Both the position numbers and the translations under genes were made by a program. Shown here piece after piece: positions 1 through 64,000 of a DNA stretch of 64,000 nt (position 1 is the stretch's first letter; every line of letters begins with the position of its first letter). Source of the DNA: Streptosporangiaceae bacterium NEAU-GS5 (GTDB lineage Bacteria > Actinomycetota > Actinomycetes > Streptosporangiales > Streptosporangiaceae); the NCBI GenBank assembly GCA_017592665.1, contig JAGFNW010000001.1, positions 186,001 to 250,000 of the forward strand. Reading direction: 5' to 3'. Under the pieces are notes generated by a model that ran no database searches, was not told the DNA's origin, and saw nothing but the letters and a program-made list of their open reading frames with translations.

Positions 1-50
1 ACAGCAGGGCGCGTCACCCGTCGAGTGGAAGCTCCCCTAGGATCATGACC

Positions 51-461
51 ATGAGCGATGCAACCGACACCGGGCGCTTCTTGCGGCTCACGGTCGACCT
101 GGTCGTCGAAGTGCTCGACGTGGACGCCCTGCAGGCGGCCGCGCTCGAGGAGATCCGCGACCCCGAGTCAGACCTCGACGAGGCCGAGCGCGCCGAGCAG
201 ATCGCACTTGTGACCAGCGACGACAGCGGCGCGGCCGCTCTCCAGTGGCTGATCGAGCCCGACCACGTGCTCGCTCTCGTCGAGCACGTGAGCGAGGTCG
301 AACCCCGTGAGGCCATGCTCGGCGTCGAGCCCTCCGACGGCGTCCTGGAGGACGAAGAGGAGGACGAGGACGAGGTCGACGGCGTGGACATCGCGGACGA
401 CGACCACGACCATGACCACGGCGAGCACGGCCACGGGCACGGGCACGGGCACGACCACTAG
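51..461 (+). CDS. Hypothetical acidic protein with His/Asp-rich tail
   Basis: Protein of about 136 residues that I do not recognise. It is strongly acidic throughout, with a run of Asp/Glu around residues 100-115. The last 20 residues or so alternate His with Asp or Gly (HDHDHGEHGHGHGHGHDH), which looks like a metal-binding tail such as those on nickel or zinc chaperones. No signal peptide or membrane segment is visible, so it is probably cytoplasmic. An ATG at 45 is also possible, but the AGGA at 39-42 lies 8 nt before the ATG at 51 and only 2 nt before the ATG at 45, so 51 is preferred. It converges on the coiled-coil gene that ends the lanthipeptide operon, 11 bp away. Metal binding is inferred from composition only. 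Confidence 0.7.
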   Translation: MSDATDTGRFLRLTVDLVVEVLDVDALQAAALEEIRDPESDLDEAERAEQIALVTSDDSGAAALQWLIEPDHVLALVEHVSEVEPREAMLGVEPSDGVLEDEEEDEDEVDGVDIADDDHDHDHGEHGHGHGHGHDH

Positions 462-472
462 GCGGCCCCTCG

Positions 473-1402
473 TCACTGGCTGAGGATCTCCTCGCGGCGG
501 ACGAGGAGCGAGTCGCGGCGGCGGGTCAGCTCGCCGCAGCGGGCGGCCAGGTCGTTCACCATCGCGCCGACCCACTGCGCGGTCGCCTGCACGGCCTCGC
601 CGGTGCGCGCGATCCGCTGGTGCTTGAGCGCGTCGGTGATGATGTTGTCGAAGAAGACGTCCGCGAACCAGCGGGTGTCCACCTTCGGAAGCTGCGGGTT
701 GGCCGCCACCCCGATGTCGGCGAGCTCGCGCGAGAAGGCGTCGAGGGCCCGCTGCGCGTGCCAGGCGGCCTCGTCGGCCTGGCGCAGGTGTCCGTGCTCG
801 ATCATGTCGGCGAAACCCCCGCCGCCGAACATGTCCCATGTGGACGCGCCGCGCGCGCTGCCGAGGCTGCGCATCACCTGGCCGACCGCGTGCCCGGCGG
901 CCACCCCCGCCTGATGGGCCTCCTGGTGCTCGCGGAGGTCGATGTCGGTGTTGGCGAGCTCGCGCGCGAGGTCGGACAGCGCCCTTCCGCGCGGGTCTCC
1001 GGAGTCGACCAGCAGCCGCTCCTTGCGGGCCAGCAGCTCTTCCAGTTCGCGCGGGGCGTTCGCGACCCCGGCGAGCTCCTGGTCGGCCGTCCGCAGGTCC
1101 TGGGCCAGCCAGTCGCGCCGCGACCGCTGGCCGTTGACGCGCTCGAGGGCGGCGGCCGCCTCGGCCCTCTCGCGGGCCAGCTTCTCCTCCTTGTTGCCGG
1201 TGATCCCGGCGAGGAACGAGCCGAAGCCGCCCTGCTCGAGCTTGGCGACGTCGCGATCCTCCTTGGCGAGCTGCTGCTCGAGGTCGGCGACGAGCCGGGT
1301 GACCTCGCGGATCTGCCCGTTGAGGGTCTCCCGCTGCCGGGTCAGGTGGTCGCGGCGGCGCGCCCGTTCCCGCGCGACACGTATCTCTTCATCTATATCC
1401 AC
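473..1402 (-). CDS. Coiled-coil protein at the end of the lanthipeptide operon
   Basis: Protein of 309 residues, family not recognised. Residues 1-130 or so are Arg/Glu/Leu-rich with heptad-like spacing and should form a long coiled coil. The middle has a Gly-rich patch (GGGG near 190), and the C-terminal third is helical. There is no signal peptide or clear membrane segment. The start is a GTG at 1402 inside the last codons of the upstream ABC exporter gene (10-bp overlap) with no separate Shine-Dalgarno, so translation is probably coupled. The overlap ties it to the transporter operon, but nothing in the sequence gives a biochemical role. It may be a transporter partner or simply a downstream passenger gene. 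Confidence 0.7.
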   Translation of the reverse strand: MDIDEEIRVARERARRRDHLTRQRETLNGQIREVTRLVADLEQQLAKEDRDVAKLEQGGFGSFLAGITGNKEEKLARERAEAAAALERVNGQRSRRDWLAQDLRTADQELAGVANAPRELEELLARKERLLVDSGDPRGRALSDLARELANTDIDLREHQEAHQAGVAAGHAVGQVMRSLGSARGASTWDMFGGGGFADMIEHGHLRQADEAAWHAQRALDAFSRELADIGVAANPQLPKVDTRWFADVFFDNIITDALKHQRIARTGEAVQATAQWVGAMVNDLAARCGELTRRRDSLLVRREEILSQ

Positions 1403-3153
1403 ATGAATCGTGACGTTCGGGCCAGGGCTGCGGTTCCCGGCCGCCAGCGTCCGACGAGCTCGGCGTAGCGCGCGTTGCGCGCCAGCAGCTCGGCGTGGCC
1501 GCCGGCGTCGGCCCCGGACTGGTCGAGCAGCAGCACGGTATGGGCCCGGCCGGCCGAGGCGATGCGGTGCGCGATGACGACCAGGGTGCCGGGGCGTACG
1601 GCGAAGGCCAGCTCGGCGTGCGCCTCGGCGACAGGGTCGAGATGGCAGGTCGCCTCGTCGAGGATGACCAGCCTCGCCCGCGACACGTACACCCGGACGA
1701 GGACGAGCAACTGGCGCTCGCCGCTGGACAGCTCAAGAGCGGGCTCGGTGAGACGGGCGCCGAGGCCTCCGAGCCGGTCGATGAGCGGGCGTGCCCCGAG
1801 CCGGTCGGCCGCGTGCAGAAGTTCCGCCTCGCTCGCCTCGCGGTTGAGGTAGCGCAGGTTGTCCAGCAAGGTCCCGGCGAAGACGTACGCCTCCTGGGGA
1901 ACGAGCGCGACCGGACCGCCGCGGATGACGGGCGCGAGCTCCCCCGCCGGCACGCCGCCCACCCGTACGACGCCGGACGTGGGCTCCTCCACCCCGGCCA
2001 GCAGACCGGCGAGCGTGGACTTGCCGATGCCGCTCGCGCCCACGATCGCCAGGTGGCCGCCCGGCGGCACGGTCAGCGACAGGCCGGCGAGCACGGGCTC
2101 GGCGTGCGGGCCGTAGCGGAAGGCGAGCCCGTCGATGACCACGTCATGGCCCTCGGGCGAGGCGGACCGCGCCGGTAAGACGCCGGGCGGCGTCGTCTCG
2201 GCGATCCTCGTGACCGTCACGGCGAGCTGAGTCCAGTACATCCCGGCCGTCCCGGCGAGCGCGCGCACGGCCGGCAGCAGCTGGCCCGTCACATACGTGA
2301 CCGCGCCGACCAGGGATCCGGTCGTGACGAGCCCGCGCGCGGTGAGGAAGGGCCCGGCGGCCAGCAGCGCGAGCACCGGCAGGTAGCCACCGGCCATGAC
2401 GGTCAGCGTCTGCGCCGTCCCGGCGATCGCGACACCCTGGTTGGCCTGCACATAGCGGGCCGCGGCCTGCTCGACCTCCGCGACCGCGTAGTCGTCCGCG
2501 CCGAGCGCGCTGACGTCGCGCCCTGCCGCCAATACGGCTCCGGCGCGCGCGGCGACCGACTCCTCGGCCAGGATCAGCGCCTGCCTCCGCCGGGCCACCC
2601 CGCGCAAGCCGTACGGCAGGGCCGCGAGCCCGAGGACGAGCGGAGGCAGGACGAGGGCGGCGGCGGCCGGGCTGAGCGCGCCGAGGCCCACGACGGTGGC
2701 GATGAGCGTCACCGTCAGCGGGCGCACCGTCCGCAGCAGGGCGCCGGTAAGCGAGCGGACCACCTCCACCTGCCGGACGAGCCGGGACACCGTGGCGGCG
2801 TCCGGCGTCCGACCCGAGGAGGCGGCCGCGCGCAGGGCGCCGGTGACCACGTGGCGGACCAGGTGGTCGCGCATCGGCTCGACGATGCGGGCCAAGTGCG
2901 GGAAGGTGGCCCGCTCGGCGACCGCGCGCAGCAGGAACAGCGCGCCCGCCAGGCCCAGCCAGGCGAGCCCGGTCAGCGGACGGCCGTGCAGGAACCCGTG
3001 GTCGAGCGCGGCCGCGACGACCAGGCCGGAGGCCAGCGACGGCGCGGCTTCCAGGACCGACCACGCGGCGATCCGCAGCAGCGGGTCCCTGCTGCCGCGG
3101 AGGCCGTCGCGGAGCAACCGCCGCCCGTCGCGGCCGAGCGTGCGGTCAGGCAT
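1393..3153 (-). CDS. ABC exporter half-transporter, second subunit (LanT/RamB-like)
   Basis: 586-residue fused exporter with an N-terminal six-helix transmembrane domain (about residues 20-320) and a C-terminal nucleotide-binding domain. The Walker A is GASGIGKST, the Q-loop VPQ is present, the signature is the divergent LSSGE, Walker B plus catalytic Glu is VILDEAT, and the H-loop is IAHR. No C39 peptidase domain precedes the membrane domain, so it should not cleave a leader itself. Its ATG lies within the end of the preceding exporter gene (8-bp overlap), so the two probably form a heterodimer. The pair resembles the two-gene exporter of SapB-type (ram) lanthipeptide clusters. Export of the four peptides encoded just upstream is inferred from position. 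Confidence 0.88.
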   Translation of the reverse strand: MPDRTLGRDGRRLLRDGLRGSRDPLLRIAAWSVLEAAPSLASGLVVAAALDHGFLHGRPLTGLAWLGLAGALFLLRAVAERATFPHLARIVEPMRDHLVRHVVTGALRAAASSGRTPDAATVSRLVRQVEVVRSLTGALLRTVRPLTVTLIATVVGLGALSPAAAALVLPPLVLGLAALPYGLRGVARRRQALILAEESVAARAGAVLAAGRDVSALGADDYAVAEVEQAAARYVQANQGVAIAGTAQTLTVMAGGYLPVLALLAAGPFLTARGLVTTGSLVGAVTYVTGQLLPAVRALAGTAGMYWTQLAVTVTRIAETTPPGVLPARSASPEGHDVVIDGLAFRYGPHAEPVLAGLSLTVPPGGHLAIVGASGIGKSTLAGLLAGVEEPTSGVVRVGGVPAGELAPVIRGGPVALVPQEAYVFAGTLLDNLRYLNREASEAELLHAADRLGARPLIDRLGGLGARLTEPALELSSGERQLLVLVRVYVSRARLVILDEATCHLDPVAEAHAELAFAVRPGTLVVIAHRIASAGRAHTVLLLDQSGADAGGHAELLARNARYAELVGRWRPGTAALARTSRFMWI

Positions 3154-4864
3154 CGCAGGCCTCCATCCGGCCGATGTGGATGTCGCCTTCGGGCTCGAAC
3201 ACGGCGCGATAGCACGGGTCGGCCCACAGGGTCTCGTGCGGCGCGACCGCGCGGATCCGGCCGCAGTCCAGCCAGGCGACGAGGTCGCAGCGGGACGCGG
3301 TCGCGGCCCGATGCGCGACCACGATCCGGGTCCGCCCGGCGAGCAGGGTGGTGATGGACTCGGCGACCTCGGCCTCGGTCACGGTGTCCAACCCCGAGGT
3401 GGCGTCGTCGAGCACGTACACACGCGCCGGGCGCAGCAACGCGCGGGCCAGCCCCATCCTCTGCCGCTCGCCGCCGGACATGGGCGCGTCGGCCAGCGGG
3501 GTGTCGTACGCGGCTGGTAGGCGGCCGATGAACGCGTCCGCGTGACTTGCCCGGGCGGCGGCCACGACGTCGGCGCGGGAGGCGTCCGGCAGTCCGTACG
3601 CGATCGCCTCGTGCACGGTGCCGCCCAGCAGGCCCGGGCGGTCGAAGGCGTAGGTGACGGTCCGGCGCAGGTCCGGGAGGCTCAGCTCGCGTACGGGCAC
3701 GCCGTCGACGGCCACCTCGCCGCGGTCCGGGTCGGACAACCGCCCGATCAGCCCGGTGAGCGTGCTCTTCCCCGCGCCGGTCGCGCCGACGAGCGCGACC
3801 GCGGCTCCGGCCGGTATGTCGAGGTCGAGGCTGTTCAGCAGCGGCTGGCCCGCGCGCGTCACGGTGACGCCGCGCAGACGCACGGCGCCGGGGCCGGAGG
3901 GCCGTTTCCGGTGTCCGCCGGCCGGAGCGGGGCGGTCCAGGATGTCGGCGAGCCGGCCGGCGCCGGCCCGGGATTCGGCCAGCTCGAACAGGCTGTCCAC
4001 GTGTTCGAGCGCGCCGAGCGCGATGGCCAGATACCCCGTGACCGCCAGGAGCTGGGCCGGAGCGAGCCTTCCGGCCGCCACCTCCAGCCCGGCGACCGCC
4101 AGCACGAGCAGCTCGGTGAGCGGCAGGAGCAGGCGGAACTGCCACACGACGACCCGCTGGAGGCCCCACAGCGCGTGCCCGGAAGCGGCGAGCCTGGGCA
4201 GTGGGCCGAGCACCCGGCCGATCTCCTCGTCCGTGGTGCCGGCCGCCCGGATCGTACGGATCCCTCCGAGCGCGCCCATCAGCAGGCCGCCGATCTCCGC
4301 CTGCGCCTGGAAGTAGCCGCCCTGCGTGGCCGTCGCCCCCGACACGAACCGCCGGGTGAGCAGGACCGCGCACGGCAGCGCGACGGTGAAGGTGAGGCCC
4401 ACGCGCCAGTCGATCCACCACATCCCGGCCAGGGCGCCGAGGGAGGCGAGCACCGAGATCGCCGTGACCGCGGCGGTGGAGGCCAGGTCGGCCGCCGCCG
4501 GCACGGCCTGGACGACCCGGGCCGTGGCCTCGCCCGGCGGGATGGGCTGCCGCCCGCCCAGCGCGAGGAGGTGGCGGACGGTCGTGGTGTACAGCCATCG
4601 GGCGCTCGCGCCCGTCGCCGCGGCGCCGGACAGGGCGATCGCGCCCTCGGCGGCGGCCCCGGCCAGGATGGCCAGGCCGAGCAGGGTGACGGGCCAGACC
4701 GCCGGCCGTCCCGCCAGGGCCGTGGAGAGCGCGACGGCGAGCAGTGCGGGAGTGGCGAGGTTCGCCATGGCGCGGGCCGCCAGGAGCGCGGTGAGGGCCG
4801 CGAGCCGCCCGCGCGCTCTGGCCGCGGCGCTGCGGAGCAGCCGGTCCCCCGGGCCCATTGTCAT
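3146..4864 (-). CDS. ABC exporter half-transporter, first subunit (LanT/RamA-like)
   Basis: 572-residue exporter with an N-terminal membrane domain and a C-terminal ATPase domain. Walker A is GATGAGKST (about residue 360), the signature is MSGGERQR (about 461) and the H-loop is VVAHR. Walker B reads YVLDDAT, so the usual catalytic Glu is Asp, and the Q-loop Gln is missing (AFDRP). This fits the degenerate site of a heterodimeric exporter whose partner, the next gene, has the intact residues. An in-frame ATG exists at 4891, but GGAG lies 8 nt before the ATG at 4864, which is preferred. A hairpin at 4884-4912 separates it from the precursor genes and probably lowers its expression relative to theirs. 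Confidence 0.88.
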   Translation of the reverse strand: MTMGPGDRLLRSAAARARGRLAALTALLAARAMANLATPALLAVALSTALAGRPAVWPVTLLGLAILAGAAAEGAIALSGAAATGASARWLYTTTVRHLLALGGRQPIPPGEATARVVQAVPAAADLASTAAVTAISVLASLGALAGMWWIDWRVGLTFTVALPCAVLLTRRFVSGATATQGGYFQAQAEIGGLLMGALGGIRTIRAAGTTDEEIGRVLGPLPRLAASGHALWGLQRVVVWQFRLLLPLTELLVLAVAGLEVAAGRLAPAQLLAVTGYLAIALGALEHVDSLFELAESRAGAGRLADILDRPAPAGGHRKRPSGPGAVRLRGVTVTRAGQPLLNSLDLDIPAGAAVALVGATGAGKSTLTGLIGRLSDPDRGEVAVDGVPVRELSLPDLRRTVTYAFDRPGLLGGTVHEAIAYGLPDASRADVVAAARASHADAFIGRLPAAYDTPLADAPMSGGERQRMGLARALLRPARVYVLDDATSGLDTVTEAEVAESITTLLAGRTRIVVAHRAATASRCDLVAWLDCGRIRAVAPHETLWADPCYRAVFEPEGDIHIGRMEACDA

Positions 4865-4883
4865 GATCGTGTCTCCGTCCGCC

Positions 4884-4912
4884 GGGGGCACGGGCCGGCG
4901 GCCCGTGCCCCC
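4884..4912 (-). terminator. Hairpin between precursor genes and exporter genes
   Basis: Perfect 13-bp inverted repeat (GGGGGCACGGGCC and its complement) with a 3-nt loop, lying in the 58-bp gap between the last precursor peptide gene and the exporter. There is no U-tract on either side, so it may act as a partial terminator, a processing block or an mRNA 3-prime stabiliser. Such an element would favour precursor mRNA over transporter mRNA. The structure is seen directly; the function is inferred. Confidence 0.7.
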
Positions 4913-4922
4913 ACTTGCCGTG

Positions 4923-5060
4923 TCAGCCGGTCATGGAGCAGGTGGACGTGCACGTCCAGGTGCAGATGACGGCGCACTGGGCGCCGCTCAGCTGCGCCTG
5001 CTCGCCGTCCAGCAGCTGGAGGGCGGCGACGCGCAGGTCGAAATCCGGGTCGGACTTCAT
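4923..5060 (-). CDS. Lanthipeptide-type precursor peptide 1
   Basis: 45-residue peptide with an N-terminal leader containing FDLRVAALQLLDGE and a Ser/Thr/Cys-rich C-terminus. The core begins LSGAQC and continues with Cys every fourth residue (C-x3-C-x3-C-x3-C) and Thr or Ser before most Cys, suiting dehydration of Ser/Thr and thioether formation. A longer reading frame exists from 5129, but GAGAAGG lies 7 nt before the ATG at 5060 and the peptide then aligns with its two paralogues, so 5060 is the start. It is the last of four tandem precursor genes and the nearest to the exporters. No double-Gly leader cleavage site is present. Assignment rests on the neighbouring synthetase and the shared core pattern. 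Confidence 0.85.
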   Translation of the reverse strand: MKSDPDFDLRVAALQLLDGEQAQLSGAQCAVICTWTCTSTCSMTG

Positions 5061-5074
5061 GTCGTCGCCTTCTC

Positions 5075-5212
5075 TCAGCCCGTGATGAAACAGGTGGTCT
5101 GGCACGTCATGGCGCAGGTGGCGATGCACTGCGAGGCGCTCAGGTGCGCCTCCTCGCCGTCCATCGTCTGGAGCGCGTCGATCCGGACTTCGAAAGCCGT
5201 GGTGGATGTCAT
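5075..5212 (-). CDS. Lanthipeptide-type precursor peptide 2
   Basis: 45-residue paralogue of the flanking precursors. The leader reads FEVRIDALQTMDGEE and the core starts LSASQC, followed by three more Cys at exact four-residue steps, with Thr immediately before each of the last three. The start at 5212 is chosen because it aligns with paralogue starts and is preceded by GAGAGG. An upstream in-frame extension to 5284 would overlap the previous precursor gene. It lies 14 bp from the next gene. The predicted product has up to four thioether-forming Cys with Ser and Thr partners; ring topology cannot be read from sequence. Confidence 0.85.
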   Translation of the reverse strand: MTSTTAFEVRIDALQTMDGEEAHLSASQCIATCAMTCQTTCFITG

Positions 5213-5226
5213 TGGTGGTCGTCCTC

Positions 5227-5367
5227 TCAGGTGGTGGTGGCCGCGCAGGTGACCAGGCAGGTCGAGGAGCAGCTGACCGAGCACAGGTTGGCCGACAGCT
5301 GCGGGTCGTCGCCGTCGAGCATCTGGAGCGCGTCGACGCGCAGCTCGAAAGCCGTGGTGTGGGTCAT
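5227..5367 (-). CDS. Lanthipeptide-type precursor peptide 3
   Basis: 46-residue paralogue with leader FELRVDALQMLDGDD and core starting LSANLC. It shows the same four-Cys, four-residue spacing (C-x3-C-x3-C-x3-C) and ends in a Thr-rich tail (AATTT). This is the only one of the four with a Pro (DDPQ) between leader and core, which could matter if the S9 peptidase is proline-specific. The ATG at 5367 has AGAAAGG about 8 nt upstream. Leader residues F-E/D-L/V-R-V/I-x-A-L-Q and D-G-E/D are shared with peptides 1 and 2 and are probably the recognition element for the synthetase. Confidence 0.85.
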   Translation of the reverse strand: MTHTTAFELRVDALQMLDGDDPQLSANLCSVSCSSTCLVTCAATTT

Positions 5368-5416
5368 GTCCGTTGCCTTTCTCGAAGCGGTTTCAGAAGT
5401 GGTCGCGGATGTGGTC

Positions 5417-5578
5417 TCAGCGGGATACGGCGTCGTGATCGAGGCCCAGGTCCGTGAAGTAGCAGGTGTGCATGCCGCAGGTTTCGATGCAGACCCTGGA
5501 TTCCAGGTGCATCTCCGCACTGCGCAGCAGCTGGAGCGCCTGGATGTCCAGGACGAGCTCCGGGGCTTGGTTCGTCAT
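5417..5578 (-). CDS. Divergent lanthipeptide-type precursor peptide 4
   Basis: 53-residue peptide directly after the S9 peptidase gene (4-bp gap). The leader has LVLDIQALQLL, so the ALQLL block is shared with the other precursors, and LDIQ resembles the LDLQ box of class III lanthipeptide leaders. The core differs: it has Cys at spacing C-x3-C-x4-C, starts from LESRVC rather than LSxxxC, and continues into a charged tail (DLGLDHDAVSR). Its ribosome site is exceptional: GAAGGAGGTGATCAC immediately before the ATG matches the full anti-Shine-Dalgarno of 16S rRNA. It may give a different product, or it may be a partner or immunity peptide. Confidence 0.8.
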   Translation of the reverse strand: MTNQAPELVLDIQALQLLRSAEMHLESRVCIETCGMHTCYFTDLGLDHDAVSR

Positions 5579-5582
5579 GTGA

Positions 5583-7283
5583 TCACCTCCTTCTCGCGGG
5601 CTCGGAGACGCGGGCGAGGAAGTGGGCGATCTCGGTGACGAGTGGCCCGGCGTGCCCTCCGATCACGTCGTGACCGCGATCGGGGACCTCTCGATAGGCG
5701 ACCCTCGGGTGGCCCGCCGCGGTCAGCCGATCGACCAGGGCGCGTGCCTCGCCGACCGGGATGACCTCGTCCAGGGCGCCGTGCGCGATCAGCACGTCGG
5801 CGCTGATGCGGGGAGCCAGCACGTCGAGGTCCGGGCCGCCGTGTCCGCCCAGGCGATCGATCATGTGGCGTATGGGCCGGCCGGCCGTGGCGTACAGCGC
5901 GGCCGCCGATCGGAACGGCGCCACCGCCACGCAGGCCGACCACGAATCGGGCTCGGCCGCCGCCGCGAGCAGCGCCAGGAAGGCGCCGTAGCTGTTGCCG
6001 TAGACGGCCGGGGGCGGCGCGTCCGGGGGACGGCCGGCGCGGAGGATGGCGCAGAGCCACAGGATGTCGGCGAGATCGGGGCCGCCCCACTGCCCGGTGA
6101 TCGCGGCCCTGTGCGGCGTGCCATAGCCGGTGCTGCCGCGCTGGTTCGGCGCGATCACGGTGACCCCGGCCTCGGCCAGCGCCTGGAACAGCCGGTCGAA
6201 GCCGACGGTCCAGTGCCGTTCGGGGCCGCCGTGCAACGCCACGACGACGGGGCGGTCATCTCGCCAATCGCCGTAGACCACGGCCTCGATCGGCCCGGCC
6301 GGCCCCGCGAAGCGCTCCGTTCGCCCGGGGTGTCCGGGGCGCCATTCTCCGCCGGGTTCCGCGCAGTCGCGGAGGGCCAGATCCGTGAGCCAGCCGAATC
6401 CGAGCGGCCGGGTGGGCGTCGAGTGCGGCAGCCAGAGCCCTTCCGCGGGCCAGGCGGCCAGCGGGACCAGGTCGCTCGGCGCGAGTGCGACCTGCGTGCG
6501 GGACAGGCTCTCGATGTCGTACAGCACGAGGTCCGAGCGTGCGCCGCGGCCGACGAGCAGGGCGAGCGTGCGGCCCGCCGGATCGAGCGCGACCGGCGTC
6601 ACCGGGCCCGCCAGCCCTTCCGGGCCGTCGATGCGGCGAAGCGGGCCGTGCGCCGCCGTCAGGGCGAGGCGGTGCCGCCCGCCCGTCTCGATCGTGAGCA
6701 GCACCTGGCCGCCGCCGTGCAGCAGGACGTGGCAGGGCTCCGGCGGAACGGGCTCGACCAGCGGGCGGACCGAATCTCGCGAGGGGTCCACGACGACCGG
6801 CGTGGGCCGGCCGTCGGCGACCGTGGTGACATAGGCCCGCGTGGCGTCGACCGCGACCTCCCCGATCGGGCCGGGGAAGCGGGCGATCAGGTGCCGCCAG
6901 GGTTCGTCCTCACGCAGCTCATACAGGGCGGAGCCGGCCACGCCAAGACCCAGCACACCAGCGCGGGCGTATCCGGGCAGCAGCCGCATCGGCGTGCTCG
7001 TCCAGCCCAGCGTCCGGCGATCCCCGCCGGGCGCGATCAACTCGGCCGTCTGCCGTCCGGGCGAGTGCCACGTACGCAGGACCCGGCCGTCCGGGACGGC
7101 GATCACCTGCGCCATCAGCGGACTGCCCGCGGCCTCGGCGCGGAAGGTCAGGCGCGGGCCGGTCCCGGTCATCTGCCAGGCCTCGGCGTATCGGCGGCCG
7201 TCGTCGTGGGTGGCCAGGCAGGCGGCCCGCCGGCCGTCGCTCGAGAAGCGGAAGCCGCCGCGTGCGACGACGGGGGCGGTCAT
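5583..7283 (-). CDS. S9 family (prolyl oligopeptidase-like) serine peptidase
   Basis: 566-residue protein with an N-terminal beta-propeller-like region (about residues 1-310, repeated short strands with VxPDGR and LRxDE elements) and a C-terminal alpha/beta-hydrolase peptidase domain. It has ALHGGPE (oxyanion region), nucleophile motif GNSYGA, an Asp in HGALDEVIP and a His in DRGHDV, completing a Ser-Asp-His triad. No signal peptide is seen, so it should be cytoplasmic. The ATG overlaps the synthetase stop (ATGA), so the two are translationally coupled. Flavipeptin-type clusters use a prolyl oligopeptidase to remove the leader, and that is the best guess here, but only one of the four precursors has a Pro near the leader-core border. 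Confidence 0.87.
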   Translation of the reverse strand: MTAPVVARGGFRFSSDGRRAACLATHDDGRRYAEAWQMTGTGPRLTFRAEAAGSPLMAQVIAVPDGRVLRTWHSPGRQTAELIAPGGDRRTLGWTSTPMRLLPGYARAGVLGLGVAGSALYELREDEPWRHLIARFPGPIGEVAVDATRAYVTTVADGRPTPVVVDPSRDSVRPLVEPVPPEPCHVLLHGGGQVLLTIETGGRHRLALTAAHGPLRRIDGPEGLAGPVTPVALDPAGRTLALLVGRGARSDLVLYDIESLSRTQVALAPSDLVPLAAWPAEGLWLPHSTPTRPLGFGWLTDLALRDCAEPGGEWRPGHPGRTERFAGPAGPIEAVVYGDWRDDRPVVVALHGGPERHWTVGFDRLFQALAEAGVTVIAPNQRGSTGYGTPHRAAITGQWGGPDLADILWLCAILRAGRPPDAPPPAVYGNSYGAFLALLAAAAEPDSWSACVAVAPFRSAAALYATAGRPIRHMIDRLGGHGGPDLDVLAPRISADVLIAHGALDEVIPVGEARALVDRLTAAGHPRVAYREVPDRGHDVIGGHAGPLVTEIAHFLARVSEPARRR

Positions 7284-9967
7284 CGCGCGCTCCCCGCGTG
7301 CGCCGGGGCCGTGACCATCCAGGGACGCGGGCCGCCGTACCGCAGCCGCAGCAGGAAGCCGAGCGCGCCGGACGAGCCGACCTGGTAGTCGACGCGGATG
7401 TCGGAGCCGGACTCGTCCGGGAGCACCAGCAGGCCGTCCAGGCGGGCGTGCCGGGCGTACAGACAGGCGGCGAGCTCTTCGGCCCACTCGCGGTAGGGCT
7501 CGTCGCCGGCGGCCTCGGCCAGGTCGAGCAGGAAGTGCCCGTTGCCCGCCAGCCCGTGGCACACGGCCGACCCCGCCGACCAGCGCGTCCGATAGACCGC
7601 CGCGGCGGCCTGCCGGGCCAGGTCGAGCGCGCCGGGATGGCCGGTCGCCTGCCACAGCCGCAGCAGGAACGTGCCGACGCCCGACGAGCCGCTGCACTGG
7701 TAGTACAGCAGGCCCGACCCCGGCGGATCGGCCCGGCCGGACCGCCAGCGCGCGCCCCACGGCCCGTGTTCGGCCGCGCCGATCAACGTCTCGCCGGCGG
7801 CCAGCGCCGCCTCCAGGCAGTCCTGCCGGTCCGCGGCGAGGGCCAGGTCGAGCAGGAAGGTGCCGACGCCGGCCGCTCCGTGCGCGAAGCCGAAATGGCT
7901 GATGCCCGCGAGAGCGGAGTCGAAGTCCTTCGGGATGGGCCAGTACACGCCGTCCTCGGCGTACTGCGCCGCGGCCAGCAGCCCGTCCGCGCAGTCGGCC
8001 GCCCGGTCGAGGAACACCTCGCGGCCCGTGGCGTGCCACAGGTGGAGCTGCGCCATCCCGGCGCCGGCCGCTCCGTGGAAGACGTCCGGATTCGGCCAGC
8101 GGACCGGCAGCGACAGGGCGATCTCGGCCGCCTCGTCGGCGAGCTCGTCGTCGCCGAGCGCGCGGGCCGCCTCCCACAGCGCCAACGCCGTGCCGGCCTG
8201 CCCGAAGTAGAGGCCGGGGAGCACCGTCGGGACCCGGGGCAGGCGGCGCTGGATCCAGCGCGCGACCCGGGCGGCGACCGGGGCCAGATCATCTCGGCCG
8301 AGGGTGTCGTGCGCCTGGACGAGCAGGGCGAGCACGCCGGCCGCGCCGTGCTGGACGTTGCTCGGCTCGGTCTCGCTTCCGAACGCGCCGCTCGGCCAGA
8401 GCCGGGCCGCGCCGTCCGTGGGGTCCGTGGGGTCCATCGTGGTGAGGATGTGCGTCAGGCCGTCCTCGATCAGCCGGTCGTACGGCACGGACCGGCCGGG
8501 AGACCCGCCTACGTCGGGTGCGGCGAGGAACGCCGAGAGCCGGTCGAGCGTCCATCGGTCCTGGATCTCCACGGCGCAGAGGCCGCGGATGGCCGGGGCG
8601 AGCCGCCGGGCCGCCGGGCGGTGCGCGCCGGCGATGTCGAGGATCAGGCCGAGGCGGTCCACGTCCGGCCGGGCCGGTTCCGCGTCCTCGGAGAGCGCGG
8701 GATTGGCTCCGGTCACGAGGTGGAAGAGGATGGCGCCCAGGGCGTAGCAGTCGGCCTCCGGCCCGGGCGCAGTGCTGGTGGGACCGTCCGAGACGTACTC
8801 CGGAGGGGCGAAGCCCGGTGTGTGAGCCGGGGTCACCCGCCGCCCCGGCGGGGCGGCCAGCTCCGGGTCTATGAGTCGCAGTTCACCGTCCGGCATGACG
8901 ATGATGTTGTTCGGGCTGAGGTCGCGGTAGACCAGCCCGCGCCGGTGGACCTCGGCGAGCAGGGCGGCGAGGCGGGCGGCCAGCGCCACGGCGCGCTCCG
9001 GCGCGAGTCCGGCGTCATCAGGCGCCTCGATCATCTGGCACTGCGCCCATTCGGTCAGCGTCATGCCGGGGAGCCGCGACTCGACCAGGAACGTGTGGTC
9101 CTCCTGGTCGAACACCTCGATCAGCTCGGCGGTCAGGCCGGACAGCGAGCGGAGGGCGGCCGCCTCCCGGCGCAGCGCGGCGCGGGCGTCCTCGCCGGTC
9201 AGCCCGGCCGCCACGTGGGCACGGGCCTGCTTGATCACGACGGTCGTGTCGCCGATCTGGTCGTAGGCGAAGTAGACGCCGCCCCGGGAGGAGTGCCGGA
9301 TGGCCTCGCGCACCACATATCGGCCGTTGAGCAGCACCGGCCGGCCGGGGACAGCGGGAGCGGGCGGCGGTTCCGGCAGCGGCGGCACGGCCCACTCCGG
9401 CGGGCAGAACCAGGGCTTGCGCACGTCGGGCACGGCCGCGCCGGACGGGTCCCGGAGGCGTACCTCCCAGGTCCCGTCATTCGTCAGGGTCGGCACGCCG
9501 CCGAAGGCGCCGAAGCGGTAGTGGACCAGCCCGCCGCGGCCGTACGGGCGGTCGGAGAGGATGGCCGGGCCGGGCAGCCCGGCCGTGATCTCGTCAAGCG
9601 CCTCCGCGACCTCGCGGAAGTGCGCGTCGTCGCGGGGATAGGCGGTGATCACCTTGCCGCACTGCGCCCGGTCGTATCGGCCGCCCGTCATCTCCGCGAT
9701 GTACGCGGCCCGGGCCGGGAACTTGAACGCGCACTCCAGCCCGGCCAGGACCATGGCGGACCGGTGCAGGACCTCGGGCGCCGACAGCGGCGTGGCGGAG
9801 ACGTGTATCTTCCAGCCCTGGACGCGACGGACGGGCTCGGGCGGGTTGGCCCGGCACCAGAAGCCGTCGTCGGCCAGGGTCCAGGCCGCGCCCCCGTGCT
9901 CGTCGAGGGTCGTCCGCACCAGGGTCTGGAACGGGAACTGCGTCGCGGACTCGGTCCTGGCGGCCAC
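7280..9967 (-). CDS. Class III/IV lanthionine synthetase (lyase-kinase-cyclase)
   Basis: Three-domain enzyme of about 895 residues. Residues 1-200 resemble the OspF/SpvC-type phospho-Ser/Thr lyase of LanKC/LanL enzymes (GWKIHVSATP near 51, GKVITAYP near 104, LSDRPYG near 138). Residues 210-500 are a protein-kinase fold with VVIK (K246), YRDLSPNN (D349) and DPE in place of DFG. The C-terminal half is a LanC-like cyclase. The zinc ligands are present: Cys in YYQCSGSSG (about 758) and Cys-His in VCHGLAGNG (about 803-804). Class III enzymes such as RamC lack these ligands and class IV LanL keeps them, so it looks class IV-like. The GTG at 9967 has AAGGGAG 6 nt upstream and fits the promoter mapped upstream; an ATG at 9991 would sit on the predicted transcription start. 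Confidence 0.92.
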   Translation of the reverse strand: MAARTESATQFPFQTLVRTTLDEHGGAAWTLADDGFWCRANPPEPVRRVQGWKIHVSATPLSAPEVLHRSAMVLAGLECAFKFPARAAYIAEMTGGRYDRAQCGKVITAYPRDDAHFREVAEALDEITAGLPGPAILSDRPYGRGGLVHYRFGAFGGVPTLTNDGTWEVRLRDPSGAAVPDVRKPWFCPPEWAVPPLPEPPPAPAVPGRPVLLNGRYVVREAIRHSSRGGVYFAYDQIGDTTVVIKQARAHVAAGLTGEDARAALRREAAALRSLSGLTAELIEVFDQEDHTFLVESRLPGMTLTEWAQCQMIEAPDDAGLAPERAVALAARLAALLAEVHRRGLVYRDLSPNNIIVMPDGELRLIDPELAAPPGRRVTPAHTPGFAPPEYVSDGPTSTAPGPEADCYALGAILFHLVTGANPALSEDAEPARPDVDRLGLILDIAGAHRPAARRLAPAIRGLCAVEIQDRWTLDRLSAFLAAPDVGGSPGRSVPYDRLIEDGLTHILTTMDPTDPTDGAARLWPSGAFGSETEPSNVQHGAAGVLALLVQAHDTLGRDDLAPVAARVARWIQRRLPRVPTVLPGLYFGQAGTALALWEAARALGDDELADEAAEIALSLPVRWPNPDVFHGAAGAGMAQLHLWHATGREVFLDRAADCADGLLAAAQYAEDGVYWPIPKDFDSALAGISHFGFAHGAAGVGTFLLDLALAADRQDCLEAALAAGETLIGAAEHGPWGARWRSGRADPPGSGLLYYQCSGSSGVGTFLLRLWQATGHPGALDLARQAAAAVYRTRWSAGSAVCHGLAGNGHFLLDLAEAAGDEPYREWAEELAACLYARHARLDGLLVLPDESGSDIRVDYQVGSSGALGFLLRLRYGGPRPWMVTAPAHAGSAR

Positions 9968-10000
9968 CTGCGTCTCCCTTCGGAAGTTCATCCGGGAGCA

Positions 10001-10065
10001 ACGGTGGCAGGCGCGATTGGCGGGCCGCTGGACGCTGACTGGTCGCCGACTGGCCGGGCTGTTGG
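10001..10065 (-). promoter_or_regulatory. Candidate SARP-dependent promoter of the lanthionine synthetase operon
   Basis: Reading toward the synthetase, heptamers occur every 11 bp: CCAACAG (10065-10059, weak), GCCAGTC (10054-10048), ACCAGTC (10043-10037), TCCAGCG (10032-10026) and GCCAATC (10021-10015), each separated by 4 bp. Eight bases after the last heptamer lies CACCGT (10006-10001), which keeps the A and final T of a TANNNT -10. This is the established SARP layout: heptamers with 4-bp spacers, the last one 8 bp before the -10. The same terminal heptamer appears before the 42-aa peptide gene. Recognition by the adjacent SARP is inferred. Confidence 0.6.
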
Positions 10066-10082
10066 TCGCGTGATCGGCAGCG

Positions 10083-12982
10083 CTATTGGTCGAGCAGCAG
10101 CAGGCCGGAGCGGATCTTCTCCACGTCGCAGTCGACGAACGCCGACTGGCCGAGTTCGTCGAGCATGGCGAGGGCGCGCCGCCACGACGCGCGGGCCGCG
10201 TCGGCGTCGCCCAGGGCCAGCTGGGTCTCGCCGAGCTTGGCCAGCGAGTCGGCCTCATAGTGGGGAACGCCGAGCTCCTGGTAGTGGCCGAGCGCGCGCT
10301 GGTAGCACGCGGCGGCCTCGGCGTAGCGGCCGAGCGCGTGGTGGATGTATCCCAGGCTGTCCCACGTGTCGGCCTCGCCCTGCCGGTCGCCGATCTCCTG
10401 ATGCAGGACGAGCGCCTGCTCGCAGCGGGCGAGCGCGAGATCGTGGTCGCCGAGGGCCGTGTGGTAGAAGCAGATCATGTTGAGCGTCGTGGCCTGGCCG
10501 GCGCGATGCCCCGCGGCCTGATAGTCCGTGTACGCCCGCTGGGCCTGGTGCAGCGCCTCGCGGTGCCGGCCCTCGCCGGCCGAGGCGTAGCTCGTGCCGA
10601 GCATGGCGTGGGCCTGGCCGACCCGGTCGCCGACCCCCGCGAACAGGTCGAAGGCGCCCGCGAAGTGCGCCTGGGCGGCGCTGAACTGGCCCAGCCGGGT
10701 GCGGGCGCGGCCGATGCCGCGGTGTGCCCGCGCCTGCGCCGTGGCGTCGGCGAGCCGCTGCGCCGCCTCGAGCGCCACCCGCTGGGTGGCCGCCCAGTCG
10801 TCCCAGTGGCCGCGCCGGTTGAAGAACTCCTCCATGGCCCAGGCCAGCTGCCAGGCGTGCGCGTCCCAATCCTGGGCGGCTGCCATCTCGATGGCGGCCA
10901 GCAGCGCGGCGTGCTCCGTGATGAACCAGGCCAGCGCGGCGCCCTGGTCGGACAGGTGCTCGGGCGTGACCCCCTCGGCCGGTCCTTCCACGGTGGGCGA
11001 TCCTGATGCGGGTTGAGCAGCAGCGTGGCCGAATGCGCCGTGTGCAGGTGGTAGTCGAGCAGGCGGCGGATGGCCGCGCGGCGCGAGGCCGCCGCCTCGG
11101 ACGCGGTCACGAGTTCGGCGGCGTACACGCGGACCAGGTCGTGCATCCGGAAGCGGCCGGGATTGGGTTCGTCGACGAGGTGGGCGTGGACCAGGTCGCC
11201 CAGCAGCGACCGCGCCTCCGCCGTGGGAACGCCGGTGAGGCTGGCCGCCGCGGCGACCGGGACGTCCGGTCCTGGATACAGCCCGAGCAGCCGGAACAGT
11301 CTCGCCACCGGTTCCGTCAGGGCCTGGTACGACATCGAGAACACGGCCCGCACGTCGCTTGCCGGATCCTCGCCCGCCAGCGCGTCCAGGGTATTGCGCG
11401 CGCCCCGCAGCTGCGCGGCCAGCTCGGCCAGGGGCACGTCGGGATCGATGGCGGCGTGCGCCGTGGCGACCGCCAGCGCGAGCGGCAGCCGCGCGCACGC
11501 GTCGATGATCTCGTGTACGGCGGCCAGCTCGGCCGCGATCCGCTCGGCGCCGAGGCGGCGGGCCATCAGCCGGCGTGAGTCGGCGCTCGGCAGCAGATCG
11601 AGCGCCAGCGGCCGGGCGCCCTCGATCGCGATCAGGCTGGTGAGCCGGTTTCTGCTGGTCACCAGCGCGAAGCAGCGGCGGGCCCCGGGCAGCAGCGGGC
11701 GCACCTGGTCGGCGTCGCGGGCGTTGTCCAAGATGAGCAGCACGCTCTTGTCGGCGAGCACGCTCCGATATAACCCGGTGAGCGCGCTCGGGGACGTCGG
11801 CATCTGCTGCGGCGGCACCCCGAGGGCGTCGAGGAATCCCTCCATCACCTCGACCGGCTTCAACGGCGCGCCGACCGGGTCGAAGCCGCGGAGGTTCACA
11901 TAGAGCTGGCCGTCGGCGAACCGGTCGCGGACCCGGTGCCCCCAGTGCACGGCGAGCGCCGTCTTCCCCACGCCGGCCATGCCGGAGATGGTGGCGATGG
12001 CGACCGGCGAGCCGCCGTCCGGCCCGGTCTCCAACAGGGCGTCGAGCCTGGTCAGCTGCTCGGCCCGGCCCGTGAAGGCGGGCACGTCGGCGGGCAGCTG
12101 CGCGGGGGTCGGGCGGCGGTGCGCCGGGACGACGGGCGCGATGGGAGCAACGGGACTCGCGGGGGCGGCGGGCGTTTCGGCGGGCGGGCTCGGGGATGGC
12201 CGGATCTCGGTGGTCCAGGCGTTGACGGGCGCCACGTCGTCGCGGAGCAGCGCGGCGTGGGCGGCGGCGAGGTCGGCGCCCGGATCGACGCCGAGTTCTT
12301 CGATGAGCCGCTCGCGCATGGCGTGGTAGGCGGCGAACGCCCGGGACCGCTGGCCGGCCGCGCCGTACGCGCGGATGAGCCTGGCCCACGCCGCCTCGTC
12401 CAGCGGCTGGCCGGCCGCGGCCTCCTCCAGGGCGAGCACGGCCTCGTCGGTGGCGCCGGTGGCCAGCATCGCCTCGCCGTACTGGGCGAGGGCCGTGCGC
12501 CGCTGCTCGGCGAGCGCCGTCACCTTGGGGTGCCCGGCCAGCGCCGGTATGTCGGCGAGCGGCGCGCCTCGCCACAGCCGCAGCGCCTCCGCGAGCAGCG
12601 CCGTGACCTGCCGGAAGTCCCCGTGCCGCTGGCTGGCCGTGGCGTTGGTGACGAGGGCGTGGAAGCGGGACAGGTCGAGATCGACCCCGGCCAGCTCCAG
12701 CGCGTAGCCGTCGCCCACCATCGGCAGGATGGTGCTGCGCGCATACGACGGACGGTCGGGCTCCAGGGCGTGGCGCAGGTGCTTGACCCTGGTCTGGATC
12801 ATGTTCGTGGCGCTGGGCGGCGGCCGTTCGCCCCACAGGGCCTGGATCAGCTCGCCCCTCGACAGCGGCTGGCCGCCCGCGAGGGCCAGCAGGCCGAGGA
12901 CCGCGCGCTGCCCCGCCGACCCGATGTCGACCGGGGCTTCGCCCCGCCATATCCTGACCGGGCCGAGTATCTGGACGCGCAT
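10083..12982 (-). pseudogene. SARP/AfsR-type regulator interrupted by a frameshift
   Basis: Regulator of about 966 residues if restored. It has an OmpR-like winged helix (about 1-95), a bacterial transcriptional activation domain (about 100-245), an NB-ARC ATPase with P-loop GMAGVGKTAL and LILDNA Walker B, and C-terminal TPRs. The reading frame shifts near 10990-11005: the first frame gives the AfsR-like LLDYHLHTAHSATLLLNPHQD and then nonsense, while the adjacent frame gives EGVTPEHLSDQGAALAWF and the TPR array to 10083. The span of 2900 nt is one base short of a multiple of three, so a single lost base explains it. This could be genuine or a sequencing error. GGGAGG 6 nt before the ATG at 12982 supports that start over 13087. 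It is the likely activator of the synthetase operon. Confidence 0.8.
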
Positions 12983-13019
12983 GCCCGCCTCCCGCCGCAC
13001 ACGATTCGCCGGTGCGGCG

Positions 13020-13062
13020 ACCAGTCGACAACCAGTCGCCTGCCAATCAAGCAGGTTAACGT
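13020..13062 (+). promoter_or_regulatory. Candidate SARP-dependent promoter of the small secreted peptide gene
   Basis: Three heptamers read on the plus strand with exact 11-bp period: ACCAGTC (13020-13026), ACCAGTC (13031-13037) and GCCAATC (13042-13048). Eight bases later is TAACGT (13057-13062), a good TANNNT -10. This matches the canonical SARP promoter geometry and has the same orientation relative to its gene as the synthetase promoter. It also lies 38-66 bp upstream of the SARP start on the other strand, so autoregulation is possible. Confidence 0.65.
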
Positions 13063-13102
13063 CAACCGACCCGAAAACAACTGACACGATCTAGGGCATC
13101 CC

Positions 13103-13231
13103 ATGACTCGACTCCGTCACGTTCTCCTGGCCATGTTGATCGTGGCCGTGGCCTCGGTCACCTCCGTCACCCTCGCCGGGGTTGGCCCCGCGTCGGCGCA
13201 GACCCCCCACTGCATGGGGTGCGAGCCCTGA
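13103..13231 (+). CDS. 42-aa secreted peptide with CxxC tail
   Basis: Small gene divergent from the SARP regulator. The product begins MTRLRH, has a hydrophobic stretch of about 20 residues (LLAMLIVAVASVTSVTLAGV) and then an AxA-type signal peptidase I site (GPASA before QTPHCMGCEP). The predicted mature part is only about 10 residues and contains Cys-x-x-Cys. AGGG lies 6 nt before the ATG, and the gene sits behind a canonical SARP promoter layout. No family is recognised. It might be a secreted signalling peptide or a component of the lanthipeptide system. Coding status rests on the signal peptide, promoter and ribosome site, not on homology. Confidence 0.6.
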   Translation: MTRLRHVLLAMLIVAVASVTSVTLAGVGPASAQTPHCMGCEP

Positions 13232-13265
13232 CGAATCTTTCAGAGAACACGTCAGAAAGAACCCG

Positions 13266-15095
13266 TCACTTCATGTGGAAGACGGGGCCGCGCGGGCGGA
13301 ACGGCAAGATCGCTCCCGCGGGCACCAGGAACGCGTGCTCGCGCCGAATGCGGAGCACGTCGCAGGCGCCATCGGTGATCACCAGGATCGGGCCGTCGGA
13401 CGGGAAGTCGGCGGCCCGCTCCAGCATCGAGATCCCCGGCTGGAGGACGGTCCCCCCGCGCCCGCGCACCCGCACCCGCCCGGCGATCTCCTCGACCGGC
13501 AGATAGCCGGCGTCGTACGGCGCGGCGTCGCAGAAGATCACCCGGGCCCGGGGGACGTCCCGGGCCATGGCGTACGAGGCGATCGCGCCGAGGGCCTTGC
13601 CCAGCAGGCGGGTGTCCATGGAGCCGGACGTGTCGAGCACCACCCCGAATGTGACCTGCCTGACCAGTTCCTCCGGCCGCACCCACCCGGGGCGCGGAAT
13701 GTCGGGCGTGGCCGACTGGCGGCGTGAGGCCCGGGCGTACGACCTGCGCCGCTCGACCGTGGGAACGTGCTCCTCGAACCAGCGGGCCAGCTCGGCATCC
13801 CACGACAACGGCGGCTGCTCCAGCGCGCGGACCGCCTCGATCAGCCCGGCAGGCACGAAGCCGCGGTCGCCCTCGTGGTAGGCGAGCCCGGCCAGCAGGC
13901 AGTTGCGGTAGTAGTCGTCGAGGTCGACGTAGTCGCGGATCGGGGTCAGCGGGTGATCGAGCACGTCCCTGCCGTCGCGCCCGCCCTGGCCGTCGCGCCC
14001 GCGCGGCGTGCCCTGCCGGCACATCCGCCGGTCACGAACGATCAGATCGTAGATCGCCTCGGCCGACATTCCCTTGAGGCTCGCGTCGTACAGCAGGCCC
14101 TCGGGCATGACGCCGACGCCCATCTCCACGAGCCACCCGTTGACCACGTAGTCGGTGGCGATGTTGAACAGGAAGGGGTTGCGCCAGCCGACCCGGTCGC
14201 CGTGCCGCAGCGCCGCGTGCAGCATCTCGTGGGCCAGCACGAACCGCCACTCTTCCTCGGTGAGCCCGGCCAGCGGGTTGACGTAGATCTCGGCCGCCTG
14301 CGCGCTCACCGCGGCGATGCTGATCTCCCAGGCCCGGGCCAGGTCGGTGTCCGCGACCAGCGTCATGCCCGCGGCCAGCGCGCCGAGCAGCGGATACGAC
14401 GAGACGAACCAGCCGAGCGCGACCTTCCACGGCGTGGGCATGCCGTCCGACAGGCCGGGCCGCGCCCCTCCGGCCACCTCGATCGCCGTCAACGCGGCGC
14501 TGGAGATCCCGGTAGCCAGCTGGGCCTGGAAGTTCGCGTCGTCGGCCGCCTTCTCGCCGCCGACCAGGAAGTCGGAGAGCTTCGACACGTGGAAGGCGGT
14601 GGGAACGCTCGACGCCCGCCACCGGGCCGCCAGGGCGAGCTCGTCCAGCGTGGCGATCTCCTCGGGCAGCTGCGGCAGGGGCCGCGGCGGCCGCCCGATC
14701 TTCACGCCCACCAGGAAGCGGTCGACCACCGCGCAGCAGGCCGCCTGGTAGGCGTAGCCGGGCGTGCGCTGGACGTGCAACCGCCACCGGTCGCGCATGA
14801 GCGGACCGAGCTCGGCCGGCGGGGCCGTACGCGGGTCGAGGTGGCCGAAGCCCGCGTGAAGCAGCAGGTGAGCGAAGACCCAGGCCCACTCGGGGCTCTC
14901 GGCGTGGCGCTTGGGGTGATGGTGGACGCCGCCATCCGGCTGGATGTACGCCCAGAAGTCGCCGGGCAGGTCGTCGTCGTCCGCCACCGTCAGGTAGACG
15001 CCGAGCGGGGCGAACAGCGGGTGGCGGTTGACGGCCTCCCACGCGTCCTCGACCTTCTTGCGCCACGGGTCGAGACGCTTCTTCTGCGGCCTCAT
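13266..15095 (-). CDS. VWA-like metallopeptidase-domain protein (DUF2201 type)
   Basis: 609-residue protein. The middle carries a zinc-metallopeptidase-like motif HEMLHAALRHGD (about residues 290-300) and downstream PFLFNIATDYVVN, typical of the putative metallopeptidase domain of DUF2201 proteins. The C-terminus is a von Willebrand A-like domain with a partial MIDAS (DTSGSM at about 500) and VITDGA. It lies 18 bp downstream of a MoxR-type AAA ATPase gene on the same strand, the usual pairing for these proteins, which are thought to act together as a chaperone-like or metal-insertion system. The real substrate is unknown. No signal peptide, so cytoplasmic. Confidence 0.88.
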   Translation of the reverse strand: MRPQKKRLDPWRKKVEDAWEAVNRHPLFAPLGVYLTVADDDDLPGDFWAYIQPDGGVHHHPKRHAESPEWAWVFAHLLLHAGFGHLDPRTAPPAELGPLMRDRWRLHVQRTPGYAYQAACCAVVDRFLVGVKIGRPPRPLPQLPEEIATLDELALAARWRASSVPTAFHVSKLSDFLVGGEKAADDANFQAQLATGISSAALTAIEVAGGARPGLSDGMPTPWKVALGWFVSSYPLLGALAAGMTLVADTDLARAWEISIAAVSAQAAEIYVNPLAGLTEEEWRFVLAHEMLHAALRHGDRVGWRNPFLFNIATDYVVNGWLVEMGVGVMPEGLLYDASLKGMSAEAIYDLIVRDRRMCRQGTPRGRDGQGGRDGRDVLDHPLTPIRDYVDLDDYYRNCLLAGLAYHEGDRGFVPAGLIEAVRALEQPPLSWDAELARWFEEHVPTVERRRSYARASRRQSATPDIPRPGWVRPEELVRQVTFGVVLDTSGSMDTRLLGKALGAIASYAMARDVPRARVIFCDAAPYDAGYLPVEEIAGRVRVRGRGGTVLQPGISMLERAADFPSDGPILVITDGACDVLRIRREHAFLVPAGAILPFRPRGPVFHMK

Positions 15096-15113
15096 GGCGA
15101 GCTCACCGCGCCC

Positions 15114-16175
15114 TCATGAACGGGCCGCCGCGAGCCGGGGCAGGTCGCGGCCGAGGTCGATCAGGAACCACGACGGCAGCGCGGGCGTGCCGTCCTCACC
15201 GGAGGCGATGACCAGCTGGGCGCACTCGAGCGAGATCTCGGCCAGCTCGATCAGCAGGGTCTTGGCGCGGTAGGCCAGCTGACGCCCGTTGGCCGGGCCG
15301 TGGTCGCGCGACTTGGGCAGCTCGCGGATGAGCCGGGCGCGCATCGTCTCGGCCAGGAAGTACAGCAGGTCGCGGTCGCTGGGGTCGCGCGGCCAGCCGG
15401 CCTCCCCCTTGAGCACCGCGTCGAGGTCGTAGGCGTGCCTGACGGTCTTCACGTAGGCGCGGAAGGCGGAGGCGTGCGTGGTGGTGAGGGTGCCGAAGGC
15501 GAGCATCGCGAGGGTCTCGTCGTCGATGCCGTCGCCGTAGGAGTGCATGGCGTCCGACAGCATGTGCCAGCCGCGCGGGCTCGAGAACGGCTCCTCGGTC
15601 TTCGGCGGGGCGCTCCACAGGTGGTCGGGGCGCTGGACCAGGTAGTCGACGACCCACGGGTGGATCCCGTTGCCGGCCGCCCACGCCAGCCAGTCGGCCG
15701 CCGACGCCCGGAGGTGGACGTGAATCATCCTGTTGACCAACGCGGACGGCATGGGCCTGGCGAGCGCGCCGTCCGTGGCCCGGTTTCCGGCGCCGATCAC
15801 GACCGAGCCCTCGGGCAGCTCGTACGTGCCGATCCTGCGGTCGAGGATCAGCGAGTAGAACGCCTTCTGCACCTCGGGCGAGGAGGCGTTCAGCTCGTCG
15901 AGGAACAGGCAGTAGGGCTCGGGCCTGGCGATGGACTCGGGCGGGGCGAACCGGCTGCGGTCTCCCACGATCTGCGGCACCCCGATGAGGTCTTCGGGCG
16001 CGAGCTGGGTGCCGAGCAGCGTGACGCACTCGAGCCCGAGCGACTCGGCGAATCCGCGGACCAGCGAGCTCTTGCCGATGCCCGGAGCCCCCCACAGGAA
16101 GACCGGGCGCACGACGGCCACGTGCAGCAGCACCTCCGGCAGCTGCACGGGCGTCACGGTCACAACGGCCTGCAC
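15114..16175 (-). CDS. MoxR-family AAA ATPase
   Basis: 353-residue AAA+ ATPase. It has Walker A GAPGIGKSS (about residue 30), Walker B LFLDELNAS (about 92) and a sensor-1 region VVIGAGNRATDGAL with the following arginine finger segment, as in the MoxR/RavA group. It precedes the VWA-metallopeptidase gene by 18 bp and is presumably its partner ATPase. The reading frame opens at a GTG at 16175 with GGGAGG directly upstream, although the spacing is tight and a GTG four codons later could be used instead. The family is confident; the specific cellular role is not known. Confidence 0.88.
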   Translation of the reverse strand: MQAVVTVTPVQLPEVLLHVAVVRPVFLWGAPGIGKSSLVRGFAESLGLECVTLLGTQLAPEDLIGVPQIVGDRSRFAPPESIARPEPYCLFLDELNASSPEVQKAFYSLILDRRIGTYELPEGSVVIGAGNRATDGALARPMPSALVNRMIHVHLRASAADWLAWAAGNGIHPWVVDYLVQRPDHLWSAPPKTEEPFSSPRGWHMLSDAMHSYGDGIDDETLAMLAFGTLTTTHASAFRAYVKTVRHAYDLDAVLKGEAGWPRDPSDRDLLYFLAETMRARLIRELPKSRDHGPANGRQLAYRAKTLLIELAEISLECAQLVIASGEDGTPALPSWFLIDLGRDLPRLAAARS

Positions 16176-16194
16176 GCCTCCCAGAATCCGGGGT

Positions 16195-16802
16195 TCACAC
16201 TCGGTTTGTCACTCGGATTACCGCTCCGGACGCGAGCAGGTACTGCGCGGCGATGTAGGTGATCATCACGAGCAGGGCGTCGCCCCAGACCTGGACGTCG
16301 GCCAGCCGCAGCGCGATCAACGTGTCGGAGAGCAGGAACAACGCGCCGCCGAAGCCGGTCCGCGTGCCATACCAGGAGGAGGTCGCGGCCGTGCCGGTGA
16401 GCAGCAGTGAGTAGGCCGCGACCGGCACCTGGAGGTCACCGAGACGCGACCAGAGCAGAACGATCAGGACAGCCCAGATCACGCCGTAGATCAGCGTGAC
16501 ACCCCAGCGCGGCCGCGTGGAGCGGGCGAAGAAGGTCACGTAACAGACGTGGGCCAGCGCGAAACAGCCCATCCCGGCGATGAACAGGCCGTCGAACTCC
16601 AGCGCCACGTCTCCGGCGGCCGAGGCCAGCAGCGCCGCGATCACCCATCGCGGGCCGCGACGCGCCCAGACCCACACCGCCAGCAGCGGCATGAGCAGCA
16701 CCTTCGTGCCGAACTGGAGAGGGCCGAGATCGGCCGCGATGGCGATCAGGTGGAGGGCGGCCACCGCCCAGAACGCCCCGCGGATCGAATTCACCGTGGT
16801 CT

Positions 16803-16806
<4 letters not shown>
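16195..16806 (-). CDS. YhhN-family membrane protein (lysoplasmalogenase-like)
   Basis: 203-residue integral membrane protein with about eight hydrophobic helices and the spaced acidic and polar residues of the YhhN/TMEM86 family (LLASAAGDVALEFD, GMGCFALAHVCYV, and FLLSDTLIALR near the C-terminus). TMEM86B is a lysoplasmalogenase; bacterial members are annotated by homology only. The ATG overlaps the stop of the upstream sterol desaturase-like gene (ATGA), so the two are co-translated, which suggests a shared role in membrane lipid chemistry. The start at 16806 is fixed by this overlap. Confidence 0.82.
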
Positions 16807-17633
<827 letters not shown>

Positions 17634-17675
17634 GGCGGGGATCGTAGCGCCCCACTGGCCCGACCAAAAGGGTTG

Positions 17676-19391
17676 TTATCGGGCAAACTGGATGATAGCC
17701 AGCGACCTGCCCGGAAGGCACAGATCCTCGCCCTCGAAGCGGATGTTGTCGTCGGAGGCCAGCAGCACGCTGCCGGGCGACAGCCGTACGGGAGTGGAGA
17801 AGTCGCCCAGGTTGGCGGCCACCCGCAGCGAGCCGCGGGACACCACGATCCAGCGGGCCTCCTCGTCGAACTCCACCGCGACCCGATCCAGGCGCGAATC
17901 GGCAAGCTCCGGATAGGACTTGCGCAGCGCGATCAGATCCCGATACCACCCGAGGAGGGACGTGTGCGCGTCTTCGGCCACCTCGTCCCACTTCAGCTTG
18001 GAACGCAGGAAAGCATCCTCGTCCTGCGGGTCGGGGGCCTTCCAGTCGTAGCCGAAGTCCTTGAACTCGCGCTCGCGCCGCTCGGCCTCGCCGGCGGCCA
18101 GGCTTGCCTCGAAGTGGTCGGTGAAGAAATAGAACGGCGTCGAGGCGCCCCACTCCTCCCCCATGAACAGCATCGGCGTGAAAGGCGAGGTCAGCAGCAG
18201 ACCGGCGGCCAGCCAGAGCTGATCGGCGGCCATCCGGTCGCCCTCGGGACGGTTGCCGATCTGGTCGTGGTTCTGCGCCGCGACGACGAACCGGTAGCCC
18301 GGCACATGCTGCGCCGGCCGTCCGTGCGACCTGCGGCGGAAGCTCGAGTAGGACCCGTCGTGCAGGTAGGCGTGGGTCAGCACCTTGGCGAGCACGGCCA
18401 GCGACCCGAAGTCGCTGTAGTAGGCGTGCCGCTCCCCCGTCACCGCCGCGTGCAGCGCGTGGTGCACGTCGTCGTCCCAGGCCGCCTGCATGCCGAGGCC
18501 GCCCGCCTCGCGCGGGGTCACCATGCGGGGGTCGTTCAGATCCGACTCGGCGATCAGCGTCAGCGGCCGGCCCACGGCCGTCGAGAGCGCGTCGACCTCG
18601 GCCGACAGCTCCTCGAGGAAGTGCACGGCGCGCTTGTCGTGCAGCGCGTGCACGGCGTCGAGCCGCAGGCCGTCGATGTGGTAGTCGCGCAGCCACTGGA
18701 GGGCGTTCTCGATGAAATAGCGGCGGACCTCGTCGGAGTCGGGACCGTCGAGGTTGACCGCGTCGCCCCAGTAGGAGCCCTTGTAGGAGTGCAGGTAGGG
18801 GCCGAACTTGGCGAGGTAGTTGCCCGAGGGGCCGAGGTGGTTGTAGACGACGTCGAGGATGACCCCGATCCCCGCCCGATGGCAGGCGTCGACCAGGTCT
18901 TTCAGCCCGTCGGGGCCGCCGTAGACCTCGTTGACGGCGTAGAGGTCGACGCCGTCGTAGCCCCAGTTTCGGTCGCCGGGCGTGGGCGGGGTCGGCAGCA
19001 GCTCGACGAAGTCGACGCCGAGGCCGACCAGGTGATCCAGCTTGCCGATGACGCCGTGGAAGGTGCCCTCAGCACTGAACGTGCCGACGTGCAGCTCGTA
19101 GATGACCGACCCGCGAAGGTCGCGGCCGTGCCAGTCGTGGTCGCCCCAGGTGTAGCGGCCGTGCTCGTAGAACCGGCTCGGGCCCTGCACGCCGTACGGC
19201 TGGCGCCGGGTGCGCGGATCGGGGAACGGGCCGTCGCCGTCGACGTGGAACGCGTAGTCGAGCCCGTGGATCCCGCCGGGGCCGCGCCACCACCCCGCCG
19301 TGTCACGCGTGAGGGCGGTCTTGCCGTCGCCCGTGTGAGCATCGGTGTGGACTTCCACCAGCGTCGCGTAAGGCGCCCAGACCTCAAACAT
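17676..19391 (-). CDS. treZ: Malto-oligosyltrehalose trehalohydrolase
   Basis: 571-residue GH13 enzyme that releases trehalose from maltooligosyl-trehalose. It starts MFEVWAPYATLVEV, the beta-rich N-terminal domain of TreZ, and continues with YELHVGTFS, DVVYNHLGPSGNYL (region I), GLRLDAVHAL (nucleophile Asp), IAESDLND (acid/base Glu) and QNHDQIGNR (region IV). The ATG at 19391 overlaps the end of treY by 8 bp, so the pair is co-translated. Together they make the TreYZ route from glycogen or maltodextrin to trehalose. The order is treY then treZ on the minus strand, and glgX lies nearby on the plus strand. Confidence 0.95.
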   Translation of the reverse strand: MFEVWAPYATLVEVHTDAHTGDGKTALTRDTAGWWRGPGGIHGLDYAFHVDGDGPFPDPRTRRQPYGVQGPSRFYEHGRYTWGDHDWHGRDLRGSVIYELHVGTFSAEGTFHGVIGKLDHLVGLGVDFVELLPTPPTPGDRNWGYDGVDLYAVNEVYGGPDGLKDLVDACHRAGIGVILDVVYNHLGPSGNYLAKFGPYLHSYKGSYWGDAVNLDGPDSDEVRRYFIENALQWLRDYHIDGLRLDAVHALHDKRAVHFLEELSAEVDALSTAVGRPLTLIAESDLNDPRMVTPREAGGLGMQAAWDDDVHHALHAAVTGERHAYYSDFGSLAVLAKVLTHAYLHDGSYSSFRRRSHGRPAQHVPGYRFVVAAQNHDQIGNRPEGDRMAADQLWLAAGLLLTSPFTPMLFMGEEWGASTPFYFFTDHFEASLAAGEAERREREFKDFGYDWKAPDPQDEDAFLRSKLKWDEVAEDAHTSLLGWYRDLIALRKSYPELADSRLDRVAVEFDEEARWIVVSRGSLRVAANLGDFSTPVRLSPGSVLLASDDNIRFEGEDLCLPGRSLAIIQFAR

Positions 19392-21573
19392 GCCGCTCCA
19401 GAAGTGCGACGGGATAACGGGACAAAAGGTGCGCGAGCGGGATGCGTCCCGTGTGCTCGCACCCCGACAGCAGATCGGTCCACCGGCCCACGGGCAACAT
19501 GAGACTGTCGCTCCGGAATCCGCCGCGCCGCTCCAGGCCGACCGGCAGGCGGGTCGCCACCGCCACCGCGCGCTCTCCGCGGGCGAAGGCGATCGCGTGG
19601 TCGCCCGCCTCGATCGGCGCATAGGGCTGCTCGCCCATCCTCTGGCGCAGGTTGAGCGCGGCCGTGGTGACCAGCAGCTTCTCGCCGTCCCAGCTGTCTT
19701 CGGGCGAGGCGAGGAGTTTGCGCCTGCGGTCGAAGTCGACCGGGCGGCGGTTGTCGGGATCGACGAGCGAGAAGTCGGTGATCTCGTTGCCCTGGTAGAC
19801 GTCGGGGACGCCCGGCATCATCAGCTGGACCAGCTTCTGGCCGAGCGAGTTGACCCGCGCGTAGCGATCGACGACGGCCGTGAACGAGGCCACGGAGAAA
19901 CCGCACATCTCGATCGCCCGCCGGCAGAAATCCCTGATTCCGTCTTCGTACGCCGGGTCGCCGCTCATCCATGAGATGGCGGTCTTGGCCTCACGGGCGG
20001 CTTTGAGCAGATAGCCGGTGAAACGCTCCACGCTGATGGGCCAGGCCGCCATCAGGGTCTGCCAGGCCAGGTAGTCGAGCTCGCGGTCGAACCAGACCAG
20101 GGCCGACCAGGACTCGACCGCCTCCGACCACTCGCCCGCCAGCTCGGACAGCACGTTGAGCCGGGCGCGGACATCCTCGGACCGCTTGGTGTCGTGCGTG
20201 GACAGCGTGGTCATCGTGCCCGGCGGCAGCTCGGCGCAGAACGCGTGGAAGTCGGCCGGGCTCACGCTGAAGTGGTCGGGATCGCCGCCGACCTCGTTGA
20301 GGCTGGCGAGCGGATACCACCGGTAGAGGGCCGTGTCCTCCACGCCCTTGGCCATGACCGGGCCGCAGGTCTGCTGGAATCGGGTGACCGCTTCGGCCGG
20401 GCCGTAGAGGACCAGGTCGGCGGCCTTCTCGGCGGCGGCGGGATCGACGCGGGTGGCGGCCTCGCGCGCGGCGGCCTCGACGACGCGGATCGCTTCCTCG
20501 CCAGGCGGCTCGCCCGGGTTCACGTACGCCCGGTAGACGGGCATGGCGGCGAGCAGTTCCACGACGGCCGCGCGCAGCTCGGGGGCCTCCATCGCCACCA
20601 GCAGGCGGTCGACCTCCCCCCGGAAGAACAACTCGATGACCCCCTTCTTCGCCCGGTAGCGGACGTCGGGGTAGGAGTCGGGAAAGCCGGTGAGGTGGGT
20701 GAACGTGCGGATCAGCAGGTCTTTCTCCGCCGGGTCGACGAACAGGCGGGTGATCATGTTGAGCGACTCGTAGCCGCTCGTGCCGTCGCACGGCCAGTCG
20801 TCCGGCAGCCATTCCCCCTCGCCGAGGATCTTCTCGACCCACAGCGGGCCCGGATCCCTCGGCCGCAGGCGGCGCAGGTAGCCGCGGGGGTCGGCCAGCC
20901 CGTCGGGGTGGTCGACGCGCAGCCCGGCGATGACGCCCTCGTCGATGAGCCCCAGGACGACCTCGTGGGTGGCCGCGAAGACCTCCTCGTCTTCGACCCG
21001 CAGCCCGATCAGCGACGACACGTCGAAGAAGCGCCGATAACCAGGCGGCTCGCGCCACGGCACGAGGCGGTAGTGCTGGGCCGCGAGCAGCTCGTCGAGC
21101 GGCATGTGCTCGGTGCCGGGACGGATCGGGAACTCGTGGTCGAAGTAGCGCAGCACGTCGCCGTCGACGGCCGGCGCGCCGTCGCCGAGCACCGGCAGGT
21201 CGATCGGCCACACCACGTCGAACCAGCGCGCGTACGGCGAGGCGGGGCCGTCGCGGAGCACCGACCACAACGCCCTGTTGCCGGACTCCGGCACGGGCAC
21301 CGTCATGTGGTTGGGCACGATGTCGGCGATCAGCGGAATCCCCTTGCCGGACAGCACGCCCGACAGCGCCACCAGCCCGTCTCTCCCGCCGAACTCGGCC
21401 CGCACCCGGCTGTGGTCGGTGACGTCATAGCCGTGCCGCGAGTCGTGGACGGCCTGCAGAATCGGCGACAGATAGACGTGCCCGGCGCCCAGCTCCCTGA
21501 AATAGTCGGCGAGCTCGGCCACGTCACCGAACCCGAAGTCAGGCGTCAGCTGGACGCGGTACGTGGATGTCAA
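19384..21573 (-). CDS. treY: Malto-oligosyltrehalose synthase
   Basis: 729-residue GH13 enzyme that converts the reducing-end alpha-1,4 bond of maltodextrins to an alpha,alpha-1,1 bond. It shows TSTYRVQLTPDFGFGD at the N-terminus, YLSPILQAVHDSRHGYDVTDHSRV, DIVPNHM (region I), GLRVDHPDGLADP (nucleophile Asp), WVEKILGEGEWLP (acid/base Glu) and TLSTHDTKRSEDVRARL (region IV), all typical of TreY. The frame opens at 21594, but the TTG at 21573 has AAAGGG 8 nt upstream and gives the expected N-terminus. A 15-bp palindrome about 90 bp upstream may be a repressor site. It is followed by treZ with an 8-bp overlap. Confidence 0.95.
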   Translation of the reverse strand: MTSTYRVQLTPDFGFGDVAELADYFRELGAGHVYLSPILQAVHDSRHGYDVTDHSRVRAEFGGRDGLVALSGVLSGKGIPLIADIVPNHMTVPVPESGNRALWSVLRDGPASPYARWFDVVWPIDLPVLGDGAPAVDGDVLRYFDHEFPIRPGTEHMPLDELLAAQHYRLVPWREPPGYRRFFDVSSLIGLRVEDEEVFAATHEVVLGLIDEGVIAGLRVDHPDGLADPRGYLRRLRPRDPGPLWVEKILGEGEWLPDDWPCDGTSGYESLNMITRLFVDPAEKDLLIRTFTHLTGFPDSYPDVRYRAKKGVIELFFRGEVDRLLVAMEAPELRAAVVELLAAMPVYRAYVNPGEPPGEEAIRVVEAAAREAATRVDPAAAEKAADLVLYGPAEAVTRFQQTCGPVMAKGVEDTALYRWYPLASLNEVGGDPDHFSVSPADFHAFCAELPPGTMTTLSTHDTKRSEDVRARLNVLSELAGEWSEAVESWSALVWFDRELDYLAWQTLMAAWPISVERFTGYLLKAAREAKTAISWMSGDPAYEDGIRDFCRRAIEMCGFSVASFTAVVDRYARVNSLGQKLVQLMMPGVPDVYQGNEITDFSLVDPDNRRPVDFDRRRKLLASPEDSWDGEKLLVTTAALNLRQRMGEQPYAPIEAGDHAIAFARGERAVAVATRLPVGLERRGGFRSDSLMLPVGRWTDLLSGCEHTGRIPLAHLLSRYPVALLERHV

Positions 21574-21664
21574 CGCGGTCGCCCTTTCGCACAAGTCCGT
21601 TGCCCCATACTGACCCGGTCGTCCCCGTTAAACCAGCACCGTTCAACGTGGCGGGCTGATATTG

Positions 21665-21679
21665 AAACGGTAACCGTTT
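21665..21679. promoter_or_regulatory. Palindromic operator between treY and the SCO5389-like gene
   Basis: Perfect 15-bp palindrome AAACGGTAACCGTTT (7-bp arms around one central base), extended by one matching G/C pair if a one-base slip is allowed. It sits in the divergent promoter region, about 92 bp from the treY start and 78 bp from the other start. The size and symmetry suit a LacI- or TetR-type repressor. No regulator for it is encoded next door. Confidence 0.5.
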
Positions 21680-21756
21680 TCTTTCCCAATGGGCAGTAGA
21701 CGCGGCCGGAAGGGTTGCTTAGGGTCAAGCCGTCGTCACCGATCGTAGGAGGTGCA

Positions 21757-22143
21757 ATGTCTCTGACCGTGTCGCCGGAGCTGCTCGAGGCCGCGAAGAC
21801 GGGTGAGGTCAAGCCGCAGGATTTCCTGGACTGCGTGCGCACGTCCCTGCCGTACGCCTGGACGGTCATCAGCGAGCTGGCCCAACGGCGCGAGTCCACC
21901 GGCGCGGAGTTCGCCGACAACACGACCGAGCCGCCCACCGACGAGGCGCGCGGACAGCTGCTGCGCTGCATGGCCAGTGACGCCATGCGCGGCGCGATCG
22001 AGCGCCACTTCAGCGTGCGCCTTGCGTTCCAGAACTGCCACCGGGTCGCCGTGTTCGACCCCGGGGCGCATGGCGCATACGAGCGGTTCATCCGTCCGGA
22101 AGCGCAGCTGCTCAACCAGAGCCCCGAGCTGGTGAACTGCTGA
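21757..22143 (+). CDS. SCO5389-family conserved protein
   Basis: 128-residue soluble protein that strongly resembles, from memory, a small actinomycete family named after SCO5389: MSLTVSPELLEAAKTGEV, VRTSLPYAW, FADNTTEPP, RGQLLRCMASDAMRGA, RHFSVRLAFQNCHRVAVF and AQLLNQSPELVNC are family-type blocks. Its function is unknown. TAGGAGG lies 4 nt before the ATG at 21757, which decides the start over an in-frame codon at 21715. It stands alone, divergent from treY, and is followed by a clear hairpin terminator. Confidence 0.85.
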   Translation: MSLTVSPELLEAAKTGEVKPQDFLDCVRTSLPYAWTVISELAQRRESTGAEFADNTTEPPTDEARGQLLRCMASDAMRGAIERHFSVRLAFQNCHRVAVFDPGAHGAYERFIRPEAQLLNQSPELVNC

Positions 22144-22154
22144 CCCTCGGGGAT

Positions 22155-22183
22155 GGGGCCCCGCGTTCCCGGCGCGGGGCCCC
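22155..22183 (+). terminator. Terminator after the SCO5389-like gene
   Basis: Perfect 11-bp arms (GGGGCCCCGCG and complement) around a 7-nt loop, 11 bp after the stop codon. No U-tract, as is common in high-GC actinomycetes. Confidence 0.75.
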
Positions 22184-22271
22184 GTCACATGTGAGCCCGC
22201 GTGCGTCCGGTCAGAATTGACCTTGTTCGGCCAAGCGACTGTCACAGAGCACTTCGGGCATACACCATGTT

Positions 22272-24371
<2,100 letters not shown>

Positions 24372-24425
24372 CGGATGTGCCCCAATGAACGGGATATGCG
24401 TCAGACGAACCGGGGTGTGCGCCCG

Positions 24426-24914
24426 ATGAACCGGTCCGCGGCCGCCGTGGGCAGTGCCGTGTTCTTCGCCGTCGCGCCCGGCACCGTCGCCGGGCTCGTG
24501 CCCTATCTGCTGACCGGATGGCACGCCGGCCCGATCTGGCCACCGCTGCGCGTAGCGGGCGCGCTGCTGGTCGCGGCCGGCGGCGTGGTCATCGTGCAGG
24601 CGTTCGTCCGGTTCGTGATGGAAGGCTTCGGCACGCCCGCCCCGGTCGCGCCGCCGGAACACCTGGTGATCGGCGGCCTCTACCGGTTCGTGCGCAATCC
24701 GATGTACGTGGCCGTCGTCACAGCCGTGCTCGGGCAGGCCCTGCTGCTCGGGCAATTGGCCCTGCTCTGGTACGCCCTGATCGCCTGGGCCCTGATGGCC
24801 GCCTTCACCCACTGGTACGAAGAACCCGCCCTCCGGGCCAAATTCGGCGACGACTACGAGGCCTACCACAAAGCCGTGCCCGCCTGGATCCCCAAGATCC
24901 CCTCAAAGCCTTGA
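24426..24914 (+). CDS. Isoprenylcysteine carboxyl methyltransferase-like membrane protein
   Basis: Protein of about 162 residues with four hydrophobic segments and the C-terminal ICMT/phospholipid-methyltransferase pattern (GLYRFVRNPMYVAVV, then YEEPALRAKFGDDYEAYHKAVPAWIP). Such proteins bind S-adenosylmethionine and methylate lipidic or prenyl substrates at the membrane; the bacterial substrate is unknown. The frame opens at 24375, only 3 bp after glgX. The ATG at 24426 has a GGGGTG about 8 nt upstream and starts just before the first helix, so it is favoured weakly. Confidence 0.8.
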   Translation: MNRSAAAVGSAVFFAVAPGTVAGLVPYLLTGWHAGPIWPPLRVAGALLVAAGGVVIVQAFVRFVMEGFGTPAPVAPPEHLVIGGLYRFVRNPMYVAVVTAVLGQALLLGQLALLWYALIAWALMAAFTHWYEEPALRAKFGDDYEAYHKAVPAWIPKIPSKP

Positions 24915-25888
24915 AACCCCGAAGCCCGCCCCACCGAGATCCGCCCGCACCGCAACGCCCGGGAACATATGGCACCCGACGCCCGATGCGGCTTACGGCC
25001 AAGCGCCGCGAAGATGCACGCCGCCCCGCGAAGATGCGCGCCGCCCCGCTGTCAACGACAGCGCCACCCGCAGGCCACACCAACCCGGGTCGAGCCACCG
25101 AGCCGAGCCACCGAGCCGTGAGCGCCGCGGAGCCATGAGCACCACCGAGCCGTGAGCACCGTTGAGCGGCACCGCTGAGCGGCACCGTGGAAATGGGCGC
25201 TGCCCCTGTGGCGCAAAAACGCATGCCGCGCGCCCGCCCCCAAAGCCCCTTCCCGTTTGTCGTCGACCCGAAGCGAAGCAGAAGCGGGCCGGCGAGGAAG
25301 GGGCAAGCCCGGCCTCGCGTGTGCATCAGCGCGGGCAGCTTCCACAGCAACCCGGACGCCAACCCGCACGGACGGGCTTGAGCCGAAGGAGACGGCCTGC
25401 TGAGCTCGCCAAGGGTCGAGGACAGACGAGAAGGGCTGAACCCATCCCGGAGTCGGAGCGCCCCCGCCGGAGGCGATCACCCGTGCACCGTATACGTGCA
25501 CGGTCGGCTGCGAATGGCGACCGTTCCGGACCCGGTGGGCGGAGGCGTGGCTTGCTGTGGGCAGCCGATCGAGCGGGGAGGCGGGCGAGGTGGCTTGCAG
25601 CGGGCGCGTCGATGACGGTCGTTCCAACGCGGGTGGAGGCGTGGCTTGTTGCGGGCGGCTGTTCAACACCGCCGACGATCAGGCAGGCGACGGGCCAGGC
25701 GACGGGCCAGGCGACGGGCCAGGCGACGGCGGCGCCCACTCCGATAGAGGTCGCGATTCCCCGGATTATCTTTTCTGCATTTCTCTCCTTTTCTTATTGT
25801 GCAATCCGAAGGTATTGGTGGCGATTCCCGGGAACCATCAAGGTCTGCGCATTTCGCCCACAGGTCCGCTCCTGTATCGTCCGGAGCG
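24915..25888. other. Repeat-rich spacer without a convincing gene
   Basis: Almost 1 kb without an ORF I would defend; open frames here translate to low-complexity Arg/Gly/Ala sequence with no motif. It contains an 18-bp direct repeat (GCGAAGATGCACGCCGCC type) near 25008-25045, several copies of a CACCGAGCCGTGAGC-like unit between 25090 and 25160, and the 12-bp tandem array described separately. Between 25764 and 25808 it turns pyrimidine- and AT-rich, unlike the surroundings, and probably holds promoter elements for the regulator gene that follows. Confidence 0.5.
25685..25729. repeat. 12-bp tandem repeat, 3.75 copies
   Basis: Units AGGCGACGGGCC at 25685, 25697 and 25709, and a partial copy from 25721, with no mismatches. 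There are no spacers, so it is not CRISPR. It is a simple minisatellite in the spacer upstream of the XRE-NTPase gene, whose own coding region carries a much longer GC-rich repeat of similar flavour. Confidence 0.85.
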
Positions 25889-28504
25889 ATGACCAGCGAG
25901 TCGTTCGGGGACATGCTGAAACGCCTTCGCCAGGTGGCGGGGCTGACCCAAGACGAACTTGCGAACGCCGCCGAGATCAGCACGAGGGCGGTCAGCGACC
26001 TGGAGCGCGGGATCAACCGGACCGCGCGGAAAACCACCACCCGCCTGCTCGCCGACGCCCTGGGTCTTACCGGTCAGGCGCGGGAGCGGTTCGAGTCCAG
26101 TGCTCGCGGCGGGACTGGTCTTGGCGAGGCCGCCCTTCCCGTTCCGATCACTCCGCTCATCGGGCGTGAGAGCGAGGTGCGGGCGGCGGTGGACCTGCTC
26201 CGCGGCACGGCCCGGCTGGTCACGCTCACCGGGCTCGGGGGCGTGGGAAAGACGCGGACCGCCTTCGAAATCGCGCACAGCCTTGCCGCTGACCCCGCTG
26301 ATCTCACCACCGACCATGCCGGCGACCGGGCCGGAAGCCAGGCCGAGGGCCGCGACGGAGACCGCGACGGAGACCGCGGCGGAGACCGCGGCGGAGACCG
26401 CGGCGCAAACCGGGCCGGAGACCGCGGCGGCGTCCGCGACGGAGGTTGGACCGGCGATGGCGACGGCGACGGCGAGCGCGGCGGAGGCCGGGCTGGACAC
26501 CGGGCCGGCGACCGCGACGGGGACCGGGCCGGGGGCTGCGACGGGGACCGCGGCGGGGACCGCGGCGGAGGCCGGGTTGGACACCGGGCCGGCGACGGCG
26601 ACCGCGACCGAGCCGGCGAGCGCGGCGGAGACCGGGCCGGGAGCGAGGACCGGGGCGGCGGGCGCGGTGGGCGCTTTGTGGACGGGATCTTCCTGGTCGA
26701 TGTCGCCGACAGCCACGATGAGCAGGCCATGATTCAGGCGTTCGAGCTGGCGCTGAACGTCCGTGACAGCGGGACGCGGACGCCGTTCGAGGCCCTGCTG
26801 GCGGCGCTGCGCGATCGCGAGCTGCTGGTGTTCCTGGACAACTTCGAACACCTCGTGGACAGCGCCCATCGCATCTCGGCCCTGCTCACACGCTGCCCTG
26901 GGATCAAGTTCCTGGTGACGAGCAGGCGTCCGTTACGCGTGACCGGGGAACACGAGCTGGCGATCAATCCGCTTCCGCTCCCGGCGCCGGGCGCGTCCTT
27001 CGCCGAGATCGTCGCGAGTCCCGCCATCAGCCTGTTCACGCGGCGCGTGGCGGCCGTACGGCCCGGCTGGGAGTTGGAGCAGGGCGACGCCGCGGCTGCG
27101 GTGGAGATCTGCCGCCGCCTCGACGGCCTGCCGCTCGCGCTGGAGCTGGCGGCGGCCCGCACGAACGTGCTCACGATGAGCGGGCTCGCCGAACGCCTGG
27201 CCGACGCGCTGGAGATCCTCACGGTGGGCCGTCGCGACGCCGCTCCCCGCCAGCAGAGTCTGCGCGCCACGCTCAACTGGAGCTACGGCCTGCTGGACCA
27301 GGACGCCCGGCGACTGCTGCCGCGGCTGACGGTCTTCTCCGGCGGCTGGTCCCTCGCCGCGATGGAATCGGTGTGCCAGGCCGGCCTGGCCACGCTCACC
27401 ACGCTGGTGGAGAACAGCCTGGTGTGGCAGGCCGAAGGCGGCCGCTTCACGCTCCCGAACACCGTACGCGAATATGCGACGACCCCGGACGATGACCGCG
27501 ACGACCTCGCGCGGCGGCACGCGGTGTGGTTCCTCGAGTTCGCCGAGACCGCTGCCGTCGAGCTGTCCGGCGGCGGGCAGCGCGAGTCGATGAGCAGGCT
27601 CGACCTGGACTACGGCAACCTGCGCCAGGCGCTCGGCACGGCCGTCGCGACCGGCGACGCCGAGACGGCCCTGCGGCTCGGGGTCGCGCTGTGGCGCTAC
27701 TGGGAGATCCGCGGCCTGCTGGCGGAGGGCCGGCAGTGGCTGGAAGCCGCGCTCGCCCTCCCGGGGCCAGGGTCCAGCGCTCTGTCGGCCCACGCGCGAA
27801 AGGCGGCCGGAAACCTGGCCCGTGATCAAGGCGACCTGGCCGCCGCCGAGGCGTTCTACACCGCGGCGCTGGCCGTCTACCTCGAGATCGACGACCCGGC
27901 GGGCGTCGCGAGCGTCGTCAACAACCTGGGCAACCTCCGGCTTGACGCCGGCGACCACCAGGGAGCCGGGAGGTTCTACGAGGAGAGCCTGACGGCGTTC
28001 CGGGCGACCGGCGACCAGTGGACCATCGCGCTTCTGCTCAACAACCTGGCGCTGGCCCTCCGGCTGACCCCTGATCTCGACCGGGCCGCCCGGTTGGCCG
28101 AGGAGAGCGCCGACCTCTTCCACGCCGTCGGCGACACACGCAGCGAGGGGCGGGCGCGCGAGACGCTGGCCCGGGTGCTGGATCGGCGCCACGATCATCA
28201 GGCGGCGATGCGGGCGCACAAGCACGCGCTCGCGCTCAGGCGCGAGGTGAGCGACCTGGCCGGCGTGGCGCGATCGCTGGAAGGGTTGGCCCATTCGATC
28301 AGCGAGTCCGGCGATCTGTGCCGGGCCGCGCGCCTGGTCGGGCAGGCCGAATACCTGCGCGAGATCACCGGCGAGGCGTTGAGCCTCGACGACCGCGTCG
28401 AACACGACCAGACCGTACGCACTCTGCAGCGCGGGCTCTCGGCCGAGGCGCTGCGCGACGCGTACGCCGAGGGCCGGGCGGCCGAACCCGGAGAAGACCT
28501 TTAA
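25889..28504 (+). CDS. XRE-HTH / NTPase / TPR regulator with a repeat insert
   Basis: 871-residue regulator. It has an N-terminal XRE helix-turn-helix (about residues 1-65; LTQDELANAAEISTRAVSDLE) and an NB-ARC-type ATPase with P-loop GLGGVGKTRTAFE (about 115) and Walker B LLVFLDNFEHLVD. The C-terminal half is TPR-like. Between the P-loop and the next conserved strand (FVDGIFLVDVAD) lies an insert of about 120 residues, almost only Gly, Asp, Arg and Ala in GDR/GDRDGD-type repeats (DNA 26318-26672). Homologues normally join these elements directly. A TATCGT (25875-25880) ends 8 nt before the ATG, so the mRNA may be leaderless. No obvious target. Confidence 0.85.
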   Translation: MTSESFGDMLKRLRQVAGLTQDELANAAEISTRAVSDLERGINRTARKTTTRLLADALGLTGQARERFESSARGGTGLGEAALPVPITPLIGRESEVRAAVDLLRGTARLVTLTGLGGVGKTRTAFEIAHSLAADPADLTTDHAGDRAGSQAEGRDGDRDGDRGGDRGGDRGANRAGDRGGVRDGGWTGDGDGDGERGGGRAGHRAGDRDGDRAGGCDGDRGGDRGGGRVGHRAGDGDRDRAGERGGDRAGSEDRGGGRGGRFVDGIFLVDVADSHDEQAMIQAFELALNVRDSGTRTPFEALLAALRDRELLVFLDNFEHLVDSAHRISALLTRCPGIKFLVTSRRPLRVTGEHELAINPLPLPAPGASFAEIVASPAISLFTRRVAAVRPGWELEQGDAAAAVEICRRLDGLPLALELAAARTNVLTMSGLAERLADALEILTVGRRDAAPRQQSLRATLNWSYGLLDQDARRLLPRLTVFSGGWSLAAMESVCQAGLATLTTLVENSLVWQAEGGRFTLPNTVREYATTPDDDRDDLARRHAVWFLEFAETAAVELSGGGQRESMSRLDLDYGNLRQALGTAVATGDAETALRLGVALWRYWEIRGLLAEGRQWLEAALALPGPGSSALSAHARKAAGNLARDQGDLAAAEAFYTAALAVYLEIDDPAGVASVVNNLGNLRLDAGDHQGAGRFYEESLTAFRATGDQWTIALLLNNLALALRLTPDLDRAARLAEESADLFHAVGDTRSEGRARETLARVLDRRHDHQAAMRAHKHALALRREVSDLAGVARSLEGLAHSISESGDLCRAARLVGQAEYLREITGEALSLDDRVEHDQTVRTLQRGLSAEALRDAYAEGRAAEPGEDL
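26318..26672 (+). repeat. In-frame minisatellite inside the NTPase domain
   Basis: Degenerate tandem units of 9-12 bp (GGCGACCGGGCC, GGAGACCGCGGC and similar) across about 355 bp, without disturbing the reading frame. It encodes a Gly/Asp/Arg/Ala-only segment. Copy number is likely to vary between strains and the segment is prone to assembly error. Confidence 0.8.
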
Positions 28505-28560
28505 CGGCGGCGCGGCAAACGGCCGCGCACCAAACAGCCGCGCAGCAGGCGGCGGCGTGG

Positions 28561-29862
28561 CTAGCGGCGGCGTAGCAGGCGGCGGGGGGGCTTGGGGGCG
28601 CGCGGCGGGGCGGGATCGGCGCGTAGCCACAGGTTGACGGCCGTGCCGCCGAGCGCCGAGGCCTCGATGCGAACACTGCCGCCCGTGGATTCGGCCAGCC
28701 GGCGGGCGATGTCCAGGCCGAGCCCCGTCGACCCGGCCCCGCTGCGCCCGCGTTCCAGGGCCCGCTCGGGATCGGGGATGCCCGGCCCGGCGTCGGCGAT
28801 GAGGACGCCGACCACTCCCGCGCCCCGGTGCAGCGTCACCCGGAAGCCCGCCTGCTGCGGCGTGTGCCGGAACACGTTGCCGAGCAGCGCGTCAACGGCC
28901 GCCGCGAGCTCGGCCGCCGGGACCGGCACCCGGGTCGGCGTCTCCGCGCCGACCAGTTGCCAGGGCCGTTCCTGGTCCTCGGCCAGCGCCGACCAGAACG
29001 CGAGCCGCTCGCGCAGCACCTCGGCGGCGTCGCAGCCGCTGTACGGCGTGCGCCCGGGCCGCCGCGCCGCCGCGATGATCGCGTCCACCTCGCGTTCCAG
29101 CCGGTCGACCTGCTCGGCCACCGGCCCCGCGCCGCCGACCTGAAGGCGGAGCGCGGTCAGGGGCGTACGGAGCCGATGGGACAGGTCGGCGGCCAACTCC
29201 CGTTCGGCGGCCAGCAGCCCGGCCACCCGGTCGGCCATCGTGTTGAACGCCTGACCGGCGGCCATCAGCTCGGGCGGCCCCGCCGGGTCGATCCGCACGG
29301 TCAGGTCGCCGGAGCCGAGCGCGGCCGCCGCGTCGCCGAGGCGCCGCGTGGCCTGGACGACCCGGGCGGCCAGCCGGTCGGCTACCGCCACCGACCCGGC
29401 GACCAGCGCCACGGCGACGCCGGTGAGCACGGCCCAGGCGCTCGCCACGCCGCGGGTCAGGTCCTGGCTGGGCGCGTACACCTCGACGACGGCCGTCCGC
29501 TTCCGATCCAGCGCGACCGGGCGCAGCACCGCGTAGCCGCCGCCGACCGGCACCGTGAGCGCGGTCCGCCGGGCTCGGGCCACATCGGCCGGCGCCGCGC
29601 GGGAGGCCCCGATCGTGGCGCCGCCGGGAAGGTGTACGGCCAGGCGGTCGGCGCCGGCGGGCGTGCTGGCCAGGGCGCGTTCGAGCGCGGTCGTGTCGTC
29701 GGTGACGACCAACGCGGGGACGATGGTGGCCGCCTGACGCTCGGCCTCGGCCAGCGCCCGGTTCTCGGCGATTTCCTTGACGACCACGGCCAGCGGGATC
29801 AGGAACGCCAGGGCGACCATGGCGGTCACCGCCACGGCGACGAGCGCGAGGCTCTTCCTCAT
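28561..29862 (-). CDS. Sensor histidine kinase
   Basis: 433-residue membrane kinase. It has a TM helix at about 5-28, an extracytoplasmic segment of about 110 residues, a second TM (VLTGVAVALVAGSVAVAD), a HAMP linker, a HisKA domain with phospho-acceptor His in ADLSHRLRTPLTALRL, and an HATPase domain with N-box (LGNVFRHT), DAGPGIP and GSTGLGLDIARRL. The ATG overlaps the response regulator stop (ATGA), so the two are translationally coupled. The signal is unknown. An upstream in-frame extension to 30003 lies inside the response regulator gene and is rejected. Confidence 0.92.
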   Translation of the reverse strand: MRKSLALVAVAVTAMVALAFLIPLAVVVKEIAENRALAEAERQAATIVPALVVTDDTTALERALASTPAGADRLAVHLPGGATIGASRAAPADVARARRTALTVPVGGGYAVLRPVALDRKRTAVVEVYAPSQDLTRGVASAWAVLTGVAVALVAGSVAVADRLAARVVQATRRLGDAAAALGSGDLTVRIDPAGPPELMAAGQAFNTMADRVAGLLAAERELAADLSHRLRTPLTALRLQVGGAGPVAEQVDRLEREVDAIIAAARRPGRTPYSGCDAAEVLRERLAFWSALAEDQERPWQLVGAETPTRVPVPAAELAAAVDALLGNVFRHTPQQAGFRVTLHRGAGVVGVLIADAGPGIPDPERALERGRSGAGSTGLGLDIARRLAESTGGSVRIEASALGGTAVNLWLRADPAPPRAPKPPRRLLRRR

Positions 29863-30542
29863 CCGGCGGGCGGACTGAGCCGGACGCCCACGCCGCGCAC
29901 GGTATGCAGGTAACGCGGCTGAGAGGCGCTCTCTCCGAGCTTCCGGCGCAGCCACGACAGGTGGACGTCGATCGTCTGGTCGTCCCCGTACGTCTGCCGC
30001 CACACCGCGGACAGCAGCTCCTTACGCGTGACGACCGTCCCCGGCCGCGCGCACAGGTAGGCCAGCAGGTCGAACTCGCGCCGGGTCAGCTCGAGCGCCG
30101 TGCCGTCGAGAGTCGCCTCACGGCGGGCCACGTCGACGGCCAGCCCGCCACAGCGCAGCGTCGTGTCCGCGGGGCTCCCCGATCGGGCGCGCCGGAGCAC
30201 GGCCTCCAGCCGGGCGTTCAAGTGATCCCCGCTGAACGGCTTGACGACGTAGTCATCGGCGCCCGCGCGGAGCAGCCGGACGATCTCCGACTCGTCGTCG
30301 CGCGCGGTCGCCACGATCACGGGGACGTCGGAGATGGCCCGGAGCATCTTCAGCGCCTCGGCGCCGTCGAGGTCGGGCAGCCCCAGGTCGAGCACGACCA
30401 CGTCGGGCGGGAAGTGCGCGATGTCGCGCAGGGCGTCGAGCGCGCGCCCGGCGCTGCGCACCGCGTGGTCGCGCCCGGTGAGGTCTCGGATCATCGCGGA
30501 CCGGACGAACTCATCGTCTTCCACCACAAGAACCGTCGCCAT
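29859..30542 (-). CDS. OmpR/PhoB-family response regulator
   Basis: 227-residue regulator. The receiver domain has the acidic pair VVEDDE, phospho-acceptor Asp in VVLDLGLPDLDG (about 52), Thr in ATARDD and Lys in YVVKPF. The C-terminal winged helix follows (LELTRREFDLLAYLCARPGTVVTR, and TIDVHLSWLRRKLGE). It is the first gene of a two-gene operon with the histidine kinase and is divergent, across 32 bp, from a secreted-protein gene that may be its target. Confidence 0.93.
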   Translation of the reverse strand: MATVLVVEDDEFVRSAMIRDLTGRDHAVRSAGRALDALRDIAHFPPDVVVLDLGLPDLDGAEALKMLRAISDVPVIVATARDDESEIVRLLRAGADDYVVKPFSGDHLNARLEAVLRRARSGSPADTTLRCGGLAVDVARREATLDGTALELTRREFDLLAYLCARPGTVVTRKELLSAVWRQTYGDDQTIDVHLSWLRRKLGESASQPRYLHTVRGVGVRLSPPAG

Positions 30543-30574
30543 GCCGACAAACCGTACGGCAACGGGAGTGCAAA

Positions 30575-31129
30575 ATGGGACGGATGAGAAGAGCCGTGGC
30601 GTACAGCTTGGCGTGGTGCGGGGCGACCGCCCTCGCCGTGGGCGTGGCCTGGCTCGGGGTCAGGGACGTCCTTCGTGACACGGTCCTCGATCAGCCCCCG
30701 CTCCCGCCGGTCGCCTCGATCGGTCAGGCCCCGATCGGTCAGGTTCCCACCGGTCAGGCCTCGATCAGTCAGCTGGCCGCGCCCGCCGCCACCACCCAGC
30801 GCGCCGCGCCACCGACCCCAACGCCGAGCCGGCCCCGGGCAACTCCCTCCCGTCTGACTCAGGCGACACCACGCCGGAGTCCGAGCCCGTCGCCGCGGAA
30901 GAGCGGCGGGCAGTTGCGCACGATCACGCTCGCCGGCGGGCGGGCCACCGTCGAGCTGCGCTCCTCGGACTGCCGGATGGTCTCCGCCGTACCCAACGAG
31001 GGCTATCAGGTGATGACCTGGGAGACGGCCACGTGGATTCGGGTCGCGTTCGTCAAGAGCGGGCACGAGTCGTCGGCGTTCTGTCTGTGGGATCGGCTGC
31101 CGCCTCGGGTGGAGACGTACGAGGCCTGA
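30575..31129 (+). CDS. Membrane-anchored protein with Pro/Thr/Ser-rich linker
   Basis: 184-residue protein, not recognised. An N-terminal signal anchor (VAYSLAWCGATALAVGVAWLGV) is followed by short repeats of the type IGQAP/TGQAS (about 47-65), a Pro/Thr/Ser/Arg linker (about 70-108) and a compact C-terminal domain with two Cys (SSDCRM and SAFCLW) that could form a disulfide. GGAG lies 6 nt before the ATG. It is divergent from the two-component system, so regulation by it is plausible. Its last 77 bp overlap the end of the convergent MFS gene. Confidence 0.75.
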   Translation: MGRMRRAVAYSLAWCGATALAVGVAWLGVRDVLRDTVLDQPPLPPVASIGQAPIGQVPTGQASISQLAAPAATTQRAAPPTPTPSRPRATPSRLTQATPRRSPSPSPRKSGGQLRTITLAGGRATVELRSSDCRMVSAVPNEGYQVMTWETATWIRVAFVKSGHESSAFCLWDRLPPRVETYEA

Positions 31130-32273
31130 GAGCCGGTGTCAACGCCAGCGTCACGGCGACCGACGCCACCGCCATCACGGTCATGGCCGTGCCCGCGCCC
31201 GTCAGCTGCGCCACCGACCCGGCGAGGGTCGCGCCGACGGCCTGCATGGTGAGCATGCCCGACGAGTGCAGGCCGAGCGCCTGCCCGCGCATCTCGTCCG
31301 GGGTCAGCGCCACGAGGCGGTCCTGGAGCAGCAGCCCGGCCGCGTATCCGGCCGACGCCAGGGCGATCGCCGCCACCGCCGCGGGAAGCGGGAGCGGCAG
31401 CGCGAATATCAGGTACGGCACGGCCAGCAACAGCCGCAACGGGGTGATCAGCCGGTTCCGCCAGCGCCGGGGCGTCCACCGGCCCATGGTCGCGTCGCCG
31501 GCCAGCATTCCGAGCGCCGCCGCGATGAACAGCACGCCGGCCGAGTCAGGGGCGTACGGGATGAACAGGGCCTCGCACCCGACGACGAGCCCGTTGGGCA
31601 CCCAGAGGGCCAGGTAGACAGCGCGCCGGGCGGGTGAGGACAGCAGCGCCGCGTTGACCCGCAGGGTCTCGCGGATCGAGGCCCGGCCGGTGGAGCGGGG
31701 CGGGCGCGCGGTCAGCCCGAAGCGCGCGGCCAGCGCCGCCACCAGGTAGAGCCCGGCTCCGGCGAGCAGGGCCGTGCGCGGCGAGAGCGCCGCCACGATG
31801 GCGCCGCCGACGGCGAAGCCGCCGATCTGCATGGCGCCGACGGCCATCTGGAAGACGGAGCGGCCGAGGATGTAGGCGTCGGCGGGGAGGATCTCGGTCA
31901 GCAGCCCCCAGCGGATGCCGCCGCCGGCGGACGAGGCCAGCCCGAGCACCAGCTGGATCGCGAGCAGGCTCCAGACCGGCAGCCCCGGCGCGGCCGACAC
32001 CGCGGTGCCGGCCATGAACAGGACCGCGAGGAGGGTGATGGCGGCCCGCGGCGGCACGCGGTCGGCGGCCGACAGGACCGTGGCCGCGCCGACCGCCTGC
32101 GCGAACGAGGCGCCGAACAGGCTCACCGCGGCCAGCAGTGGCGAGCCGGTCCCCGCGTAGACCAGCGACCCCAAGGCGAGGCCGCTCACCGTCGAGGCCG
32201 CGACCTGGGCGGACGCCGTCACGAACAGCGGCGTGAACTCCTTCGTCCGAAACAGCGCTGCATAGGTTTCCAC
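31053..32273 (-). CDS. MFS transporter
   Basis: Protein of about 406 residues with around 12 hydrophobic helices and an MFS profile: ASSAGGGIRWGLLTEILPADAYILGRSVFQMAVGAMQIGG resembles the central region of MFS drug-efflux-like proteins, and LALTPDEMRGQALGLHSSG is the loop preceding helix 11. The frame opens at 32414, but that extension would cross the divergent regulator start. A GTG at 32273 gives the natural N-terminus (VETYAALFRTKEFTPLF). Its neighbour is an ArsR-like regulator, so substrate-induced efflux is likely. Substrate unknown. Confidence 0.82.
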   Translation of the reverse strand: METYAALFRTKEFTPLFVTASAQVAASTVSGLALGSLVYAGTGSPLLAAVSLFGASFAQAVGAATVLSAADRVPPRAAITLLAVLFMAGTAVSAAPGLPVWSLLAIQLVLGLASSAGGGIRWGLLTEILPADAYILGRSVFQMAVGAMQIGGFAVGGAIVAALSPRTALLAGAGLYLVAALAARFGLTARPPRSTGRASIRETLRVNAALLSSPARRAVYLALWVPNGLVVGCEALFIPYAPDSAGVLFIAAALGMLAGDATMGRWTPRRWRNRLITPLRLLLAVPYLIFALPLPLPAAVAAIALASAGYAAGLLLQDRLVALTPDEMRGQALGLHSSGMLTMQAVGATLAGSVAQLTGAGTAMTVMAVASVAVTLALTPALRPRTSPPEAAADPTDRTPTTRARS

Positions 32274-32296
32274 GCCGGAGAGTGTGCCGTCGGCCG

Positions 32297-32324
32297 CGGT
32301 TTGACGGTTAAAGTTTCGGTTTGA
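32297..32324. promoter_or_regulatory. Direct repeat operator candidate between MFS and ArsR-like genes
   Basis: CGGTTTGA occurs at 32297-32304 and again at 32317-32324, exactly 20 bp apart (two helical turns), in the 67-bp divergent promoter region. It lies 17-44 bp upstream of the regulator start, so autoregulation and control of the transporter are plausible. Confidence 0.45.
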
Positions 32325-32340
32325 GGCGAAAGGATGGGCT

Positions 32341-33300
32341 TTGGGGGTTTGGCTGCTGGGTGCAGACGTGCTGGCCAGAGGGCGGTTCGTGGTGTCGCCA
32401 CTGGCGGAGACCATGCAGTCGCTGATCGCCTTCCACCGGGAGTCCCCGGGTCCGGGACGAGGCGCCTGGCTCGCCCGGCATCTGCCGGCCTACCGGGCGC
32501 TCGTCTCCGCCGACCCGTGGACCGCGACGCTGGTCCGGGCGGCGATCCGGCCACGGTGGCTGGCCGACTTCCTGGTCGTGCCACCGGCCGAGACGGGCAT
32601 GACGTTCGAGGAGGAGCTCCGCGAGGTCCGGCGGACTCCGGCGGCCGAGGCGTTCGCCGACCTCGCGGTCGCGACCAATGGCGCGGCGCCGCCCGAGCTC
32701 GACGTGCCCGATCTGCCGGAGCGCGCCGCCAGGCTGCTCGAGTGGGTGTGGGAGACGGCCGTGCGGCCCGAGTGGCCGCGGTTGCGGCGCGTCTTCGAGG
32801 CCGACATCGTGGCGCGGACACAGCGGCTGAGCACGGGCGGCTGGGCCGCGGCCCTCGGCGACATGCGTACGGGCATGGCCTGGCTGGGTGACGGCCGCCT
32901 CCAGATCAACACCCTCGACAACCCGCCACGGACCATCCATGCGGGCGCGCAGCTGATGTTCATCCCCACGACCGCGAAATACGGGTGCGTGGGGTGGCAG
33001 GAGCACGAGCGATATGCGGTGATCTATCCGTGCGCGGGCCTGCTCGCCGAACCGGCCGCCGCGGCGACGCCCGAGGCGCTGCGCCGGTTGCTTGGCCCGG
33101 CGCGCGCCGAGATCCTCGTACGCCTCGACGCGCCGGCGAGCACCACGCAGCTCGTGGCGCTCACCGGCAGGGCGCTCGGCTCGGTCGGCGACCATCTGAA
33201 GGTCCTGCTCGACGCCCGGCTGATCCGGCGCCGCAGGACGGGCCGCTCCGTCCTCTACTACCGCACGCCGCTCGGCGACCGGCTGGTGCGCCCGCACTAG
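32341..33300 (+). CDS. ArsR-like winged-helix regulator
   Basis: 319-residue protein. Residues 1-230 are an alpha/beta region typical of large ArsR-like regulators of actinomycetes (IAFHRESPGPGRGAWL, GAQLMFIPTTAKYGCVGW). The C-terminal 80 residues form a winged helix (ARAEILVRLDAPASTTQLVALTGRALGSVGDHLKVLLDARLIRRRRTGRSVLYYRT). No metal-binding CxC is seen, so it probably senses an organic ligand. The start is TTG at 32341 with AAAGGA about 7 nt upstream. It is divergent from the MFS gene and abuts the DUF305 gene tail to tail. Confidence 0.82.
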   Translation: MGVWLLGADVLARGRFVVSPLAETMQSLIAFHRESPGPGRGAWLARHLPAYRALVSADPWTATLVRAAIRPRWLADFLVVPPAETGMTFEEELREVRRTPAAEAFADLAVATNGAAPPELDVPDLPERAARLLEWVWETAVRPEWPRLRRVFEADIVARTQRLSTGGWAAALGDMRTGMAWLGDGRLQINTLDNPPRTIHAGAQLMFIPTTAKYGCVGWQEHERYAVIYPCAGLLAEPAAAATPEALRRLLGPARAEILVRLDAPASTTQLVALTGRALGSVGDHLKVLLDARLIRRRRTGRSVLYYRTPLGDRLVRPH

Positions 33301-34011
33301 CTACTTGAGCTTGGTCAGATACTTGCGCATCTCCTTGACCTCGGCCTTCTTGGTGGCGGCGATGGACGTGGCGAGGTCGCGGGCCTTGCCGTACGTGCCG
33401 GCGGCCAACTCGGCCTCGGCCAGCTTGATCGCCCCGAGGTGATGGTCGATCATCAGCGTCACGAAGAGCCGGTCGAAGGCCGCGCCACTGGCGTCGGCCA
33501 GCTTGGCGAGGTCGGACCTCGACACCGATCCGGGCAGGGCCTGGTCGCGGGGCAGCGGCTCGGAGTCCCAGTCGTCCAGCCAGCCCTTCATGGCGCGGAT
33601 CTGCGACTCCTGGCTGGAGCTGATCCTGTTGGCGAGATCCCGCACCCACTGGTCCATGGTCCGGTTGGAGCTCAGGATCGTCATGTCGAGGGCCTGCAGG
33701 TGATGCGGGATCATGGACGCCGCGAACCGGATGTCGGACGCGTTGTGCTTGGTGGGGTCGGCCGGAACCGCCGACGGCTTGGCGGACGCGGTCGCCTCCG
33801 GCGATGGCGACGCCGCCGCGGATGAGGGCGATTGCGACGGCGGCGCTGAGCTTGCCGCGGGGCTTGCCACTGGACTGCTGGACACGGCGGCCGACGGAGA
33901 GGACCCGGCGGCCCGGTCCGTCGAGGATCCCGAGCAGGCGGAGATCAGGGCGACCGTGGCCACGCCCACGACGGCGGGAAGCGTTATCCGGCGGAGGGAC
34001 GTCATGGCCAT
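33301..34011 (-). CDS. DUF305-family lipoprotein
   Basis: 236-residue protein. Its signal peptide ends in lipobox LISAC (about residue 26), followed by a Ser/Ala/Pro-rich linker (27-85) and a DUF305 domain built of two ferritin-like helical pairs (FAASMIPHHLQALDM and VTLMIDHHLGAIKLAE). The paired His-His motifs suggest metal binding. DUF305 proteins are often linked to copper or silver resistance, but no such genes are beside it here. It is membrane-anchored on the outer face. Confidence 0.88.
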   Translation of the reverse strand: MAMTSLRRITLPAVVGVATVALISACSGSSTDRAAGSSPSAAVSSSPVASPAASSAPPSQSPSSAAASPSPEATASAKPSAVPADPTKHNASDIRFAASMIPHHLQALDMTILSSNRTMDQWVRDLANRISSSQESQIRAMKGWLDDWDSEPLPRDQALPGSVSRSDLAKLADASGAAFDRLFVTLMIDHHLGAIKLAEAELAAGTYGKARDLATSIAATKKAEVKEMRKYLTKLK

Positions 34012-34101
34012 GGACCTTACAAGACCTCGGCACGACCCCGGCGAAGCCTGCCCGAAATGAGTGACTACAATCCGTTATAGAGCAATAACTGGAGGTCACT
34101 G

Positions 34102-35454
34102 ATGGCTCGCGAGATTCCGACCGCGTCGCGTGGAGAGAACCTGCGCTTCCTGCTCGCTTATACGGCCGCGACCCTGCTGCGAGGGCCGTACGCGCATGGA
34201 CCCCGGGGCGCGTCGCTCGCCGCCCGGCTGGACGCCACCACCCATGCCCTGCGCGCCGCGCAGGAGATACGGCGCCGGCACGGCGGCCTGATCTGGATGC
34301 CGAGGTGGACGCCCGGCACGACCGGCCGGACGCTGCTGGTCCTCGCGCCCGAAGATGTCGAGGCCGTGCTGAGCGGACCGGCCGAGCTCTACTCCCCCGA
34401 CTCGCCCGACAAGCACGGCATGGCGGTGTTCCAGCCGGACGGGCTTTCTCTGTCGCGCGGCCGGATGCGCCGCGATCGACGGGACTTCGCCGAATATGTG
34501 CTCGACTCCCACGCGCCGCGGCACCGGCTCTGCGACCGGATAACCCGGATCGTCCGCACCGAGATGACGTTCCCCGGGCAGATCACCCACGCGGAGGCCG
34601 GTCTGGCGTTCCGCCGGATCGCCCGGCGCATCCTGTTCGGCGACCCGGCGCGCGACGACGAGATGACCACCGACATTCTGCGCGCACTGCGGTCCGACGC
34701 CAACTGGGACGTCAACTGGAGGGCCGTGCGCCGGCTGCGCGGCCGGCGTGACGCCAAACTGCTCGAGCTGTTCACGCGGCGCGTGTCCGGATATGTCAGG
34801 ACGGCTACTGCCGGCAGCCTCATGTCGCAATTCGCCGACGCCCCCATCTGCGCCGATCCGTCGGGACAGGTGGCTCAATGGCTGATGGCCTTCGAATCGA
34901 CCACCACGGCGGTGCTCCAGTGCCTGGCGCTGCTGTCGACGCACCCGCACCAACGGGCCGAGGCCGTACGCAATGAGGACTACCTTCGCGCCTGCTTCAT
35001 GGAGGCGGTGCGCCTGTGGGATCCGGTGCCTTCGATCACACGCGCCACCACGGGCGACGCCGACCTGCGCGGGGCACATCTCCCCGAGGACACGTCCTTG
35101 CTCATTCCAGTGGGGCTGCTGCAGCGCGACGACGAGCGGCTCGACTACGCCGACCGGTTCGCGCCGGAGATCTGGCTGAACGGCACGGCCGAGCGCGACT
35201 GGACCATCAGCCCGTTCAGCCGGGGCGAGGCGGGCTGTCCCGGGCGGGATCTCGCGACGCTCGTCGCCATGACCGCGCTCAGCACGCTGCTGCGCGGCCA
35301 CCGGTATGCGCTGGCCGCTCCGGAGATCAGCGCGTCCCGTCCGCTGCCGCGCACGATCGACACGTTCGCGATCAAGCTGGTCGCTCTGCCGGGGCCGGTG
35401 GACACCCGCGCTCAGACCGACCAAGAAGTGTCACAGAGCGCAGCCGGTTCATGA
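34102..35454 (+). CDS. Cytochrome P450
   Basis: 450-residue P450. The heme-ligand loop is FSRGEAGCPGRDLA (Cys about 378), the ExxR motif is EAVR in the K helix, and the I-helix motif is AFESTTTAVLQ, where Glu replaces the usual acidic/Thr pair arrangement. GGAGG lies 7 nt before the ATG. No ferredoxin or reductase gene is adjacent. Immediately downstream is a very short ORF with a good ribosome site, listed separately. The overall sequence is that of a soluble bacterial P450; the substrate is unknown. Confidence 0.9.
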   Translation: MAREIPTASRGENLRFLLAYTAATLLRGPYAHGPRGASLAARLDATTHALRAAQEIRRRHGGLIWMPRWTPGTTGRTLLVLAPEDVEAVLSGPAELYSPDSPDKHGMAVFQPDGLSLSRGRMRRDRRDFAEYVLDSHAPRHRLCDRITRIVRTEMTFPGQITHAEAGLAFRRIARRILFGDPARDDEMTTDILRALRSDANWDVNWRAVRRLRGRRDAKLLELFTRRVSGYVRTATAGSLMSQFADAPICADPSGQVAQWLMAFESTTTAVLQCLALLSTHPHQRAEAVRNEDYLRACFMEAVRLWDPVPSITRATTGDADLRGAHLPEDTSLLIPVGLLQRDDERLDYADRFAPEIWLNGTAERDWTISPFSRGEAGCPGRDLATLVAMTALSTLLRGHRYALAAPEISASRPLPRTIDTFAIKLVALPGPVDTRAQTDQEVSQSAAGS

Positions 35455-35535
35455 TGCGAAATATCTCCCCGACCCCAACCCTGATAGGGATCGTCCGATT
35501 TACACAGCACATAACAGTGGCTACAGAAGGTAGTC

Positions 35536-35598
35536 ATGGCTCCTATCCTCCGTCGTAATTCGACTAATGGGCTAGGCGACCGGCAATGTGTCGCCTAG
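35536..35598 (+). CDS. Candidate 20-residue micro-ORF after the P450
   Basis: The ATG at 35536 is preceded by AGAAGG at 5-nt spacing and opens a 20-codon frame (MAPILRRNSTNGLGDRQCVA). The last third overlaps a strong hairpin (35570-35600). No family is recognised and it lacks the aromatic residues of known P450-crosslinked peptides. It may be a leader peptide or regulatory ORF rather than a product gene. The evidence is only the ribosome site and position. Confidence 0.3.
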   Translation: MAPILRRNSTNGLGDRQCVA

Positions 35599-35600
35599 CC
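35570..35600 (+). terminator. Hairpin downstream of the P450
   Basis: Perfect 11-bp arms (GGCTAGGCGAC and complement) with a 9-nt loop, 115 bp after the P450 stop and before the LacI promoter. Likely terminator or attenuator. Confidence 0.65.
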
Positions 35601-35660
35601 TCCTGACATGCGCAAGAAGACTGTAAGGAGCGGAAACTTTTCATACGATAGAAACCTCTG

Positions 35661-35703
35661 TTGACACGCCGGAAACAGTGATACGTTCCTGGGAGCGCTC
35701 CCA
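35661..35703 (+). promoter_or_regulatory. Promoter and CebR-type operator of the LacI gene
   Basis: TTGACA (35661-35666) and TACGTT (35682-35687) form a possible promoter with a short 15-bp spacer. The perfect palindrome TGGGAGCGCTCCCA (35690-35703) follows at the expected start point. This 14-mer is the established box of the cellobiose-responsive repressor CebR of streptomycetes. Binding here would block the initiating polymerase, giving autoregulation of the LacI gene. Confidence 0.7.
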
Positions 35704-35737
35704 AGCCGCCGCGTACCCCTCGGGCCGAGGAGACCAG

Positions 35738-36742
35738 ATGGCCGATCTGCCCACCCTCGCAGAGGTCGCCGCTGCCGCCGGCGTCTCCCCTGCAACCGCC
35801 TCCCGAGTCCTTACCGGCTCGGTCCGCGTGACCACATCGACCCGGCGACAAGTCCACGACGCGATGTCGCGCCTTGGCTACGTCCGGCGTCGCGCCCCCC
35901 GAGGTTCGACCGGCCGCCGGTCGGACCAGATCGTGGCGGCGGTGGTCTGCGAGCACAGTCCACGGCTCTTCAGCGAGCCCTTCTACGCACGACTCCTCGC
36001 CGCTTGCGAGGATGTGTTCACCGCTCACGGCGTGCCACTCGTCGTGATGACCGCCACCCCCGCCACCGCCGCGATCGCGGCTCCACCCCTGGTGGCAGGG
36101 GCTGTCGACGGAGTGCTTCTGGTCGGCGCCCGAGCCAGGCACCCCTTGGCGGTCACCCTCGCCGCCTCGGGGATCCCGGTGCGCTGCGCCGGCCGGCCCC
36201 CGGACGGCATCGACCTTCCGTACGTGGACATGGACAACCGCGACGGCGGCCGTCAGGCGGCCGAGCACCTGCTGCTCGGCAACCGGCGGCACATCGCGAC
36301 GATCGCGGGGCCGCCCACGCTCCCCGCGGCGCGCGACCGCCTCGAAGGATTCCGGCAGACCCTGCGCGACGCCGGAATGATGGACATGCCCGTGGCGTAC
36401 GGCGACTTCACCCACGCCTCGGGCGCGCATGCGACACAGTGGCTGCTGCAGCGCGCGCCGCACCTCGACGCCGTGTTCGCGGGGTCCGATGTGATGGCGG
36501 CCGGCGCCATGCAGGCGCTGCGCCGTGCCGGGCGCAAGGTGCCCGACGACGTGGCCGTGATCGGCTTCGACGACGCGCCGATCGCCCGGCACACGAACCC
36601 CCAGATGACCACCGTGAGGCAACCGGTCGAGGAAATGGCCGCACTCGCCGCACGGCTGCTCATGATGGCGCTGGCCGAGGGCGGGATGCCACCCGGCAAC
36701 CCCGTCCTGCCCACGGAACTGGTGGTTCGTGAATCGACCTGA
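35738..36742 (+). CDS. LacI-family repressor (CebR-like site)
   Basis: 334-residue LacI regulator. It has an N-terminal helix-turn-helix (LAEVAAAAGVSPATASRVLTGSVRVTTSTRRQVHDAMSRLGY) and a periplasmic-binding-protein-like ligand domain (VDGVLLVGAR, DAVFAGSDVMAAGAMQALRRAG, VAVIGFDDAPIA). AGGAG lies 5 nt before the ATG at 35738; the open frame from 35678 lacks this. A perfect CebR-type box precedes the gene, and another lies past the kinase gene at 38438. The 3-prime end overlaps a Ser/Thr kinase gene by 14 bp, an unusual partner for a sugar repressor. Confidence 0.88.
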   Translation: MADLPTLAEVAAAAGVSPATASRVLTGSVRVTTSTRRQVHDAMSRLGYVRRRAPRGSTGRRSDQIVAAVVCEHSPRLFSEPFYARLLAACEDVFTAHGVPLVVMTATPATAAIAAPPLVAGAVDGVLLVGARARHPLAVTLAASGIPVRCAGRPPDGIDLPYVDMDNRDGGRQAAEHLLLGNRRHIATIAGPPTLPAARDRLEGFRQTLRDAGMMDMPVAYGDFTHASGAHATQWLLQRAPHLDAVFAGSDVMAAGAMQALRRAGRKVPDDVAVIGFDDAPIARHTNPQMTTVRQPVEEMAALAARLLMMALAEGGMPPGNPVLPTELVVREST

Positions 36743-38375
36743 GCTGGGCGAAGGAGACATCCTGACCCGTCGTTACCTGCTGCAAGAGCGGATAGCGACG
36801 GGTGGGATGTCGGTTATCTGGCGTGCCTTCGACCAGTCTCTGCAACGAACGGTCGCCATCAAGGTCCTCGACGGGGAACTGGCGGCCGAACACCCGGGGC
36901 GCGAGCTGATCCGCCGCGAGGCCCGGGCCACCGCGCGTCTGATCCATCCGGACGCCATAGAGGTATACGACTACGGTGAGACGGTCACGCCGCGCGGGCG
37001 GCTGGCCGCCTTCGTGGTGATGCGCCTGCTCGAAGGCCGTTCCCTGGCCGATCGGGTGGCCGAAGGCCCCATCCCCTGGCCCGAGGCGACATCGATCGCG
37101 GCCAAGCTGGCCATGGTGCTGGCCGCGGCGCACGACCGGGGCATCGTCCACCGGGATGTGACTCCGGAGAACGTGCTGCTCACGTCCGACGGCGCCAAGC
37201 TGCTCGACTTCGGGATCGCCGCCTTCGCCGGCGAGGCCGACGACCAGCTCGTCGCCGACTTCGGCACCCCGCCGTACGTCGCCCCCGAGCGGCTGAAAGG
37301 GCTGACCGCCGACCCGGCGGTCGACGTCTATTCGCTCGGTGTGCTGCTGTTCGAGATGCTCAAAGGCACCCCGCCATATCCGGAGACGACCTGGGAGGCC
37401 ATCGAGCAGGCCAGGCGTGAGGGGCCGCCTCCGATGCCCACCGGGATCCATGGGCTGCCCTCCGAGGTGGCCGCGCTCTGCGCGCGCTGCCTGGACACCG
37501 ATCCGGCGGCCAGGCCGAGCGCCCGGCACGTCGCCACCGTCCTGTCCATGGCCCTCCGGATCAAGCTCCGGCGTACGACGAGCGGCTGGCGGGGCGCTGG
37601 ATGGGGACGCATCTCAGGGTGGGTGCGGCCGCCCGGCTCACACCGGACCGACGCCCATCCCGACGAGCGAAACCGGGCCGAGGGCAGCCGGCTGACCTTG
37701 GCACATGGCCGACTGCGCTGGAGCGCGGGCGCGGCGGTCCTGGTCACGGCCGGGCTGTTCGTGTGGGTGTTCTTTCTGTGGACGCGCCCGGGCGGCAATG
37801 CGCCGCGCGGGCAGGCCGCCGCGCCGCCGACGCCGAGACCATCGACGCAGCCGTCCACGGGCCCTTCGCGGCAGCAGGCCGCGCAGCCGTACGCGACGGT
37901 GACCACGACGGTCACCGCCACCTCGCGGCCGACCAGGGTGACCGAGCCGGTGATCGACCCGAGTCGCCAGGCGACCGCTCAACCGCAGGCCAGCGCCACT
38001 GCGCACAGCCCGCGGCCACCGTCGACGGCCGGGCCGACCAGCACGTCGACGGCCCAGCCGACGCATGAGGCGGGGGTCGCCCCACTGCCCCTGGCGACCA
38101 CGGCCGCACCCCCCACCTTGGACGAGGCGGTGGCGCGCTTCAGCTCGATCCTGGACGCCGGTGTGAGCGCTGGAGCCATCGCTCCGGACGCCGCGCAGGA
38201 CCTCCGGTCGGAGTTGCGCAACGCCGTGAACAACCACAGCATTACGTCCTTGGACAATATTCGGCTCAAACTGTCAGATCGAGTGCGCGAGGGCACGCTG
38301 TCAACGGCATACCGTGACAAACTAATCGGCGCACTGAAGGACATAGAGACAGCTCTGCGCTCTCAGGGCGCGTGA
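36729..38375 (+). CDS. Transmembrane Ser/Thr protein kinase
   Basis: 548-residue Hanks-type kinase. The kinase domain (about 13-270) has the glycine loop IATGGMSVIWRA, VAIK with catalytic Lys, HRDVTPENVLL, DFGIAAF and APERL. A basic linker follows, then one TM helix (about 335-358, WSAGAAVLVTAGLFVWVFFLW), a Pro/Thr/Ser-rich extracellular stalk (360-455) and a helical C-terminal domain with no PASTA repeats. The start is GTG at 36729, 14 bp inside the end of the LacI gene, so translation is coupled. The extracellular part may sense a ligand. A bidirectional hairpin terminates it. Confidence 0.9.
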   Translation: MNRPELGEGDILTRRYLLQERIATGGMSVIWRAFDQSLQRTVAIKVLDGELAAEHPGRELIRREARATARLIHPDAIEVYDYGETVTPRGRLAAFVVMRLLEGRSLADRVAEGPIPWPEATSIAAKLAMVLAAAHDRGIVHRDVTPENVLLTSDGAKLLDFGIAAFAGEADDQLVADFGTPPYVAPERLKGLTADPAVDVYSLGVLLFEMLKGTPPYPETTWEAIEQARREGPPPMPTGIHGLPSEVAALCARCLDTDPAARPSARHVATVLSMALRIKLRRTTSGWRGAGWGRISGWVRPPGSHRTDAHPDERNRAEGSRLTLAHGRLRWSAGAAVLVTAGLFVWVFFLWTRPGGNAPRGQAAAPPTPRPSTQPSTGPSRQQAAQPYATVTTTVTATSRPTRVTEPVIDPSRQATAQPQASATAHSPRPPSTAGPTSTSTAQPTHEAGVAPLPLATTAAPPTLDEAVARFSSILDAGVSAGAIAPDAAQDLRSELRNAVNNHSITSLDNIRLKLSDRVREGTLSTAYRDKLIGALKDIETALRSQGA

Positions 38376-38437
38376 AGCTTTCACCTGCACCTCGAGCTAC
38401 ATACGTGATGAAATATATCACATAGTGACAAACCTCT

Positions 38438-38451
38438 TGGGAGCGCTCCCA
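38438..38451. promoter_or_regulatory. Second, orphan CebR-type box
   Basis: Perfect TGGGAGCGCTCCCA, extended to 16 bp by flanking T/A, in the 272-bp gap between convergent genes (kinase ends 38375; GH8 ends 38648). It is identical to the box before the LacI gene. No recognisable gene starts next to it, so it could mark a short transcript or a looping auxiliary site. Confidence 0.7.
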
Positions 38452-38520
38452 ATTTCGGCCGAAGACGTCGAGATTTGGACCATTGTTACGCGTGGTGTTC
38501 TGTAACCTTGCAGAAAGTTT

Positions 38521-38559
38521 CGGGCCTCGACATGCGGTGAAGTCGCGTGTCGAGGCCCG
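38521..38559. terminator. Bidirectional terminator between kinase and GH8 genes
   Basis: 12-bp perfect stem (CGGGCCTCGACA and complement) extended by four further pairs, one a G-T, around a 7-nt loop. It is followed by a T-rich run on the plus strand and by AAACTTT on the minus strand, so it can serve both convergent genes. Confidence 0.8.
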
Positions 38560-38647
38560 TTTCATTCATTTTCATGCCTTGCGGCACCTAATTGAGCTTT
38601 CCGGGCGGGTTGTCCCGTGCGTTTAGTTCGGGCCCGCCCGGTGTGGC

Positions 38648-40717
38648 TCAGGGGGTCCAGTAGTTGCCGCTCGCCACGATCATCACCTGAAGTTGAATGC
38701 TCGTGGAGTAGTAGTCACTCGATGTGAACGACGTGTTGAGCATCTTGTTCCACAGCGTGTCCAGCCACGCCTGGCTGCCGGAGTCCGTCATCGCCGCCAC
38801 CGTGAACGGGGCGAAGAAGGCGGGCTCGCTGCCGCTGTCGATCTGCGAGCCGCTGAGCGAGTAACCGACCGCGATCTTGCTGGGGTCGCCGCCGGTCTTG
38901 CTCTTGATCCAGGTGTTCATCTTCCGGGCCGCGGCGAGGGAGGCGCTGTCGCCGCTCGTCACCGCGTCGGCGCCGATCCGCCATGGGTCGCGGCAGGCGT
39001 TCCAGAAGTACTTGCCGTCGTTCGGGTCCTCCAGGACCTCGCCCGGCGCCGGCTTCGGCGTCGTGTTGGTGTTGACGACGAAGTCCGCGAGCAGGCCGGT
39101 CGAGGGCGCGTACGTGGACTGCTGCAAAGCGATCAGATTCTGGTGCGCCGTCCTGATCGTGTCCCAGGCCGTGTCGCCGGTGGCCCGGCGGAACGCCCGG
39201 AAGTGGTCGATCAGCCAGTCCGACGAGCGGGTGATGTAGTAGGTCGAGTCGCCCGAGGTGCTCCAGTCGCCCAGCCGCATGAGGTGGGTGGTCGGGTTCA
39301 CCTCGCTCGCCTTGATCGCGTTGATGTGCTTGACCGCGAGGTCCTTGTAGTTGTACGTCCCGGCGCTGCCCCACTGCTTGTCGGCGAGGAGCAGGCCGAG
39401 GGCGATGTCGAGGTCGCCGTCGGTCGCCGAGTCCGAGCCGTTCACGCTCTTGCAGGAGGTGTCCTGCTCGGCGGCCTCGAGGTTGGCGTTGTTCACCGAC
39501 GGGTGCGCCAGCATGTACTTGACCATGCCGTCGAAGACGGTCTTGGCGTTGGCGTCCGCTCCGGCCATCGTGGCGATGATGACCATGCCGTAGCCCTGGC
39601 CCTCGGCCACGTACGGGTGATCGGCATCGGGCGAGATGACCTCATACCAGCCGTTGCCGCAGTTCTGCTTGACGAAGGCGCTCTTCCACTTGTTGTAGTA
39701 GGTCACCACCTGCTGGTCGAGGGTGGCCTGGGTCCCGGTCGGCTTGAGGGTTCCGGCGGTGTAGGGGAACTGGTGGCTGCCGAACGGCACCGCCGGGCCG
39801 CCCGGAGAAGGCGACGGCGACGGGGAGGGGCTTGGTGAGGGGGATGGGCTGGGGCTCGGGCTCGGGCTTCCGCCGGTGGTGACGGTGATCTTGTCGACGT
39901 TGGGGCCGCCGTTGGCCGTGGTGGCGGTGGCCCGGATGGTGTTGGAGCCCGCGTTGAGGGTGACGGTGAAGGTGTCGTCGGCCCAGGTGTCCCAGTTGGC
40001 GGTGGCGTTGTAGTTGCGGGTGCTGGCCGTGCCGCCGTTGACCGAGACGGCCAGCGGTCGGTTGACGGCCGTGCCGTTGGCGTACCGCAGGACGATGGTC
40101 GAGGTTCCGGCCGCGGCGGCGGTGACGGTCCACTCGATGAAGCCGCCGGTCGCGTTCACATAGTCGACGAACCCGGCCCCGGTGTAGCCCGTGTGGTTGG
40201 TGGCCAACGCCGCGTTCGACAAGGCGGCGTCCTCGGCCTGGTAGACCGATTGCGGGCCGCTGATGGAGATGTCGGCGTCGATGTAATCCAGGTTGGGCGG
40301 CCCGCCGGCCGTGGTGCCGGTGACGCGGACCGTGTTGGCGCCGACGTTCACCGCGGCGGTGAGGGTGGCGTTGGCCCAGGTGTCCCAGTTGGCGGTCGGG
40401 GCGAAGGTGGGCGTGGCCACGGTCGTCCCGTTGACGGCGACGGTCGAGGGGCGGGTGCTGGTGGTGCCGTTGGCGTAGCGGATGACCAGCGACGCCGAAC
40501 CCGCGGCCGACGCGTTGATCGTGAACTCGGTGTAGCTGCCCGAGACGTTGTCGTTGTTGACGTAGGCCGAACCGGAGAACCCGGTATGGGTCGTCTCCAG
40601 GATGCCCTGCGAGATCGTGGCGTTCTCCGCCTCGTAGCGTGTGGCGGCGGCCGCCGCCTGGTACTGCACGATGAGCAGCACCAGCGCGGCGACGACCAGG
40701 AGCGCGAGTTTCTTCAT
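38648..40717 (-). CDS. Secreted GH8 glycoside hydrolase with two CBM35 modules
   Basis: Protein of about 689 residues. A signal peptide (MKKLALLVVAALVLLIVQYQ) is followed by two CBM35-like modules, each starting EAENA or QAEDA, then a Pro/Ser linker and a GH8 catalytic domain. GH8 landmarks are VAEGQGYGMVII (acid Glu), ATDGDLDIALGLL (Asp) and NACRDPWRIGADAV. GH8 covers endoglucanases, chitosanases and xylanases; neighbouring GH18 and GH20 genes favour chitosan or chitin, but the CebR box nearby leaves cellulose open. The ATG at 40717 is preceded by GGTGAGGG. It lies 4 bp after the GH18 gene and is probably co-transcribed with it. Confidence 0.88.
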   Translation of the reverse strand: MKKLALLVVAALVLLIVQYQAAAAATRYEAENATISQGILETTHTGFSGSAYVNNDNVSGSYTEFTINASAAGSASLVIRYANGTTSTRPSTVAVNGTTVATPTFAPTANWDTWANATLTAAVNVGANTVRVTGTTAGGPPNLDYIDADISISGPQSVYQAEDAALSNAALATNHTGYTGAGFVDYVNATGGFIEWTVTAAAAGTSTIVLRYANGTAVNRPLAVSVNGGTASTRNYNATANWDTWADDTFTVTLNAGSNTIRATATTANGGPNVDKITVTTGGSPSPSPSPSPSPSPSPSPSPSPGGPAVPFGSHQFPYTAGTLKPTGTQATLDQQVVTYYNKWKSAFVKQNCGNGWYEVISPDADHPYVAEGQGYGMVIIATMAGADANAKTVFDGMVKYMLAHPSVNNANLEAAEQDTSCKSVNGSDSATDGDLDIALGLLLADKQWGSAGTYNYKDLAVKHINAIKASEVNPTTHLMRLGDWSTSGDSTYYITRSSDWLIDHFRAFRRATGDTAWDTIRTAHQNLIALQQSTYAPSTGLLADFVVNTNTTPKPAPGEVLEDPNDGKYFWNACRDPWRIGADAVTSGDSASLAAARKMNTWIKSKTGGDPSKIAVGYSLSGSQIDSGSEPAFFAPFTVAAMTDSGSQAWLDTLWNKMLNTSFTSSDYYSTSIQLQVMIVASGNYWTP
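39867..40636 (-). repeat. CBM35-pair direct repeat, copy A
   Basis: About 770 bp coding for linker end plus both CBM35 modules of the GH8 enzyme. It matches 41644-42413 in the GH18 gene without indels (constant offset of 1,777 bp) and with only scattered substitutions, so it is a recent duplication or gene-conversion tract. Confidence 0.85.
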
Positions 40718-40721
40718 TCCC

Positions 40722-42509
40722 TCACCCGGTGTATTGGACGAAGATCTTCGTGAAGGCGTACGCGGCCTGCGAGACACCGCTGCAGGAGTCTCCGTCGAGA
40801 CCGGAGCCGCACTGGCGGTCCCGGTTGATCGACCAGAAGGACAGCCGCCCGATGTGGTGCTGCTGGGCGTACGCGAGGATGTTCTGGAAGTCGGTCGTGC
40901 TGACCGTCTCGTCGGTCTCATCGGTCTTGCCGTTCATCGACGACAGGCCGACGTGGGCGTAGGCCTGCGCGTCGCTGTAGCCGTACTCCGACTTGACCTT
41001 GGCCTTGAGGCCTTCGACCGAAGCGGTCGTGGCCTGCGCCATGGTGCCGCTGTGCCCGCCGAAGTCGAACGGCATGACCGCCCAGACGTCGTTCTGCAGG
41101 CCGGAGACGGCACCGCGGTGGATCATGTCGTTGCCGGTCGAGTCGGGGCCGGTCGGCGTGACGCCGAAGGTGATGATCGTCCGGATCCCCGCGTTGTTGG
41201 TCTTAACGATCTTCAGAGCGTCGATGACCCGCTGCCGCACGGTCGCGTTCGACCACTCGGTCGCCTCGATGTCGATGTCGATGACCTTGAGGCTGTAGGC
41301 GTTGATCACCTTCTGGTACGCGCCCGCGAGCGCCGACGCGCTGGAGCAGTGCTCACCGAGCTTGGCGCCGCTGAAGCCGCCGAAGGAGACCATCACGTCG
41401 CCGCCGTTGGCCCGGATCGCGTTGATCTTCGCCTGATCGTTGCCGCCGGTCAGCGGGCGATCGCCGTCCCATGCCGGGTTGCATGTCCCGTCGGACAGGA
41501 TGAAGGCGAGCGTGAAGTACTTCAGGCCGGTGGCGTTCATGACACTGACCGGATCCTGCGGGCTGCCCCAGCCGAAGTATTCGTACGGCGCGACGGCCAT
41601 GAACGGCCCCGGGGGCGGCGACGGGGACGGGCTGGGGCTCGGGCTTCCGCCGGTGGTGACGGTGATCTTGTCGACGTTGGGGCCGCCGTTGGCCGTGGTG
41701 GCGGTGGCCCGGATGGTGTTGGAGCCCGCGTTGAGGGTGACGGTGAAGGTGTCGTCGGCCCAGGTGTCCCAGTTGGCGGTGGCGTTGTAGTTGCGGGTGC
41801 TGGCCGTACCGCCGTTGACCGAGACGGCCAGCGGCCGGTTGACGGCCGTGCCGTTGGCGTAGCGGAGGGTCACTGTGGTGGTTCCGGCTGTGGCGGCGGT
41901 GACGGTCCACTCGATGAAGCCGCCGGTCGCGTTCACATAGTCGACGAACCCGGTGCCGGTGAAGCCGGTGTGGTTGGTGGCCACGGTGGCGTTGGACAAG
42001 GTGGCGTCTTCGGCCTGGTAGACCGATTGCGGGCCGGCGACGGTGATGTCGGCGTCGATGTAATCCAGGTTGGGCGGCCCGCCGGCCGTGGTGCCGGTGA
42101 CGCGGACCGTGTTGGCGCCGGCGTTCACCGGTGCGGTGAGGGTGGCGTTGGCCCAGGTGTCCCAGTTGGCGGTCGGGGCGAAGGTGGGCGTGGCCACCGT
42201 CGTCCCGTTCACCGCGACCGTGGACGGACGCGTGGAGGTGGTGCCGTTGGCGTAGCGGATGACCAGCGACGCCGAACCCGCCGCCGACGCATTGATCGTG
42301 AACTCGGTGTAGCTGCCCGAGACGTTGTCATTGTTGACATAGGCCGAACCGGAGAACCCGGTATGGGTCGTCTCCAGGATGCCCTGCGAGATCGTGGCGT
42401 TCTCCGCCTCGTAACGCGTCGCGGCCGAGGCGGACGTCTGCACGACCGCCGTGACCGCGAGCGCGGTTAACGCTGTGGCTGTCCAAGCCATGAGTGTGGC
42501 GCGGCGCAC
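40722..42509 (-). CDS. Secreted GH18 chitinase with two CBM35 modules
   Basis: 595-residue protein. A signal peptide (TALTALAVTAVVQTSASA) is followed by two CBM35 modules almost identical to those of the next gene, a short Pro/Ser linker and a GH18 domain with VMVSFGGFSG and the catalytic LKVIDIDIEATEW (DxDxE type), then MPFDFGG. It would hydrolyse chitin with the acid Glu of this motif. The start is GTG at 42509 with AAAGGAG 6 nt upstream. It follows the sugar dehydrogenase gene by 42 bp, with a short tandem TAGGCGTTC repeat between them and no terminator. Confidence 0.9.
   Translation of the reverse strand: MRRATLMAWTATALTALAVTAVVQTSASAATRYEAENATISQGILETTHTGFSGSAYVNNDNVSGSYTEFTINASAAGSASLVIRYANGTTSTRPSTVAVNGTTVATPTFAPTANWDTWANATLTAPVNAGANTVRVTGTTAGGPPNLDYIDADITVAGPQSVYQAEDATLSNATVATNHTGFTGTGFVDYVNATGGFIEWTVTAATAGTTTVTLRYANGTAVNRPLAVSVNGGTASTRNYNATANWDTWADDTFTVTLNAGSNTIRATATTANGGPNVDKITVTTGGSPSPSPSPSPPPGPFMAVAPYEYFGWGSPQDPVSVMNATGLKYFTLAFILSDGTCNPAWDGDRPLTGGNDQAKINAIRANGGDVMVSFGGFSGAKLGEHCSSASALAGAYQKVINAYSLKVIDIDIEATEWSNATVRQRVIDALKIVKTNNAGIRTIITFGVTPTGPDSTGNDMIHRGAVSGLQNDVWAVMPFDFGGHSGTMAQATTASVEGLKAKVKSEYGYSDAQAYAHVGLSSMNGKTDETDETVSTTDFQNILAYAQQHHIGRLSFWSINRDRQCGSGLDGDSCSGVSQAAYAFTKIFVQYTG
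41644..42413 (-). repeat. CBM35-pair direct repeat, copy B
   Basis: Partner of 39867-40636: same length, no indels, same orientation. The catalytic domains next to the two copies are unrelated, so modules were shuffled. Homologous recombination between the copies would delete about 1.8 kb and fuse the two genes. Confidence 0.85.
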
Positions 42510-42551
42510 CTGAGGCTCCTTTGGGGGGTGTTTTAGGCGTTCTAGGCGTTC

Positions 42552-44996
42552 TTAGGCGATGGTGATCTTGAGGATCTTGTCCGAGCCGTTGGCGTCACCA
42601 CCGTTGTTGTCGCAGTTGGTGGTGGTCAGCCACAGCTGGTCCTGGCCGGGCACCTGCACCACGGTGCGCAGACGCCCGTAGGTGCCCACGTAGTAGGCGG
42701 TCGGGGTGCCGACGGTCTCGGCGTCGCCGTTGATCGGGATGCGCCACAGCCGCTCGCCGCGCAGTGCGGCCATGTAGACGACGTTGCGCACGATGGCGAT
42801 GCCGCTCGGCGAGGCCTGAGCCACCGGCCAGGTCGCCTTCGGGTTGGTCATGCCGGAGACCGAGCAGGTGCCCTCACAGGTCGGCCACCCATAGTTGGCG
42901 CCCGGCTTGATCAGGTTGAGCTCGTCGAACTGGCTGTTGCCGAATTCGGCCTCCCACAGCCGGCCGTTGCGGTCGAAGGCCAGGCCCTGCGGGTTGCGGT
43001 GACCGTAGCTGTAGACCAGGTTGCCGAACGGGTTGCCGGGAGCCGGCTGACCCGTGGTCGTCATCCGGAGGACCTTGCCGTTGAGCGAGTTGGTGTCCTG
43101 CGCCAGGCTTGAGGTCTCGGCGTCACCGGTCGTCGCGTACAGGTAGCCGTCCGGGCCGAAGAGCAGACGCCCGCCGTTGTGGTACTTGTTCTTCTTGATC
43201 CCTTGTACGAGGACCGTGTAGCCGCTCAGCGACGTGCCGTTGTAGGTCATCCGGGCGATCCGGTTGCCCTCCGAGGCCGTGTGCATGAAGTAGACGTAGT
43301 GGTTGGTCGCCCAGTTGGGGTCGACGGCCACGCCCAGCAGGCCGCCCTCGCCGTCGGTCGTCACGGCGTTCGGCACCGTGCCGATCTGGGTGCGCGCCCC
43401 GGCCGGGGTCACCTTGAAGACCTTGAACTGGCCCGAGGTCACCTTGTCGTCCCGCTCGGTCGCGAGGGCCGAGGAGCCGTCCGGCATCCAGTAGACGCCC
43501 CACGGAATGGTCCAGCCGGACGACAGGGTGGCGATGCTCGACGGCACGCCGCCGTCGGTCGAGCACGCGCTCGTCGTGAAGCTCACCGCGTTGCTCGCCG
43601 TGCTCGTGTTGCCGGCCGCGTCGCGCGCGACCACCGTCAGCGAATATGGGCTGTTGCAGGCGAGGCCGGTGACCGTGGTGGAGGTCGCCGGGGGCGTGCC
43701 CGTCACGGTCTTGTACGTGGAGCTGCCGCTGCGCACCTCGTACGACGTGACGCCGACGTTGTCGGTCGAGCCGGTCCACGACAGGTTCACGCTGTTGGCC
43801 GTCACGTTGGACCGGGCGAGATTCGACGGGGCGGTCGGAGCCTGCGTGTCCGAGCCGGCCGGGGTCGTGCAGTGGGCCTGCGCGCTGCCGATCGACACGT
43901 TGCCGGCCGCGTCGCGGGCGTCGAGCGACAGGTTGTAGGTCGTGTTCGGGGTGAGGCCGGTGAGCGTGGTCGAGGTGACGCTGCCCGGGGCCTCGGTCAT
44001 CAGGTTGCCGTCGTTGTAGACGTCGTACGCGACCACGCCGACGTTGTCGCTGGACGCGCCCCAGCTCAGCACGAGGCTCGTGGCGGTGACGGACGAACAG
44101 GAGGGCGCGCCCGGCGTGGTCGGCGCCTGGGTGTCCCCGCTTCCGCCGGACACCGAGATCTTGTCCACGTTGGGACCGCCGTTGGCCGTGGTGGCGGTGG
44201 CCCGGATGCTGTTGGAGCCCGCGTTGAGCGTGACCGTGAAGGTGTCGTCGGCCCAGGTGTCCCAGTTGGCGGTCGCGTTGTAGTTGCGGGTGGCGACGGT
44301 CGTGCCGTTGACGACGATGTCCAGGGGACGGTTGACCGCGGTGCCGTTGGCGTACCGGAGGATCACGGTCGCGGGACCGGCCGACGCCGCGTTGACGGTC
44401 CACTGGACGTAGCTGCCGACCTGGTTCACATAGTCGACGAAGCCGGTCCCCGTGTAGCCCGTGTGGTTGGTGGCCGCGGTCGCGTTCGACAGCGTGGCGT
44501 CCTCGGCCTGGTAGGTGGTCGAGGGGGCGGCGACCGTGACGTCCAGGTAGTCGATGTTGGGGTTGCCGCCCGCGGCGGTGGCCGTGATCCGCAGCTTGTT
44601 GGCCCCCGCGGTGACCGGGGCCGTGAAGGTGGCGTTCGCCCAGGTGTCCCAGTTGGTGGTGACGCCGAAGGAGTGACCGGCCTCGATGATCGAGCCGTTC
44701 ACGGCGATGTCGGAGGTACGCGCGGAGGTGGTGCCGTTGGCGTACCGGATGAGCAGCGTCGCGGTCCCTGCCGAGGCCGCGGTGAAGCCGAACTCGAGAT
44801 AGCTTCCAGCGACGTTGTCGCCGTTGACATAGGCCGTGCCGGAGAACCCGGAGTGCGAGGTCTCGAGGATGCCCTGGGAGATCGTGGCGTTCTCGGCTTC
44901 GTAGCGGGTCGCGGCGGACGCGGATCCCGGCAGCACGAGCTGGACGCTCGCCGCCAGGACGCTCAGTAAGACGAGGATGCGGAAGCGGGGGGTCAC
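42552..44996 (-). CDS. Secreted PQQ-type sugar dehydrogenase with CBM35 and FN3 modules
   Basis: 814-residue modular protein. Its order is signal peptide (ILVLLSVLAASVQLVLPGSASA), two CBM35 modules (about 30-285), two fibronectin type III modules (about 290-470; LSWGASSDNVGVVAYDVYN, LSWTGSTDNVGVTSYEVRS), and a glucose/sorbosone dehydrogenase-type beta-propeller (about 480-814; WGVYWMPDGS, GGLLGVAVDPNW, HNGGRLLFGPDGYLY, YGHRNPQGLAFDRNG). The last domain oxidises sugars with PQQ. The start is GTG at 44996 with GGAG 7 nt upstream. A 19-bp palindrome lies 16 bp before the start. An oxidative partner for polysaccharide breakdown is inferred. Confidence 0.88.
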   Translation of the reverse strand: MTPRFRILVLLSVLAASVQLVLPGSASAATRYEAENATISQGILETSHSGFSGTAYVNGDNVAGSYLEFGFTAASAGTATLLIRYANGTTSARTSDIAVNGSIIEAGHSFGVTTNWDTWANATFTAPVTAGANKLRITATAAGGNPNIDYLDVTVAAPSTTYQAEDATLSNATAATNHTGYTGTGFVDYVNQVGSYVQWTVNAASAGPATVILRYANGTAVNRPLDIVVNGTTVATRNYNATANWDTWADDTFTVTLNAGSNSIRATATTANGGPNVDKISVSGGSGDTQAPTTPGAPSCSSVTATSLVLSWGASSDNVGVVAYDVYNDGNLMTEAPGSVTSTTLTGLTPNTTYNLSLDARDAAGNVSIGSAQAHCTTPAGSDTQAPTAPSNLARSNVTANSVNLSWTGSTDNVGVTSYEVRSGSSTYKTVTGTPPATSTTVTGLACNSPYSLTVVARDAAGNTSTASNAVSFTTSACSTDGGVPSSIATLSSGWTIPWGVYWMPDGSSALATERDDKVTSGQFKVFKVTPAGARTQIGTVPNAVTTDGEGGLLGVAVDPNWATNHYVYFMHTASEGNRIARMTYNGTSLSGYTVLVQGIKKNKYHNGGRLLFGPDGYLYATTGDAETSSLAQDTNSLNGKVLRMTTTGQPAPGNPFGNLVYSYGHRNPQGLAFDRNGRLWEAEFGNSQFDELNLIKPGANYGWPTCEGTCSVSGMTNPKATWPVAQASPSGIAIVRNVVYMAALRGERLWRIPINGDAETVGTPTAYYVGTYGRLRTVVQVPGQDQLWLTTTNCDNNGGDANGSDKILKITIA

Positions 44997-45011
44997 GTGG
45001 CGTCTCCAGTA

Positions 45012-45030
45012 GTTAGGAAGCTTTACTAAC
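45012..45030. promoter_or_regulatory. Palindromic operator of the sugar dehydrogenase gene
   Basis: GTTAGGAAGCTTTACTAAC, an imperfect 19-bp palindrome 16 bp upstream of the GTG. It is close to the sequence before the GH20 gene (46752-46770), so one regulator probably controls both. It resembles the AGGAAA/TTTCCT palindrome I recall for the ROK repressor CsnR of streptomycete chitosanase genes. Confidence 0.6.
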
Positions 45031-45035
45031 TTAGA

Positions 45036-45063
45036 GGGCCTTGACCTGCGTCGGTCAAGGCCC
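45036..45063 (-). terminator. Terminator after the GH20 gene
   Basis: Perfect 11-bp arms (GGGCCTTGACC and complement), 6-nt loop, 26 bp after the GH20 stop on the minus strand and just before the dehydrogenase operator. It separates the two transcripts. Confidence 0.75.
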
Positions 45064-45088
45064 AATTTGTTACTGGAGAGTTTGAGAC

Positions 45089-46711
45089 TTATTGAAAGAC
45101 TTGAGGCGAGCGGTAGAAGTCGACGTCGCGAGCCGCCCACCGCGGCCCCTGAGCCGCCAGCCGCGACCGGAACGACGCCCACGAGTGACTCGCCCGCGGC
45201 GACCAGCCGATCTCGGCGATCGCCGGCAGTCGCGGATAGGCCATGTACTCGAGGTCGTTCATGGTCCGCATGGTCTCGGTCCAGATCGGCGCCTCGACGC
45301 CCCGGACGTCGTCCTCGCCGACGCCGGTGATCAGCTTGGCCGGGTCCCAGCCGTACGCGCGCTTCACCTCGACGATGGCCGCCCAATCCTGGCCGAGCCG
45401 GGTCTTCTTCGTGTACTTCATGTCGAGATAGGCGTGATCGGCCGGAGCCATGACGAGCTTCAGGCCCTTCTTGGCGGCGCTTCGGGCGAGCTGGGTGCCG
45501 TCCTGGGTGCCGGTTACAGGATTCCAGTGCTCGGGCACGTCATCGGCGTCGAGGCGGGCCGCGGCGATCTCCTCCCAGCCCATGAGGCTCTTGCCGTACT
45601 TGTGCACGATCTTCTGGACGCGGGACATGAACCTCACGTAGTCGGGCTGCTTCGTGCTCTGCGCCTCGTCTCCGCCCAGGTCGAGGTACGGCCCGGGGGT
45701 GATCGCGGCCAGCTCCCTGATCACGTCGTCGAGGAAGCGGTAAGTGATCTCCTTCGACGTGCAGAGCGAGCTGAAGCCGACATTGGTGCCCGTGTAGGGC
45801 TTACGCGCCTTGCCGTCGCAGTTGAGCTTCGCGTACGCGGCGAGGGCCGCGTTGGTGTGCCCCGGCGTGTCGATCTCCGGGACGACCGTGACATAGCGGC
45901 GCTGCGCGTACTTCACGATCTCGGCGTACTCGCGCTGCGTGAAGTAGCCGCCCCGATCACCACCGACCGCGGTCCGCCCGCCGATCTTCGCCAGCCGCGG
46001 CCAGCTCTTGATCTGGATCCGCCACCCCTGGTCGTCGCCGAGGTGCAGGTGGAAGTAGTTCACCTTGTACCCGGCGGCGAGATCGATATACCGCTCGACC
46101 TGGGAGACCGTGAAGAAGTGCCGGGCCACGTCGAGCATCGCGCCACGGTAGGAGAAGCGGGGGTAGTCCTCGATCTGGACGCCCTTGACGACCCACGGCC
46201 CGTGCTGCCGCGTCGACTTCTCCGCCTTTGCCGGAAGCAACTGCCGCAGCGTCTGGACTCCCCGGAACGCCCCTTCCCCCGAATCCGCCTTTATCAGGAT
46301 CCCGTGGCCAGAGACTGATAGCCGATACCCCTCCGCGGGCAGCCCCGTCCCGCCCGCGGAGTCGATCACGATCCCGCCCCCGCTCCCGACGATCGGCAGC
46401 GCGTACCCGGTGGACCTCCGGAGCAGATGCGCGAGATACGAAGCCGCCTTATCGTGCGGCGCGGCCACGATCCGCGTGCTGCTCGTGATCGCGTACGCGC
46501 CCCGGGTCGCCCGTATTGAAACCGGCACAGGCACCACCCCCGGCACCCGCACCGCCTGTGCCCGCCCAGCCCCCGTCTCCCCCGCCTTGACGCCGGCTCC
46601 TGCCCCCACAGCCCGCGCCCCCGCTTTGACGCCGGCTCCCGCCGGCGAAGGCGCGACGACGAGCCCCAGCCCGACCACCGATGAGACGACCACGACGGCG
46701 AGACGTCGCAT
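45089..46711 (-). CDS. Secreted GH20 beta-N-acetylhexosaminidase
   Basis: Protein of about 540 residues. A signal peptide (LAVVVVSSVVGLGLVVAPSPAGAG) and an Ala/Gly-rich stretch lead to the GH20b N-terminal domain (VPVPVSIRATRGAYAI) and the GH20 barrel. There are YRGAMLDVARHF, NYFHLHLGDDQGWRI, EIDTPGHTNAAL and the catalytic DLGGDEAQ (Asp-Glu pair). It releases GlcNAc from chitobiose ends and complements the GH18 gene in this locus. The frame opens at a GTG at 46738, but the ATG at 46711 starts directly with a signal peptide and is preferred. Confidence 0.9.
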   Translation of the reverse strand: MRRLAVVVVSSVVGLGLVVAPSPAGAGVKAGARAVGAGAGVKAGETGAGRAQAVRVPGVVPVPVSIRATRGAYAITSSTRIVAAPHDKAASYLAHLLRRSTGYALPIVGSGGGIVIDSAGGTGLPAEGYRLSVSGHGILIKADSGEGAFRGVQTLRQLLPAKAEKSTRQHGPWVVKGVQIEDYPRFSYRGAMLDVARHFFTVSQVERYIDLAAGYKVNYFHLHLGDDQGWRIQIKSWPRLAKIGGRTAVGGDRGGYFTQREYAEIVKYAQRRYVTVVPEIDTPGHTNAALAAYAKLNCDGKARKPYTGTNVGFSSLCTSKEITYRFLDDVIRELAAITPGPYLDLGGDEAQSTKQPDYVRFMSRVQKIVHKYGKSLMGWEEIAAARLDADDVPEHWNPVTGTQDGTQLARSAAKKGLKLVMAPADHAYLDMKYTKKTRLGQDWAAIVEVKRAYGWDPAKLITGVGEDDVRGVEAPIWTETMRTMNDLEYMAYPRLPAIAEIGWSPRASHSWASFRSRLAAQGPRWAARDVDFYRSPQVFQ

Positions 46712-46751
46712 GCTGCCGGTATCCACCAAGATGACCACCGACCCTCAGTTC

Positions 46752-46770
46752 GTTAGGAAACTTTCCTTAC
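46752..46770. promoter_or_regulatory. Palindromic operator of the GH20 gene
   Basis: GTTAGGAAACTTTCCTTAC, a near-perfect 19-bp palindrome 41 bp upstream of the chosen GH20 start. It matches the box before the dehydrogenase gene at 15 of 19 positions. It contains the AGGAAA/TTTCCT core remembered for chitosanase regulation by CsnR-type ROK repressors. No ROK gene lies in this window. Confidence 0.65.
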
Positions 46771-46844
46771 CGCGTCACGGACGCTATGGCGACCACAACG
46801 GAACGTCAAGGCATAGGACCGGCGATTCGGGATAGTGCCCGCCC

Positions 46845-47273
46845 ATGGGCGGATTCAAAAAGTTCATCATGCGCGGCAACCTGGTCGAACTCGCCGTGGC
46901 GGTCGTCGTCGGCGCGGCCTTCAGCGGCCTCATCAACGCCCTGGTGGCGGACCTCATCACACCCTTGATCGGCGCCATCTCCGGTGGCCGCACACCCAAC
47001 TTCGCCAGCTACTACTTCACCTTCAACGGGAGCCGCTTCTTATACGGCGACCTCACCAACAAGGTGCTCACCTTCCTGATCATCGCCGCGGTCGTCTACT
47101 GGCTCGTCGTCACCCCTATGACCCGCCTGTTCTCCCTGCTCGACCGCAACAAGGAATCCACCACCAAGCAGTGCCCCGAGTGCATGAGCGACATCCCCCT
47201 CGAAGCCCGCCGCTGCGCTTTCTGCACCTCCGAACTCCACGCCATCCCCGCCAACGAACGCCCTCCGGCCTGA
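46845..47273 (+). CDS. mscL: Large-conductance mechanosensitive channel with zinc-ribbon tail
   Basis: 142-residue MscL. The N-terminal amphipathic helix FKKFIMRGNLVELAVAVVVGAAF is the family signature, with TM1 at about 17-40 and TM2 at about 72-95 (KVLTFLIIAAVVYWLVV). It opens under membrane tension to release solutes during osmotic downshock. After TM2 the tail holds CPECMSDIPLEARRCAFC, a four-Cys ribbon that replaces the plain helix bundle of the E. coli protein; several actinomycete MscLs have similar tails. No strong Shine-Dalgarno is seen. Confidence 0.95.
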   Translation: MGGFKKFIMRGNLVELAVAVVVGAAFSGLINALVADLITPLIGAISGGRTPNFASYYFTFNGSRFLYGDLTNKVLTFLIIAAVVYWLVVTPMTRLFSLLDRNKESTTKQCPECMSDIPLEARRCAFCTSELHAIPANERPPA

Positions 47274-47323
47274 CTCTCCGCACTCTCTGCCACCCGGAGC
47301 GGCCGCCTTCGCCTGCGACCGGA

Positions 47324-47884
47324 TCACACCTCCGTCGCCCAATCGCGATCGGCGGCCCGGGGGCGTACCACGTCGATCACCACCAGCGAGGCCCGCTGCG
47401 GGTGCCGCCACACCCGCACCTCGGACGCGAACCAGCACGCCGCCGCGATCAGCTCCCGCGTCTCCTCCACGTCCCGCGGGCTGATCCCGGCCCGGCACCA
47501 AACCCACAGCCGCTCCCCGAACGCCTCCGGCCGCGTGCAGACGATGACCGGCAGCTTCCCCCGCCGCGTGACGACCATCCCCTCCGCGAAGGCCTTACGC
47601 ACCCGGTGTGTCGTGATCACGCACCACACCCGGGCCGCGAGCCGCCTCCGCGCCTCCGGCCAGAGGCACACCGTGAGCACGGTGGCCGTCCCTCCCGCGA
47701 GCGCCCACCATGCTCCCCACCCGCGAACGGCCATGACCGCGATCGCCGGCGCCCCCGCGAGGACGGCGATCTCGTACCTCCATCGCCATAAGAAGGTGAC
47801 CGGGCCCGGTGGCGCCACCGGCGCCACCGAACTCTTCATGAACCGCAGCACCAAGTGCCTGTTCCGCCGCAGCCCATGCCTCAT
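47324..47884 (-). CDS. Membrane protein of unknown function
   Basis: 186-residue protein. A basic N-terminus is followed by two adjacent hydrophobic segments (about 36-75; YEIAVLAGAPAIAVMAV and WWALAGGTATVLTVCLW) and a C-terminal soluble domain with Trp and Arg residues (LWVWCRAGISPRDVEETRELIAAACWFASEVRVWRH). It overlaps its upstream partner by an ATGA. I have an impression that similar pairs occur near conjugation-type FtsK genes of actinomycete integrative elements, but no such ATPase, integrase or att site is present here. The function is unknown. Confidence 0.65.
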   Translation of the reverse strand: MRHGLRRNRHLVLRFMKSSVAPVAPPGPVTFLWRWRYEIAVLAGAPAIAVMAVRGWGAWWALAGGTATVLTVCLWPEARRRLAARVWCVITTHRVRKAFAEGMVVTRRGKLPVIVCTRPEAFGERLWVWCRAGISPRDVEETRELIAAACWFASEVRVWRHPQRASLVVIDVVRPRAADRDWATEV

Positions 47885-48138
47885 GACGAGCCATCCCCCT
47901 CCGACGTCCCGTCACAACCCCTCGCCCGATCCTTCAGGAGACCGATCCGCCCGCTCCCGCCGCAGTTCCGGCACTCTCCCCCAGTGCCGGAACACGCCGC
48001 ACAAGCCATCAGCGAATCGAACCTCGGATCCCGATAGGTGCGGCCCCACAACCGCTTCCGCACCTGCCACCCTTGCACCCGCGCGAACTCATCGACCTCT
48101 CCGAACGCCGCCTCGCTCAACGCTTGAATGCATGTCAT
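47881..48138 (-). CDS. Small protein with CxxCxGxG-like zinc motif
   Basis: Protein of about 85 residues (start uncertain; the frame opens at 48192). An N-terminal helical part (CIQALSEAAFGEVDEFARVQGW) is followed by CAACSGTGGECRNCGGSGR, a compact DnaJ-like zinc-finger pattern with two Cys pairs. The stop overlaps the next start (ATGA), so it is translated together with the membrane protein. No function can be assigned. A divergent XRE regulator lies across a 237-bp region. Confidence 0.6.
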   Translation of the reverse strand: MTCIQALSEAAFGEVDEFARVQGWQVRKRLWGRTYRDPRFDSLMACAACSGTGGECRNCGGSGRIGLLKDRARGCDGTSEGDGSS

Positions 48139-48264
48139 GATCCGTTCCCGGAGGATCATCCAGGGAGAGCTGTGCCTACCTAGGAGGAACATCGGACACC
48201 TCCCTCATGTGTGCGGTATTCCTACCTTTCATCTACCCATGGCAAAGTCCTTCAGCACTCGCCA

Positions 48265-48278
48265 ATGGCAATTGCCAT
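48265..48278. promoter_or_regulatory. Perfect palindrome in the divergent region before the XRE gene
   Basis: ATGGCAATTGCCAT, a 14-bp perfect palindrome about 100 bp upstream of the XRE start and 127 bp from the small zinc-motif gene. It is a plausible operator for either. No second copy was noticed in the window. Confidence 0.45.
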
Positions 48279-48375
48279 AAGAATGTGTCGTCGGCGGTTA
48301 CCAGCTGCTAAGATCACCGCAGCCGCGGGAGGACGTCCCGATCTACCCGTCAACGATGCCGGGGAGGAATGTGCG

Positions 48376-49239
48376 ATGGCTGGTCCCAACCCCACGTTGC
48401 GCCGTCGGCAACTCGCCAACCGTCTCCGCGAGCTCCGGCAGTCGAAAGGCATGACCATCGACGAGGTGGCGGAGCGGCTTCTCGTCTCCGCGGCCAAGAT
48501 CAGTCGCATGGAGACCGCCAAACGCGGCGCCAGCCTTCGCGACGTCCGCGACCTCTGCCAGATCTACGGCGTCACCGACCAACCGGAAATCGACGCCCTG
48601 CTGACCCTGGCCCGCGAAGCAAACCAACCCGGCCTCCGCGCCGAGCACACCTCGGAAAGCGATCTTGCGAAGTTTGGTCCATTCGCCGACCTCGAGGCGG
48701 CGGCGGAGTCCGTCACGGAATTCCAGTCCACGGCCGTCCCCAGCCTGCTGCAAACCGAACACTATGCCAGAGCGCTCATTCGAGGCGTCCTTCCACAAAT
48801 CTCGACGACCGTTCTCGAGGCCCGCGTGGCCGCCCGCATGGAGCGCAAGGCCCGCATCATGCAGGATGGCGTTCCCAGATATTGGGCGATATTCGACGAA
48901 GCCGCGCTGCGCCGAGTCGTCGGTGATCAGAGTGTGCTCGCCGAACAACTCGGCCATCTCATCGAGCTGGCCGAGCAACCGAACATACTTATCCAGGTCG
49001 TGCCCTTCGAGATCGGCGCGTACATGAGTCTCGACAACTCGTTCGTCTATTTCGAGTTCGCGGACCCCGCCGTCAACGACATTGTCTATCTCGAAGGGCT
49101 GAACAGCGCCGACTACCTGGAGAAGGTTACCGACCTCCGCATATACCGCGAGGCGGTGGAGCACCTCCGAGCCACTGCGTTGGCCCCAAAAAGGACAACG
49201 GAGCTCATCGCGAGAATCCGAGCATCCCAGCCCGGCTGA
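48376..49239 (+). CDS. XRE-family regulator with DUF5753 (Scr1-type) domain
   Basis: 287-residue protein. It has an N-terminal XRE helix-turn-helix (LRELRQSKGMTIDEVAERLLVSAAKISRMETAKRG) and a DUF5753 domain (STAVPSLLQTEHYARALIRG, RMERKARIM, WAIFDEAALRR, ILIQVVPFEIGAYMSLDNSFVYFEF). Such proteins pair with small DUF397 proteins and act in development and antibiotic control in streptomycetes. GGGGAGGA 7 nt before the ATG at 48376 decides the start; the frame itself opens at 48211. Two DUF397 genes follow in the same direction. Confidence 0.92.
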   Translation: MAGPNPTLRRRQLANRLRELRQSKGMTIDEVAERLLVSAAKISRMETAKRGASLRDVRDLCQIYGVTDQPEIDALLTLAREANQPGLRAEHTSESDLAKFGPFADLEAAAESVTEFQSTAVPSLLQTEHYARALIRGVLPQISTTVLEARVAARMERKARIMQDGVPRYWAIFDEAALRRVVGDQSVLAEQLGHLIELAEQPNILIQVVPFEIGAYMSLDNSFVYFEFADPAVNDIVYLEGLNSADYLEKVTDLRIYREAVEHLRATALAPKRTTELIARIRASQPG

Positions 49240-49293
49240 ACCCAGTCAGTCAGATGCCGTCCCAGCGATTCATACAATCAGGAGTAACGATAA

Positions 49294-49503
49294 ATGTCGC
49301 ACAGCACAAGTGCGCTCGGCAACCTTGCCTGGCGGACGGCATCCAAATGCACCGGAGCCAACTGCGTCGAAGTGGCCGACCTGACCGATGGCCGGGTCGC
49401 GATGCGTGACAGCAAGCAGACCGACGGGCCGATTCTGATCTTCGGCCGCGACGAATGGCAGGGCTTCGTCGACGCCGCTCGAACTGGAGCTCTAAACGGG
49501 TGA
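49294..49503 (+). CDS. DUF397-domain protein 1
   Basis: 69-residue protein that is essentially one DUF397 domain: WRTASKCTGANCVEVADL, VAMRDSKQTDGPILIF and EWQGFVDAARTG are the family blocks. It lies 54 bp after the XRE-DUF5753 gene and is its probable partner. Known pairs behave as a regulator with a small modulator or antitoxin-like protein. Cytoplasmic. Confidence 0.92.
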   Translation: MSHSTSALGNLAWRTASKCTGANCVEVADLTDGRVAMRDSKQTDGPILIFGRDEWQGFVDAARTGALNG

Positions 49504-49621
49504 GGCGCACGCCTCGCACCCGCTTGCCACATAAGCCCCAAAAATACCTGGTCTAACCGCATAACTCACATAACGATAAAATCGTCGCGTAGTGAACTCG
49601 TGCCCAAGCCAAGGAGGGCGC

Positions 49622-49837
49622 ATGACTGCGCCATCGATGTTCCACCAGGCGAAATGGCAGAAGGCCAGGAACTGCACCGGCGGCAACTGCGTGGAGGTCG
49701 CCCCGTTCGCCGGCCAGGTCGCCGTCCGAGACGGGAAGACGGGGACAGCCGGCCCGGTGCTTGTTTTCAGTGCCGCTGAGTGGGCGACTTTCCTGGAGGC
49801 GGTGAAAGCGGGGCAGTTCGACGACACCGTGGCATAG
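49622..49837 (+). CDS. DUF397-domain protein 2
   Basis: 71-residue DUF397 protein (WQKARNCTGGNCVEVAPF, VAVRDGKTGTAGPVLVF, EWATFLEAVKAGQFD). AAGGAGG lies 4 nt before the ATG at 49622, which is preferred over the open frame at 49592. A 118-bp AT-richer gap separates it from the first DUF397 gene, so it may have its own promoter. A GAAA-loop terminator follows directly. Confidence 0.92.
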   Translation: MTAPSMFHQAKWQKARNCTGGNCVEVAPFAGQVAVRDGKTGTAGPVLVFSAAEWATFLEAVKAGQFDDTVA

Positions 49838-49842
49838 AAGGG

Positions 49843-49868
49843 GGCGGGCGGGAGAAATCCCGCCCGCC
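49843..49868. terminator. Bidirectional terminator between DUF397 and GH87 genes
   Basis: Perfect 11-bp stem (GGCGGGCGGGA and complement) closed by a GAAA tetraloop, lying between convergent genes that end at 49837 and 49890. Confidence 0.8.
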
Positions 49869-49889
49869 TGCTTCATGAAGCGCGTCGAT

Positions 49890-51854
49890 TTACCAGGGGG
49901 TGGGGGCGGGGGGTGGGATTACTGGGGGGCGGTCGTCGCAGGTGATGGTGTTGGGGAGTTCCCAGGGGGCGAGCCAGGGGCCGGTGGTGCCGCCGCCGTC
50001 GTTGCCGCCGCGGTCGACGAGGGTGAACTCGGATCCGGCCGGTGTGAAGTGGAACGAGCCGCAGTTGTTGACGCCGACGGCGCCGACGTTGCGGGCGTCG
50101 ACGTTTTCGAAGGTGGCGGAGCCGGCCACGCGGGCGCTGACGACGGAGGTTCCCGTGCCGTCCACGTGGATGTCCTTGAAGTGGACGTTCGTGATTGAGT
50201 AAAGGTCTTTCACGCCGAATTCGCTGACCAGCATGATCGCGTTGTAGGTGTTGTCGAGGAAGTTGTTTCCGACCACCTGAACGTCGGCGTCGATGCTCTT
50301 TTCGAGGGCGTAGATCCAGATCGCGCCGAGGCCGATGTTCCAGTTCAGCTCGTACGGTCCGGATCTGACCGTGGTGTTATTGGTGATCCACAGATGGCCC
50401 GTGAAAGGCTCGGCGCCGAAGCGCGAGCCCACCTGCAGGGCGCTGCCTTCGCGGATCGGGTCGGCGATCAGGTTGTACGCCACGGTGTTGTCGGTGCCGC
50501 CGTAAAGGGCGATGCCGTTGGCCAGGGACGGCGTCTGGATCGTGTTGTGGTCGAAGGAGTTGCCCGAGTCGGCGGTCTTGTCGGACCACATGGCCAGGGC
50601 GTCGTCGCCCGTGTTGCGGATGAAGTTGTTCGACACGGCCGAGTTGGTGACGCCCGTGTGGAAGTTCAGGCCGTCGGCGATCTGGTCGACGATGATGTTG
50701 CCGGTGATCCGGAGGTTCGACAGCGGGCCGTCGAACCACATGCCGACCTTCGTGTGGTGGATGTAGAGGCCGTCGATGGTGGAGTCGCTGAGCGCCCCGC
50801 CGATGCCGTTCACCTGGTCGGTGTCGACCCGATCGCGTACGTCGCCCTCGATGGCGAAGCCGGAAAGGTGCACGTTGCGGCTGCCGCCGTCGGCCGCGTA
50901 CTTGCCGTAAAAGCCGACGCCCGTGTGGACCGAGCCGTCGGGCGCGGGGGTGGCGAGGTCGACCTGACGGCCCTTGATGACGGTGTACCAGTTGCCGGCG
51001 CCCTCGATCGTCACGTCGTCGACGATGATGTGCCGGTTCACCTGGTACGTTCCCGCCGGCACGTACACCTTGAGGTGCGTCTTCTTGGCGAAGGCGATGG
51101 CCTTGTCGAACGCGTCCGCCGAGTCGCGGCGCCCGGTCGGGTCGGCGCCGAAGGCGAGGACGTTGGACGCGACGAGCCGGACGTGCGGGGCCCCGACCAG
51201 TTCGGAGTCGAGCAGGTCGATGACCGTTCCGGCGCTGCGCGCCGTGAGGCGGATCTTCTCACCGGCACGGTAGGTCTTACCGAGCAGGAGCCGCTGCTCG
51301 TCGTAGAAGTGCATGGGCCGGAACGGCTTGGCGATCTGCGGCGTCGGCGTGGTGGCGGCGGGCACGCAGGCGCACTCGGTGATCCACCAGTCGGTGTGCA
51401 GCAGGTCGGCGTTCGGGTCGTTCGAGAACGGATACTGGTTGTACAGCCAGGCGTACTGCGAGGTCAGCGTCATCGTGCGGCCGTTGACGTCGAGGCGCGC
51501 GGTGGTGCCGCCGCCGGCCGGCGCGTCCGGGATGCTGTAGCGCACGGTGACCGCGTTGGCCGCGGCCGGCAGCGTGAACTCCACGTACTGCCCGGCCGCG
51601 AGCCGTACGGCCGACCGGCCCGAAGCCTCGGCGGCGAGGGTGTAGGCGGTCCGGTCGGGGCCGACGAGCGTCCCGTTGGTGACCGCCTTCTCGGCCTCCT
51701 GCTCGGCGAAGGCGACGGTGGCGCCCCGCCCGGCGACCAGCGCGGGGTTGAGGGCGGCACGGGTGACGACGGGACCCGCCGCGGTGGCTTGCGCCGGGGT
51801 GACGACGGCCACCAGGGCCGCCGCGACGACGAGGGGTAAGGCTGCTCTGATCAT
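49890..51854 (-). CDS. Secreted GH87-type alpha-1,3-glucanase (mycodextranase-like)
   Basis: 654-residue protein. It has a signal peptide (LPLVVAAALVAVVTPAQATA), an N-terminal beta-sandwich (about 30-205; FTLPAAANAVTVRYSIPDAP) and a right-handed beta-helix from ADPTGRRDSADAFDKAI onward. HLSGFAIEGDVRDRVDTDQV, NGIGGALSDSTIDGLYIHH and KVGMWFDGPLSNLRITGN match what I remember of GH87 mycodextranases and alpha-1,3-glucanases. It is the last gene of the operon with the sugar ABC transporter and GH13 enzyme, which supports extracellular cutting of an alpha-glucan such as fungal nigeran. The ATG at 51854 has GGAG upstream at long spacing. Confidence 0.85.
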   Translation of the reverse strand: MIRAALPLVVAAALVAVVTPAQATAAGPVVTRAALNPALVAGRGATVAFAEQEAEKAVTNGTLVGPDRTAYTLAAEASGRSAVRLAAGQYVEFTLPAAANAVTVRYSIPDAPAGGGTTARLDVNGRTMTLTSQYAWLYNQYPFSNDPNADLLHTDWWITECACVPAATTPTPQIAKPFRPMHFYDEQRLLLGKTYRAGEKIRLTARSAGTVIDLLDSELVGAPHVRLVASNVLAFGADPTGRRDSADAFDKAIAFAKKTHLKVYVPAGTYQVNRHIIVDDVTIEGAGNWYTVIKGRQVDLATPAPDGSVHTGVGFYGKYAADGGSRNVHLSGFAIEGDVRDRVDTDQVNGIGGALSDSTIDGLYIHHTKVGMWFDGPLSNLRITGNIIVDQIADGLNFHTGVTNSAVSNNFIRNTGDDALAMWSDKTADSGNSFDHNTIQTPSLANGIALYGGTDNTVAYNLIADPIREGSALQVGSRFGAEPFTGHLWITNNTTVRSGPYELNWNIGLGAIWIYALEKSIDADVQVVGNNFLDNTYNAIMLVSEFGVKDLYSITNVHFKDIHVDGTGTSVVSARVAGSATFENVDARNVGAVGVNNCGSFHFTPAGSEFTLVDRGGNDGGGTTGPWLAPWELPNTITCDDRPPVIPPPAPTPW

Positions 51855-51869
51855 GGGGGGTGATGTCTC

Positions 51870-53441
51870 CTATCGGAGCCAGACGGCGGTGTCGGTCGGG
51901 AGGAGGTCGCCGTCGAGCGGACCGCTGGCCAGCAGGACGGTGTCGTGGGGCGGGAGCCGTACGGGATCGGGAGACAGGTTGACGACGCAGACCAGGCCGG
52001 AGTCGCGCTCGAAGGCGAGGACGCCCTCGGAGGAGGGGAGCCAGGTCAGCGCACCGTCGCCGAGCAGTTCGGCGCGGAGCGCGAGAGCCGTCCTGTACAG
52101 GCAGAGCATCGAGCCGGGGTCGGTCTGCTGGACCTCGACCGTAAGGTCCTTCCATCCGGCGGGCTGCGGGAGCCACGGCCGGCCGGTGCTGTAGCCGAAG
52201 GGCTGCTCGTCGCCCGACCACGGGATGGGCACGCGGCAGCCGTCGCGGCCGCGCACGGCGCCGTCGGAGCGGCGCCACATGGGGTCGTCGAGGAACTCCT
52301 CGGGGATGTCCTCGACCTCCCAAAGACCCAGCTCCTCGCCCTGGTAGACGTACACGCTGCCGGGAAGGGCCATCGCGAGCAGCGCGGCGGCGCGCGCCCG
52401 GCGGCGGCCGAGGACCAGGTCGGACGGCATGCCGTCGCGCCGGTCGGCGTTGTCCCAGGAGGTCACGGCCCGGCCGTAGCGGGTGACGGGGCGGGCGACG
52501 TCGTGGTTGGACAGCACCCAGGTGGCGGGCGCGCCGAGCGGCACGTGCGTGGCCAGGGTCAGGTCGATGCTCTCGCGGAGCGCGCGCGGCTCCCACGCGC
52601 TGGACAGGAAGTCGAAGTTGAACGCCGTGTGCAGTTCGTCCGGCCGCAGGTATTTGGCGAAGCGCTCCTGGTCGGGCAGCCACACCTCGCCGATGAGGAT
52701 GCGGTGCTCGTAGGTGTCGGACAGGCGGCGCCACTCGCGGTAGACGTCGTGCACGCCGTCGAGGTCGGTGTACGCCTCCTCGACGCTGTCGAAGTCCTTG
52801 ACCAGCACGGCGGCCGAGTCGATCCGGATGCCGTCCACGCCCCGGTCGAACCAGAACCGCAGCACGTCGAGGAACTCCTCGTGCACGGCCCGGTTGGTCC
52901 AGTTGAAGTCGGGCTGCTCGGGGGCGAACAGGTGCAGATACCACTCGCCGTCGGGGACCTGCGTCCACGCCGGGCCGCCGAAGATGGACTGCCAGCCGTT
53001 GGGCGGCCCGTCTCCGTCGCCGGGCCGGAACCAGAACCGCTCGCGATAGGTGCGGTCGCCGGCGACGGCGGCGCGGAACCAGGCGTTCTGGTCGGAGCCG
53101 TGGTTGGGGACGACGTCGATGATGATCCGGATGCCGACCGCGTGGGCTTCCTCGATCAGTTTCTCGGCCTCGGCGAGCGTGCCGAAGACCGGCTCGATGT
53201 CGCGGTAGTCGGCGACGTCGTAGCCGCCGTCCGCCATGGGCGACGGATACCACGGGTTCAGCCAGATGGCGTTGACGCCCAGGTCCGCGAGGTACGGCAG
53301 ACGCGTCCGCAGCCCCGCCAGGTCACCGTAGCCGTCGCCGTTTCCGTCGGCGAAGCTGCGGAGGTACACCTGGTAGATCGCGGCCCCGCGCCACCAGACC
53401 GCGGGGTCCGGGCTCGCCCCCAGAAAGCCACTATTGGGCAT
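51870..53441 (-). CDS. GH13 alpha-glucosidase (oligo-1,6-glucosidase group)
   Basis: 523-residue intracellular GH13 enzyme. It has WWRGAAIYQVYLRSFADGNGDGYGDLAGL, DVVPNHGSDQNAWF (region I), GVDGIRIDSAAV (nucleophile Asp), LIGEVWLP (acid Glu) and WVLSNHDVARP (region IV). It would release glucose from imported alpha-gluco-oligosaccharides. AGGAG lies 10 nt before the ATG at 53441; an in-frame GTG at 53450 is too close to it. It lies 31 bp after the second permease and 15 bp before the GH87 gene. Confidence 0.92.
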   Translation of the reverse strand: MPNSGFLGASPDPAVWWRGAAIYQVYLRSFADGNGDGYGDLAGLRTRLPYLADLGVNAIWLNPWYPSPMADGGYDVADYRDIEPVFGTLAEAEKLIEEAHAVGIRIIIDVVPNHGSDQNAWFRAAVAGDRTYRERFWFRPGDGDGPPNGWQSIFGGPAWTQVPDGEWYLHLFAPEQPDFNWTNRAVHEEFLDVLRFWFDRGVDGIRIDSAAVLVKDFDSVEEAYTDLDGVHDVYREWRRLSDTYEHRILIGEVWLPDQERFAKYLRPDELHTAFNFDFLSSAWEPRALRESIDLTLATHVPLGAPATWVLSNHDVARPVTRYGRAVTSWDNADRRDGMPSDLVLGRRRARAAALLAMALPGSVYVYQGEELGLWEVEDIPEEFLDDPMWRRSDGAVRGRDGCRVPIPWSGDEQPFGYSTGRPWLPQPAGWKDLTVEVQQTDPGSMLCLYRTALALRAELLGDGALTWLPSSEGVLAFERDSGLVCVVNLSPDPVRLPPHDTVLLASGPLDGDLLPTDTAVWLR

Positions 53442-53472
53442 GCTGAACACAACTCCTATCGGTTGCTGGGCT

Positions 53473-54435
53473 TTAGCCCTTCAGTCCGCCGGCGGTGAGG
53501 CCGGCCATGATGTGCCGCTGGAAGACGAAGAACACGACGATGGTCGGGATGCTGGCGACGACCAGCGCGGCGGTGAGCGAGTTCTGCGGCATGGTCTGGG
53601 ACAGCGAGTTGATGGCGACGCTGATCGTCATCTTCTCGGTGTCGGGGAGGACGAGCAGGGGCCAGACGAAGTCCCGCCACACGTTGACGATCGTGAAGAT
53701 CGAGACGACGCCCAGGATCGGGCGGGAGATCGGCAGCACGATCGACCAGAGAATCCGCGTCGGCGACGCGCCGTCCATCTGCGCGGCTTCGAGCAGTTCA
53801 CGCGGGATCGAGTCGAAGAAGCGCTTCAGCAGGAAGATGTTGAACCCGTTCGCGGCGGCCGGCAGCCAGATGGCCCACGGCGTGTTGAGCAGGTTGACGT
53901 GGAGGATCGGCAGGTCGAGCACCGTGACGTAGAGCGGCAGCATGATGACCATCGGAGGGATCATCAGGGTGGCCAGCATGCCGCCGAGGATCACCTTGCC
54001 GAAGATCGGCCGCAGCTTCGACAGCGCGTACGCCGCGGTGACGTCGATCGCCATGGTGAACAGCCACGCCCCCGTGGCGTAGACGACCGTGTTCTTCAGC
54101 AGGAGGCCGAGGTCGAGCAGGTCCCACGCCTGTTTGTAGCTGTCCCAGTTGAACCCTCCCTTCGGGAAGAGCGTGGGCGGGATCTGCGACAGCTCCTCCG
54201 ACGACTTCAACGCCCCGGTGATCATCCAGTACAGCGGGAAGATGAAGACCAGCGTGAAGCTGACCAGCATGAACGCGAGCACGATCCAGTAGACGGTCCG
54301 CCCGCGCCGGGTGTTGAGCGCGTGCGGGGAGACCAGGGTGCGAAACTGCGTGGTCGCCAGCCGTCCCGTACGTCCCTTGGAGCGCCGGGCGGCCTCCGCC
54401 GGCGGCCTCACCGGCCGCTGCAGCGTCAGCGACAT
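53473..54435 (-). CDS. Carbohydrate ABC transporter permease (MalG-like)
   Basis: 320-residue inner-membrane protein with six TM helices and the EAA loop (ELLEAAQMDGASPTRILWSIVLPISRP), which contacts the ATPase. The N-terminus is long and basic. Its ATG overlaps the previous stop (TGATG), so it is coupled to the MalF-like gene. No ATP-binding protein gene is in the operon; actinomycetes commonly use a shared MsiK-type ATPase encoded elsewhere. Confidence 0.93.
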   Translation of the reverse strand: MSLTLQRPVRPPAEAARRSKGRTGRLATTQFRTLVSPHALNTRRGRTVYWIVLAFMLVSFTLVFIFPLYWMITGALKSSEELSQIPPTLFPKGGFNWDSYKQAWDLLDLGLLLKNTVVYATGAWLFTMAIDVTAAYALSKLRPIFGKVILGGMLATLMIPPMVIMLPLYVTVLDLPILHVNLLNTPWAIWLPAAANGFNIFLLKRFFDSIPRELLEAAQMDGASPTRILWSIVLPISRPILGVVSIFTIVNVWRDFVWPLLVLPDTEKMTISVAINSLSQTMPQNSLTAALVVASIPTIVVFFVFQRHIMAGLTAGGLKG

Positions 54436-55349
54436 CAGTGCTGCTCCTCTCGTGAGACGCGCAGGTAGATGACCGAGAACACGATGAGGACGAGCATGAG
54501 CATCAGGCCGAGCGCGCCGCCGCCGCCGAAGTTCCCGAAGTTGAAGGCGTATTGGTACATCAGGTAGGCCACGGTGACCGTGGCGTCCTCGGGGCCGCCG
54601 CCGGTGAGCATGAACGGCTCGATGAACACCTGCATGGTCGCGATGATCTGGAGCAGCAGCATGACCAGCAGGATCAGCTTGGTCTGCGGGATCGTGACAT
54701 GCCACAAGCGGCGCAGGAGACCCGCGCCGTCCAGTTCGGCCGCCTCGTACAGCTCGCTGGGGATGGTCTGCAGCGCGGCCAGGTAGATCAGCGTGCCGCT
54801 GCCGAGGTTCATCCACGTGGAGACGATGACCAGGGACACGAGCGCGGTGCTGCTGGAGTCCAGCCAGCTCAGCGGCGGGATGTGGAAGAACCCGAGGATC
54901 TCGTTGAACAGGCCGGAGCCCGGGTCGTAGAACCACTTGAACAGCAGCACCGACACCGCCGGCGGCAGCATGACCGGCAGGTAGACCACGAACCGCAGGT
55001 ACGCGCGCGCGTGCCGCAGCTCGTTCAGGATGATCGCCGAGAAGAACGGCACCACGTAGCCGATGAACAGGGCGAGGACGGTGAACTCGACCGTGTTGAT
55101 CCACGCCGTCCAGAACGCCGAGTCGGAGATCACGGTGCGGAAGTTGTCAAGGCCGACCCAGATGGGGGCGCTGACGAAGTTGTTCTTCTGGAGGCTGAGG
55201 ATGACCTCGCGCACCATCGGATACCAGGAGAACAGCGCGAAGCACACCAGCGCGCCGACCAGGAAACCGTAGGCGGTCAGGTTCCGCTGGACCGCCGCGC
55301 GGCCTTTGGGCCTGCGCCGCCGGGCCTGCCGTCCGATGCTCACGTCCAT
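54435..55349 (-). CDS. Carbohydrate ABC transporter permease (MalF-like)
   Basis: 304-residue permease with six TM helices and the EAA motif (ELYEAAELDGAGLLRRLWHVTIPQTK). It pairs with the MalG-like protein to form the membrane channel for the solute-binding protein encoded upstream. A strong intra-operon hairpin lies between that gene and this one, which would keep the binding protein in excess. Confidence 0.93.
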   Translation of the reverse strand: MDVSIGRQARRRRPKGRAAVQRNLTAYGFLVGALVCFALFSWYPMVREVILSLQKNNFVSAPIWVGLDNFRTVISDSAFWTAWINTVEFTVLALFIGYVVPFFSAIILNELRHARAYLRFVVYLPVMLPPAVSVLLFKWFYDPGSGLFNEILGFFHIPPLSWLDSSSTALVSLVIVSTWMNLGSGTLIYLAALQTIPSELYEAAELDGAGLLRRLWHVTIPQTKLILLVMLLLQIIATMQVFIEPFMLTGGGPEDATVTVAYLMYQYAFNFGNFGGGGALGLMLMLVLIVFSVIYLRVSREEQH

Positions 55350-55394
55350 GTCGGGGTTCTCATCTCTGGGCTCCGCGAGGGGTTCCCGGGGAAG

Positions 55395-55422
55395 GGGGGC
55401 GCCGTTTCCCGGCGGCGCCCCC
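55395..55422 (-). terminator. Intra-operon hairpin after the binding-protein gene
   Basis: Perfect 10-bp arms (GGGGGCGCCG and complement) around an 8-nt loop in the 92-bp gap between the binding-protein and first permease genes. Likely partial terminator or RNA stabiliser. Confidence 0.7.
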
Positions 55423-55441
55423 TCGCTCGTACGTCAGTGCG

Positions 55442-56827
55442 TCACTGGGATCGGGCCAGCAGGTCGTTGACCTTCTTCTCCGCGGTGGCCAGCAGCTCGT
55501 CGACGTTGGCGTCCTGGCGGGTCAGCACGGCCGACATCGGGGTGTCGAGGATCTTGTAGATCTCCTGCGTGTTCGGAGGCTCGAGCTTCAGCGGGATGGA
55601 ACCGGAGCCCTCGGCGTAGGACTTGAAGTTGTCCAGCGGGAGCGTGGCGTACTGGTTGCGGAGGTCGAGCAGCTTCTGGCCGGTCGGGCTGGCGCCCCAC
55701 GGGTTGTTGTCGGGGAGGCCGACGGCGCGGCCCTTGGCCTTCTGCCGCTCGTAGTTGAACTGGCCCTGGCCCGGGGTCAGGTTGTACCAGGACAGCCAGG
55801 CGATGCCGGCCTTGATCTGCTCAGGGGTGTCCTTGACGTTGAACATGTAGCCGTCGCCGCCGCCCAGTGTCGCCGTGCCCTCGGGGAACGCGGCGAGGCC
55901 GAAGTCCTCGTACTTGGCCTGGCGGTTGTCGTGCAGTTCGGTCATGACGTCCGGCGCGCCGAGGATCATGCCCATCTTGCCGGCGCCCATGAGCCGCATC
56001 AGGTCGTCCCACTGGTACAGCTGCTTGGTGCCCATGCTGTTGTCGGTCCAGCGCATGTCCTTGAGGTTCTGCAGGACGGCCTTGCCCTCGGCGCTGTTGA
56101 AGGTCGCGGTCTTGCCGTCGTCGCTGACGACGGCGCCGCCGCGGCCGTACAGCTCCTGGGTGAAGTGCCAGCCGCCGGTGTTGCCGGCGCTGTACTCGCC
56201 ATAGCCGACGTAGCCGGGGCCGAGCGCGGTGATCTTCTTGGCCGCCTCGCGGATCTCCGCCCAGGTCTTGGGCGGGCTGTTCGGGTCGAGCCCGGCCTGG
56301 GTGAACAGCTTGCGGTTGTAGACCAGGCCCACCTTGTACGTGGTCCGGGGCAGGCCGTAGATCTTGCCGTCGACCGTGAACGCGGCCATCACGCTGGGGT
56401 CGATGTCCTTGAGGGTGGCGACCTGGTTCACATACTGGGTGATGTCGGCGGCCTGACCGGCCTTGATGGCGGTCTGCACGTCGCCGACGTACCCGTAGAA
56501 GACGTCCTCCATCTGGCCGCCGGCCAGCTTGGCGTCATAGGTCTTCACGTCGTGACAGGGGAATCCGTCCTTGCTCACGATCGTGATGCTGGGGTTCGAC
56601 TTCATGAACGTGGCGACGTCCTCGTCCCATTCGGAGCGCTGGGCCGGGTTGGTCTTCGGAGGCTGGCAGCCGACCGTGATCGAGACGGGGGCCGCCGCGG
56701 CAGCGCTGGGCGCCGAGCTGTTGCCGGACGTGTTTCCGGCGTTGTTTCCGCTGTCGCTGCCGCCACAGGCCGTCGCCGTCAGCGCGAGACCCGTGGCCAG
56801 CAGTATCGAGAGGTTGCGGGGTTTCAT
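55442..56827 (-). CDS. Extracellular solute-binding lipoprotein (family 1, MalE-like)
   Basis: 461-residue lipoprotein. It has the signal peptide LSILLATGLALTATAC with lipobox at about residue 20, a Ser/Asn/Ala-rich linker (25-45), then a type 1 sugar-binding domain (YDAKLAGGQMEDVFYGYVGD, GLPRTTYKVGLVYNRKLFTQAGL, WAEIREAAKKITALG). It binds the oligosaccharide outside and delivers it to the two permeases. AGGAGGG 8 nt before the ATG at 56827 decides the start. The substrate is inferred as alpha-gluco-oligosaccharides from the GH13 and GH87 partners. Confidence 0.93.
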   Translation of the reverse strand: MKPRNLSILLATGLALTATACGGSDSGNNAGNTSGNSSAPSAAAAAPVSITVGCQPPKTNPAQRSEWDEDVATFMKSNPSITIVSKDGFPCHDVKTYDAKLAGGQMEDVFYGYVGDVQTAIKAGQAADITQYVNQVATLKDIDPSVMAAFTVDGKIYGLPRTTYKVGLVYNRKLFTQAGLDPNSPPKTWAEIREAAKKITALGPGYVGYGEYSAGNTGGWHFTQELYGRGGAVVSDDGKTATFNSAEGKAVLQNLKDMRWTDNSMGTKQLYQWDDLMRLMGAGKMGMILGAPDVMTELHDNRQAKYEDFGLAAFPEGTATLGGGDGYMFNVKDTPEQIKAGIAWLSWYNLTPGQGQFNYERQKAKGRAVGLPDNNPWGASPTGQKLLDLRNQYATLPLDNFKSYAEGSGSIPLKLEPPNTQEIYKILDTPMSAVLTRQDANVDELLATAEKKVNDLLARSQ

Positions 56828-56986
56828 GACTAGTTCCCTCCTGGAACGGCGCGCCACGACCCACTTGAGTGGCTCAGTTGCGAGAAACATACAGAGCCAT
56901 ACAGGGGGCAGCAAGACTCAGGCGTTCATGATGCAAAAAAGTGACAGTGAGTCTGCTGTAACCGTTCCAGGGCCCGGTGGGGACGC

Positions 56987-58015
56987 TTACCCCGCAAGCT
57001 GCGTCACGTCGGGAGCGGCGTCGGGAGCGGGCGCCGTTGTCGAGCGGACCACCAGCTCAGGCTCGAACAGCAGCTCCTGCGCCGGCACCGTGGCGGCGTC
57101 GATCTGGGCCACCAGCAGTTCGACGGCGGCCCTGCCCATCGCGTCGATCGGCTGCCGGACCGTGGTCAGCGGCGGATCGATGCAGTTCATGAGTGCCGAG
57201 TCGTCGTAGCCGATCACCGAGATGTCGGCGGGGACCGACAGGCCAGAGCGGCGGGCGGCGCGGATCGCGCCCAGCGCGAGGATGTCGCTCGCGCACACGA
57301 TGCCCGTGGCGCCCGCGCGGATCAGCCGCAGCGCCCCCGCGTGGCCGCCCTCCACCGAGAACATGGTGTGCTCGACGTACGGCGTGACGCCGTTGAGCTG
57401 GGTGAACCTGTCGAACGCGGCAAGTTTGCGGCGCGAGGGGATGTGGTCGGGCGGGCCGAGCAGCAGCCCGATATTGCGGTGGCCGAGGGCCTGCAGGTGG
57501 CCCAGCGCCATCTCGGCGGCCACCTCGTCGTCGCAGGACACCTGCGGGAATCCCAGGTGCTCGACGGCCGCGTTGACAAGGACCGTGGGAAGCTTCCTGG
57601 TCAGCACGCGCTCGTAGTGGTCGTGCGAGGCGTCGCCCTGGGCGTACAGGCCGCCGGCGAAGACCATGCCGGAGACGTGCTGCTGGAGCAGCAGGTCGAC
57701 GTAGTCGGCCTCGGTGACGCCGCCGACGGTCCGCGTGCACAGCACGGACGTGAACCCTTGCTGGGCCAGCGCGCCCCCCACGACCTCGGCGAACGCCGGG
57801 AAGATCGGGTTTTGCAGCTCGGGCAGGACCAGGCCGATCAGGCGGCCGCGGTCGCCGCGGAGCTGGGTGGGGCGTTCGTAGCCAAGAACGTCGAGCGCGG
57901 TGAGCACGGCTTCTCTGGTGGCGTCGGAGACGCCGCCTTTGCCATTGAGAACACGGCTCACGGTGGCCTCGCTCACCCCGACCTTACGGGCAACTTCAGC
58001 AAGCCGTCGTGTCAT
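56987..58015 (-). CDS. LacI-family regulator A of the alpha-glucan operon
   Basis: 342-residue LacI regulator. HTH is TRRLAEVARKVGVSEATVSRVLNGKGGVSDATREAVLTALDVLGYERP. The ligand domain has LIGLVLPELQNPIFPAFAEVVG, SGMVFAGGLYAQ, ISVIGYDDSALMNCIDPPLTTVRQPI. It sits 159 bp upstream of the binding-protein gene on the same strand and is probably its repressor. Several in-frame starts exist (58039, 58027, 58015); the last lies directly before the HTH and aligns with its paralogue. Two inverted repeats lie just upstream. It is very similar over its whole length to the next LacI gene. Confidence 0.9.
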   Translation of the reverse strand: MTRRLAEVARKVGVSEATVSRVLNGKGGVSDATREAVLTALDVLGYERPTQLRGDRGRLIGLVLPELQNPIFPAFAEVVGGALAQQGFTSVLCTRTVGGVTEADYVDLLLQQHVSGMVFAGGLYAQGDASHDHYERVLTRKLPTVLVNAAVEHLGFPQVSCDDEVAAEMALGHLQALGHRNIGLLLGPPDHIPSRRKLAAFDRFTQLNGVTPYVEHTMFSVEGGHAGALRLIRAGATGIVCASDILALGAIRAARRSGLSVPADISVIGYDDSALMNCIDPPLTTVRQPIDAMGRAAVELLVAQIDAATVPAQELLFEPELVVRSTTAPAPDAAPDVTQLAG

Positions 58016-58038
58016 GGGCGTAAGCATACGACAAATCA

Positions 58039-58053
58039 CGCAAGCGAATTGCG
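58039..58053. promoter_or_regulatory. LacI-type operator upstream of regulator A
   Basis: Inverted repeat CGCAAGCGAATTGCG (arms CGCAA/TTGCG around 5 bp), 24 bp upstream of the chosen start. A second related inverted repeat, CGCAATG (58073-58079) with CATTGCG (58089-58095), lies a few turns further up. They probably serve autoregulation. Confidence 0.5.
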
Positions 58054-58165
58054 TTGGGTTTGCAGTTTACAGCGCAATGCGGTGAGAACATTGCGGATCT
58101 CTGTCAAACGTGCCTACTGTGTGGGCCGAATGGGTGGGCCGGACGGGAGCCGCCCGGCATCGAGT

Positions 58166-58194
58166 CCGGGGAGGGGTGGACGCCCCCTCCCCGG
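58166..58194 (-). terminator. Terminator after LacI regulator B
   Basis: Perfect 11-bp arms (CCGGGGAGGGG and complement) with a 7-nt loop, 19 bp after the stop of the second LacI gene. Confidence 0.75.
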
Positions 58195-58212
58195 GCGCCC
58201 GCGAAGCGTCTT

Positions 58213-59193
58213 CTAACGGACCCGGCCCGTTGAGGAGCGGACCACGAGCTCCGGCTCGAACAGCAGCTCGCCCGTGGCCACGGCCGCCCCCTCCATCTGG
58301 CTGACCAGCAGCTCCACGGCCGCCCTGCCCATCGCCTCGATCGGCTGGCGGACGGTCGTCAGCGGCGGGTCGACGCAGTTCATCAGGGCCGAGTCGTCGT
58401 AGCCGATCACCGACACGTCCTCCGGCACCCGCAGCCCCTCGCGCCTGGCGGCGCGGATGGCACCGAGCGCAAGCGGGTCGCTGCCGCAGATCAGGCCGGT
58501 GACCTGCCGCCGGACCAGACGCAGCGCGGCCGCGTGGCCGCCTTCGAGCGAGTGCATGGTGTGCTCGACCGCCGTGCCGCCGAGCGCCTTGAACGTCTCG
58601 AGCTTGCGAATCGAGGGCATGTGGTCCTGCGGGCCGACGACCAGGCCGATGCTCTCGTGCCCCAGCGCGCTGAGGTGACCGTACGCCTGCTCGACCGCGA
58701 TGGCGTCGTCGCACGACACACGGGGGAAGCTCCAGTGGTCGGCGGCGGCGTTGACCAGCACGGTCGGCAGCTTGATGTCGAGCAGCCGCAGATAGTGCTC
58801 GTGCAGGACACCGGCCTGCGTGTAGAGCCCGCCGGCGAAGACCACACCGGAAACCTGCTGCTGCAGCAGCAGGTCGACATAGTCGGCCTCGGAGACGCCG
58901 CCGACCGTGCGCGTGCACAACACGGGCGTGAAGCCCTGCTGCGCGAGCGCGCCTCCGACCACTTCGGCGAAGGCCGGGAAGATCGGATTCTGTAACTCGG
59001 GAAGGACCAGACCGACCAGGCGGGCGCGCTCGCCGCGCAGCTGTGTCGGGCGCTCGTAGCCGAGGACGTCGAGGGCGGTCAGCACCGCCTCACGCGTCGC
59101 GTCGGACACGCCTGGCTTGCCGTTCAGCACGCGGCTGACGGTCGCCTCGCTAACCCCGACTTTCTTGGCAACCTCGGCAAGTCTGCGCGTCAT
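58213..59193 (-). CDS. LacI-family regulator B, paralogue of A
   Basis: 326-residue LacI regulator closely similar to its downstream neighbour. The HTH differs only at scattered positions (AKKVGVSEATVSRVLNGKPGVSDATREAVLTALDVLGYERPTQLRGERARL), and the ligand domain shares PELQNPIFPAFAEVVGGALAQQGF and IGYDDSALMNCVDPPLTTVRQPIEAMGRAAVELL. Main differences lie in the middle (DHWSFPRVSCDDAIAVEQAYGH), where ligand specificity would reside. Possible starts are 59205 and 59193; the latter matches the paralogue. It has its own terminator, so the two regulators are separate transcripts. It is divergent from a lipoprotein gene. Confidence 0.9.
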   Translation of the reverse strand: MTRRLAEVAKKVGVSEATVSRVLNGKPGVSDATREAVLTALDVLGYERPTQLRGERARLVGLVLPELQNPIFPAFAEVVGGALAQQGFTPVLCTRTVGGVSEADYVDLLLQQQVSGVVFAGGLYTQAGVLHEHYLRLLDIKLPTVLVNAAADHWSFPRVSCDDAIAVEQAYGHLSALGHESIGLVVGPQDHMPSIRKLETFKALGGTAVEHTMHSLEGGHAAALRLVRRQVTGLICGSDPLALGAIRAARREGLRVPEDVSVIGYDDSALMNCVDPPLTTVRQPIEAMGRAAVELLVSQMEGAAVATGELLFEPELVVRSSTGRVR

Positions 59194-59321
59194 GCGCGAC
59201 AGCATACGGCCCTGTACGCTGCTGCGGGCCTGCCACATAAAGCGGGCGTAAGCGCGCTGAAAGCGGTTCGCAAGCCGCCGTCTCTAGCGTCTCCCCGTCT
59301 CAGAAGAAGGGTCTCCCATAA

Positions 59322-59696
59322 ATGAACATCCTCCGAACCTCCCTTGCCATTTCCGCCTCCGCGGCGGTCGTTCTGCTCGCCGGCGCTTGTGGTGGCAGCA
59401 AGACCGCGGTCTGCTCGGACGCCACGAAGGCGTTCAACGACTACAGCACGCAGGTCGCGGCCGCCGCGACCAACCTCGACGGCATCAACCAGGCCACCAC
59501 TGACCTGGCCTCGAAGCTGAAGGAGCTGGCCGGCAAGGCGGACGGCGACCTCGCTTCCTCCCTGACGAAGATGGCCGACACCTTCGGCGGCTTCAAGATC
59601 GACGCCGCCGACCCGACCGCCGCCGCGGGCAAGCTCACCGAGTTCACCACCAAGGCCGGTCAGGCCGCGCAGGAGCTCGCCTCCGCCTGCTCGTAA
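59322..59696 (+). CDS. Small helical lipoprotein
   Basis: 124-residue protein. A signal peptide with lipobox LAGAC (Cys about residue 23) is followed by an Ala/Thr/Lys/Asp-rich, all-helical mature part that should form an amphipathic bundle (FNDYSTQVAAAATNLDGINQATTDLASKLKELA), with single Cys residues near both ends that could form a disulfide. No family is recognised. AAGAAGG lies about 11 nt before the ATG. It is divergent from LacI B and followed by a 15-bp terminator stem. Confidence 0.8.
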   Translation: MNILRTSLAISASAAVVLLAGACGGSKTAVCSDATKAFNDYSTQVAAAATNLDGINQATTDLASKLKELAGKADGDLASSLTKMADTFGGFKIDAADPTAAAGKLTEFTTKAGQAAQELASACS

Positions 59697-59735
59697 GCAA
59701 TCTTCTCTGGGGCGCGTGGGGGCGTCCCACAGACC

Positions 59736-59777
59736 CCGGCGCCGCCGTGCTTCGCCCCCGTGGCACGGCGGCGCCGG
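59736..59777 (+). terminator. Terminator after the small lipoprotein gene
   Basis: 15-bp perfect stem (CCGGCGCCGCCGTGC and complement) with a 12-nt loop, 39 bp after the stop. Probably also serves the convergent small gene ending at 59824. Confidence 0.8.
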
Positions 59778-59823
59778 CCCGTTGGGACCCGGCACAGGCC
59801 GCGGCACGCGCTGGAATTTCGCG

Positions 59824-60063
59824 TCAGTATTCGAGGCCCCAATCGTGGCGGCCGAGCGCGTAGGAACCTTCTCTCGGCACGAGCCAGCCCGCTTCGGCCA
59901 GCGTGTCGAGGCATTCCTGCACCAGCTCCCGGGGCATGTCGGCCATCTCGGCGACCGCGTCGACGGTGGCGGGCCGGTCGTCGACGGCGAGGGCCGCGGC
60001 GATCTCGTAGACCGTGGCCTGGTCGGTGGTCAACTCCTGAACGTCATGCTGGTTGTCGTGCAT
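59824..60063 (-). CDS. Small winged-helix-like protein
   Basis: 79-residue protein. After an acidic N-terminus, residues 15-70 read as a compact helix-turn-helix with a wing (IAAALAVDDRPATVDAVAEMADMPRELVQECLDTLAEAGWLVPREGSYALG), like MarR or DprA winged helices. The start at 60063 is the natural ATG; the longer open frame to 60318 runs into low-complexity sequence. It follows the DUF397 gene in the same direction after 113 bp. A regulatory role is inferred. Confidence 0.65.
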   Translation of the reverse strand: MHDNQHDVQELTTDQATVYEIAAALAVDDRPATVDAVAEMADMPRELVQECLDTLAEAGWLVPREGSYALGRHDWGLEY

Positions 60064-60176
60064 ACCGGTGGCCCTGCCCGCGTCACCGGGGCGTAAGCAT
60101 GAAAACGGCTCGCGCCGCCCGGATGGCGCGAGCCGCGGAACCGTGGGAAGCCGCTGATCAGACCTGATGAAACAGG

Positions 60177-60398
60177 TCAGGCCAGGTCGAACTCGCCGCC
60201 CTTGACACCCTCGAGGAACGCGTCCCACTCCCTGGCGGTGAACATGAGCTTGGGACCATTGGGATCCTTCGAGTCCCGTACGGCGATGCCCTGCGTGAAC
60301 ATCGCGATCTCGACGCACTGGTTGCCCTGCGTATTCGAGCGGGTGGCCTTGCGCCAGGTCGCGCCCTCCAGGGCCGCCTCGGGGATCATCCCCTTCAT
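60177..60398 (-). CDS. DUF397-domain protein 3
   Basis: 73-residue DUF397 protein (TWRKATRSNTQGNQCVEIAMF, IAVRDSKDPNGPKLMF, EWDAFLEGVKGGEFDL). AGAAGGAG lies 8 nt before the ATG, which overlaps the XRE stop as ATGA, so it is co-translated with the XRE-DUF5753 protein. In contrast to the first group, here the pair is overlapping rather than spaced. Confidence 0.93.
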   Translation of the reverse strand: MKGMIPEAALEGATWRKATRSNTQGNQCVEIAMFTQGIAVRDSKDPNGPKLMFTAREWDAFLEGVKGGEFDLA

Positions 60399-61261
60399 CC
60401 TGTCAGCTCCTTCTCGACCGAAATGATCTTCTCAATGGACTTCTCCGGGCTGAGCGCGGCAGCGCGAAGATGATCGAAGACCGTGGCGTACCGTCGCACC
60501 TGGTCGGAGTCCTCAAGGTAGAGCTCACTGCCCATGTTCTCGAGGAAGACGACGTCGGAGTCCTCAGGGTCGGCGAAGCTGAGGATGGCCAGCGGGCTGC
60601 CCATGCCGAGGTAGGCGCCGGCGTCGAACGGCAACACCTGGATGGTGACGTTCGGCTGGGCGGCGACATCCTGCAACCTGCGCAACTGCTCGGCCATCAC
60701 GTGCGGGCCGCCCACCGGCCGGCGCAGCGCGGCCTCGTCGAGGACCACCCAGAGCTCGATCGCGCCGGGGCCGGTGAGCCGGCGCTGCCGCGCCATCCGC
60801 ACCGCGATCCGGCGGTCGATCTCCTTGGGATCCTCGACCAGGGCGGCGCCGACGACCGCGCGAGCGTACGCCTCGGTTTCCAGCAACCCGGGCAGCAGCA
60901 GCGGCTCGTAGTTGCGCACCGACGCGGCCTCCGCTTCCAGTCCCACGTACGGTCCCGGAAGGACATCTCCGTACGCGTGCCACCAGCCGCGGCGGCCGGC
61001 TTCCCGAGCGAGCTCGAGAATCGCCTCCCGCTCGGACCCCTCGACCTGGTAGAGGTCGAGAAGGTCCCGCATCGTCCGGCTCTGAGGCCGGGTGTGCCCG
61101 GTCTCGATCCGATACACGGTCGACCCCGCGAGCCCAAGGCGCTGGGCCACTTCCTCCCGGGAGAATCCCGCCGCCGAACGCCGCCGGGCGAGCTCGCCGG
61201 CGAGCCGGCGAAGGCGGACGGTCGGGTTGCCGACCGGCCGTCCTACTCGTCCAACGCCCAT
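60395..61261 (-). CDS. XRE-family regulator with DUF5753 domain, second copy
   Basis: 288-residue protein. HTH is RRSAAGFSREEVAQRLGLAGSTVYRIETGHTRPQ. The DUF5753 domain has EPLLLPGLLETEAYARAVVG, RMARQRRL, VVLDEAALRRPVGG and VTIQVLPFDAGAYLGMGSPLAILSFAD. It is a distant paralogue of the protein at 48376-49239, with the same architecture. GGGAG lies 10 nt before the ATG at 61261. The frame opens at 61297 with a TTG that lacks a ribosome site. Confidence 0.92.
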   Translation of the reverse strand: MGVGRVGRPVGNPTVRLRRLAGELARRRSAAGFSREEVAQRLGLAGSTVYRIETGHTRPQSRTMRDLLDLYQVEGSEREAILELAREAGRRGWWHAYGDVLPGPYVGLEAEAASVRNYEPLLLPGLLETEAYARAVVGAALVEDPKEIDRRIAVRMARQRRLTGPGAIELWVVLDEAALRRPVGGPHVMAEQLRRLQDVAAQPNVTIQVLPFDAGAYLGMGSPLAILSFADPEDSDVVFLENMGSELYLEDSDQVRRYATVFDHLRAAALSPEKSIEKIISVEKELTG

Positions 61262-61564
61262 AAAGCGACAACTCCCAACAAGGCCGAAACTCCGCAATCA
61301 TGCATACGCAGAGTCGCGGACTATGGTGCGACCGTGCACTACGGGAGCAGTCTGGCACGCACATGTTGCACTGTGCGCGAAAAGCGGATACGAGGTGTCA
61401 CGCTCGGGCGGACGATCCTCCACCTCAGCTGGTAGGAGCCTTTTACCGCGTCCAAGTCGTGGCATTTTCGGATGAGACGTCCACCCCGTCGATCCGACAA
61501 ACTTCAACAGATGATCAGAACAGACTGCAACAGATATTGACATCACTAAAACATCGGAGCTTTC

Positions 61565-63751
61565 ATGGGACGCGTGCCTGGAGGCGGCACAGCACCCGTG
61601 GAGGGCCGAAGGTTGAGGCGACGACTTATCACCGTGCTGACGGCTGTGACCGTCGGCATCTGCGGCACGGCGACGGGGGTGATGACCGGCCCCGGAGCAG
61701 TGGCGTCCGACAACGGTCAGTCGATCCGCCCGGCGATGGGCTGGAGCAGCTGGAGCTTCGTCCGGCGCTGGCCGGACGAGACGAAGATGAAGGCGCAGGC
61801 CGACGCCCTGGCCGCGAGTGGATTACCGGCTCACGGCTTCATCTACATCAACCTCGACGACTTCTACCAGAAGTGCGACTCCAACGGCTTCATGGTCGAC
61901 TCGTTCGGGCGCTGGCAGGTCGACAGCGCCAAGTTCCCGAGCGGCATCAAGGCGCTCGCCGACTACGTGCACGGCAAGGGGCTCAAATTCGGGTTCTACG
62001 TCACGCCCGGCATCCCCAAGAACGCCGTGACCCAGAACACCGCAGTTCAGGGCACCAGCTATCACGCCGCGGACATCGCGGACACCTCGAAGACGCTCAA
62101 GAACTACAACTGCAAGAACATGTACGCCCTGAAGTGGTCGCACCCCGGCGCGCAGGCCTACATCAACTCCTGGGCCAACCTGATGGCCTCGTACGGGGTC
62201 GACTACCTCAAGATCGACGGCATCGACGCCAACACCATCGCCGACGCGCAGGGCTGGGACAGGGCGCTGCGCCAAACAGGTCGTCCGATCAATTTCGCGC
62301 TTTCGAACAATCTGCCGATCGCCAACGCGACCACCTGGCGGCAGGTCGCCAACAGCTGGCGCACCCAGGGCGACGTCGAGTGCTACTGCGGCCCCGGGCC
62401 GAACGGCTCCGGCTATCCGCTCACCGACTGGAGCCACGTCAACACCCGGTTCAACTCGGCCGCCTCGTGGCAGCAGTACGCGGGGCCGGGCAACTGGAAC
62501 GACTACGACTCTCTGCAACTCGGCAACGGCGACCAGGTCGGCCTGACCGCGGACCAGCGGCGCACGCACTTCACGCTGTGGGCCATGGCGGCCTCGCCGC
62601 TGCTGCTCGGCACCGACCTGACCGCCCTCAACTCCACCGACATGGCCATGCTGACCAACGACCGGATCATCGCGGTCGACCAGGACGGCGTCGCGGCCAA
62701 GCGGATCGTCAACAACAACAGCGGCGCCGACCAGGTGTGGAGCAAGAAGGAGGCGAACGGCGACTACGTCGTGGCGCTGTTCAACACCCGCACCTCCGGG
62801 TCGGCCACCGAGAGCGTGACCTGGTCGCAGGTGGGCTTCTCGGGCGGCGCGACCGTGCAGAACCTCTGGTCGGGCGGCAACGAGGGCTCGTTCGCCAGCG
62901 GCTACTCGGCCACCCTGCGCCCCGGCGAGCAGCGGCTCATCCGGGTCACGCCCGGTGGCGTGACGCCGCCGCCGCCCGGCCGCTACGAGGCCGAGAACGC
63001 GACGATCTCGCAGGGCATCTTCGAGAACACGCACACCGGCTTCAGCGGGACCGGATACGTCAACGGCGACAACGTGGCCGCAAGCTACCTCGAGTTCACC
63101 CTTGACGCGGCCTCGGCCGGAACCGCCTCGATCACCCTGCGGTACGCCAACGGCACCACCGCGGACCGCCCGGCCGACATCGCGGCCAACGGGGCGACCG
63201 TCATCTCCGCCCGGTCGTTCCCGCCCACGGCGAACTGGGACACCTGGGCCAACTCGACGTTCAGCGTGCCGGTCCACGCCGGATCCAACACGCTGCGCGT
63301 GACCGCGACCTCGGCCGGCGGCAACCCGAACATCGACTACGTCGACCTGGGCTCGATCACGGGCGGCCCCGGCGTGACGGCCTACCAGGCCGAGGACGCC
63401 ACGATCTCCCAGGGCACGGCGGCCACCAACCACACCGGCTACACGGGGACCGGGTTCGTCGACTACGTCAACGTCACCGGGTCATACGTGGAGTTCCAGG
63501 TGAACGTGGCGGCCGGCGGGTCGGTCCCCATCGACGTCCGATATGCCAACGGGACGGACGTGAACCGGCCCCTGCAGCTCACGGTCAACGGCGTCAACGT
63601 CGGGACGCGCGACTACAACCCGACCGCCAACTGGGACACCTGGACGGACGACACGTTCACGGTGGATCTCACCACGGGCGCCAACGTCATCCGACTGACC
63701 GCGACCACCGCCAACGGGGGCCCCAACCTGGACAAGATCACGGTTGGTTAG
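61565..63751 (+). CDS. Secreted GH27 enzyme with two CBM35 modules
   Basis: 728-residue protein. A signal peptide (LRRRLITVLTAVTVGICG) leads to a GH27 barrel: RPAMGWSSWSFVRRWPDE, GFIYINLDDFYQ, GLKFGFYVTPGIPK, the nucleophile-bearing VDYLKIDGID and a C-terminal beta domain, then a Pro linker and two CBM35 modules (EAENATISQGIFENTH and QAEDATISQGTAATNH). GH27 members are alpha-galactosidases or beta-L-arabinopyranosidases; the GWSSWSF/KIDGID form is, from memory, common in the arabinopyranosidase-like group, so substrate is left open. GGAG lies 5-6 nt before the ATG. The CBM35 pair is related to those at 39-45 kb but less alike. Confidence 0.9.
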   Translation: MGRVPGGGTAPVEGRRLRRRLITVLTAVTVGICGTATGVMTGPGAVASDNGQSIRPAMGWSSWSFVRRWPDETKMKAQADALAASGLPAHGFIYINLDDFYQKCDSNGFMVDSFGRWQVDSAKFPSGIKALADYVHGKGLKFGFYVTPGIPKNAVTQNTAVQGTSYHAADIADTSKTLKNYNCKNMYALKWSHPGAQAYINSWANLMASYGVDYLKIDGIDANTIADAQGWDRALRQTGRPINFALSNNLPIANATTWRQVANSWRTQGDVECYCGPGPNGSGYPLTDWSHVNTRFNSAASWQQYAGPGNWNDYDSLQLGNGDQVGLTADQRRTHFTLWAMAASPLLLGTDLTALNSTDMAMLTNDRIIAVDQDGVAAKRIVNNNSGADQVWSKKEANGDYVVALFNTRTSGSATESVTWSQVGFSGGATVQNLWSGGNEGSFASGYSATLRPGEQRLIRVTPGGVTPPPPGRYEAENATISQGIFENTHTGFSGTGYVNGDNVAASYLEFTLDAASAGTASITLRYANGTTADRPADIAANGATVISARSFPPTANWDTWANSTFSVPVHAGSNTLRVTATSAGGNPNIDYVDLGSITGGPGVTAYQAEDATISQGTAATNHTGYTGTGFVDYVNVTGSYVEFQVNVAAGGSVPIDVRYANGTDVNRPLQLTVNGVNVGTRDYNPTANWDTWTDDTFTVDLTTGANVIRLTATTANGGPNLDKITVG

Positions 63752-63810
63752 GACGGATATATGGGTATTAAGCAGGACGGAGGGTGCAACGCCGTACAAA
63801 CGGGGGAGAA

Positions 63811-63954
63811 ATGGCTGAGACGCCACGGAGGAAGGCCAGCCCGAAATCGTCGGGCAAGGCCAAACGGGCCGCCATCAAAGAGGCCCGCACCATGAAGCAG
63901 GCCAAGAAGGAAGCCGACACCCGGCGTCCCGAGCCCCAGGCCGAAGCTGAATGA
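63811..63954 (+). CDS. Small basic Lys/Arg-rich protein
   Basis: 47-residue protein starting MAETPRRKASPKSSGKAKRA and continuing in a Lys/Ala/Glu-rich helix (IKEARTMKQAKKEAD) with an acidic end (EPQAEAE). GGGGGAG lies just before the ATG. No family is recognised; the composition suggests nucleic-acid or nucleoid association, but this is a guess. It starts 59 bp after the GH27 gene. Confidence 0.55.
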   Translation: MAETPRRKASPKSSGKAKRAAIKEARTMKQAKKEADTRRPEPQAEAE

Positions 63955-64000
63955 GAGCCTGTTCGCGGACTCCCGTCCGTCGCGAGCGGCGGTCAGGTGC

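Follow-up and report, generated by a model that had tools for sequence, protein, structure and literature searches.

Described class IV lanthipeptides and the locus of NEAU-GS5

Venezuelin, a class IV lanthipeptide, has a short precursor (VenA) and a LanL (VenL) with lyase, kinase, and zinc cyclase, as has the locus studied here, and tandem MS of variants assigned three of its four rings as Cys-first (Cys34-Dhb39, Cys45-Dha49, and Cys32-Dhb43), the fourth running the other way (PMC2843593). Unlike the rings predicted below, those of venezuelin are described as overlapping and globular, one of them forward, and its Cys-first rings do not stand in tandem. SflA, also of class IV, is described in a review as carrying two non-interlaced rings (PMC8358304); it is likened to our locus by this description and differs in having two rings only. 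The refactored class IV products of Chondromyces crocatus and Streptomyces sp. DvalAA-43, compared here by description, carry one or two (methyl)lanthionines and differ in that they have one ring or two possibly overlapping ones (PMC9576775). In class II, the prochlorosins and nostolysamides of the ProcM clade are reported to cyclise in both directions, and Cys-first rings are known among them (PMC13060382), but their enzymes are LanMs with a three-Cys zinc site, whereas the enzyme of our locus is a LanL with Cys/Cys/His.

The window (the whole stretch of 64,000 nucleotides that was analysed) encodes the following features.

1393-3153, minus strand: second ABC exporter, probable partner half-transporter (domain scan and gene order)
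3146-4891, minus strand: ABC exporter with membrane and ATPase domains, probably exporting the product (domain scan and gene order)
4923-5060, minus strand: precursor A, ORF of 45 aa with an ALQLL-motif leader
5075-5212, minus strand: precursor B, ORF of 45 aa
5227-5367, minus strand: precursor C, ORF of 46 aa
5417-5578, minus strand: precursor D, ORF of 53 aa, with the same leader type as A to C
5583-7283, minus strand: S9 serine peptidase, probable leader protease (Pfam PF00326, 76.2 bits)
7280-9991, minus strand: class IV lanthionine synthetase LanL, with RamC_N, kinase, and LanC-like domains (NF038150, 1019.4 bits)
10083-13087, minus strand: SARP/AfsR-like regulator with BTAD and NB-ARC domains, upstream of LanL

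This layout confirms the first-pass annotation in its four tandem precursors of 45 to 53 residues between an S9 peptidase and ABC exporters. The lyase-kinase-cyclase synthetase that it placed next to them is indeed in the cluster, as a class IV LanL, but the S9 gene, whose start shares 4 bases with the LanL stop, intervenes. The regulator reads in two frames, switching at about 10,957-10,997; its relative in Acrocarpospora is open in a single frame (tblastn to L009).

The synthetase exceeds the cut-off of the class IV model NF038150 (1019.4 bits versus 650) and lies under that of the class III model (452.1 versus 575); its Pfam domains are RamC_N, Pkinase, and LANC_like. In an alignment of 95 LanLs, the zinc ligands of the window's enzyme are Cys766, Cys811, and His812; the two Cys are invariant, and the third ligand is His in 92 sequences and Cys in 3. 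Zinc ligands are absent from class III cyclases. Given these ligands, the low class III score, and a search by eye of A to D in which the SxxSxxxC motif was not found, we reject membership of class III (labionin). The locus thus combines a LanL-type synthetase, the cyclase zinc ligands, and, near the synthetase, precursors with a leader and a Ser/Thr/Cys-rich core. Judged by its sequence, it is a cluster for class IV lanthipeptides, with four short precursors in tandem whose core shows an unusual periodicity; its product is predicted to contain (methyl)lanthionine. All four leaders carry the ALQxx motif that they share with the ALQxL class IV family (NF038157), but C (18.2 bits) and A (12.7 bits) score under the model's cut-off of 19, and B and D are not listed. 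A to D do not have the venezuelin-like core (TCxCxGLLTLLNTxCxGxSC-like), and the window's LanL lies outside the venezuelin part of the LanL tree; the venezuelin-like cores in the loci that we fetched lack the repeat described below, and the LanLs that go with them group apart in the tree.

The repeated unit of the precursor cores

Precursors of class IV lanthipeptides are commonly left unannotated, according to one account (PMC7268733). Three ORFs in the window end in CxxxCxxxCxxxC and two end in four CxxS/T units, and 60 copies of the window generated by a first-order Markov model gave zero ORFs with either ending, so the pattern is not due to chance. When a precursor profile was run on the window's genome, A to D were the only matches at E <= 0.05 (21 of the 40 first-look candidates were scored). 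By eye, a purine-rich, Shine-Dalgarno-like stretch precedes each of the four ATGs. Acrocarpospora phusangensis encodes three close relatives of the precursors, adjoining a synthetase 74% identical to the window's LanL.

As had been claimed, three of the peptides (A, B, and C) have the strict core LSxxxC followed by C-x3-C-x3-C-x3-C, and Thr or Ser directly precedes most Cys (8/12 in A to C, counted on the translations). The core of A is LSGAQ-CAVI-CTWT-CTST-CSMT-G, in which Ile closes the first unit. That of B, LSASQ-CIAT-CAMT-CQTT-CFIT-G, is a pure (CxxT)4, and that of C, LSANL-CSVS-CSST-CLVT-CAAT-TT, a pure (CxxS/T)4. In D, CIET-CGMHT-CYFT is followed by a tail; with Cys spacings of 4 and 5 this peptide lacks the strict ladder, yet it keeps to the unit pattern described below.

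We analysed these units in 35 non-redundant precursors out of the 53 from S9-linked LanL loci (the S9 group, which was separated from other core types after the sequences had been looked at). Ser or Thr directly precedes 96 of their 106 non-first Cys (2000 shuffles: mean 36.9, max 53) and none of the 35 first Cys; it also stands at +3 of the last Cys in 27/35 peptides (shuffle mean 11.6, max 20). Internal units of 4, 5, 6, and 7 residues number 90, 28, 18, and 7, respectively. The unit grammar parses 14 of the 53 S9-group peptides incompletely, and among five non-redundant 'other' peptides the rule is kept at 10/11 non-first Cys. At the level of sequence, the repeat is therefore a unit Cys-x-x-Thr/Ser, of variable length and common to D and most S9-group relatives, and not a ladder of Cys; the Cys period of A to C follows from this unit.

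The window shares the strict ladder with other loci: it occurs in 12 of the 123 precursors that we collected, at seven loci including the window. The idea that only the window and Acrocarpospora have it proved wrong, since 6 of these 12 ladders are in five other loci. The core remains unusual and periodic, as had been noted, even if its ladder is shared. The proposal that thioether partners spaced i,i+4 would line up as a ladder on one helical face is not supported. Thioethers connect Cys with dehydrated Ser or Thr, not Cys with Cys, and relatives have units of 4 to 7 residues, a variation that argues against a requirement for a helix.

Direction of the rings

We paired each Cys of the 35 S9-group precursors with a Ser or Thr 3-5 residues downstream or upstream and compared the outcome with shuffled peptides. 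Downstream pairing served 137/141 Cys (shuffle mean 88.6, max 98) and every Cys in 32/35 peptides (mean 5.0); with non-overlapping rings, all Cys were still served in 30/35 (mean 2.7). Upstream pairing was at chance, with 76/141 Cys (mean 80.9, max 90) and every Cys in 4/35 peptides (mean 4.2), and at a distance of exactly 3 residues it fell under the shuffles (21/141, mean 38.2). Without the window's own four peptides, the counts are 122/126 Cys downstream (mean 77.4, max 91) and 65/126 upstream (mean 70.1). The seven peptides of the window and Acrocarpospora alone give a weaker signal (downstream 26/28, shuffle mean 20.3, max 25). In a later-fetched set of 4 peptides, which excludes one locus picked for its likeness to the window precursors, downstream pairing served 13/15 Cys (mean 8.3; equalled in 1/500 shuffles) and upstream pairing 6/15 (mean 5.9). 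Every Cys was served in 2 of these 4 peptides; L156 does not fit and L169 does so only partly.

As a control, we used the cores of six known class I/II lantibiotics. At 3-5 residues, forward pairing served 18/25 Cys (mean 14.8, max 21) and reverse pairing 10/25 (mean 10.5); at 3-7 residues, the values were 21/25 (mean 18.6, max 23) and 14/25 (mean 13.1). The control pointed the right way, yet within the range of the shuffles. Complete reverse pairing was found in 0/4 venezuelin-like, 0/10 MSF-type, and 2/9 CC-type peptides, the last showing a mild reverse excess (31/40 Cys, mean 26.6, max 33).

The explanation that we favour, and regard as probable, is that this class IV cluster with ALQxL-type leaders makes consecutive, linker-free small rings that are Cys-first ('reverse'). 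Dehydration, ring direction, and ring size are here predicted from the sequence. LanL would phosphorylate and eliminate the Thr or Ser closing each unit, and its zinc cyclase would join the Cys that opens the unit to the dehydrated residue of the same unit. Each C-x2-4-[T/S] unit would give one small ring, with Cys N-terminal and the dehydro residue C-terminal, opposite to most lanthipeptides. Successive rings would abut because Thr or Ser directly precedes the next Cys. Precursors A to C would yield three or four consecutive four-residue rings and D three. A near-constant zero linker is not demanded by separate rings and is left unexplained by the Cys-first model.

Two features of the first unit run counter to this explanation. 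In A and one Acrocarpospora peptide, Ile stands at its end, leaving Cys1 with no Thr at +3. Moreover, Ser at -4 of Cys1 is kept in A, B, and C, and Ser or Thr stands at -4 or -5 in 20/35 relatives (window included), possibly as the forward partner of Cys1. If all rings had the direction of most lanthipeptides (PMC13060382), the Ser of the LS found in A to C would join Cys1, and the Thr of each unit would skip one Cys and join the following one (T-C-x-x-T-C, i,i+5), so that the rings interlock as a ladder. We consider this unlikely: Cys2 and the last Thr would stay unpaired, the Ser or Thr at +3 of the last Cys would be unaccounted for, pairing upstream did no better than in shuffles, and two of the three Acrocarpospora precursors have no Ser or Thr at -1 to -5 of Cys1.

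Ring directions could also be mixed, as they are in venezuelin itself (PMC2843593), with a first ring running forward from the upstream Ser or Thr and the rest Cys-first, or with longer-range pairs between units. The two peptides lacking the Thr of unit 1 do carry a Ser at -4 or a Thr at -3, upstream of Cys1. Such an arrangement is nonetheless rather improbable: B and C have the upstream Ser despite a complete unit 1, so that Ser does not track need there, 13/35 S9-group precursors have no Ser or Thr at -3 to -5, and non-overlapping Cys-first rings already serve all Cys in most peptides. We think it very improbable that the Cys/Thr repeats are processed otherwise, e.g., into disulfides, radical-SAM thioethers of C-x-x-x repeats, or labionin-type carbacycles. 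Precursor C has a weak match to TIGR04114, a model of radical-SAM target repeats (13.5 bits versus a cut-off of 20), but the LanL of the operon is a complete class IV enzyme with its zinc ligands in place, the labionin motif was not seen by eye in A to D, and Pfam scans of 9 and 10 window proteins, part of the window's ORFs, contained no radical SAM domain.

Leader removal, export, and significance

The S9 peptidase would then cut off the leader, and the paired ABC exporter would secrete the product; the order S9, first exporter, second exporter recurs in 31 of 41 S9-bearing rows. In a PDB sequence search, the solved structures closest in sequence to the S9 protein were those of acylaminoacyl peptidases. 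Between leader motif and Cys1, A and D have no proline and C has one (DDPQLS), whereas B has none anywhere, and on this ground of sequence we reject post-proline cleavage of the FlaP/LanPB type as the rule for all four precursors.

In word searches of open-access papers, no product with this core or with a CxxT array turned up. We see an even chance that these loci represent a widespread, undescribed class IV branch in which the whole core is a row of Cys-first rings following one another without linkers. Its simplest form, (CxxT)4, would be a chain of four-residue reverse (methyl)lanthionine rings, and the LanL making it would have the usual Cys/Cys/His zinc ligands. If so, an enzyme could close rings in reverse without the three-Cys zinc site of the ProcM enzymes, and the ring positions of many uncharacterised class IV precursors would be readable from their sequence. 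The peptides would also be near-digital natural substrates (CxxT repeated n times) for studying how LanC-type cyclases choose direction and string rings together, and the modular CxxT unit would suit lengthening, shortening, and varying in peptide engineering.

The lanthipeptide cluster and its class

The first-pass annotation described a lanthipeptide cluster with four hidden precursors. Comparison with Markov copies and a genome profile search indicate that this description is correct overall, save that an S9 peptidase gene separates the synthetase from the precursors. The window has three ORFs ending in CxxxCxxxCxxxC and 60 Markov copies of it have none, while the only matches of a precursor profile in the window's genome at E ≤ 0.05 are the four precursors A to D (21 of 40 first-look candidates were scored). 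All genes lie on the minus strand, in this order:

Genes of the cluster
13087-10083, minus: SARP/AfsR-like regulator
9991-7280, minus: lanthionine synthetase (LanL)
7283-5583, minus: S9 peptidase
5578-4923, minus: precursor genes D, C, B, A, in that order
4891-3146 and 3153-1393, minus: two ABC exporters

By eye, a Shine-Dalgarno-like purine-rich stretch lies upstream of every precursor ATG. The regulator (10083-13087) is spread over two reading frames, with a switch at about 10,957-10,997, and is a single open frame in its Acrocarpospora phusangensis relative (L009). Either the draft assembly is wrong at this point, or the frameshift is genuine and could silence the cluster.

The window holds a real class IV cluster. 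The synthetase, with RamC_N, kinase, and LanC-like domains, scores 1019.4 bits on the NCBIfam LanL model (cut-off 650) and 452.1 bits on the class III model, under the cut-off of 575. Its aligned zinc ligands are Cys766, Cys811, and His812; an alignment of 95 LanLs keeps both Cys without exception, and its third ligand position is occupied by His in 92 sequences and by Cys in 3. The window leaders carry the ALQ motif of the NCBIfam class IV family NF038157, but no window precursor reaches its cut-off of 19 (18.2 and 12.7 bits, B and D not being listed). A survey reported that 86% of class IV precursors lacked annotation and that, for 83%, no other precursor was predicted in the same cluster (PMC7268733). 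A set of four is near the upper end, and several other fetched loci likewise hold three or four. The window's genome encodes a second, distant LanL/LanKC-like protein (L002, G000:C34:125043-126950), with an open frame of 873 aa and 30% identity across residues 37-667.

The LanL relatives found in a contig scan were those of A. phusangensis, at 74% identity, and Streptomyces sp. TP-A0874, at 53%. At E ≤ 1e-100, relatives occur in 67 of 297 same-family and 15 of 394 same-class genomes, counting the window's own. We took regions around a subset of these matches, 60 at first and 36 later; among the later ones, L177-L179 were picked from the precursor search, and L179 proved to lack a LanL. L054 was treated as the same Acrocarpospora locus as L009, since they share peptides. 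In the LanL tree (n = 95), the window pairs with L054 as its sister (support 100), and next to them branch L112 (93) and L010 (100), both with the unit grammar described below. The S9 gene lies on the LanL strand in 41 of 63 rows (window and duplicate L009 counted); 31 of these 41 also keep the window's arrangement, with the two exporters behind the S9 gene in the same order. Using a profile built from all seven precursors of the window and Acrocarpospora, we detected a match in 26 of the 341 family genomes (E ≤ 0.05); values below 1e-19 were confined to the window's genome and to G456, which is Acrocarpospora-like. Related LanLs in L111, L093, and L095 accompany a different core type, opened by a CC pair. 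In L172, from a different family of the same class, two (CxxT)3 precursors lie about 1.9-2.1 kb behind the LanL.

A repeat unit shared by S9-linked loci

The Acrocarpospora cores (CIST-CSST-CTVT-CTIT; CAAI-CINT-CTTT-CVCT; CIAT-CTVT-CQTT-CTIT), read together with those of the window, suggest that the conserved element is a C-x-x-[T/S] tetrad. Cys spacing varies in the relatives, yet Ser/Thr is mostly kept directly before the next Cys. The helix-like Cys ladder initially put forward as the point of interest gives way to a C-x(2-4)-[S/T] grammar common to LanL loci with an S9 gene, which predicts linker-free rings with Cys first.

We collected 90 candidate ORFs (87 unique), discarded one as a false match, and assigned 53 to the S9 group, a grouping decided after the sequences had been viewed; 10 'CC', 12 'MSF', 3 venezuelin-like, and 8 other peptides were counted apart. 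In the 53, internal units of 4, 5, 6, and 7 residues number 90, 28, 18, and 7. A Ser/Thr immediately followed by Cys closes 143 of the 160 internal units, and 39 of the 53 peptides can be read entirely as units. Reduction at 60% core similarity left 35 precursors. Among these, Ser/Thr directly precedes 96 of 106 non-first Cys (2,000 shuffles: mean 36.9, maximum 53) and occupies position +3 from the last Cys in 27 precursors (mean 11.6, maximum 20). It directly precedes the first Cys in none, and is found at -4 or -5 of it in 20.

The strict C-x3-C-x3-C-x3-C ladder is present in 12, and (CxxS/T)4 in 10, of the 123 collected precursors; the loci concerned are the window, L054, L065, L082, L112, L160, and L177. 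By sequence, the window core is therefore a clean instance of a broader pattern and not singular, which reduces its own novelty but not the argument on direction. Word searches of openly available papers found no product with an array of C-x(2-4)-[S/T] units.

Pro follows the leader motif immediately in 27 of the 35 precursors and directly precedes the first Cys in 17 (e.g., L065, L078, L087), where a post-proline protease could release the core exactly at that Cys. Window precursor B has no proline anywhere, and the nearest solved relatives of the S9 protein by sequence are acylaminoacyl peptidases, so its cleavage preference in the window is expected to differ.

Direction of ring closure

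We assigned each Cys of the 35 precursors its own Ser/Thr 3-5 residues away, either downstream (Cys first) or upstream (the conventional direction). Downstream pairing leaves no Cys without a partner in 32 of the 35 peptides (5.0 in shuffles) and serves 137 of the 141 Cys in total (mean 88.6, maximum 98); the upstream values are 4 peptides (4.2) and 76 Cys (80.9). When separate rings are required, the values are 30 (2.7) versus 2 peptides (3.3). Without the window's four peptides, downstream pairing serves 122 of 126 Cys (mean 77.4, maximum 91) and upstream 65 (70.1). As a control, six known class I/II cores favoured their known forward direction, yet did not exceed shuffles.

From the later regions came 10 S9-linked peptides not of the venezuelin type, 7 of them non-redundant among themselves. 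These seven, three of which come from L177, a locus picked for likeness to the window precursors, have 25 of 27 Cys served downstream (mean 15.2, maximum 22) and 14 upstream (13.8). Without L177, the four remaining peptides have 13 of 15 Cys served downstream (mean 8.3; equalled in 1 of 500 shuffles) and 6 upstream (mean 5.9), with all Cys served in two; L156 is a misfit and L169 fits only partially. Five later peptides non-redundant with the first set give 17 of 19 downstream (mean 10.6, maximum 15) and 10 upstream (9.1). The later test is small but agrees with the downstream direction.

VenL, a LanL, dehydrates with its kinase and lyase and closes rings with its cyclase (PMC2843593). Three of the four venezuelin rings (34-39, 45-49, 32-43) were assigned with Cys on the N-terminal side of the dehydro residue, from tandem MS of variants for which the authors request NMR confirmation (PMC2843593). 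These assignments imply that ring closure in that direction is within reach of a class IV enzyme. Each CxxT of the window would then become a four-residue ring, with neighbouring rings abutting.

The first ring may close in the other direction. The Thr of the first unit is missing in precursor A and one Acrocarpospora peptide, both with Ser/Thr upstream of the first Cys. However, Ser stands at -4 of this Cys in A, B, and C, in the latter two despite a complete first unit, which makes the hint weak. In the L054 peptide at +1995 of the LanL, the first unit ends in Ile and Thr stands at -3; the other two Acrocarpospora peptides have complete first units and no Ser/Thr at -1 to -5.

Closure in both directions is described for ProcM-clade enzymes, which have a three-Cys zinc site (PMC13060382), whereas the window LanL has Cys/Cys/His. 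If the Cys-first model holds, the three-Cys site does not dictate direction.
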